The translations under genes and the position numbers were made by a program. A DNA stretch of 36,120 bases from Lentisphaerota bacterium (GTDB taxonomy: Bacteria > Verrucomicrobiota > Kiritimatiellia > PWTM01): the NCBI GenBank assembly GCA_016873715.1, contig VGWF01000039.1, forward strand, positions 1-36,120. Direction: 5' to 3'. The notes beneath the pieces are model-generated. The model had not been told where the DNA came from and did no database searches. It saw only the letters and a list, made by a program, of their open reading frames with translations. Shown here piece by piece: positions 1 to 36,120 of this stretch; positions within the stretch are counted from its first letter, which is position 1, and every line of letters begins with the position of its first letter.

Positions 1-5
1 AACGT

Positions 6-124
6 CCAACAACCAACAACCAACATCCAACAGCCAACAACCAACATCCAACAGCCAACAACCAACATCCAACAGCCAACAACCAACATCCAACAGCCAA
101 CAACCAACATCCAACAGCCAACAA
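6..124. repeat. Heptamer tandem array (CCAACAN), higher-order 21-bp unit
   Basis: Seventeen uninterrupted 7-bp units of the form CCAACA followed by A, T or G. From position 20 they are ordered CCAACAT-CCAACAG-CCAACAA, giving five exact 21-bp copies up to 124. The composition is AT-richer than the surrounding DNA. Because 21 bp is seven codons, the array is free of stops in the frame of the downstream coding region and would read as the repeat PTSNSQQ. It resembles the short tandemly repeated heptamers described in some bacterial genomes. It is not CRISPR-like because there are no spacers. The array may begin to the left of the window. Confidence 0.95.
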
Positions 125-130
125 CCGGCG

Positions 131-787
131 ATGGATGTCCAAAGGTTGGAAGAGGTCGGGGCCGGGGCTTCCAAGGATTGGAAGGCGGCGATGGCGGCGG
201 GGGCGGTGTGGTTCGTGGCGCATGCGGGACTGCTGATCCTGACGGAGCCCGGGAATCCGGAGCTGTGGATCGCGGCGCTGCCGGCGGTGTGGGTCATGGC
301 GGCTGCGATCGGGGCCGCGGCGCGCGCGCCCCTGAAGCCCGCCATCGCCGTGGCGTCGGCGCTGGCCGTGCACAACGGGGCCGGGGGGCTGGCGCTGCTG
401 CAGGATCCGGCCGGCGACTACAACGCAGCCAAGGCGGCGACCGTGCTGTCGCTTGCCGGCCCGGGCGACACGGTCGTCACGGCGGGCGGCCCCGTCTTCT
501 TCCGCCACCTCCGGTATCACAGCCCGGCCGATGTCGTCGATGCATGGACGGGGGCGGGGCGGAACGGGGTCCCCGGTGTCAGGTCTCAGGTGTCAGGCGC
601 GGAATCGGGCGGGGCGGCGGCGACCGGGCGGCTGATGGTGCTGGGCGACGTTTTCGCCCCGCCGAGGTCGATGGAGATCCGGTTCCCGGAGGCCGCGGAT
701 CGCCTCCGGACATGGGCCGCGGAAGTTCGCGGTTCGGCCGTCGAACTGCGCGACGACGCCTTCGGAGGGATCTTCCGCCTTCCCTGA
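131..787 (+). CDS. C-terminal part of a membrane protein, probably GT39/PMT-like glycosyltransferase
   Basis: From the first ATG this is 218 residues with two or three hydrophobic segments (about residues 19-37, 46-62 and 68-88) followed by a soluble tail. The segment TEPGNPELWI before a membrane helix and the tail GDTVVTAGGPVFFRHLRY resemble the end of polytopic lipid-sugar glycosyltransferases of the GT39/PMT type, which have 9-13 helices; the catalytic N-terminal loop would then lie outside the window. The frame has no stop back to the left edge and runs straight through the heptamer array, so the gene may start upstream and carry the array in frame, or this may be a truncated remnant. No clear ribosome binding site precedes the ATG at 131; the preceding bases are repeat. 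A second heptamer repeat lies inside the coding region at 577-597. The family call is tentative. Confidence 0.5.
   Translation: MDVQRLEEVGAGASKDWKAAMAAGAVWFVAHAGLLILTEPGNPELWIAALPAVWVMAAAIGAAARAPLKPAIAVASALAVHNGAGGLALLQDPAGDYNAAKAATVLSLAGPGDTVVTAGGPVFFRHLRYHSPADVVDAWTGAGRNGVPGVRSQVSGAESGGAAATGRLMVLGDVFAPPRSMEIRFPEAADRLRTWAAEVRGSAVELRDDAFGGIFRLP
577..597 (+). repeat. Three TGTCAGG-type heptamers inside a coding region
   Basis: TGTCAGG, TCTCAGG, TGTCAGG follow each other without a gap within the membrane-protein gene and read in frame as part of PGVRSQVSG. The same heptamer family, in the opposite orientation, sits in the gyrB-gyrA spacer (3528-3555). Three units of 7 bp keep the reading frame. 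Confidence 0.75.
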
Positions 788-841
788 TCCGGTTCGCCCG
801 GATGGGTCGCTTGTGGTTGGCGCATAACCATCTTATCCAGA

Positions 842-859
842 AACACTACCAATAGTGTT
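842..859. promoter_or_regulatory. Perfect 7-bp inverted repeat upstream of gyrB
   Basis: AACACTA and TAGTGTT are separated by CCAA, giving a perfect 7-bp stem with a 4-nt loop. It lies between the end of the upstream gene (787) and the terminator at 865-909. The sequence around its right arm is repeated imperfectly about 30 bp downstream, inside the terminator loop, so the two hairpins look like a duplication. It could be an operator or an RNA hairpin; the function is unknown. Confidence 0.55.
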
Positions 860-864
860 GTTTC

Positions 865-909
865 GGGCCCGGGGACGCCGAATAGCGTTGCGTTTCCGGG
901 CCCTTTTTT
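865..909 (+). terminator. Intrinsic terminator upstream of gyrB
   Basis: GGGCCCGG (865-872 region) pairs with CCGGGCCC (896-903) and is followed directly by six T residues (904-909). Inside the loop ACGC and GCGT can extend a second stem. This ends transcription of the upstream gene, or acts as an attenuator if the gyrB transcript starts upstream of it; only about 38 bp remain before the gyrB start. Confidence 0.8.
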
Positions 910-926
910 GTACGCTGCACCAATAA

Positions 927-3431
<2,505 letters not shown>

Positions 3432-3435
3432 GAGG

Positions 3436-3555
3436 TTTCGGGTGCCCGGTGCGGGGGTTCGGGAAGGGCGGATGGTCTTCGGCGGCACGAGGTCGTGCCC
3501 GGCGGCCGCCCGTCCGTTCCCGTCCGGCCTGACGCCCGGCACCTGACACCCGACA
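3436..3555. repeat. Two opposed heptamer arrays flanking a hairpin in the gyrB-gyrA spacer
   Basis: The 142-bp spacer contains four 7-bp units TTTCGGG, TGCCCGG, TGCGGGG, GTTCGGG (3436-3463). Next is a perfect 7-bp hairpin GGCACGA-GG-TCGTGCC (3484-3499). Then come four units CCTGACG, CCCGGCA, CCTGACA, CCCGACA (3528-3555), which on the other strand read TGTCGGG, TGTCAGG, TGCCGGG, CGTCAGG. The arrays are therefore roughly inverted copies of one heptamer family, arranged around a central hairpin, and could fold in the gyrBA messenger. The gyrA start follows 18 bp after the last unit. Confidence 0.7.
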
Positions 3556-3573
3556 CGCCGGCCTGGGAGTTCT

Positions 3574-6039
<2,466 letters not shown>

Positions 6040-6049
6040 GCGGCAACGG

Positions 6050-6604
6050 CTACTTCTTGTCCGACGGCCGCACCCGGATCTTGACGACCCGTCGCGGCGT
6101 GGACGGAAGGGTGGGGGCTTCCGCGGCGTGCGGAGCGGTGATCTCCGTCTCGCGCTTCGGCCCGGGCGCCGGGGCGGGCTCGGGAGCGACCTCCTCCACG
6201 GCCTCGACCGCCTCCTCGTCGACGGAGTCCTCGACGATCTCCTTGAGCATCGTCGAGTAGCCCTTGCCGCCGGCCATTTCGTCGGCCACCTCGCGGAGGA
6301 TGGTCTGCGTGCCCTTGCCGGGATCGGTCTCGAACGAGAAGACGCAGGAGCCGACGCGGACCTGGTCGCCCGGTTCGAGTTTGGCCATCTCGACGCGCTG
6401 GCCGTTGACGTAGGTCCCGTTCTTGGACCTGAGGTCCTTCAGCAGGAAGTCGCCGTCCCACACGCGGATGCCGCAGTGGAGCCGCGAGGCCTTGTCGTCG
6501 AGGATGACGAGGTCCGCCTCCGGGCTGCGGCCGATGGTGATCGGCCGTTCGCCGAGCTCGAACTCCATCTGCGTGCCGTCTTTCTTGCGATATCTCAGCA
6601 CCAT
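6050..6604 (-). CDS. FHA-domain protein
   Basis: Predicted cytoplasmic phosphothreonine-binding protein of 184 residues. The N-terminal FHA domain (about residues 1-95) has the expected landmarks: GRS at 25-27, SRLH at 40-43 and SKNGTYVNG at 60-68. The C-terminal half is Glu-, Pro- and Ala-rich low-complexity sequence that ends in a basic segment (RRVVKIRVRPSDKK). The start is an ATG at 6604 with GGAG seven bases upstream. The gene ends 10 bp after convergent gyrA and lies 44 bp downstream of the UDP-glucuronate decarboxylase gene on the same strand, so the two are probably one transcript. A membrane-anchored kinase-like gene lies just beyond, divergently transcribed. A role in that kinase's signalling is inference. 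Confidence 0.85.
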   Translation of the reverse strand: MVLRYRKKDGTQMEFELGERPITIGRSPEADLVILDDKASRLHCGIRVWDGDFLLKDLRSKNGTYVNGQRVEMAKLEPGDQVRVGSCVFSFETDPGKGTQTILREVADEMAGGKGYSTMLKEIVEDSVDEEAVEAVEEVAPEPAPAPGPKRETEITAPHAAEAPTLPSTPRRVVKIRVRPSDKK

Positions 6605-6648
6605 GGTCGTCTCCGCCGTCGCCGGCGTCTCCGGGGGGACTGTACGGG

Positions 6649-7605
<957 letters not shown>

Positions 7606-7803
7606 CGATAGCCCTCGCAAATGGGCCGCATGATAGTCCCCGGGGCGGGGCTTGTACAGGCCCGCACGGTGCGTCCGGCGTCGGCACGGGAGATGCTGGA
7701 CAGTGGGAATGCGCCCGCATAGGATACGGCGTTTTCGCGGTCAACGCCGGACCCCCGCACGCTCCGCGGGGCGGGCGGCGGACTGCTTCGGGAGCGTGGA
7801 CGG

Positions 7804-10173
7804 ATGAGCGACGGCCTCACGGGATACGAACTTCGGGAGAAGGTGGCGACGGACCACCTGGGCGAGATCTGGCTTGCGCTTCGCAAGGATCCGGCGGGGC
7901 TCGTCCGCGTGCGCATCGTCACGTTCCAGGCCCTGAACGAGTTATCGGTGCGGCCGCGGTTCGTCGACGGCATGACGCGGGCCTTCCGGGTCCGCCACCC
8001 GGGCCTGGCGGCGGGGGTGGAGGCGGGGGTCCATGAAGAGCGCGCCTTCGGCGTCGTCGAATGGCCGGACGGGCTTACGCTGGGCACGCGCCTCCGTCGC
8101 GAGAGCCGTCTCACGCAGTCCGAGTCGCTGAAGATCGCCGGGGAGGTCGCCGTTGCGTTGGAGGCCGGGTGGACGTCGGGCGGGCTCTGGCACGGCCAGC
8201 TGACGCCCGAGGGCATCCATCTGTGGCCCGAGGGGCGCGTGTCGGTGCTGGATCTCGGGCAGACCGGGATCGAACCGTTGCGGGCGTCCGGCCAGGTGGC
8301 GGACTTCCTGCGCCTGCTCCGGGCGGTTCCGTTCTACAGCGCTCCCGAACTCGTGCGGGGGGCGGCTTCGGTGGATTTCCGTGCGGATGTCTACTCCCTT
8401 GGCGCCATCCTCTACCACATGATGACCGGCGCGGCGCCCTTCGGCGACCGTCCGCCGGCCGAGGCGCTGGACAATCACCTGATGGGCTTCCTCGACGACC
8501 CGTGCGAGTTGAACCGGGACCTCTCCCGCGGCGCGGGATGGCTGATCGAGAAGATGATGTCGCGCGATCCGGCGCGACGCCATGCCGACTGGGCCTCGCT
8601 TCGTGCCGACCTGACGGCGGTCCGCAACGGCGGGGACCCGGCGGGGCAGCGGCCCGAGGCCGGCGCCAGCGTGATCCGCCGGGGCGCGAAGCGCGATCCG
8701 GGCCTCTCGGCGGCGCTCCGCCAGCCGGGGGCCGCGGGCCGCCGGGGCGGGCGCCGGGGCGCGGGTGCGGGCGGCGGGCGGACGCCGAAGGTCGTCGTCG
8801 CCGGTGCGCCGACGGGCGCCTCCGCGACGCCGGTCGCCTCGTCCGGCTCGGGGGCGCGCCTGGCCGTCATCGGCGCGCTGCTGATCGTCGGGGGGGGCCT
8901 CGGCATTCGCGAGTACATGAAGCGGAACCAGAACACGGTCGATCGTCCGCGGACGGCCGATGAGATTGCGCGCGAAAACGCGCAGCGGGCCGCGGCGTCG
9001 CGTCCGGTCCGGCCGGACGCACCGCCGCAGGGGCCCGTTCCCGGGATCGAGGATATCGTTGGACGGCCCGATTCGCCGCCCCCGCCGCGTCCGATGCCCG
9101 AGCAGTTGGCCGAGATCGCGGTCGACCGTCCCGGCCCGGCGTCCCCCGATGCGCCCGCCGCGCCGGGGCAGAAGGACCCGCTCCTCGAACATCCGCGGTT
9201 CAAGCAGGCGGCGGGCCTCTTCAACATGGCGCTCGGCCTGTTCAAGGAGTTCGAGGCGTCGCGGAATCCGTCCCAGCTCGACCGGGTCGCCTCCATGAGC
9301 GAGGAGGCCGCGAAGCTCTTCGAGCAATGCGAGCCCGGGTTCCCCGGGGACCGCCGGGTGCGGAAGTACGTCGAGCAGTGCTACGGGCTGGCGCGGTTCG
9401 CCCGGCAGAGCCTGCTCTCGTCCGGCAATCTCACGGACGGCCGCACGTCGCGTCCGCCGACGTCGCCGCTCCCCGCGCCGCCGTCGTCCGTGCAGGGCGC
9501 GTTGGCCCGACTTCCGGTCCCGCCTCCCGCGACGCCGCCCCCGGCCGTCACGGAGAGCCTGAAGCTGGGGCCGGCCTGGAACGGGCCGATCCGCGTCGGC
9601 GCGAGCCTGGTGCGTGAACTGCGCGACCTCCTGCAGTCGCACGGAAAGCCGGCGGTGGACACCGATCCGAAGCCGGGCCTGCTGATCCATCCGTCGGTGC
9701 CGTACCTCGAGAAGATGGACAACGTCACGCGCCGGCTCGGCATCCCGCCGATGGGCGGCACCGGCGACGACCTCACGTTCCCCGGCTTCCCGGAGCGCAG
9801 CCTCCGCTACTTCGCCTTCGACTCCAACAGCGCGAATCCGCCGTACAAGGGCGGACGCCTGATCGTGGACACGTTCGGGCACGCCGTCGGGGTGCAGTGG
9901 ATGGACGAGACGCCCGCGGGTGCGCTGGCGCTGCCGGAGGAGATGTTCGCGGCGAAGTGGAGCATCGTCGATCCGATCGCCGGCCGGATCCGCGAGCGGC
10001 CCGGCCACCGGATCGCGCATCGCGTGCGCGGCGGCAACGGGGTCGTGCAGATCGACACGGAGGTCATGGATCCCTCGGCGCCGGCGTCCTCGCGATCCCT
10101 CGGCCGGTACAGTCTGCAGCTCGCGCAGCCGGTCGTCGACCTGATGCTGATGCGGATGAGCACCGCCCCGTAG
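7804..10173 (+). CDS. Membrane-anchored Ser/Thr protein kinase homologue, probable pseudokinase
   Basis: The 789 residues have a kinase-like fold at 8-275, a Gly/Arg-rich linker, a single membrane segment (about 351-371, AVIGALLIVGGGLGI) and a Pro-rich extracytoplasmic half ending in a domain I do not recognise. The kinase part keeps DLG (150-152), APE (180-182), DVYSLGAILYHMMTG and the RDPARRH helix. However, the catalytic-loop HRD reads HGQ (130-132), and the ATP-binding Lys position in VAIK reads Arg (VRVR, 34-37). With both the Lys and the catalytic Asp gone, phosphotransfer is unlikely; a scaffold or sensor role is inference. The start ATG has GGAG about 10 bases upstream. The divergent spacer to the decarboxylase (7606-7803) shows no promoter I trust. 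The topology matches bacterial PknB-like receptors. Confidence 0.85.
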   Translation: MSDGLTGYELREKVATDHLGEIWLALRKDPAGLVRVRIVTFQALNELSVRPRFVDGMTRAFRVRHPGLAAGVEAGVHEERAFGVVEWPDGLTLGTRLRRESRLTQSESLKIAGEVAVALEAGWTSGGLWHGQLTPEGIHLWPEGRVSVLDLGQTGIEPLRASGQVADFLRLLRAVPFYSAPELVRGAASVDFRADVYSLGAILYHMMTGAAPFGDRPPAEALDNHLMGFLDDPCELNRDLSRGAGWLIEKMMSRDPARRHADWASLRADLTAVRNGGDPAGQRPEAGASVIRRGAKRDPGLSAALRQPGAAGRRGGRRGAGAGGGRTPKVVVAGAPTGASATPVASSGSGARLAVIGALLIVGGGLGIREYMKRNQNTVDRPRTADEIARENAQRAAASRPVRPDAPPQGPVPGIEDIVGRPDSPPPPRPMPEQLAEIAVDRPGPASPDAPAAPGQKDPLLEHPRFKQAAGLFNMALGLFKEFEASRNPSQLDRVASMSEEAAKLFEQCEPGFPGDRRVRKYVEQCYGLARFARQSLLSSGNLTDGRTSRPPTSPLPAPPSSVQGALARLPVPPPATPPPAVTESLKLGPAWNGPIRVGASLVRELRDLLQSHGKPAVDTDPKPGLLIHPSVPYLEKMDNVTRRLGIPPMGGTGDDLTFPGFPERSLRYFAFDSNSANPPYKGGRLIVDTFGHAVGVQWMDETPAGALALPEEMFAAKWSIVDPIAGRIRERPGHRIAHRVRGGNGVVQIDTEVMDPSAPASSRSLGRYSLQLAQPVVDLMLMRMSTAP

Positions 10174-10210
10174 GGCGGGAGGGCGGGCGGGGGCGGGCCG
10201 GATGCCCGCC
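10173..10210. other. G-quadruplex-type G runs plus hairpin between convergent genes
   Basis: Starting at the last base of the kinase-homologue stop codon are six runs of three to five G, each separated by one base (10173-10197). This is a textbook pattern for a parallel quadruplex on the plus strand and in the mRNA. It overlaps a hairpin GGCGGG (10192-10197) / CCCGCC (10205-10210). No T tract follows. It lies in the 46-bp gap between two convergent genes and may act as a transcription or RNA-end barrier; that role is inference. Confidence 0.6.
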
Positions 10211-10219
10211 GGCCGGAGG

Positions 10220-10900
10220 TCAGGCCCCGGCCATGCTGACGTCGATCTGGATCGGCACGGTCGCCTGCTTCAGGAAGTCCTCGGGCGGCATGCCGTGAGG
10301 CGCCGCATGCAGACCGGGTCCCGTGCGGGCCAGCAGGTTCTCCAGCGCGCCCCGGCACAGGGAGGCGTCGCTGCGCACGACGTTGAGCACCGGCACGGAG
10401 TCCGGCAGGTCCAGCATCCGGCGCAGGTACTCGGACGGCGTCGGGATCATCATCGGCCGCCGGCAGTTCACGCACCGTCCCCGCATGCCGATCTCGTGCT
10501 CCATGACCCAGAGCTTCTGTCCGCATTCCGGGCAGGAGATCTTGAACTGGCGCTCCGCCTCGGGCCGGTAGATGAAGACGCCCATCGGGGCGGTCCGGTC
10601 CGCCAGGACCTTCGAGAGGAGGCTCCGGGCGTCCTCGATGGACCGCGCGTCCAGAAAATGCACCAGCCAGACGAGCGCGTCGGCCTGGTGGAGTTTCACC
10701 TTGGCGCCCGCGAGCGTGGCGTCCGCCGGCGGCACCGCCTCGAGGTACGCATGGTAGTGCCCGAGTTCCACTTCGCCGGACCGCGCCTCGGGGTCGTCGA
10801 GGATCGCGCGCGTGAAATGCTCCGCGATCTCCGGTTCGGCCGACAGAACCGGGATGAACAGCCGCCGCCGCTCGGCGCTCGCATGGATGGACGCGCTCAT
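10220..10900 (-). CDS. Unknown protein with an internal zinc ribbon
   Basis: I do not recognise the family. The 226 residues contain a central CPEC...CVNC zinc-ribbon-like motif (about 134-156: CPECGQKLWV, then RCVNCRRPM). It is preceded by an alpha/beta-looking region with ALVWLVHFLDARSIEDA and followed by a helical C-terminus. There is no signal peptide or membrane segment, so it is predicted to be cytoplasmic. The ATG at 10900 is preferred; an in-frame TTG 13 codons upstream would add a poorly structured tail. The gene lies 79 bp downstream of fusA on the same strand and convergent with the pseudokinase gene. Its position near kinase and FHA genes hints at signalling, but that is only context. 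Confidence 0.7.
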   Translation of the reverse strand: MSASIHASAERRRLFIPVLSAEPEIAEHFTRAILDDPEARSGEVELGHYHAYLEAVPPADATLAGAKVKLHQADALVWLVHFLDARSIEDARSLLSKVLADRTAPMGVFIYRPEAERQFKISCPECGQKLWVMEHEIGMRGRCVNCRRPMMIPTPSEYLRRMLDLPDSVPVLNVVRSDASLCRGALENLLARTGPGLHAAPHGMPPEDFLKQATVPIQIDVSMAGA

Positions 10901-10942
10901 GCCCGGCGTCTTGATACCCCCGGTCCCGGGGGCGCACAAGTC

Positions 10943-10979
10943 AAAAAAGCGCCCCGTTTGGCCGTTGCCGTCCGACGGC
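10943..10979 (-). terminator. Possible weak terminator after fusA
   Basis: Directly after the fusA stop codon the minus strand has a 13-nt palindrome (GCCGTCGGACGGC, 10967-10979) and, 18 bases further on, six T residues (10948-10943). The distance between stem and T tract is longer than in a normal intrinsic terminator, so read-through into the zinc-ribbon gene is plausible. Confidence 0.3.
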
Positions 10980-13067
10980 TCAGCCCGCGCGCTTCTTGTC
11001 CCGTGCCTTCTTGATCACCTGCTCGGCGATCGCGAACGGAACGGCCTCGTAGTGCTCGAAGTGCATCGTGAAGCTCGCGCGGCCCTGGGTCACGGTGCGC
11101 AGCGCGCTCGAGTAGCCGAACATCTCGGCGAGCGGCACCATGCCGCGGATGATCCGCAGGTCGCCCTGCGCGTCCATCGACTCGATGCGCCCGCGCCGCG
11201 AGCAGATCGACCCGGTGACCGAGCCCATGAACTCGTCCGGCGTCTCGACCTCGAGGGACATGACCGGCTCGAGCAGTTCGGGGCTGGAGCGCTGGAACAG
11301 CTCGACGAAGCCCGCGCGCCCGGCCTCCTGGAAGGCGAAGTCGTTCGAGTCCACCTCGTGGTAGGAACCGTCGATCAGCGTCACGCGCATGTCGACGACG
11401 GGGTAACCGGCGTACGGGCCCACGGTCATCGCGCGGATGACGCCCTTCTCGACCGCCGGGATGAACTCGGCCGGGATGCGCCCGCCGACGATCGCGTTGA
11501 CGAACTCGAAGCCCTCGCCCTTGGCCGACGGCTCGAGCCGCAGGACGACGTGGGCGTACTGGCCGCGGCCGCCGCTCTGCTTGATGTGCTTGTAGACGCC
11601 CTCGGAGGGCTCCGTGCCCGTCTCGCGGTAGGCGACCTCCGGGGGGCCGACCTTCGCCGCGACGTTGAATTCGCGCTTCAGGCGGTCGACGATGATCTCC
11701 AGGTGCAGCTCGCCCATGCCCGAGATGACCGTCTCGTGCGTTTCCGAGTCGAAGGCGACCGTGAACGTCGGGTCCTCGTCGGCGAGCCTGTGCAACGCCT
11801 CGCCGAGGCGCTCGTTGTCGGCCTGGCTGGCGGGTGAGATGCTGATCGCGATCACGGGCGCCGGGAACTCGATCGCCTCGAGGTGGATCTCGTGGTCTTC
11901 GTTGCAGAGCGTGTCGCCCGTCTTCGTGTCGCCCAGGCCCACCACGGCGACGATGTCCCCGCAGCAGGCCTCCTCGATCGACTCCTGGCGGTTCGCGTGC
12001 ATGCGGAAGAGCCGGCCGACCCGCTGCGTCTTGTTCCGGGTGCTGTTGAAGACGGTCTCGCCGGCCTTCAGCGTTCCCGAGTAGACGCGGATGTAGGTCA
12101 GCTTGCCCATGTGTTTGTCGGCCATGATCTTGAACGCCAGGCCCGAGAAGGGGTCGGTGTCCGTCGGATTGCGCCGGTTCTCCTCGGGTTCCTTGGCGCA
12201 GATGATGGGCGGGATCTCGTTGGGGGCGGGAAGGCAGCGCACGATGCCGTCGAGCAGTCGCTGGACGCCCTTGTTCTTGAACGCCGAGCCGCAGTAGACG
12301 GGCACGACGCGGCGGGCGATGGTGGCCTTGCGGAGGATCGAGAGGATCTCGTCGGTGCCGAGGTCGCCGGTATCGAGGAACTTCGCGAGCAGTTCGTCGT
12401 CCTGCTCCGCACACTTCTCGACGAGGTTCGCGCGCCACTTCCGCGCCTTCTCCTGCTTGTCGGCGGGGATGTCGGTCTCGGTGAAGTCCCGGCCCTGACT
12501 GTTCTCGGAGTAGTAGATCGCCTTCATCGTGATCAGGTCGATGATGCCGGCGAACGACTCCTCCTTGCCGATCGGCACGACCACGGGCACCGCGTTGGCC
12601 CCGAGCTCCTCCTGGATCTCCTCGACCACGCGGAAGAAGTCGGCGCCGACGCGGTCCATCTTGTTGACGAACGCCACCTTCGGCACGTTGTATTTCTCGC
12701 TCTGCCGCCAGACCTTCTCGGACTGCGGCTGGACGCCGCCGACGGCGCAGAAGAGGGCGACCACCCCGTCGAGGACGCGGAGGGACCGCTCGACCTCCAT
12801 CGTGAAGTCCACGTGGCCCGGGGTGTCGATCAGCGTGATCCGGTGGCCCTTCCACTCGAGCGTGGTGGCCGCGGAGGTGATGGTGATTCCGCGCTCCTGC
12901 TCCTGGGGCATCCAGTCCATGATCGCGCTGCCGTCGTGCACCTCGCCGATCTTGTGCGACCGCCCGGCGTAGAAGAGGATGCGCTCGCTGCACGTCGTCT
13001 TCCCGGCATCGATGTGAGCCATGATGCCGATGTTCCTGACCTTCGACAGTTCGACCGTTCTGGGCAT
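10980..13067 (-). CDS. fusA: Translation elongation factor G
   Basis: Ribosomal translocation GTPase, 695 residues, a normal EF-G length. G motifs: AHIDAGKTT (G1), [10 protein letters not shown] (switch region), DTPGH (G3), NKMD (G4) and GSA (G5). Domains II-V follow, with GGRGQYAHV in domain IV. The start is the ATG at 13067 with GAGG about nine bases upstream; a start 18 codons earlier would add a tail unlike EF-G. In domain V the usual GDLNxRRG motif reads GSICSRRG (619-626). The gene stands alone: rpsL, rpsG and tuf, its usual str-operon partners, are not beside it. It could therefore be one of several EF-G paralogues found in PVC and related bacteria rather than the only housekeeping copy. 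Confidence 0.93.
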
Positions 13068-13232
13068 TTTGAAATCCTCGCGTGGTGCAGGGTTCCGGAA
13101 AAGAAGCCCGGCACTATGCACGCATCCCGTTCAGGAATCAAGCCCAAACCAGGCGATGGCCCGCGGCGATGCGTCCCCCGCGGAGGATGCGCCCGGGAGG
13201 GATGGATTCCCCGCGCCGGGCGCTGCGGGGCG

Positions 13233-13904
13233 TCAGACCAGGCGCCGGGCGAGCCCGGCGATGGTTCCGTAGGCGCGGACGGCGCCATCGGCGAGGTCCG
13301 CGAGCCAGGCCGCCGCCCCGGTGCCGGCGAGCAGGGCGACGCAGAGGCCGACGCCGAGGGCGTTGACGGCGAAGATCAGCGCGTAGGAGAAGATGCGGCC
13401 GTGGGCCTGGACGTCGGTCTGGTGGACGGCGAGCAGGGAGAGCGTGAAGGTCAGGTGGAAGCCCCAGGTCAGGCCGACCAGGCCCATCCAGAAGGGGCGG
13501 TACACGGAGACGTCGGCGAAGTGCGCGGTGATGCCGTAGGCGGCGAGGACGAGCATCGTGTAGAACGGGAAGAAGTAGGGGGAGAGATCGATCCAGACGT
13601 TGGTCTTCGTGACGCGGACGTGCCCCCCGCGGTCGCTGACGTGCATGCCCGAGGCCCGGCCGCCGAAGAGGAACGTCCAGACGGCGTGGGTCAGTTCGTG
13701 CCCGAGGACGTAGCTCCACATCGGGCGCGGCATCGTGAAGTAGCAGAAGACCCACAGCACGAAGCCGATCGCAAGCCCGGCGCACTGGGCGCGCCCGGCG
13801 GGGCTGCGGGCCACGGCGAGCGCCAGGTCCGCCAGCGCCCCGGCGAGGGCCCCGCAGAGGGGGAGGATCGCCAGCCCGGCGAGCAGTTTCAGGAAACGCA
13901 TCAC
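13233..13904 (-). CDS. Polytopic membrane protein with HExxH motif, M50-like metalloprotease candidate
   Basis: The 223 residues contain about five or six hydrophobic segments. The motif GHELTHAVWTFLFGG (HExxH at about residues 69-73) lies at the edge of one of them, followed by a Gly-rich stretch. This layout recalls site-2-protease-like (M50) enzymes, which cleave within or next to membranes. I do not see the second M50 motif (LDG or NPxPDG type), so activity is uncertain. The start is either GTG at 13904 or the next codon ATG at 13901; GAGG lies upstream of both and fits the GTG slightly better. The gene is divergent from rpsT, whose promoter begins 23 bp from its start. Confidence 0.7.
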   Translation of the reverse strand: MMRFLKLLAGLAILPLCGALAGALADLALAVARSPAGRAQCAGLAIGFVLWVFCYFTMPRPMWSYVLGHELTHAVWTFLFGGRASGMHVSDRGGHVRVTKTNVWIDLSPYFFPFYTMLVLAAYGITAHFADVSVYRPFWMGLVGLTWGFHLTFTLSLLAVHQTDVQAHGRIFSYALIFAVNALGVGLCVALLAGTGAAAWLADLADGAVRAYGTIAGLARRLV

Positions 13905-13926
13905 GGGGCGCGGCCTCGATTCGCGG

Positions 13927-13954
13927 TTGACTTCCCGGCGCCGGTGCTTATCAT
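13927..13954 (+). promoter_or_regulatory. Sigma-70-type promoter of rpsT
   Basis: TTGACT (13927-13932) and TATCAT (13949-13954) are separated by 16 bp; each matches five of six consensus bases. This is the best promoter match in the window. It gives a leader of about 70 nt before rpsT, containing a small GCCC/GGGC hairpin (about 13968-13980). Confidence 0.75.
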
Positions 13955-14029
13955 CCCTGCGTTTTTGCCCGCGGTGGGCGCGGTCGTGTCCGGCCCCCGC
14001 CCCGCGGGAAATCCGGGAGAGAGAACGAC

Positions 14030-14311
14030 ATGCCGAATATCAAGGGTGCAGCGAAGAGGATGCGTCAGGCCGAGAAGGCCCGCGTGCGGAACAAGGCGGC
14101 CAAGACGGAGATCAAGCACATCCGCCGTCTGGTCCTCGATGCGACGACCGGGGGCGTGAAGGACAACGCCGAATCCATCTTCCGCACGTATTGCTCCGCC
14201 CTGGACAAGGCCGCGAAGAAGGGGATCATCCCGAAGAACACGGCCCTGCGCCGCAAGGCCCGGGCCGCCGCGCGTCTGCGCGCTCAGCCGGCCGCCCCGG
14301 CCGCGGGCTGA
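14030..14311 (+). CDS. rpsT: 30S ribosomal protein S20
   Basis: A primary 16S rRNA-binding protein of the small subunit. The 93 residues are a normal length, highly basic and helical. The start MPNIKGAAKRMRQAEKARVRNKAAK and the later KKGIIPKNTALRRKARAAARL are characteristic of S20. The ATG is preceded by GGGAGAGAG. The gene is monocistronic: it has its own promoter upstream and a strong hairpin immediately downstream. The C-terminus has an Ala/Pro-rich extension (AQPAAPAAG). In E. coli S20 represses its own translation through the leader; no such element can be shown here. Confidence 0.97.
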   Translation: MPNIKGAAKRMRQAEKARVRNKAAKTEIKHIRRLVLDATTGGVKDNAESIFRTYCSALDKAAKKGIIPKNTALRRKARAAARLRAQPAAPAAG

Positions 14312-14336
14312 CGGATCCGGCCTCATTCGCAGTGCA

Positions 14337-14371
14337 CCGGCCGCCCGGGCGTTCCACGCCCCGGCGGCCGG
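14337..14371. terminator. Strong hairpin between convergent rpsT and lptE-like genes
   Basis: CCGGCCGCC (14337-14345) pairs perfectly with GGCGGCCGG (14363-14371), and the stem continues with one mismatch toward a short loop. It lies 26 bp after the rpsT stop and 5 bp from the convergent lptE-like stop, so it can terminate both. There is no clean T tract on either side. Confidence 0.7.
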
Positions 14372-14375
14372 TTCG

Positions 14376-14903
14376 CTATTGCCAGGTCTCCGTGATCTTG
14401 TCGACGATGTCGCGGGCGAGTTCCCGCGAGGCTTCCGGCAGGGCGGAGAGCTTGCTCGACGTCATGTCGCCGATGAGGGGGACGATGGACTGGCCGTGCA
14501 CCCGGGCGTGCTGCGAGAGCACCTTCCCGGTGGAGGTCTGCACGAGCTGGAAGGACGCGGCGATCGTCATGCGGTAGGTGTCGGCCTGCGAGACGTTGTC
14601 GGCCGTGTAGCCGACGGGCGTCATCAGGAACTGCTTGAGGGTGACGCGCAGGACCGCGTCGGCCGGCTGGCTTCCGCGCACGACGGTGAACGTCGCGTCG
14701 CGCTGGATGGCGCTGACGACCTCGCGCGTGAGGTCGGCCTCCAGCATCGGTTCCTCGGTCTCGTTCTCGAACACCGGCACCTGGATCGTCCGCACGTTGC
14801 CGGGGAGGGAGGATCCGAGCTGGTAGCCGATGCAGCCGGCCCACGGGAGGACGGCGCACAGGGCGAGAAGAACGGCGGCGGGTCGGGTCGGGAGGGCGGT
14901 CAT
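14376..14903 (-). CDS. LptE-like LPS-assembly lipoprotein
   Basis: Predicted outer-membrane lipoprotein of 175 residues. In diderms LptE plugs the LptD barrel that inserts lipopolysaccharide. There is an N-terminal signal sequence with the lipobox PWAGC (Cys about 23). It is followed by GYQLGSSLPGNVRTIQVPVFENETEEPMLEADLT, abbreviated here as the stretch from GYQLG to EADLT; the 'VPVFENxTxEP..E..LTR' pattern marks this family in PVC and related bacteria. The start ATG at 14903 overlaps the stop of the upstream TPR gene (ATGA), implying translational coupling. No lptD is in the window. The gene symbol is withheld because the family is divergent. Confidence 0.8.
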   Translation of the reverse strand: MTALPTRPAAVLLALCAVLPWAGCIGYQLGSSLPGNVRTIQVPVFENETEEPMLEADLTREVVSAIQRDATFTVVRGSQPADAVLRVTLKQFLMTPVGYTADNVSQADTYRMTIAASFQLVQTSTGKVLSQHARVHGQSIVPLIGDMTSSKLSALPEASRELARDIVDKITETWQ

Positions 14904-15892
14904 GGGGTGGTCTCCTTGGCCTTGGCCGGCGTCAGTTCGGCGATGCGCCGTTGCGCGGCGGCGGTCCATGGCGAGTTGGGGAACTGCGAGAGAAAGCGTT
15001 CGTAGGCGGTCCGGACGACGTCGGGGCTCCGCTTCTGGCGGTCGTAGTAGCGGGCGGCCTCGAACGCGGTCTCGGCGCGGCGGCGGAAGAGGGCGTCGCG
15101 CCGGAGCGTGACCAGCGGTGCGCGCTCCGAGGCGGGGTGGCGCGTCAGGTAGTCCGCGGCCGCGGCCCAGGCCTCGTCGAGGGCGCGCGTGTTGTTCGGG
15201 GCCTTCTCGGAGGCGCGGACCAGGCATTCCACGCGGCGCGCGGCGGCCTTCTCGGCCCACGGGCTCTGCGGGTGGCGGTAGGCGACGTCGGCGTAGGCGG
15301 CCGCGGCCTCGTAGAGATCGGCATCCGCCTCGTGGATCTCGCCGATGCGGTAGCGCGTCTCGGCGGCGCCCTCCCAGGCCGGGGCGTTGGTCAGGATCTG
15401 CTCGTACATCGGCACGGCGCGGTCGGGCGAGGCGAAGCCGCCGAAGAGGTACGGCATCGCGCGGTGCGCCGCCATGCGCTCCGCGAGCGCCGTCTGGCGG
15501 CGGATGACCTCGTGGAAGTCGAAGCGCCCCGGGAAGCGGTCGATCAGAACCTGGTACTGCTCGAAGGCGGCGGGGAAGTCCTGCTGCTGCTCCAGGATGC
15601 GCGCCCACTCGTACTGGGCCGTCGCCGCCTCCACGGAGGCCGGCCAGGTGGCGACCAGCGCGTGGTAGTGGCTCTTGGCCCGGCGGAGGCTGCCGCGGTC
15701 GCGCAGGGCCCTCGCATGGGCAAGCTGGTCCGCCGGCGTGCCCTTCGCGGGCCGGAGGAACAGGGAGCCCAGCCAGCTTTCGCGGTGCTGGACTTCCTGA
15801 TAGGGTGCTTCGGCCGCGGCGGAGGGCAGGCACGACGCCATCCAGCCGGCGGCGGCTGCGGCCAGGAGACCATGCGCCAGAGAGTTGTTCAT
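14900..15892 (-). CDS. Exported TPR protein, BamD/YfiO-like
   Basis: About 330 residues with an N-terminal signal sequence; a lipobox-like WMASC and an AxA site are both possible cleavage points. The rest is tetratricopeptide-type helix pairs, for example RRAKSHYHALVATWPAS, AAFEQYQVLIDRFPG and TAYERFLSQFPNSPW. Repeats ending in 'FPxSP' are typical of BamD and CpoB outer-membrane assembly factors. BamD helps insert barrel proteins with BamA. Being translationally coupled to the LptE-like gene supports an envelope-assembly role. The start is uncertain: ATG 15892, or GTG three codons earlier; neither has a good ribosome binding site. The divergent gene starts only 21 bp away, so promoters must overlap. 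Confidence 0.75.
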   Translation of the reverse strand: MNNSLAHGLLAAAAAGWMASCLPSAAAEAPYQEVQHRESWLGSLFLRPAKGTPADQLAHARALRDRGSLRRAKSHYHALVATWPASVEAATAQYEWARILEQQQDFPAAFEQYQVLIDRFPGRFDFHEVIRRQTALAERMAAHRAMPYLFGGFASPDRAVPMYEQILTNAPAWEGAAETRYRIGEIHEADADLYEAAAAYADVAYRHPQSPWAEKAAARRVECLVRASEKAPNNTRALDEAWAAAADYLTRHPASERAPLVTLRRDALFRRRAETAFEAARYYDRQKRSPDVVRTAYERFLSQFPNSPWTAAAQRRIAELTPAKAKETTP

Positions 15893-15913
15893 CCCTCGCA
15901 CGATACGGAAGCC

Positions 15914-17107
15914 ATGATTGCAGGGTCAAGAACGGAAGCGAAGGGGGGATGGGCCCCCGGGGAGGCGCCGATCCTCGTCACGTGCCCCCGCGGCCTCGCC
16001 CCCGTGCTCGCGGCGGAGATCGAATCCCTGGGGGTTCCGGTGCTCGCGACGCACGAAACCGCCGTGGAAACCGCCGGACCCCTGTCCCTCTGCCCGCGTC
16101 TCAACCTCCACCTCCGGACCGGCCATCGCGTGCTGTGGCGGCTGCGGTCGTTCGGCGCGGCCTCGGCGGCCGATGTCTACCGCGGGTGCTCGGCCCTCCC
16201 GTGGGAGGACGTCCTCCTGCCCGAACACCCCATCACCGTGCGCGCCTCGTCGGACGCGCCCGACGCCGGGCCCGACGGCCGGCTGGCGGCGCTCAAGTGC
16301 AAGGACGCGATCGCCGACCGCATGCGCGAACGCTGCGGCCGCCGCCCCGATTCCGGCCCCGAGCCGCGCGGCGCGTGCGTGTTCGTCCTGTGGCGCGCCG
16401 GCGATTGCCGCGTGTTCCTCGACACCTCCGGCGTGCCGCTCTCGTTCCGCGGCTACCGGCGGCTCACGGTCGCCGCGCCGATGCGGGAGTCCCTCGCGGC
16501 GGGCGTCCTCCTGGCCTCCGGCTGGCGCGGCGAACGCCCGCTGGCCAACCCGATGTGCGGCAGCGGAACCCTCGCGATCGAGGGCGCCTGGATCGCGATG
16601 CGCCGGGCGCCCGGCCTGCTGCGCGCCCGCTTCGCCTTCATGTGCCTGCGCGGCTACGAGGATGCGGCCTGGCGCGCGCTGCGCGAGGAGGCCCTGCGCG
16701 CCGCGCGTCCCGCGCCGCCGTCGCCGATCGCCGCCAGCGACCGCGACCCCGCCGCCGTCGAGGCCGCGCGCGTCAATGCGCGCGCCGCCGGCGTCGAACG
16801 GCACATCGGGCTGACCGTCGGCGATTTCATGGAGTGTCCCGTGCCCGGCCCCGCGCCGCTGATCGTGCTGAATCCCGAGTACGGCGAGCGCATGGGCGCG
16901 GGCGAGGACCTCGCGCCCGAGTACCGCCGCATCGGCCGCTTCCTGCGCGAGCGCGGCGCGGGCGGCCGGGGGGTCGTGTTCACCGGCAACCTCGCGCTGT
17001 CGCGGCGGATCGGCCTCAAGGTCGGCGCGATCCGGACGATGTTCAACGGTCCGATCGAGTGCCGCATGCTGGAGTTCGAGCTGACCGGCCCGCCGCCCCG
17101 GCCCTGA
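15914..17107 (+). CDS. RlmL-type (UPF0020) 23S rRNA/RNA guanine-N2 methyltransferase
   Basis: Probable S-adenosylmethionine-dependent RNA methyltransferase of 397 residues. The N-terminal 65-155 region looks like a THUMP RNA-binding domain (LKCKDAIADRMRER); the catalytic domain follows. The SAM-binding motif reads NPMCGSGTLAIEGAWIA (from residue 212), where relatives have DPMCGSG. The catalytic NPPY motif reads NPEYGERMG (from residue 320). Both substitutions affect family-defining positions. The second methyltransferase domain of E. coli RlmL (RlmK half) is absent, as in many bacteria. The ATG at 15914 is preceded by GGAA at short spacing. Similarity is strong for the family; the exact RNA target is not determined. 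Confidence 0.85.
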   Translation: MIAGSRTEAKGGWAPGEAPILVTCPRGLAPVLAAEIESLGVPVLATHETAVETAGPLSLCPRLNLHLRTGHRVLWRLRSFGAASAADVYRGCSALPWEDVLLPEHPITVRASSDAPDAGPDGRLAALKCKDAIADRMRERCGRRPDSGPEPRGACVFVLWRAGDCRVFLDTSGVPLSFRGYRRLTVAAPMRESLAAGVLLASGWRGERPLANPMCGSGTLAIEGAWIAMRRAPGLLRARFAFMCLRGYEDAAWRALREEALRAARPAPPSPIAASDRDPAAVEAARVNARAAGVERHIGLTVGDFMECPVPGPAPLIVLNPEYGERMGAGEDLAPEYRRIGRFLRERGAGGRGVVFTGNLALSRRIGLKVGAIRTMFNGPIECRMLEFELTGPPPRP

Positions 17108-17173
17108 AAACGGCCGGCCGGGGCGGTCGGTGCGGCCTTGCGTGGCGGACGCATCTCGGCCATGCTCGGCGCC

Positions 17174-18562
17174 ATGAAAGCACCCCGCGCGTTCGGTCCG
17201 CCCGCCCCGTTCTCCATCGGCCGCCGCCGCTTCCTGCAGTCGGCCTCGGCCGCCTTCGCCGCCTCGGCCCTCGGCGCCTACGGCGTCGACCTCGTCCACC
17301 GGAAACCCAAGCGCGTCGGCCTCATCGGCTCCGGCTGGTACGGCAAGAGCGACCTGTGGCGCCTCATCCAGGTCGCGCCGGTCGAGCTCGTCGCGCTGTG
17401 CGACCCGGACCGGCGGATGCTCGACGGCGCGCTGGAGATCGCCGCCCAGCGCCTCCCCGGGAAGCCCGCGCCGCGCACGCACACCGACTACCGGCAGATG
17501 CTCGCGGAGAAGGACCTGGACATCGTCCTCATCGGCTCTCCGGACCACTGGCACGCCCTGCAGGCGATCGCCGCGATCGAGGCGGGGGCCGACGTGTACC
17601 TCCAGAAACCGATCAGCGTCGACGTGCTCGAGGGCGAGGCGATCCTCGCCGCGGCGCGGAAACACAAGCGCGTCGTGCAGATCGGCACGCAGCGCAAGAG
17701 CACGCCGCACCTGATCGACGTGAAGAAGCAGGTCGTCGAGGCCGGCCTCCTCGGCCGCATCGCCCACGTCGACATGTGCTGCTACTTCCATATGCGGGCG
17801 AACGGGAATCCGCCGGTCGAGCCCGTTCCGGACCACCTCGACTACGCGATGTGGACCGGCCCCGCGCCGTTGCGGCCCTATGACGGCCTGCCGCACAAGC
17901 GATGGTGGCGCACGTTCACCGAGTACGGCAACGGCATCCTCGGCGACATGTGCGTCCACATGCTCGATACCGCGCGGTGGATGCTCGGCCTCGGCTGGCC
18001 GCGCCGCATTAGTTCGGCCGGCGGCATCTACGTGCAGAAGGACGGCAAGTCGAACATCCCGGACACGCAGACCGCGGTCTTCGAATACGAGGACCTCAAC
18101 GCCGTCTGGCAGCACCGGAGCTGGGGCTCGCCGGTCGACCCCGACTATCCGTGGGCGCTCTTCCTCCACGGCGAGAAGGGCGTGCTGAAGGCCAGCACGA
18201 TGCGCGCGGACTTCATGCCCCACGACAAGAAGGCTCAGACGGTCCACTTCGAATGCCTGTTCGAGAAGGACAAGTACCCCGAGGACACGACGGAGAAGGA
18301 CATCGAGCTCAACGCCGCCCCCGCGACGCGGCGCCACATGCTCGACTTCCTCGCCGCCATCGACTCGCGCGGCCGGCCCGTGGCGGACGTCGAGCAGGGG
18401 CACATCTCGACCGCCAGTTGCGTTCTCGCGAACGTCGCGATGAAGCTCGGCCGGCCGCTCGCGTACGATCCCGGAACGCGCACGGTCCCCGGCGACGAAG
18501 AAGCGACACGCCTTCTCCAGCGGCCCTACCGCGCGCCGTGGAAGCGGCCGGAAGTCGCGTGA
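17174..18562 (+). CDS. Tat-exported Gfo/Idh/MocA-family oxidoreductase
   Basis: NAD(P)-dependent sugar or cyclitol oxidoreductase family protein of about 462 residues. The N-terminus has a twin-arginine signal (IGRRRFLQSASAAFAASALGA), so it is predicted to be periplasmic with a bound cofactor. The Rossmann motif is VGLIGSGWYGKS. The family EKP motif reads QKP (Lys about 145), followed by a C-terminal alpha/beta domain with GNGILGDMCVHMLDTARWMLG. Such Tat-exported members are abundant in Planctomycetes and Verrucomicrobiota, often linked to carbohydrate breakdown. An alternative ATG four codons earlier (17162) is possible; neither has a clear ribosome binding site. The substrate cannot be stated. 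Confidence 0.85.
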   Translation: MKAPRAFGPPAPFSIGRRRFLQSASAAFAASALGAYGVDLVHRKPKRVGLIGSGWYGKSDLWRLIQVAPVELVALCDPDRRMLDGALEIAAQRLPGKPAPRTHTDYRQMLAEKDLDIVLIGSPDHWHALQAIAAIEAGADVYLQKPISVDVLEGEAILAAARKHKRVVQIGTQRKSTPHLIDVKKQVVEAGLLGRIAHVDMCCYFHMRANGNPPVEPVPDHLDYAMWTGPAPLRPYDGLPHKRWWRTFTEYGNGILGDMCVHMLDTARWMLGLGWPRRISSAGGIYVQKDGKSNIPDTQTAVFEYEDLNAVWQHRSWGSPVDPDYPWALFLHGEKGVLKASTMRADFMPHDKKAQTVHFECLFEKDKYPEDTTEKDIELNAAPATRRHMLDFLAAIDSRGRPVADVEQGHISTASCVLANVAMKLGRPLAYDPGTRTVPGDEEATRLLQRPYRAPWKRPEVA

Positions 18563-18574
18563 TCCCGGGGACGG

Positions 18575-19684
18575 TCAGAACCGCACGAGCACATCGATCC
18601 AGCCGAGCCGCTCGCGACGCCGGTCGCCGTCGGGGTCGCGCACGCCGTCGAACCAGGTGAGGCCTGCGATCACGTCGCGGACGGCGTGCCATCGCACGAA
18701 GACCTTGTGCCCCTCCACGTCGGTTCCGCCGCCGGCGAAGTCGGAGTCCGCCGCCGCGGCGAGCGTGGCGTCGGCCTCGAGGCGGCGCACGTTCCAGCCG
18801 GCCTCCACGGCGCCGACGGCGCGTGCCCGGCCGAGCGTGACGCCGGCGAGCCATCCGGCGGTCTCGTCCGACGCGGCCGTGTTGCGGAGGGCCTGTCCGT
18901 AGACCGTGACCGGGACCCACGGATCCCAGGTGAGCTGCGCGAAGGCCTCGGCGACGCGGTAGTCCTGCGACAGGACGGCCCGCCCGCAGGGCGCGCCGCT
19001 GCCGCAGGTCCGCGTCGAGTTGCCGGCGGCGCGGCTGTCCGCGGCGGGCGCCTCCCGGCCCGCGGTGTCCTCGAACGCGTGGAAGCCGGCGCCGCCCAGG
19101 ACCCTCCATTCCTCGCCGCGGCGCCATTCCGCGGCGGCCTGCGCGGCCGCGAGGGCGAGGTCGTCGGTAGCCGATCCCGTCAGCCATAGCGCGCCCGCGC
19201 GGACATGCGGGCGCCAGGGGCCGCGGACGCCGGGCGACCATGCGGCGGCGACGCCGTCGGGCCGCCAGTCGCCGTCGTACACCAGGTCCTGGACGCAAAG
19301 CATCGGCTGGTTCATCCGGCCCGCGGTCAGCGCGAGGCCCGGAACGGCGTCCGGCCGCCAGGCGATCCAGGCCTGGTCGAGTGCGACGGGGCGGGACAGG
19401 GGGCCGTCGCCGGGCTCGACGTCTGTCACCCGCGCCTCGTCCGCCCCCGCGGTGGTCAGGCCGAGGCCGAGGGCGAGTCCGGGCGCGAGCGTCACATTGG
19501 CGCCGGCGCGGACGCGGAGCAGCAGGCGGTGGCTTGCGGCGTCGGCGAGGTCGCTGTCGCGCAGTTCGAGGCGGACCCGTCCGTCGCCGTGGAAGGCGGA
19601 ATCCGGCGCCCCGGCGGCGGGGGACACCGTCGCGAGAAGCGCCAGCGCCGCCGTCCCGGCCGCTAGTGAACGAAGCGGATGCAC
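18575..19684 (-). CDS. Putative outer-membrane porin
   Basis: The 369 residues start with a signal sequence (LAAGTAALALLATVSPAAGA) and continue with alternating beta-strand patterns of a barrel, ending in the aromatic residue F (DVLVRF). The stretches LDQAWIAWRP, LALTAGRMNQPM and DLVYDGDWRPDGVAAAW are like bacterial 'putative porin' (Porin_5-like) proteins. The GTG start at 19684 is the only one that retains the signal peptide and overlaps the end of the upstream DUF4870 gene by 22 bp, suggesting coupled expression. The gene is convergent with the oxidoreductase, 12 bp apart. The transported solute is unknown. Confidence 0.7.
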   Translation of the reverse strand: MHPLRSLAAGTAALALLATVSPAAGAPDSAFHGDGRVRLELRDSDLADAASHRLLLRVRAGANVTLAPGLALGLGLTTAGADEARVTDVEPGDGPLSRPVALDQAWIAWRPDAVPGLALTAGRMNQPMLCVQDLVYDGDWRPDGVAAAWSPGVRGPWRPHVRAGALWLTGSATDDLALAAAQAAAEWRRGEEWRVLGGAGFHAFEDTAGREAPAADSRAAGNSTRTCGSGAPCGRAVLSQDYRVAEAFAQLTWDPWVPVTVYGQALRNTAASDETAGWLAGVTLGRARAVGAVEAGWNVRRLEADATLAAAADSDFAGGGTDVEGHKVFVRWHAVRDVIAGLTWFDGVRDPDGDRRRERLGWIDVLVRF

Positions 19685-20055
19685 AGGGGATAGCGGTACG
19701 GTTTGCCCGAGCTCGCCGTGATCGCGGCGACGATCGTGAAGATCGCGTCGGCGATGCTCAGCCCGAGGATGAGGACCACGCCGATGCCGCACAGGAAGAC
19801 CAGAGGGACCGAGGCGAGGACGTAGATCGTCATGCTGATCTGGAAATTCAGGGCCTCCTTGCCATGGGCGTCGACGAACGGCGAGGCCGCGCGCTTGATG
19901 TGCCAGAGGATCAGCGGCGCAAAGACGTTGGCGAAGGGGATCGGCACGAGGTAGCCGGCGAACGTCGAGAGGTGGCATCCCATCGCCCAGTTCCGCTCGT
20001 CCGCGGGGGACAGGGGGATCGTCGGCGGTACGCTGGGCTCGCTGGTCGTATTCAT
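19663..20055 (-). CDS. DUF4870 small membrane protein
   Basis: The 130 residues contain three hydrophobic segments, with the family pattern 'DERNWAMGCHLSTFAGYLVP...FANVFAPLILWHIKR...FVDAHGKEALNFQIS', quoted here as separated pieces. This is the DUF4870 (YtrH/Tic20-like) family of unknown function, common in many bacteria. The ATG at 20055 has GAGG five to eight bases upstream. It overlaps the putative porin gene downstream. Confidence 0.85.
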   Translation of the reverse strand: MNTTSEPSVPPTIPLSPADERNWAMGCHLSTFAGYLVPIPFANVFAPLILWHIKRAASPFVDAHGKEALNFQISMTIYVLASVPLVFLCGIGVVLILGLSIADAIFTIVAAITASSGKPYRYPLCIRFVH

Positions 20056-20194
20056 GGTGGCCTCGTGCGCCAAGGATGCCCGCCGGGGGGCCCCGCGGCA
20101 AGCTCCGGCTCGGCCCCCGAATCCCGGGCCACGCCCTGGAACCCTGGCGGATGGTGTGCGCTACGTTCAGTACAATAGAGAAGGCTCATGGAGG

Positions 20195-20217
20195 GGGGCT
20201 GAAGAAACCCCAGGAGG
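20195..20217 (+). promoter_or_regulatory. GGGG/CCCC hairpin abutting a consensus Shine-Dalgarno
   Basis: GGGG (20195-20198) can pair with CCCC (20208-20211), and AGGAGG (20212-20217) follows immediately, eight bases before an ATG at 20226. The tight stacking of a stem against a perfect ribosome binding site could modulate translation of the small reading frame, or the hairpin may simply be chance. Confidence 0.4.
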
Positions 20218-20225
20218 AGAAGCAC

Positions 20226-20390
20226 ATGACCCGGAAGAGGGATCGCGCAGCGGCCGGCGAACGCCGGAGCCTTGCGCACCATCGGATCGTGCCGTTCCGG
20301 TACGGCACTTCGCCAATCCATCCCGGAACGACAGCCGGACCCGCGGACTTGGATGCCTGTCGATCGATCTGGCTCCGGACCAGGCATTGA
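20226..20390 (+). CDS. Possible small basic protein, 54 residues, unknown
   Basis: The frame opens with MTRKRDRAAAGERRSLAHHR and is Arg/His-rich. Its support is a perfect AGGAGG with eight-base spacing, one of the strongest ribosome binding sites in the window. Against it are moderate third-position GC, no hydrophobic core and no known family. It lies upstream of, and in the same direction as, the two-component genes, with about 370 bp between. It could be a leader peptide, a small protein or the start of a frameshifted gene. Confidence 0.3.
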   Translation: MTRKRDRAAAGERRSLAHHRIVPFRYGTSPIHPGTTAGPADLDACRSIWLRTRH

Positions 20391-20762
20391 CCGCATGGAC
20401 GTTCGTGTCGGATGCCGCGGGCGTGAATCATGCACCGACGGGTGGTGGCTGCGGCGGCGACAAGGTCCGCCGGCGCCAGCGGCAGAGGAACTCTTCCTGC
20501 ACGGGTTCGGCGACGCAAACCGGGGTCTGGGACTTCCAGCGCCTTCGCTACGGCTCCAGCATGTCGCCCTCGTCCACGACGGGCTTCCCTCCGTCGCCGG
20601 TGCACGGCTGCCCCCGCTTCCCGCACCGGCGCCTTTCCGCCGCCCGAGGGCAGGCGCCCTTGCACGGGTGCCTTGGTGCGGGTTGCAGTTCCCTCCCGAT
20701 GGACGCACAGTACCGCGGGTTGCGGTCCGGCGGGTCCGCCGCCGGACCGGGAGATGACCGAC

Positions 20763-21452
20763 ATGGACGTTTCGGGCATATCGGTCCTCCTCGTCGAGGA
20801 CGATTCGGCGTTCGTCGACGTGATCGCGCGGGGACTTCGCGCGGAGGGCTTCCACGTGTTCGCCGCGCCGACCGTCGAGGCGGCGCAGCAGTTGCTGGTG
20901 GAGCGCATCCTGGATCTCATGCTTCTGGACCTGTCCGTGGCCGGACGCGATGGCGTGGAGGTTCTCGACTTCCTCCGCGAGTCAGGCCGCCTCATGCCGT
21001 GCATCATCATCTCCGCCCGGGCCGAACTGGATGAGAGGATCCGGGCCCTGGGCCTGGGGGCCGACGACTACCTCGTGAAGCCGTTCGCCTTCGCCGAACT
21101 CGTCGCGCGGATCCGCGCGCTGCTGCGCCGCGCCCGCGGTTCGGAGACCGTCCTGATGACCGGTCCCCTCCGCCTGGACCTGATCCAGCGCCGGGCCACC
21201 GTCGGACGGACGCCGGTGCCCCTGACCGCGCGCGAGTTCGACCTGCTCGCGTACCTCGCCCAGCACGCGGGGCGGCCCGTGTCGCGGGACACGCTCGCCC
21301 GCGACGTTCTGCAGGTGCGGTCGAGGGCGACGCCGGTCGACAACGTGATCGAGGTGAATGTCTCCCGCCTCCGTGCGCGCCTGGCCGAGGCCGGATGCCA
21401 GATGATCTCCACGGTCCGCGGCGTCGGCTACCAGCTTGCGGTGCCCTCGTGA
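20763..21452 (+). CDS. OmpR/PhoB-family response regulator
   Basis: DNA-binding response regulator of 229 residues. The receiver domain has the acidic pair EDD (12-14), phospho-acceptor Asp56 in LMLLDLSVAG, a conserved Ser in IIISARAELDERIRALGLGADDYL and Lys in LVKPF. The C-terminal winged helix has TAREFDLLAYLAQHAGRPVSRDTL and VNVSRLRARL...TVRGVGYQL. The ATG at 20763 has GGGAG nine bases upstream; an ATG three codons earlier lies too close to that site. The kinase gene overlaps its end (GTGA), so the pair is translationally coupled. Its target genes are unknown, but the hydrogenase operon is nearby. Confidence 0.92.
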   Translation: MDVSGISVLLVEDDSAFVDVIARGLRAEGFHVFAAPTVEAAQQLLVERILDLMLLDLSVAGRDGVEVLDFLRESGRLMPCIIISARAELDERIRALGLGADDYLVKPFAFAELVARIRALLRRARGSETVLMTGPLRLDLIQRRATVGRTPVPLTAREFDLLAYLAQHAGRPVSRDTLARDVLQVRSRATPVDNVIEVNVSRLRARLAEAGCQMISTVRGVGYQLAVPS

Positions 21453-22615
21453 AACGGTGCGCCACGGTCCGGTTCTTCGTGTGGATCGTCGGCCTCGTGG
21501 TCTTCTGTCTGGCATTGAACCTCGCGGCGGACGGCCTCTTCGACGCGCATTCCCGGCGGTTGCTCGATGCGCTGGGCCTCGAGCACCAGGCGGCCGAGGG
21601 GCTGGTGGTGCTCGTCTGCAACCTCGTGGCGATGCCGTTCGTGCTTCTCGCCGCCTGGTGGGTGGCCCGCCTCGCCATGGCGCCGCTACGGCGGATCGCG
21701 AAGGCGGCGGAGGAGATCCGGGCGGGGCAGTTGAAACGTCGCATTCCCTGCGACCGGGAGGATGACGAGTGGGGCCGGCTGGCCGGTCTGCTGAACGACG
21801 CCTTCGACGAGTACGACCGGAACCTCGACCGGCAGCGGAAGTTTGCGGCCAACGCGGCGCACCAACTCCGCACGCCCCTGGCGGTGATGCGGGGCGCGGG
21901 GGAGATCTGCCTGGCGCACGCGAAGGACGCGGCCGACTACCGCCGGACGGTGGAGGACATGCTCGAGCGGCTTCAGGGGCTCACCCGGCTGTGCGAGCAG
22001 CTGCTGGAACTGAGCCGCGTCGGTATGCCGGCCCTGCGTTCCCAGTTCGTCGCGCACGACCCCGCATCCTCGCTGCGCACGTTGTGCGACGACTACGCGA
22101 CGGTGGCTTCGGCCCGCGGGATCCGCCTGCGGGCCGACATCGCGCCCGGTGCGAGGATCCGGTGCATCCCGGAGCTCTTCGCGGAAAGCGTGGCGAACCT
22201 GCTGGACAACGCGGTGCGCCACGCGCCTGACGATGGCGAGGTTGCGCTGGAATGGCAGGTCCGCGACGGAGCCGCGGGACTCTGCGTCGAGGACAACGGC
22301 CCGGGGATCCCCGCGCACCTTCGCGAGAGCGCCTTCGAGCCGCTGGCGCAGGGCCGCCCGCCGGGAATGAAGCAGGGCACGGGGCTGGGCCTGGCCATCG
22401 TCGCCGAGATCGCGCGGCTTCACGACGCCCGAGCCGCCGTCGGCACCGGCGCCCTGGGAGGGGCGCGGATCTGCCTGACATGGCCCCTGGACCCGGCGGC
22501 GGCTGAGCGGTCTCTATCTGCGCCGGCGCGGCTGTCCCGCTCCGGGAGGATGGCGCGCCGCAGCTTACGCATTTGTCAGGCAATTCCGGACAGCTCCGTG
22601 CGCTGCGGATCGTAG
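21449..22615 (+). CDS. Membrane histidine kinase, partner of the adjacent response regulator
   Basis: The 388 residues start at a GTG overlapping the regulator's stop. Two membrane helices (about 9-30 and 50-75) enclose only about 20 residues, too short for a folded periplasmic sensor, so it probably senses within the membrane or through a partner. HAMP follows (about 76-130). The HisKA dimerisation domain has His138 in NAAHQLRTPL. The ATPase domain has LLDNAVRHAP (N box), DNGPGIP (G1) and GTGLGLAIV (G2). The layout resembles TctE/QseC-type kinases. The last about 35 residues after TWPLDPA are basic and not conserved-looking. It is convergent with the AraC-type regulator, leaving a 71-bp gap. 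Confidence 0.92.
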   Translation: MKRCATVRFFVWIVGLVVFCLALNLAADGLFDAHSRRLLDALGLEHQAAEGLVVLVCNLVAMPFVLLAAWWVARLAMAPLRRIAKAAEEIRAGQLKRRIPCDREDDEWGRLAGLLNDAFDEYDRNLDRQRKFAANAAHQLRTPLAVMRGAGEICLAHAKDAADYRRTVEDMLERLQGLTRLCEQLLELSRVGMPALRSQFVAHDPASSLRTLCDDYATVASARGIRLRADIAPGARIRCIPELFAESVANLLDNAVRHAPDDGEVALEWQVRDGAAGLCVEDNGPGIPAHLRESAFEPLAQGRPPGMKQGTGLGLAIVAEIARLHDARAAVGTGALGGARICLTWPLDPAAAERSLSAPARLSRSGRMARRSLRICQAIPDSSVRCGS

Positions 22616-22686
22616 ATTCGTCCTGCATGAAGACCCATGGTGCGCCAGGGCTCGACGGCCATCGCCTCCCGCGGCGTCGAGGGCAT

Positions 22687-23706
22687 TCAGGACTCCATTG
22701 TCCGGACCCTGCCGCCCGCCTCCGGCTCGGCGATGCGGGCCGCAGCATGCCGCGCGCGCCAATCATGGGGGGGCATGCGGTGCCGCTGGCGGAAGCGGCG
22801 GGCGAAGTAGGCCGCATCCTCGAATCCCGCGCGGGCCGCCACCTCGGCGACGGTCAGTCGCGGATCCCGAAGAAGGGTCTCGGCGTGATCGAGGCGGCGT
22901 GCGGTCAGGAAGTCCACGAAGGATCCCCCGGTGTGGTGCCGGAAGGCGGCGGACAGGTGGTTCGGCGTCAGCCCGACGGCCTGCGCGACGGCCTTGACGG
23001 AGACCCGCGAACCGGGATTGCGGAGGATGATGGCGCGCACGGTGTCGACGACGATGGCCGATCGCGTCGCGGCGGACTTGCCTTCGGCCAGCGGACCCAT
23101 GTCACGGAGCATGCGGGCAACGTCGGGCCGAGCCGGCGTCCGGCGACCGGCTGCGCTTTCGCGGACGATATGCGCCACCGCCTCGGCCGCGGTGTTGACG
23201 ATGTGGCGCACGAGGTCCCTGCGATGGACCGTCAGGAGGGGGAGCCGGCCGTAGGCATCGCGAAGGCGCCCGGCGGGCAGACCCAGGTTGCCGAGCGACC
23301 CGCGGGCCGCGGTCCACGACGCCCGCCCCGCAGGCCGGAACGCGCACGTGGTGACGACGGCGAAGCGGGTGCCCGCGTCCCCGACCGAACCCGCCGGCGC
23401 AGCCCACGCCTGGATCGTGCTGTGGCACGCATGCGTGCAGGCACCGCGGGCCGCGGTGCGGAGCGTGATGAGCGTCCGGCAGGCCAGGCAGCGGCGGCGG
23501 CCCTCGGAGGTGGACTGCACGATCCGGCAGAACTCCGGCATGTCGTTGTCCCCCGCGACGGAGTGGACCGAGAGGAGATCGTCCGCGGCCGGAAGGAGCA
23601 CGATCAGCTTCGTGCGGACCAGCTCGCGCGCCATCGCATCGAGACGCCGGAGGACGGGATCCTCCCGGATCGCCCGGACCAGTTCGGCAGCGTTGTCCGT
23701 ATCCAT
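22687..23706 (-). CDS. AraC-family regulator with Cys-rich PocR-type sensor domain
   Basis: The 339 residues comprise an N-terminal PocR-like ligand-binding domain (about 15-180) and a C-terminal AraC DNA-binding pair of helix-turn-helices (about 225-325: VAQAVGLTPNHLSAAFRHHTG and VAARAGFEDAAYFARRFRQRH). The sensor contains five ordered cysteines: Cys60, Cys73-x2-Cys76 and Cys90-x3-Cys94 followed by His95. That could bind a metal or iron-sulfur cluster or act as a redox switch (inference). The start ATG at 23706 has GGAG eight bases upstream. It is transcribed divergently from the hydrogenase operon across 167 bp, the usual position for a direct regulator of that operon. Confidence 0.85.
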   Translation of the reverse strand: MDTDNAAELVRAIREDPVLRRLDAMARELVRTKLIVLLPAADDLLSVHSVAGDNDMPEFCRIVQSTSEGRRRCLACRTLITLRTAARGACTHACHSTIQAWAAPAGSVGDAGTRFAVVTTCAFRPAGRASWTAARGSLGNLGLPAGRLRDAYGRLPLLTVHRRDLVRHIVNTAAEAVAHIVRESAAGRRTPARPDVARMLRDMGPLAEGKSAATRSAIVVDTVRAIILRNPGSRVSVKAVAQAVGLTPNHLSAAFRHHTGGSFVDFLTARRLDHAETLLRDPRLTVAEVAARAGFEDAAYFARRFRQRHRMPPHDWRARHAAARIAEPEAGGRVRTMES

Positions 23707-23743
23707 GACGCGATCTCCGCGCGGCGGCGCGGCCTGTTTCGGT

Positions 23744-23764
23744 CGATACTACCACGAATCGTAG
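23744..23764. promoter_or_regulatory. Nested short inverted repeats between regulator and hydrogenase genes
   Basis: CGAT (23744-23747) mirrors ATCG (23758-23761), and CTAC (23749-23752) mirrors GTAG (23761-23764), in the only AT-richer part of the divergent spacer. This is a plausible operator for the AraC-type protein, but the arms are short and no promoter boxes of good quality were found on either strand. Confidence 0.25.
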
Positions 23765-23873
23765 AAAAGTCCTCTCGAATCCCGGCGCCGGCGGGTCCAC
23801 GATACCGGTGGCGGGGGTCCGGGTGGCCGGCCGTGTCCCGGTCGATGGGCGGCGAACGAAAGGGCGAAGTGCC

Positions 23874-24815
23874 ATGACGACGATCTCCCGCCGGTCCTTC
23901 CTGCGCTACTGCACGGCGTCGGCCGCGGTCCTCGGGCTGGACCCGTTGCGGCTGGGGCTCCTGAACGATGCGATGGCGAATCCGTCCGCGCCCTCGGTCA
24001 TCTGGCTGCACGGCAGTTCGTGCACGGGGTGCTCGGTCTCGCTTCTCAACCGGATCACCGCGACAGGCGACACCATCGCACAGGTTCTCGTCAACGACAT
24101 CAACCTCATCTTCCACGCGACTCTGATGGCTTCGGCCGGCGACCCCGCGGTGGCGGAACTGCTGCGCGTGCGGAAATCGGGCAACTTCGTCCTCGTCTGC
24201 GAGGGCGGCGTCCCGACGGCCTTCGGGGGGCGATGCTGCATCACGTACGGCTTCGGCGGCGGCGAGATCACCTACATGCAGGCGGTGCAGGAGCTTGCCG
24301 CGAAGGCGGCGGCGATCGTTTGCGCGGGGACCTGCGCGAGCTTCGGCGGCATTCCGCGGTCCGGATCGAACCCGACCGGCGTCGTCAGCGTCCGCGAGCT
24401 GACGGGCCGCCCGACGATCAACATCTCCGGCTGTCCCGCGAACCCGGACTGGATGGTCTGGGCGATCGTGCAGCTGCTTACCGGGACGCCGGTGACGCTG
24501 GACGCGAACGGGCGCCCCGTCGATCTGTACGCGAAGGATCTCGCCGGGGCGGCGGCGCCGGAGCTGATCCACGACAAGTGCCCGCGGAATCCGGCGCTCA
24601 CCGGGGCCCCGCTGGCGGCGGGGTTCGGCGAAGACGGGCACTGCCTGGAGTTGCTCGGCTGCCGCGGGCCCCACACCCGGGCGCGATGCGAGGCGTGCTG
24701 GAACGGCGTGCCCGGGCAGGGCACCTGGTGCATCGGGGTCAACGCGCCGTGCCACGGATGCACCGAACCGGGCTTTCCCGGTCCGCAACCCTTCTACGAA
24801 CCGTTCAGCGGCTGA
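23874..24815 (+). CDS. [NiFe]-hydrogenase small subunit, Tat-exported
   Basis: Electron-transfer subunit of a periplasmic (group 1-like) hydrogenase, 313 residues. The twin-arginine signal SRRSFLRYCTASAAVLGL (RR at 6-7) means it is exported folded together with the large subunit. The proximal cluster ligands are seen in GSSCTGC (Cys50, Cys53), with CAGTCASFGG and SGCPANPDW. The distal and medial cluster region has IHDKC, CRGPHTRARCEAC and TWCIGVNAPCHGC. There is no C-terminal membrane anchor; the protein ends PFYEPFSG, as in soluble Desulfovibrio-type enzymes. The ATG has AAGGG about 11 bases upstream. It is first in an operon with the large subunit and protease. The subgroup is not resolved. 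Confidence 0.95.
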   Translation: MTTISRRSFLRYCTASAAVLGLDPLRLGLLNDAMANPSAPSVIWLHGSSCTGCSVSLLNRITATGDTIAQVLVNDINLIFHATLMASAGDPAVAELLRVRKSGNFVLVCEGGVPTAFGGRCCITYGFGGGEITYMQAVQELAAKAAAIVCAGTCASFGGIPRSGSNPTGVVSVRELTGRPTINISGCPANPDWMVWAIVQLLTGTPVTLDANGRPVDLYAKDLAGAAAPELIHDKCPRNPALTGAPLAAGFGEDGHCLELLGCRGPHTRARCEACWNGVPGQGTWCIGVNAPCHGCTEPGFPGPQPFYEPFSG

Positions 24816-24835
24816 ACCGAAGCGGAGGAACCCCC

Positions 24836-26302
24836 ATGCCCGTCATCACCGCCGCGATCGACCCCGTCACCCGGATCGAGGGCCACCTCAAGGTGGAGGT
24901 CGACGTCGACACCGTCGACGGTGTGCAGCAGGTTGTCGATGCGCGCTCGGTCGGCACGCTGTTCCGCGGATTCGAGATCGTTCTGCAGGGGCGCGATCCG
25001 CGGGACGCGCCGATCATCACGTCGCGGATCTGCGGCGTCTGCCCGACGGCGCACTCGATGGCCGCCGCGCTGCTGCTCGACAGCGTCTACGGCACGAATC
25101 CGCCCGAGGCATCGCGCCTGCTGCGGAACCTGGTCCACGGGGCGTGCTTCCTCGAGTCGGACATCCTCCACTTCTACCTTCTCTGCCTGCCCGACTACAT
25201 CCGCGGGCCGTCGATGGCGCCCTGGCTGCCCGGCCTCGAACTGGGCCGGCGGCTGGATCCCGCGGCCGAGTCGCGGCTCGTCGCGGGCTACCTCAAGGCG
25301 ATCGACCTCCGGCGCAAGTGCCATGAGATGGGCGCGATCTACGGCGGCAAGCTGCCCCACACCCCGGGCTTCATCGCCGGCGGCTTCACGGCGGTCTCGT
25401 CCTCGGCGAACAAGACCGCGTTCGGAAGCCTGCTCGCGGAGATCCTCGAGTTCATCGAGCGGACCTACATCCCGGACGTGGAGCTTCTCGGCTCCCTGTA
25501 CGGCGAGTACTTCCGCATCGGGCGCGGGCCGGGGAACCTGCTCTCGTTCGGGGTCTTCGAGGATGGGGCCGGCGGCCATCTCCTCGCGCGCGGCCGCACG
25601 GTGAACGGCACGGCGTCCCCGCTGCCGGTGGACGTGGCGCAGATCACCGAGCAGGTGACGCACTCCTGGTACGACGATGCGACGAACGATCTCGCGCCTG
25701 CGGGCGGATCGACGGTCCCCCTCAGCCCGAAGCCGGACGCCTACTCGTGGCTCAAGGCGCCGCGGTACGGCGGCGCGGTCTACGAGTGCGGCCCGCTCTC
25801 GCGCATGGCGGTGGCGGGGCATTACCGGCGCGGCATCTCGGTCATGGACCGGCACCTGGCCCGGGCGCACGAGGCGCTGCGGATTGCGCAGGCGATGCAG
25901 GGGTGGCTCACGGCGCTGCCGACGGGCACGGGGGCTTTCGATCCCTTCGACCCGGGCATGATTGCGAATGTCGACACCCTGGGCCTGACCGAGGCCCCGC
26001 GGGGCGCCCTCGGGCACTGGATCCACATGGACGGCACGGCGATCGGACGCTACCAGGTGATCACGCCGACGTGCTGGAACTGCTCGCCGCGGGACACCGC
26101 GGGGCAGCCGGGCGCGATGGAAGCGGCGTTGATCGGGACGCCCGTCGCGCGGGCGGATCATCCGGTCGAGGTGTTGCGCGTGGTCCACTCGTTCGATCCG
26201 TGCCTCGACTGCGCCACGCACGTGATGCGGCCCGGGGAGGAGGCGCGCGTGATCCCGTTGTGGCGTCCGCCGGCCGCGCGGGCGGGCAGGGGACGGGCAT
26301 GA
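24836..26302 (+). CDS. [NiFe]-hydrogenase large (catalytic) subunit
   Basis: Catalytic subunit of 488 residues, compact compared with the about 550-600 usual for group 1 enzymes. The nickel-iron site ligands are complete: RICGVC (Cys66, Cys69; His73 follows) near the start and DPCLDC (Cys456, Cys459) near the end. The 26-residue tail after His462 is the peptide normally removed by the maturation protease, whose gene follows. The start has a strong GGAGG seven bases upstream, 20 bp after the small subunit. There is no signal peptide, so it is co-exported with the small subunit. The hyp genes for cofactor assembly are not in the window. Confidence 0.95.
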   Translation: MPVITAAIDPVTRIEGHLKVEVDVDTVDGVQQVVDARSVGTLFRGFEIVLQGRDPRDAPIITSRICGVCPTAHSMAAALLLDSVYGTNPPEASRLLRNLVHGACFLESDILHFYLLCLPDYIRGPSMAPWLPGLELGRRLDPAAESRLVAGYLKAIDLRRKCHEMGAIYGGKLPHTPGFIAGGFTAVSSSANKTAFGSLLAEILEFIERTYIPDVELLGSLYGEYFRIGRGPGNLLSFGVFEDGAGGHLLARGRTVNGTASPLPVDVAQITEQVTHSWYDDATNDLAPAGGSTVPLSPKPDAYSWLKAPRYGGAVYECGPLSRMAVAGHYRRGISVMDRHLARAHEALRIAQAMQGWLTALPTGTGAFDPFDPGMIANVDTLGLTEAPRGALGHWIHMDGTAIGRYQVITPTCWNCSPRDTAGQPGAMEAALIGTPVARADHPVEVLRVVHSFDPCLDCATHVMRPGEEARVIPLWRPPAARAGRGRA

Positions 26303-26799
26303 ATGCCTCTCCCGGCGCGCGTGTGGTTGTGGTCGGCCTGGGCAACTGGCTCATGCGCGACGACGGCGTCGGCGTTCACGCCGTGCGCGAGCTCGCCGCC
26401 GACCCGCCGCCGGGCGCCGCCGTGATCGAGGCCGGCACCGCGGTGCTCGACGCGCTTCCCTGGCTCGAGTCGGCGGAGCGCGTGCTGGCCGTCGACGCCC
26501 TCGCGGCCGGCGGGACGCCGGGCACGGTCTACGCGATGGACGGCCGCGACGCGCGGATCGCCGGGCGGCCGGCATCGCTGCACTCGCTCGACCTCCCGAC
26601 CGTGCTGGCCTGCTTCGGCCGCGGGAACGGCCCCCGCGAGGTCCGCGTGGTCGGCGTCGAGCCGGCCTCGGTCGGATACGGAACCGGTCTTTCGGCCGAG
26701 GTCCGTGACGCGCTGCCGGCGGTGACGCGGGAGGTCCGGCGCGCGGTGGCGGCGTGGATGGCGGAAACGCCGGGGGATCCGGCCTGGGACGCGACGTGA
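26299..26799 (+). CDS. Hydrogenase maturation protease (M52 family)
   Basis: Endopeptidase that removes the C-terminal tail of the large subunit after nickel insertion. The 166 residues contain GLGNWLMRDDGVGV; the nickel-probing residues of the HybD/HycI family correspond to Asp22, Asp66 (in AVDA) and His95 (in LHSLDLP). The start ATG overlaps the large-subunit stop (ATGA), so translation is coupled. It presumably serves the hydrogenase encoded just upstream. Confidence 0.93.
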   Translation: MNASPGARVVVVGLGNWLMRDDGVGVHAVRELAADPPPGAAVIEAGTAVLDALPWLESAERVLAVDALAAGGTPGTVYAMDGRDARIAGRPASLHSLDLPTVLACFGRGNGPREVRVVGVEPASVGYGTGLSAEVRDALPAVTREVRRAVAAWMAETPGDPAWDAT

Positions 26800-26822
26800 G
26801 ACCTCGAACCGGGGAGACGACC

Positions 26823-29800
26823 ATGCGATATCCGGGATGGCGGTTCGGGCTTGTGGCGGCGGCGATCCTCGCCCTGCGTCCGGCCCCGGCGCCGGCGCAG
26901 ACCGACGGCATCATGACCTGCCAGGTCACGACCGTTGCGTCGGGTCAGACCTACGACCCGAGGAACGTGCTCGCGGTCTGGATCGCCGACTCGACGAACG
27001 GTTTCGTCAAGACGGTGATGAAGTACTCCGCTTCGCGGACGGCCTACCTCTACAAGTGGATCGCGAACTCGGCCCGGTCGACGAATACGGACACGATCTC
27101 CGGCGCCACGCTGTCCTCCCACGGGGCCAGGACCGTCCGGTGGAACGGGCGCGACAAGAACGGGACCCTCGTTCCGGACGGGAACTACTGGGTCCGCATG
27201 GAGTTCACCGGCGCGAACGCGCAGGGCCCGGTCTCGACCAACTACGTACGGTTCACCAAGGGATCGTCGTCCGTCTCGACGAACTTCACCAACCTGGCGA
27301 ACTTCCAGTCGCTGTCGCTGACCTGGACGCCGGTGACGGTGTCGCACGATGTCGGCGTGGTGCGCATCGGCCTTCCGCCGATCATCAACACCGACAGCAC
27401 CGTGCAGGTTCCCGTGGTCACGACGAACAAGACGACGACCGCGGAGACCTTCGTGCTGTCGCTGAGCAACCGGACCGACGGCGTCCTGATCGGACAGACC
27501 ACGGTGACCGCCCTGGCCGGCAACGCATCGCGGACCAACACGTTCGTCTGGGACACGGCCGGCCTGCTGCCCGGCGCGTACACGCTCGCCGCGTATGCCG
27601 CGGCCATCGCGGGCGAAACTGTCACCGCCGACAATCTCCTGACCACCGGCACCACCGCCCGCGTGGCGTTTCACGATGTCGCCGTCGGGTCCTTCACCGC
27701 GCCCGCGTTGATCGTGCCCGGGGCGACCTCGAACCTGACGGTACTGGCGACCAACCGCGGCGACTTCGTGGAGAGCTTCCTCGTGGCCGTCACCGACCGG
27801 ACCGACGGCGTGTCCATCGGCCTGCGGACGATCGGGAACCTCCCCGCCTATGCCGGGACCAACGTGGCGTTTGCGTGGGCCACGGCGGGCCGGTCGCAGG
27901 GTTACCACGCGGTCGTGGCAACCGTGGGGGTGGTCACGGACGACACCGACGCCCTGAACAACACGAACGCCCGGACCGTGGCGATCGCCTCGGGATTGTC
28001 CACGGGCGTCGTGTCGGCCACCGGGGGCGCATGGCGGTACCACGACCTCGGCATCGATCTTCACGGCGGGCCGTGGACCACGGCCGACTACTACGACGGG
28101 CACTGGGCGTCGGGCTCCGCGCGGTTCGGCTTTGGCGACCCCGGCATGGTGACGACCGTCAAGACGGGGAACCTCTGCTATTACTTCCGGCGCGACTTCT
28201 TCCTCGACGTGGTTCCGCTTGCGATGAGCGCGCGGCTGCTGCGCGATGACGGCGCCGTCGTCTACATCAACGGCCAGGAGGCCTTCCGGGCCAACATGGA
28301 CGCGCTGGAGGATCCCGCGTACTCCAATGTGGCCCTCGCGGCCGTCAGCGGCACGGCGGAGACGAACTGGTTCCCGTTCGCCGTCGACCCGGGACTTCTG
28401 CGGCCCGGCCGCAACGTGCTGGCGGTGGAACTGCACCAGAACCAGGCGTCGAGCAGCGACGTGGCGATGGACCTCGAACTGAGCGCCGTGACGCCCAGCC
28501 TGTCGCTTTCGCGCGACGTGGCCGTCGAGTCGATCCGGGTGCCCGGCAGCGCGACCGCGGGGGACCGGCTGGCGGTCGGCGTGCGCGTGCGCAACGCCGG
28601 CCAGGCCGTCGAGACCTTCACCGTCACATTGACCGACACGAACACCGGGGTCTCGGCCGGCGCCCAGGCGGTCGCGTCGCTGGAGCCGGGCGGATGGCGG
28701 GACCTTGCCTTCGCGTGGGACACGCGGGGCGTCGCGCCGGGCGCGCACGTGCTTCGGGCCCTGGCGGGGCCGGTCGCGGGGGAGACCAACACGGCGGACA
28801 ACGCGGCGACGGCGCCCGCCCCGATCGCCGGCTCGGGGGTGTCCCTGGCGAGGCTCGACGCCGCGGGCTCGATCGGTGGCTTCTGCGGCGCGGTCGTGGT
28901 GCAGGGAGCGCGGGCGTACGCGGCGGAGGGAGCTTCGCTGGTCGCCTACGACATCGGGGTTCCGTCGTCGCCGGTGCGGCTCGGGAGGCTGAGGCTGAAC
29001 GGAGTCATCGAGGGGCTGGCGGCCAACGCATCGCACGTCTTCGCGGCGTCGGGCGCATCGGGCGTGCACGTGGTCGACGCGGGTACGCCGTCGGCGATGT
29101 CGCTGCTCGCCACGTGGGACGGCGCCGGCCATTCGCGAGGCCTGGCGCTGGACGGCACGCGCCTCTATGTGGCCGACGGCGTGGGCGGTCTCCGCATCCT
29201 GGACGTGAGCAGCCCGGCCTCGCCGTCGCTTCTCGGCGGCCTGGCGACGACGGGACCGGCTCGCGCGCTGGCCGTGAACGGCACGACCGTCTATGTCGTG
29301 GACCAGCACGACGGCCTGCTCATCGTCGACGCCGGTTCGCCGTCGTCGCCCACGGTCATCGGTGTGAGCGACCGGGTCACCGCAGGCGAGGGCCTTGCGC
29401 TGTCGGGCTCCCACGCGATCGTCGCGGGGGCGGCAGGACTCCTGAGCGTCATCAGTGTCGCGTCGCCGTCCGCGCCGGTGCTCGTGACGAATGTTCCGCT
29501 GGCCGGTGCGGCGCGTGCGCTGGCGGTGTCCGGCGGGACGGCCTACGTCCCGCTCGGCGCCTCCGGACTGGCCGTGGTCAACGTGGCGACGCCCGCGGCC
29601 CCCGCGGTGCTGGCGACTCCGTCGACCGCCGGCGAGGCATCGGGCGTGGCGGTTTCGGGCACGACCGCCTTCGTTGCAGATGGGTTCGGCGGATTGCGCG
29701 TGCTCAGCGTGACCGCGCCGGCCAGCCCGGCTCTCGTGGCCGTGACGGGCGACGGCCTGAGGGCACGCGGGTCCGCGGCGTCGACGAACGGGCATCTCTA

Positions 29801-31016
29801 CGTCGCGGCGGGTGAGAACGGCGTCGACATCTGGTGCGTGACCAACCCCGCGGGCGCGTTCCGCGCCGGACGCTTCGCCGGCGCTGCGTCGGCGGTCGAT
29901 GTCGCGGTGCACGGCGCGCGCCTGTACGTCGCCGACGGCGCGCACGGACTGCGCGTGGCGGAGTTGTCGTCGCCCACGCAGGCCGTCTTGCGGGCGACGT
30001 GGACGAATGCGTCGGTCGGCGCGCTGGTCTCGGTCGCCGGCGATGCCGCGCGGGCCGTCGTCTCCGACGGGCGCCGCATCGCCTGCATCGATGCGGCCGT
30101 CCCTGCATCGCCCGTGCTGGCCGGCCTCGCCGACGGTGGCGGGGCCGATGCGTCGGCGGTCATTCACCAGGTTGCGATCGCCGGGAACGCCGCGGTGGCG
30201 GCCTCGGGCGAGGCGGGTCTGCGCGTGTACAACCTCCCGGGGATGTCGCTGGCGGGGTCGCTCGGACTGCCCGGTCCCGCGCTGGGCGTCGCGGTCAGCG
30301 GGACGACGGCCTGCGTCGCGTGCGGAACGGGCGGGTGGGCGGTGGTGGATGTCGCCGCGCCGTCGTCCCCGTCGCTGGTCGGCGTGGCTCACGGCGCCCA
30401 GGGTGCGGTCGGCGCCGTCGCCTCCGGCGGGCGTCTCGTCCATGTGGCGGGCCTGGGTCCCGCCGCGTCCTCGCTCGACATGTCCGTTCCGCTGACGCCC
30501 GTCGATAAGCGCGCCTTCGCGCCGTTGACCCGTGTGCTCCGCCTGTCCGCCCGCGGAGTTGTCGCCTTCGCCTCCGAGGACGACGCCGGCGTGGCCATCC
30601 TCGATGCCGTGCCGGACGACCATAATCTGAACGGGCTTTCGGACTCGTTCGACCGGCAGATTGTGGACGCCGACCCGGACGACGCCATCGCATCGCCCGA
30701 CGACGTCCGCCCGGAGGACGATTTCGATGGAGACGGTGCGACGAACCGCCAGGAACTCGTGGCCGGTACCGACGCGACGGACCCCGGCTCGGTCTTCATG
30801 TGCCCGGCGGCCCCCGGCGTCCTTGAGGGGAACCGGTTCGTGGTCCGCTGGACGGGCGTCGCCGGCAAGACCTACGCGGTGCGATGCTCGACGAACCTGC
30901 TGGCCGGCGCGGGATTCCAGGTGATCCAGGGGTCGATTCCCGGCGCCGGAGGCGTGAACGCCTACACGGCGACGGTGAGCGCCGCGAGTTGCTTCTTCAT
31001 GGTGGAGGTCGAGTAG
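26823..31016 (+). CDS. Giant secreted multidomain protein: DUF2271-like, CARDB-like, LVIVD beta-propeller
   Basis: The 1397 residues have a signal peptide ending at about APAQ (25). Domains in order: a DUF2271-like region (about 27-146, with TYDPRNVLAVWIAD, SGATLSSHG and GNYWVRMEF); two CARDB/Ig-like repeats (about 172-392); a jelly-roll-like region (about 400-556, DDGAVVYINGQEAFR); a third CARDB-like repeat (about 560-672); and about 14 LVIVD-type repeats of 40-45 residues (about 676-1266, such as LYVADGVGGLRILDVSSPASP), expected to form a beta-propeller. Then comes an Asp-rich motif DFDGDGATNRQELVAGTD typical of calcium-binding thrombospondin-3 or EF-hand-like repeats. The end is a short 'CSTNLL...FFMVEVE' domain seen in Verrucomicrobiota-type secreted proteins. 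The ATG has GGGGAG seven bases upstream and lies 23 bp after the hydrogenase protease, so it is probably in the same operon. It has no heme motif. Its function is unknown. Confidence 0.88.
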   Translation: MRYPGWRFGLVAAAILALRPAPAPAQTDGIMTCQVTTVASGQTYDPRNVLAVWIADSTNGFVKTVMKYSASRTAYLYKWIANSARSTNTDTISGATLSSHGARTVRWNGRDKNGTLVPDGNYWVRMEFTGANAQGPVSTNYVRFTKGSSSVSTNFTNLANFQSLSLTWTPVTVSHDVGVVRIGLPPIINTDSTVQVPVVTTNKTTTAETFVLSLSNRTDGVLIGQTTVTALAGNASRTNTFVWDTAGLLPGAYTLAAYAAAIAGETVTADNLLTTGTTARVAFHDVAVGSFTAPALIVPGATSNLTVLATNRGDFVESFLVAVTDRTDGVSIGLRTIGNLPAYAGTNVAFAWATAGRSQGYHAVVATVGVVTDDTDALNNTNARTVAIASGLSTGVVSATGGAWRYHDLGIDLHGGPWTTADYYDGHWASGSARFGFGDPGMVTTVKTGNLCYYFRRDFFLDVVPLAMSARLLRDDGAVVYINGQEAFRANMDALEDPAYSNVALAAVSGTAETNWFPFAVDPGLLRPGRNVLAVELHQNQASSSDVAMDLELSAVTPSLSLSRDVAVESIRVPGSATAGDRLAVGVRVRNAGQAVETFTVTLTDTNTGVSAGAQAVASLEPGGWRDLAFAWDTRGVAPGAHVLRALAGPVAGETNTADNAATAPAPIAGSGVSLARLDAAGSIGGFCGAVVVQGARAYAAEGASLVAYDIGVPSSPVRLGRLRLNGVIEGLAANASHVFAASGASGVHVVDAGTPSAMSLLATWDGAGHSRGLALDGTRLYVADGVGGLRILDVSSPASPSLLGGLATTGPARALAVNGTTVYVVDQHDGLLIVDAGSPSSPTVIGVSDRVTAGEGLALSGSHAIVAGAAGLLSVISVASPSAPVLVTNVPLAGAARALAVSGGTAYVPLGASGLAVVNVATPAAPAVLATPSTAGEASGVAVSGTTAFVADGFGGLRVLSVTAPASPALVAVTGDGLRARGSAASTNGHLYVAAGENGVDIWCVTNPAGAFRAGRFAGAASAVDVAVHGARLYVADGAHGLRVAELSSPTQAVLRATWTNASVGALVSVAGDAARAVVSDGRRIACIDAAVPASPVLAGLADGGGADASAVIHQVAIAGNAAVAASGEAGLRVYNLPGMSLAGSLGLPGPALGVAVSGTTACVACGTGGWAVVDVAAPSSPSLVGVAHGAQGAVGAVASGGRLVHVAGLGPAASSLDMSVPLTPVDKRAFAPLTRVLRLSARGVVAFASEDDAGVAILDAVPDDHNLNGLSDSFDRQIVDADPDDAIASPDDVRPEDDFDGDGATNRQELVAGTDATDPGSVFMCPAAPGVLEGNRFVVRWTGVAGKTYAVRCSTNLLAGAGFQVIQGSIPGAGGVNAYTATVSAASCFFMVEVE

Positions 31017-31068
31017 GCGGGCCGCGCGTGACGGCAAGCGAGGCGATGCCGGGACCTCTCCGCCCCGG

Positions 31069-31116
31069 CTGACGCAAACGTCAGGTGGTGCAGGCGTCGC
31101 GTTTCCCCTTATGGGG
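31069..31116. promoter_or_regulatory. Two inverted repeats upstream of the TPR/PKS operon
   Basis: CTGACG-CAAA-CGTCAG (31069-31084) is a perfect 6-bp inverted repeat 53 bp after the upstream stop. CCCC-TTAT-GGGG (31105-31116) is a second one, followed by an AT-richer stretch. They lie in the 217-bp gap before the TPR gene. The first lacks a T tract, so an operator role is at least as likely as termination. No convincing promoter boxes were found. Confidence 0.4.
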
Positions 31117-31233
31117 TAGATTGATCCGGCCATGAATCGACGGCCGGGCGTCGGAGAGGTAGAGTGATCGGGCATCGAAGCCGGGACCCGGAGCCGGTTG
31201 AACCGATTCTCCATGGAGGGGTCGAAAGGCTGC

Positions 31234-31878
31234 ATGAAAAACGGATATCGTCTGGGGTTCGTTGGCTTGCTTGCGTCGGGGACGCTGGTCCGGGCCGCGG
31301 AGCCGGCGCCGGTGGCGGTGGATCCGCTGATGGGGCCGGTGGCGGAGATCCGCTACGAGGTGACCGCGATCGAGCACGGCACGGGGGACAAGGCGGCCGC
31401 CTTCGACCGGCTCGTCGGCCGGGCCGACGCCCTGGCGAAGCAGTTTCCGAAACGGCCGGAGCCCCTGATCTGGAAGGCGATCGCCCTGTCGGCCTCGGCC
31501 AAGCACAAGGGGCTGAGCGCGCTCTCGTCGGTGAAGGAGGCCCGGGCCCTCCTGGAGGCGACGCTGGCGATGGACGAGGCCGTGGCGGGGCCGTTCGCGC
31601 ACAACGCGCTGGGCATACTCTTCCACAAGGTTCCCGGCTGGCCGATCTCGTACGGCGACGACCGGAAGGCCGAGGCTCACTTCCGAAAGGCCGTTGCCGC
31701 CTTGTCGTGCCTGGACACCCACTACCGCTACGGCGAGTTCCTCATGGACGAGGGGCGCAGGGACGAGGCGCGCAAGCACCTCGAGCAGGCTCTCGCGTTT
31801 CCCGACCGGCCCGGCCACAGGGAGGATGCAATGAAGAAGGAGGAGATCCGGGCGCTTCTCGCGCGCCTCAGGACGTAG
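31234..31878 (+). CDS. Exported TPR-like helical protein at head of PKS operon
   Basis: The 214 residues have a short signal sequence (MKNGYRLGFVGLLASGTLVRA, cleavage near AAEPA) and a helical body with tetratricopeptide-like pairs (KAEAHFRKAVAALSCLDTHYRYGEFLMDEGR and ARKHLEQALAFPD in separate stretches). It is probably periplasmic. The ATG at 31234 has AAAGG five bases upstream; an ATG seven codons earlier is the alternative. The type III polyketide synthase starts three bases after its stop, so it belongs to that operon, where it might act in lipid handling or as a scaffold. I cannot assign a specific function. Confidence 0.75.
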   Translation: MKNGYRLGFVGLLASGTLVRAAEPAPVAVDPLMGPVAEIRYEVTAIEHGTGDKAAAFDRLVGRADALAKQFPKRPEPLIWKAIALSASAKHKGLSALSSVKEARALLEATLAMDEAVAGPFAHNALGILFHKVPGWPISYGDDRKAEAHFRKAVAALSCLDTHYRYGEFLMDEGRRDEARKHLEQALAFPDRPGHREDAMKKEEIRALLARLRT

Positions 31879-31881
31879 TCC

Positions 31882-32931
31882 ATGGATCCCCGCATCGTCG
31901 CCGTTCGCACCCTGCTGCCCGACCACGCGTACACGGCCCGGGAGGCCATGGATGCCTATGACCGCTGGGTCTCCGGCCGCCCGCGCCCGTTTCGCGAGAA
32001 GGCCCGCCGGATCTTCGAGGCCGCCGCGATCGACGAGAAGCACACCGTGGCGCCGGCGGACGTGATCTTCAGCCGCCGCACGCTCGAGGAGACCAACCGA
32101 CTGTATTCCGAGAAGGCCGTCGAACTGGGCGGACGCCTCCTCGCCGGGACGCTGGAGCAGGCGGGATGGGCCCCGGCGGACCTCGATCTCCTCGTCACGA
32201 CCTCCTGCACCGGGCACATGATCCCGTCGCTCGACGCCCACCTCGTCAACCGCCTCGGCCTGCGGAGCGACATCCGTCGCATGCCGATCACGCATATCGG
32301 CTGCGCCGGCGGGGCCGCGGGCATGATCTACGCCCTTGATTTCCTGCGCGCCTATCCCGGCCGCCGCGCGGCCCTGCTCTCGGTGGAGTTCCCGAGCAAC
32401 ACCATCCAGCTCGATGACTTCTCGTGGGACAACATCATCGGAACCGCGATCTTCGGCGACGGGCTGGGTTGCGTGCTGATGGGCGACGGTCCGTCGTCCG
32501 CTCCGCTCATCCGCGACGCCGAGATGCGGCAGGTTCCCGACTCGACGGACATCCTCGGCTACCGGCTCACCGGAACCGGATTCCTGATGAACCTCGACCG
32601 GAGCGTGCCGCAGGTGATCGAGGACCATTTCGACGCGATCGTAGGCCCCTTCCTCCGGCGCAACGGGACGGATATCGAGAGCCTCGCCCGGGTTCTCGTG
32701 CACCCGGGCGGCGTGAAGATCCTCGACAAGCTCGAGGCGATCCTCGCGCCCCGCGGGCAGCGGCTCGACCTGTCGCGCGCCGTGATGAAACGCCACGGCA
32801 ACATGTCCAGCGGAACGATCCATTTCATCCTCGAAGCCTACCTGCGGGCGCCGGTCCGCCCGGGCCGCGCGCTCGTGATGAGCTACGGCCCCGGGTTCAC
32901 CGCTCACCAGCTTCTGCTGGAATGGGAGTGA
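31882..32931 (+). CDS. Type III polyketide synthase (chalcone/stilbene synthase family)
   Basis: Homodimeric condensing enzyme that extends an acyl-CoA starter with malonyl-CoA units and cyclises the product to a resorcinol, pyrone or related ring. The 349 residues are the normal length. The catalytic triad is complete: Cys141 in HIGCAGGAAG, His274 in VLVHPGG and Asn307 in RHGNMSSGT. Bacterial relatives make alkylresorcinols and alkylpyrones. The start ATG follows the TPR gene by three bases. The next three genes encode a flavodoxin-fold oxidoreductase, a C-methyltransferase and an FAD hydroxylase, matching the tailoring set of phenolic-lipid loci such as srsABC. The starter unit cannot be read from sequence alone. 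Confidence 0.92.
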   Translation: MDPRIVAVRTLLPDHAYTAREAMDAYDRWVSGRPRPFREKARRIFEAAAIDEKHTVAPADVIFSRRTLEETNRLYSEKAVELGGRLLAGTLEQAGWAPADLDLLVTTSCTGHMIPSLDAHLVNRLGLRSDIRRMPITHIGCAGGAAGMIYALDFLRAYPGRRAALLSVEFPSNTIQLDDFSWDNIIGTAIFGDGLGCVLMGDGPSSAPLIRDAEMRQVPDSTDILGYRLTGTGFLMNLDRSVPQVIEDHFDAIVGPFLRRNGTDIESLARVLVHPGGVKILDKLEAILAPRGQRLDLSRAVMKRHGNMSSGTIHFILEAYLRAPVRPGRALVMSYGPGFTAHQLLLEWE

Positions 32932-32933
32932 CC

Positions 32934-33521
32934 ATGCCACCGACCGAACGCATCGTGCTGATCGACGGACACCCGGACGCCGGCAGTTTCTGCGCCGTCC
33001 TGGCACAAGCCTACGTGGAGGGAGCCCGGGAGGCCTCGCGCGACATTGCGACGATCGTCGTCCGCGACCTGCTCTTCGACCCGATCCTCCGGTTCGGCTA
33101 CCGCCAGGAGCAGCCGCTCGAGCCGGACCTGCTGGCCGCGCAGGAGACGATCCGCGCGGCGACGCACGTGGTCTGGGTCGCCCCGATGTGGTGGGGCGGC
33201 CTGCCCGGGCTGCTGAAGGGCTTCCTGGACCGCACGTTCATCCGCGGATTCTCCCACCGCTTCGACCCGGCCCGGCGGATCCCCGTCAAGCTGCTGACCG
33301 GCCGGTCCGCGACGCTGATCTACACGCAGAGCAGCCCGTGGCTCTACACGCTCCTCGTCCACGGGGATCACTTCTGGCGGATGGTGCGCAAGTCGGTCTT
33401 CGAGTTCGTCGGGTTCGCGCCGGCGCGCCGCCGTTGCTACGCGAGCATCAAGGTCTGCGGGCCCGCCGCGCGGGCGCTTATGATCGGGGATGCCCGTCGC
33501 CTCGGGCGGGAGGGATTCTGA
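32934..33521 (+). CDS. Flavodoxin-fold NAD(P)H quinone oxidoreductase-like protein
   Basis: The 195 residues belong to the Flavodoxin_2 (NQO1/MdaB/KefF-like) family. The N-terminal VLIDGHPDAGSFC provides FMN-phosphate contacts, and APMWWGGLPGLLKGFLDRTF is the hallmark flavin-binding stretch. These FMN or FAD enzymes reduce quinones by two electrons. The ATG lies two bases after the PKS stop with GGGAG five bases upstream. Its place between PKS and methyltransferase suggests it reduces a quinone made by the pathway (inference). Confidence 0.85.
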   Translation: MPPTERIVLIDGHPDAGSFCAVLAQAYVEGAREASRDIATIVVRDLLFDPILRFGYRQEQPLEPDLLAAQETIRAATHVVWVAPMWWGGLPGLLKGFLDRTFIRGFSHRFDPARRIPVKLLTGRSATLIYTQSSPWLYTLLVHGDHFWRMVRKSVFEFVGFAPARRRCYASIKVCGPAARALMIGDARRLGREGF

Positions 33522-33522
33522 C

Positions 33523-34317
33523 ATGGCCGCCCACGACAACGAGGCCAAGCTGCGGTTGATCCGCGACGTCGGGTTCGACCGCCACTTCAAGCCCGGCACC
33601 TGGGCCGAGTACAACCGGCAGTTCTTCGACGGGCTGGCGAAGAAGTACGACGCGACGAACGCGCTCCACAGCTTCGGGACGAAGCCCGCGATCGACCGCG
33701 CCGCCTGCGCCCGGATCCCGCTGCTGCCGGGCGCCCGCGTGCTCGATGTCTGCGCCGGCAGCGGCGACATCAGCATCGAGATCGCCCGGACGCATCCCGA
33801 CGCGCGGATCGTCGCGGTGGACGCCTCGGCGCCGATGCTCGAAGTGGCGCGCCGCAAGGCCGCGGGGCTCGCGAACATCGAGTTCATGACCGGCGACGCC
33901 CTCCGGCTGCCGTTCGGCGACGCCGCGTTCGACGCGGCCGTGATCAGCTTCGGCCTGCGGAACCTCTCGGATCTCCAGGCGGGGCTGCGGGAGATGATGC
34001 GCGTCGTCCGTCCCGGCGGCCACATCTCGAACATCGACCAGGGCAAGCCGCCGAACCCGCTGTTCCGCGCGCTCTACCACGCCTACTTCCATCACATCGC
34101 CCCGGTGATCGGGAAACTGGTCTTCCACCGCGGCGAGTTCAACTCGTTCCGCTACCTGCCGGAGTCGAACCGGTACTTCCCGGACCAGGCCGGCATGGCG
34201 GCGATCTTCCGGGAACTGGGGCTGGAGGACTACCGGGCCTACGACTACTGGCTCGGGGCCGTGGCCCAGCAGGTGGCGCGCGTGCCCGTCCGCGGCGCGG
34301 GGTCGGGGCGCGCATGA
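33523..34317 (+). CDS. UbiE/MenG-like SAM-dependent C-methyltransferase
   Basis: The 264 residues form a class I methyltransferase with motif I VLDVCAGSGDI (73-83), followed by AVDASAPMLEVARRK and the UbiE-type FDAAVISFGLRNLSD and MMRVVRPGG. UbiE/MenG enzymes methylate the ring of quinone precursors. The N-terminal about 30 residues and the C-terminal FHHIAPVIGKL-RYLPESNRYFP resemble that group. The ATG is one base after the previous stop with GGAGG nine bases upstream. It could be a true menaquinone methyltransferase, but its place in a PKS operon argues for a phenolic-lipid ring as substrate. Confidence 0.85.
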   Translation: MAAHDNEAKLRLIRDVGFDRHFKPGTWAEYNRQFFDGLAKKYDATNALHSFGTKPAIDRAACARIPLLPGARVLDVCAGSGDISIEIARTHPDARIVAVDASAPMLEVARRKAAGLANIEFMTGDALRLPFGDAAFDAAVISFGLRNLSDLQAGLREMMRVVRPGGHISNIDQGKPPNPLFRALYHAYFHHIAPVIGKLVFHRGEFNSFRYLPESNRYFPDQAGMAAIFRELGLEDYRAYDYWLGAVAQQVARVPVRGAGSGRA

Positions 34318-35900
34318 ACGGGCCCGGCGCGAGCCGGTGGGACGTGCTGGTCGCCGGCGCGGGGCCGGTCGGTTTGACGCTGGCCAACCTGCTGGGGATC
34401 CACGGCGTCCGGACGCTGGTCATCGAGCGCCTCGGCGAACCGCTGGTCATGCCGCGGGCGGTCGGGCTCGACGACGAGTGCCTGCGCATCTGGCAGTCCT
34501 GCGGACTGGTGGACGCGATCCTGCCCTACGTGCACCAGGGGGACGAGGGCGACACCATCTTCACCTACCGCTCCGCCCGCGGCCGCCCCCTCTTCCGCAT
34601 GCGGCAGCACGGCCGACCCTACGGCTACTCCCGGGGGCTGGTCTTCCTCCAGCACAAGGTGGAGGAGGTCCTGTCCGGGGGCGTGCGGCGCTTCCCGCAC
34701 GTCCAGATCCGGCGCGGATGGACGGTCGGGGCCGTGGAGGCGAAGGACGGCGCGGCACTCCTCTCGGGGCGCGACGCGGACGGCATGCCCTGGAGCGAGT
34801 CCGCGGCCTTCGCGGTCGGTTGCGACGGCGGCCGCAGCACGGTGCGTTCCGCCCTGGGCATCCCGATGGACGGGCGGACCTACCCGACGCCGTGGCTGAT
34901 CGTGGACGTCCATTCGGCGACCGCGGAGCGCGAGAACCGGCGCGAGGGCGTCGAGGTCTGGTGCGACGCGCGGCGGCCGACGGCGACGATGCAACTTCCC
35001 CGCGGCTTCCGCCGGTGGGAGTTCCTGCTTCGCCGGGGCGAGGATCCGCGGACGTTCCTCGACGATGCGCGCATCCTCGAACTGATGGCCGCGCACAAGC
35101 CCGTCGAGGACTACCGCATCGTCCGCAAGCTCACCGTCGCATACAGCTCGCGCATCGCGCGGCGCTACCGGTCCGGCCCGGTGTTCCTGGCCGGCGACGC
35201 CTGCCACGTCACACCGCCGTTCGCGGGGCAGGGGCTGGCCACGGGGCTGCGCGACGCGGCGAACCTGGCGTGGAAGCTCGCCTTCGTCGTCCGCCACGGC
35301 CTGCGCGCCGATCTGCTGGACACCTACGAGGAGGAGCGACGGCCCCACCAGCTCCGCATGCTCGCCCTGGCGCGGCGGATGGGGATCGCGATGATGCCCG
35401 GCACCCGGCTTCACGAGGCGGTCAGTCATGCGCTCTTCCGTCTGACCGAGTCGGCGGGACCGCTGAAGCGTCTGTCGGAAATCCGCGGCGGGCACATCGC
35501 GCCGGTGTACCGCCGCGGCTTCCTGCATCCCGGGGGTGCGGCGGGGACCTACCTGCTTCAGCCGCGAATGCCGGACGGGCGTCTCCTGGACGACCATCTC
35601 GGCCCGGGGTTCGCGATCGTGCGCGTCGGCCCGGGGGCCGCGGACCTGATCGGACCGGCCGACCTCGCCCGCTGGCGGGGGCTCGGCGCGCGGGTCGTCG
35701 ACCTTCCGTCGCACGACGAGGGCACGCCCGCTCTCACCGATCCCGCCCCGTCGCGACCGGGACCGCGGGTGCTGATCGTGCGGCCGGACCGCTTCATCTG
35801 CGCGGACGTGACCCCGGTGGACGCCGGGGCGCCGCCTGTCCCCGCGGGATCGTCCGCAGGCCCCCGTGACCTCCGCGGGGCGGGGTCAGGGAGGCAGTAG
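34314..35900 (+). CDS. FAD-dependent aromatic-ring monooxygenase (PHBH/MhpA-like)
   Basis: Class A flavoprotein hydroxylase, 528 residues. FAD motif GAGPVG (15-20), DG motif VGCDGGRSTVRSALG (about 168) and GD motif VFLAGDACHVTPPFAGQG (about 290), then a C-terminal thioredoxin-like region. Relatives such as MhpA and phenol hydroxylases add oxygen to activated phenols. The start overlaps the methyltransferase stop (ATGA). In this operon the likely substrate is the methylated resorcinol, which would be converted to a hydroquinone or quinone. The last 15 bases overlap the end of the convergent gene. The C-terminal about 30 residues are low-complexity (Pro/Gly/Arg). Confidence 0.9.
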   Translation: MNGPGASRWDVLVAGAGPVGLTLANLLGIHGVRTLVIERLGEPLVMPRAVGLDDECLRIWQSCGLVDAILPYVHQGDEGDTIFTYRSARGRPLFRMRQHGRPYGYSRGLVFLQHKVEEVLSGGVRRFPHVQIRRGWTVGAVEAKDGAALLSGRDADGMPWSESAAFAVGCDGGRSTVRSALGIPMDGRTYPTPWLIVDVHSATAERENRREGVEVWCDARRPTATMQLPRGFRRWEFLLRRGEDPRTFLDDARILELMAAHKPVEDYRIVRKLTVAYSSRIARRYRSGPVFLAGDACHVTPPFAGQGLATGLRDAANLAWKLAFVVRHGLRADLLDTYEEERRPHQLRMLALARRMGIAMMPGTRLHEAVSHALFRLTESAGPLKRLSEIRGGHIAPVYRRGFLHPGGAAGTYLLQPRMPDGRLLDDHLGPGFAIVRVGPGAADLIGPADLARWRGLGARVVDLPSHDEGTPALTDPAPSRPGPRVLIVRPDRFICADVTPVDAGAPPVPAGSSAGPRDLRGAGSGRQ

Positions 35901-36120
35901 TCCGCCGTCGACGATCGCGCGGGCGAGGCCCCCGCCGATGATCCGGTGGCCGGCCGGGCTCGGATGGAACAGGTGACCGGGCAGGAAGAGCGACCTGATA
36001 AGAAATCGCTTTTCGGGCGGCACGGGAACGTACCCGTTGGGACCGGCCTGAAGCAGCGGTTTCATGGTGTGGACACTGCCCGAATGCCCACGGGAAGGCA
36101 AGAACGCGGGCGAAACATGC
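35886..36120 (-). CDS. C-terminal end of an SGNH/GDSL-hydrolase-like protein (partial)
   Basis: The frame is open from the right edge and ends at a TGA at 35886-35888, so only about 77 residues are visible. The segment HLFHPSPAGHRIIGGGLARAI matches the last conserved block of SGNH hydrolases (esterases or lipases), normally DxxHPSxxGH. The catalytic Asp position reads His here (HLFH); one base would restore Asp. The catalytic Ser block would lie outside the window. The gene overlaps the end of the convergent monooxygenase gene by 15 bp. Confidence 0.65.
   Translation of the reverse strand, partial: HVSPAFLPSRGHSGSVHTMKPLLQAGPNGYVPVPPEKRFLIRSLFLPGHLFHPSPAGHRIIGGGLARAIVDGGLLPP

Follow-up and report, generated by a model that had tools for sequence, protein, structure and literature searches.

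Polyketide quinones (PkQ) are known electron carriers in Mycobacterium (M. smegmatis) and Streptomyces, and are made by a polyketide synthase (PKS), a methyltransferase (MT) and an oxidoreductase (PMC9927152). For the M. smegmatis counterpart of the srs operon, O-methylation of the phenol is reported (PMC5916927). The planctomycetal alkylresorcinol operon encodes a probable C-methyltransferase (the G. maris enzyme) and has, like cyanobacterial hidABC, the defining gene order methyltransferase-oxidoreductase-PKS (PMC10896814). Here, a five-gene operon containing a type III PKS was analyzed in a 36,120-nucleotide stretch of DNA (hereafter the window), which is an entire contig (VGWF01000039.1, assembly GCA_016873715.1) of a Lentisphaerota bacterium of the class Kiritimatiellia. 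A sequence-only reading of the window had predicted, by transfer from Streptomyces srsABC, an operon for a methylated alkyl-(hydro)quinone. The present analysis makes it reasonably probable that the operon produces a methylated polyketide (hydro)quinone, and places its PKS in a small clade with an unusual active site.

Gene content of the operon

The operon lies on the + strand between positions 31234 and 35900 in the order TPR-PKS-NQO-MT-FMO. The first gene (31234..31878) encodes an exported TPR protein of 214 aa, which scored over the TPR_14 cut-off and whose signal peptide was judged by eye only. It is followed by a type III PKS of 349 aa (31882..32931) with Pfam Chal_sti_synt N and C domains and a PDB match to Pks11, an NQO-like quinone reductase of 195 aa with an FMN flavodoxin fold (32934..33521; Flavodoxin_2, 1.9e-29), a cluster-specific UbiE-family C-methyltransferase of 264 aa (33523..34317; ubiE/COQ5, 7.9e-51), and a group-A FAD aromatic hydroxylase (FMO) of 528 aa resembling MhpA and polyketide hydroxylases (34314..35900; FAD_binding_3, 8.5e-62). 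Gaps of 3, 2 and 1 bp separate TPR from PKS, PKS from NQO and NQO from MT, respectively, and MT and FMO overlap by 4 bp (ATGA). The tight packing described from the letters was thus borne out to the base, and the five gene families named there were confirmed by Pfam and NCBIfam profile matches. All five frames showed coding periodicity, with a GC content of 0.90–0.96 at third positions versus 0.46–0.54 at second positions. Scans for promoters and terminators gave no signal above chance, and an Rfam scan no match above chance. The contig ends at 36120, shortly past the operon, and an SGNH-hydrolase-like reading frame enters from that end on the opposite strand; since this frame points back from the contig end, the operon probably ends at 35900.

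Other features of the window were recorded. Positions 23808-26799, some 5 kb ahead of the operon on its upstream side, encode a Tat-exported periplasmic [NiFe] hydrogenase of the NiFeSe-like group together with a maturation protease. The small subunit scored 187 bits with TIGR00391, over the cut-off, and the large subunit 515 bits with NF033181, with a NiFeSe hydrogenase as best PDB match (2.7e-115) and Cys, not Sec, in the motif DPCLDCATH. An exported protein of 1420 aa (26754-31016), in which LVIVD repeats are combined with CARDB and FlgD-like Ig domains, lies between hydrogenase and operon, and gyrB and gyrA are adjacent at the start of the contig (948-6039).

Active site and phylogeny of the polyketide synthase

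The PKS had been described as complete, which agrees with the finding of both domains and an intact catalytic triad (C141-H274-N307); in a residue census the triad was invariant in 119 sequences. A PDB sequence search matched the protein to Pks11 at 2.5e-52. Foldseek comparison of its AlphaFold model (pLDDT 95.7) returned Pks11 first (1.1e-39), then CylI, which is a resorcinol former, and then THN synthase. The two Chal_sti_synt domains, the Cys-His-Asn triad and the model match to Pks11 place the protein in the type III PKS superfamily.

Other residues are unlike those of most homologues. The position of ArsB Trp281, where Trp has been linked to resorcinol formation in ArsB, SrsA, Pks10 and Pks11 (PMC6274091, PMC5916927), is occupied by Tyr227 in the window PKS, whereas 95 of the 119 homologues in the census carry Trp. 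The Trp rule is not absolute, as CylI has Leu at this position and yet is a resorcinol former. Tyr was found in 14 homologues, and because some of these are mycobacterial, Tyr alone leaves the product unfixed. In addition, the window PKS has Pro171 where 111 of 119 homologues carry Cys, and Asn173 where 100 of 119 carry Leu. These three substitutions count against the preferred reading to the extent that the product could have another ring or chain.

One such product was considered in particular. Tyr227 aligns with Tyr224 of THN synthase (CHS G256), a residue that favours malonyl-CoA as starter (PMC6274091), and Cys109 aligns with the THN synthase Cys at CHS T132. Like THN synthase (RppA), a malonyl-primed enzyme could build a core of naphthalenoid or acylphloroglucinol type that would be hydroxylated and C-methylated to a naphthoquinone devoid of a long alkyl chain, and naphthoquinols are the usual substrates of UbiE/MenG enzymes. 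Against this, the remaining THN synthase features, Cys at CHS T194/T197 and Ala at S338, are replaced in the window PKS by Pro171, Thr174 and Ser309, Pks11 is closer by both sequence and fold, the Tyr shared with some mycobacterial PKSs does not define a product, and the two enzymes did not group in the tree, although the THN synthase branch is long. A naphthoquinone is, in our judgement, distinctly unlikely.

In a quick phylogenetic tree, in which the long rows of THN synthase and CylI are unreliably placed, the window PKS formed a clade of three with the enzymes of two Phycisphaerae MAGs (SH-aLRT 100), both of which also carry Tyr at the position of ArsB Trp281. This clade fell outside the actinobacterial/bacillar/proteobacterial clade holding Pks11, the actinobacterial part being as sampled, with Pks11 and without SrsA and PkqA, and it was also apart from the PKSs of the host's own class. 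Comparisons with SrsA, PkqA, ArsB and HidC are based on published papers and on Pks11. No further member of the clade was found in 388 genomes of the phylum, where the next best protein (from G034) scored 223 bits against 653 bits, and a single-sequence scan of genome contigs detected no close homologue. The host genome has one type III PKS.

Since the PKS lies outside the Pks11 clade and has Tyr227 in place of Trp and Pro171 and Asn173 in place of Cys and Leu, an alkylresorcinol product is not established. The operon does have the genes predicted for a type III polyketide (hydro)quinone pathway, but Tyr227 and the exclusion from the Pks11 clade leave 'alkyl-' unproven. Ring type and starter are not readable from the sequence; by overall similarity, a long-chain phenol would be the likeliest single answer.

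Tailoring enzymes

The MT scored 188.8 bits with TIGR01934, over its cut-off of 158.35, carrying the UbiE subfamily signature, and it keeps the UbiE core, including the SFRYLPESNRYFPDQ segment. It stayed below the cut-off of every equivalog model in NCBIfam. Because of this UbiE type, over the subfamily threshold and under those of the equivalogs, the natural prediction is that the MT would C-methylate a quinol ring. The substrate of UbiE/Coq5 enzymes is the quinol in its reduced state. The FMO contains all three group-A motifs (GxGxxG at 15, DG at 171 and GD at 294). Its best NCBIfam model is of MhpA type (409 bits, under the cut-off of 546), and its best PDB match is the polyketide hydroxylase 4k2x. 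For the NQO-like protein, the best PDB match is the NADPH quinone oxidoreductase 3lcm (6.9e-16), with NQO1 next. The added quinone reductase had been inferred to allow redox cycling, which is not necessarily its purpose: the NQO-like protein may serve redox turnover, or it could hold the intermediate as a hydroquinone for methylation.

Related clusters in other genomes

When public genomes were scanned with a PKS alignment, PKSs 48–49% identical to that of the window turned up in two Phycisphaerae MAGs. The first, a Phycisphaeraceae MAG (JAHBXE010000019.1; locus L051), contains PKS-MT-FMO in the same tight order, with identities of 49, 66 and 41%, respectively. This uncharacterised trio is the closest relative of the window operon; it is not accompanied by TPR and NQO genes, and is flanked by an MFS gene upstream and a YceI gene downstream. 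Presence of the same trio in this Planctomycetota MAG shows that PKS, MT and FMO form a real module, beyond chance, and the kept order and the 66% identity of the MTs indicate that the three enzymes act together. The second MAG (L052) weighs against the reading of the operon as a source of a methylated polyketide (hydro)quinone: it has a PKS of the same clade, but its 6.9-kb contig carries neither MT nor FMO.

Genomes of the host's own class commonly have clusters in which genes of these three types, PKS, FMO and UbiE-like MT, are neighbours, often accompanied by a DUF1295-like membrane protein, YceI or both. They differ from the window operon in that their PKSs belong to another clade and their MTs are only 25–28% identical to that of the operon. 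Such clusters were seen in seven loci (L030, L034, L040, L041, L043, L045 and L046), two of which (L034 and L040) encode an FMO preceded by a membrane domain fused to its N-terminus.

Alternatively, the operon product could be a phenolic lipid, secreted or membrane-bound, that has a structural, protective or allelopathic role and whose quinone form would be incidental, as in hierridin-type products. The MFS and YceI genes next to the trio and the exported TPR protein of the window are compatible with this, and no redox role is known for the MT-oxidoreductase-PKS operons that make planctomycetal alkylresorcinols and cyanobacterial hierridins (PMC10896814). A dedicated quinone reductase would be superfluous for a purely structural lipid, and we hold this alternative to be doubtful, if the most serious one.

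The TPR protein, which had been regarded as a new element, has homologues of 30–40% identity in 25 plasmid records. In a small sample taken from plasmid records only, TPR relatives followed genes for T_hemolysin, AMP-binding, iron redox enzyme and SDR proteins in 5/5 annotated proteobacterial contexts, and the set usually adjoined a two-component system. Because its family recurs in this conserved proteobacterial gene cluster, the protein is not new; it recurs as an accessory of a different gene set. Five loci (L164-L166, L168 and L169) showed the conserved set of T_hemolysin, AMP-binding, Haem_oxygenas_2 iron enzyme, SDR, exported TPR protein and two-component system, and a literature search on this set found no paper describing it.

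Quinone and respiratory context of the host genome

In the host genome (G000; 97.6% complete), neither MenB nor the MqnA/MqnD family (PF02621) was found, the classical menaquinone pathway being judged by the one gene MenB, and no haem-copper oxidase was found either. Cytochrome bd is encoded (C17:9218-10531), with cydAB present. The genome also contains a MenA-like UbiA protein, under all equivalog cut-offs, and a second UbiE-like MT gene, which fails the TIGR01934 cut-off. The product of the latter is 30% identical to the operon MT and 37–47% identical to MTs of the PKS clusters of the class; it may be MenG or a leftover of the class's own PKS cluster. On contig C15 (locus L049), a UbiA-family prenyltransferase gene directly follows a TatD-like hydrolase gene, a pair that by eye resembles the ebo type.

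A separate menaquinone methyltransferase had been named as a point to check, as the operon MT might be the sole MenG of the organism. Because a second UbiE-like gene is present and MenB and MqnA/D were not detected, the operon MT is probably not a menaquinone enzyme. Its capture as the host's MenG in an unrelated operon would explain why it passes TIGR01934 and the second MT does not. This is extremely improbable, given the missing MenB and MqnA/D, the scores under every equivalog cut-off, and the 66% identity to the MT of the Phycisphaeraceae cluster as against ~34–42% to annotated UbiE proteins on plasmids.

Among 58 relatives, MenB was over the cut-off in 19 genomes and cytochrome bd was present in 10, while MqnA/D gave two clear matches and one weak match. 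Type III PKS genes occurred in 13/21 genomes with a menaquinone pathway versus 6/37 without (p 0.001), and in 7/10 genomes with cytochrome bd versus 12/48 without (p 0.01). This enrichment favours a quinone product, but it is confounded by the O2 requirement of the hydroxylase itself and by the shared ancestry of the genomes. Neither menaquinone pathway was present in any of the nine genomes sampled from the host family, and two genomes, those of the host and G052, combined PKS and cytochrome bd with no menaquinone pathway. Cytochrome bd with no detected MenB or MqnA/D was seen in G000, G008 and G052.

A polyketide quinone may therefore possibly feed cytochrome bd. That the operon product does so in the host in place of menaquinone would be consistent with cydAB being present while haem-copper oxidase, MenB and MqnA/MqnD were not found, with the pattern in the family, and with the electron transport by polyketide quinones elsewhere (PMC9927152). 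It is quite improbable: G008, of the same family (68% complete), has cytochrome bd but neither such a PKS nor a menaquinone pathway; the MenA-like UbiA protein and the second UbiE-like MT would be equally compatible with DHNA or menaquinone being salvaged; a single gene stands for the classical pathway; and a sole carrier would not be expected to depend on a hydroxylase that needs O2. The stronger claim, that the polyketide quinone is the quinol donor of cytochrome bd, the sole terminal oxidase detected, and that a type III PKS is thereby the source of the main respiratory quinone outside Actinobacteria, is more improbable still.

Proposed pathway and role

The preferred reading, a methylated polyketide (hydro)quinone, draws on the exact operon and its families, the conserved PKS-MT-FMO trio, the UbiE core of the MT, the proximity of FMO and NQO-like protein to polyketide hydroxylases and quinone oxidoreductases, respectively, among solved structures, and a PKS fold nearest Pks11 and CylI, ahead of THN synthase. 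Precedents are PkQ (PMC9927152) and the planctomycetal alkylresorcinol operon (PMC10896814). Its weaker side includes the position of the PKS in a clade of its own. In the pathway that we propose, the PKS would condense an acyl-CoA starter with malonyl-CoA and cyclise the chain to a phenolic ring. Using O2 and NAD(P)H, the group-A FAD enzyme would then hydroxylate this to a 1,4-dioxygenated ring, and the UbiE-type enzyme would methylate the reduced form at a ring carbon, both steps being as expected from the enzyme families. The NQO-like protein may keep the compound as a hydroquinone, for methylation or turnover, and the exported TPR protein could, more speculatively, have an extracytoplasmic helper function, such as scaffolding the export or positioning of the product. 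A long-chain starter is the likeliest single one, which gives a long alkyl tail on the product about an even chance.

The most likely role for the product is that of a membrane-associated redox-active lipid, acting as protectant, signal or auxiliary electron carrier; a function as electron carrier in particular is unlikely. The idea of a membrane redox lipid has a precedent in PkQ of M. smegmatis and Streptomyces (PMC9927152), and is in that respect not new. With the operon, the possible routes to polyketide quinones come to include a PKS clade whose active site is unusual and which is paired with its own UbiE-type MT in two separate lineages. It also raises a testable question, namely which quinol is used by cytochrome bd in bacteria that have neither known menaquinone route.

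Comparison with known systems

Literature searches turned up no paper that directly describes a type III PKS and UbiE sharing an operon. The planctomycetal alkylresorcinol operon and cyanobacterial hidABC (hierridin) are, by description, like the window operon in combining PKS, MT and FAD oxidoreductase, and differ from it in gene order (MT-oxidoreductase-PKS versus TPR-PKS-NQO-MT-FMO). THN synthase shares with the window PKS the Tyr and the Cys aligned above, and not the other signature residues. The pkqABC and srsABC operons of Mycobacterium smegmatis and Streptomyces likewise combine a type III PKS, an MT and an oxidoreductase or hydroxylase, the latter an FAD enzyme as in the window, and a methylated quinone is expected. 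The transfer from srsABC made at the outset holds for this content of PKS, MT and hydroxylase. It does not extend to the PKS itself, which lies outside the clade of Pks11 and carries Tyr227 instead of Trp, or to methylation, for which a UbiE-type (C-) enzyme contrasts with the O-methylation of the M. smegmatis quinone route; the NQO and TPR genes are additional. Taken together, the window operon would work like the pkq/srs group, and is best called a variant of the type III PKS (hydro)quinone-type clusters.
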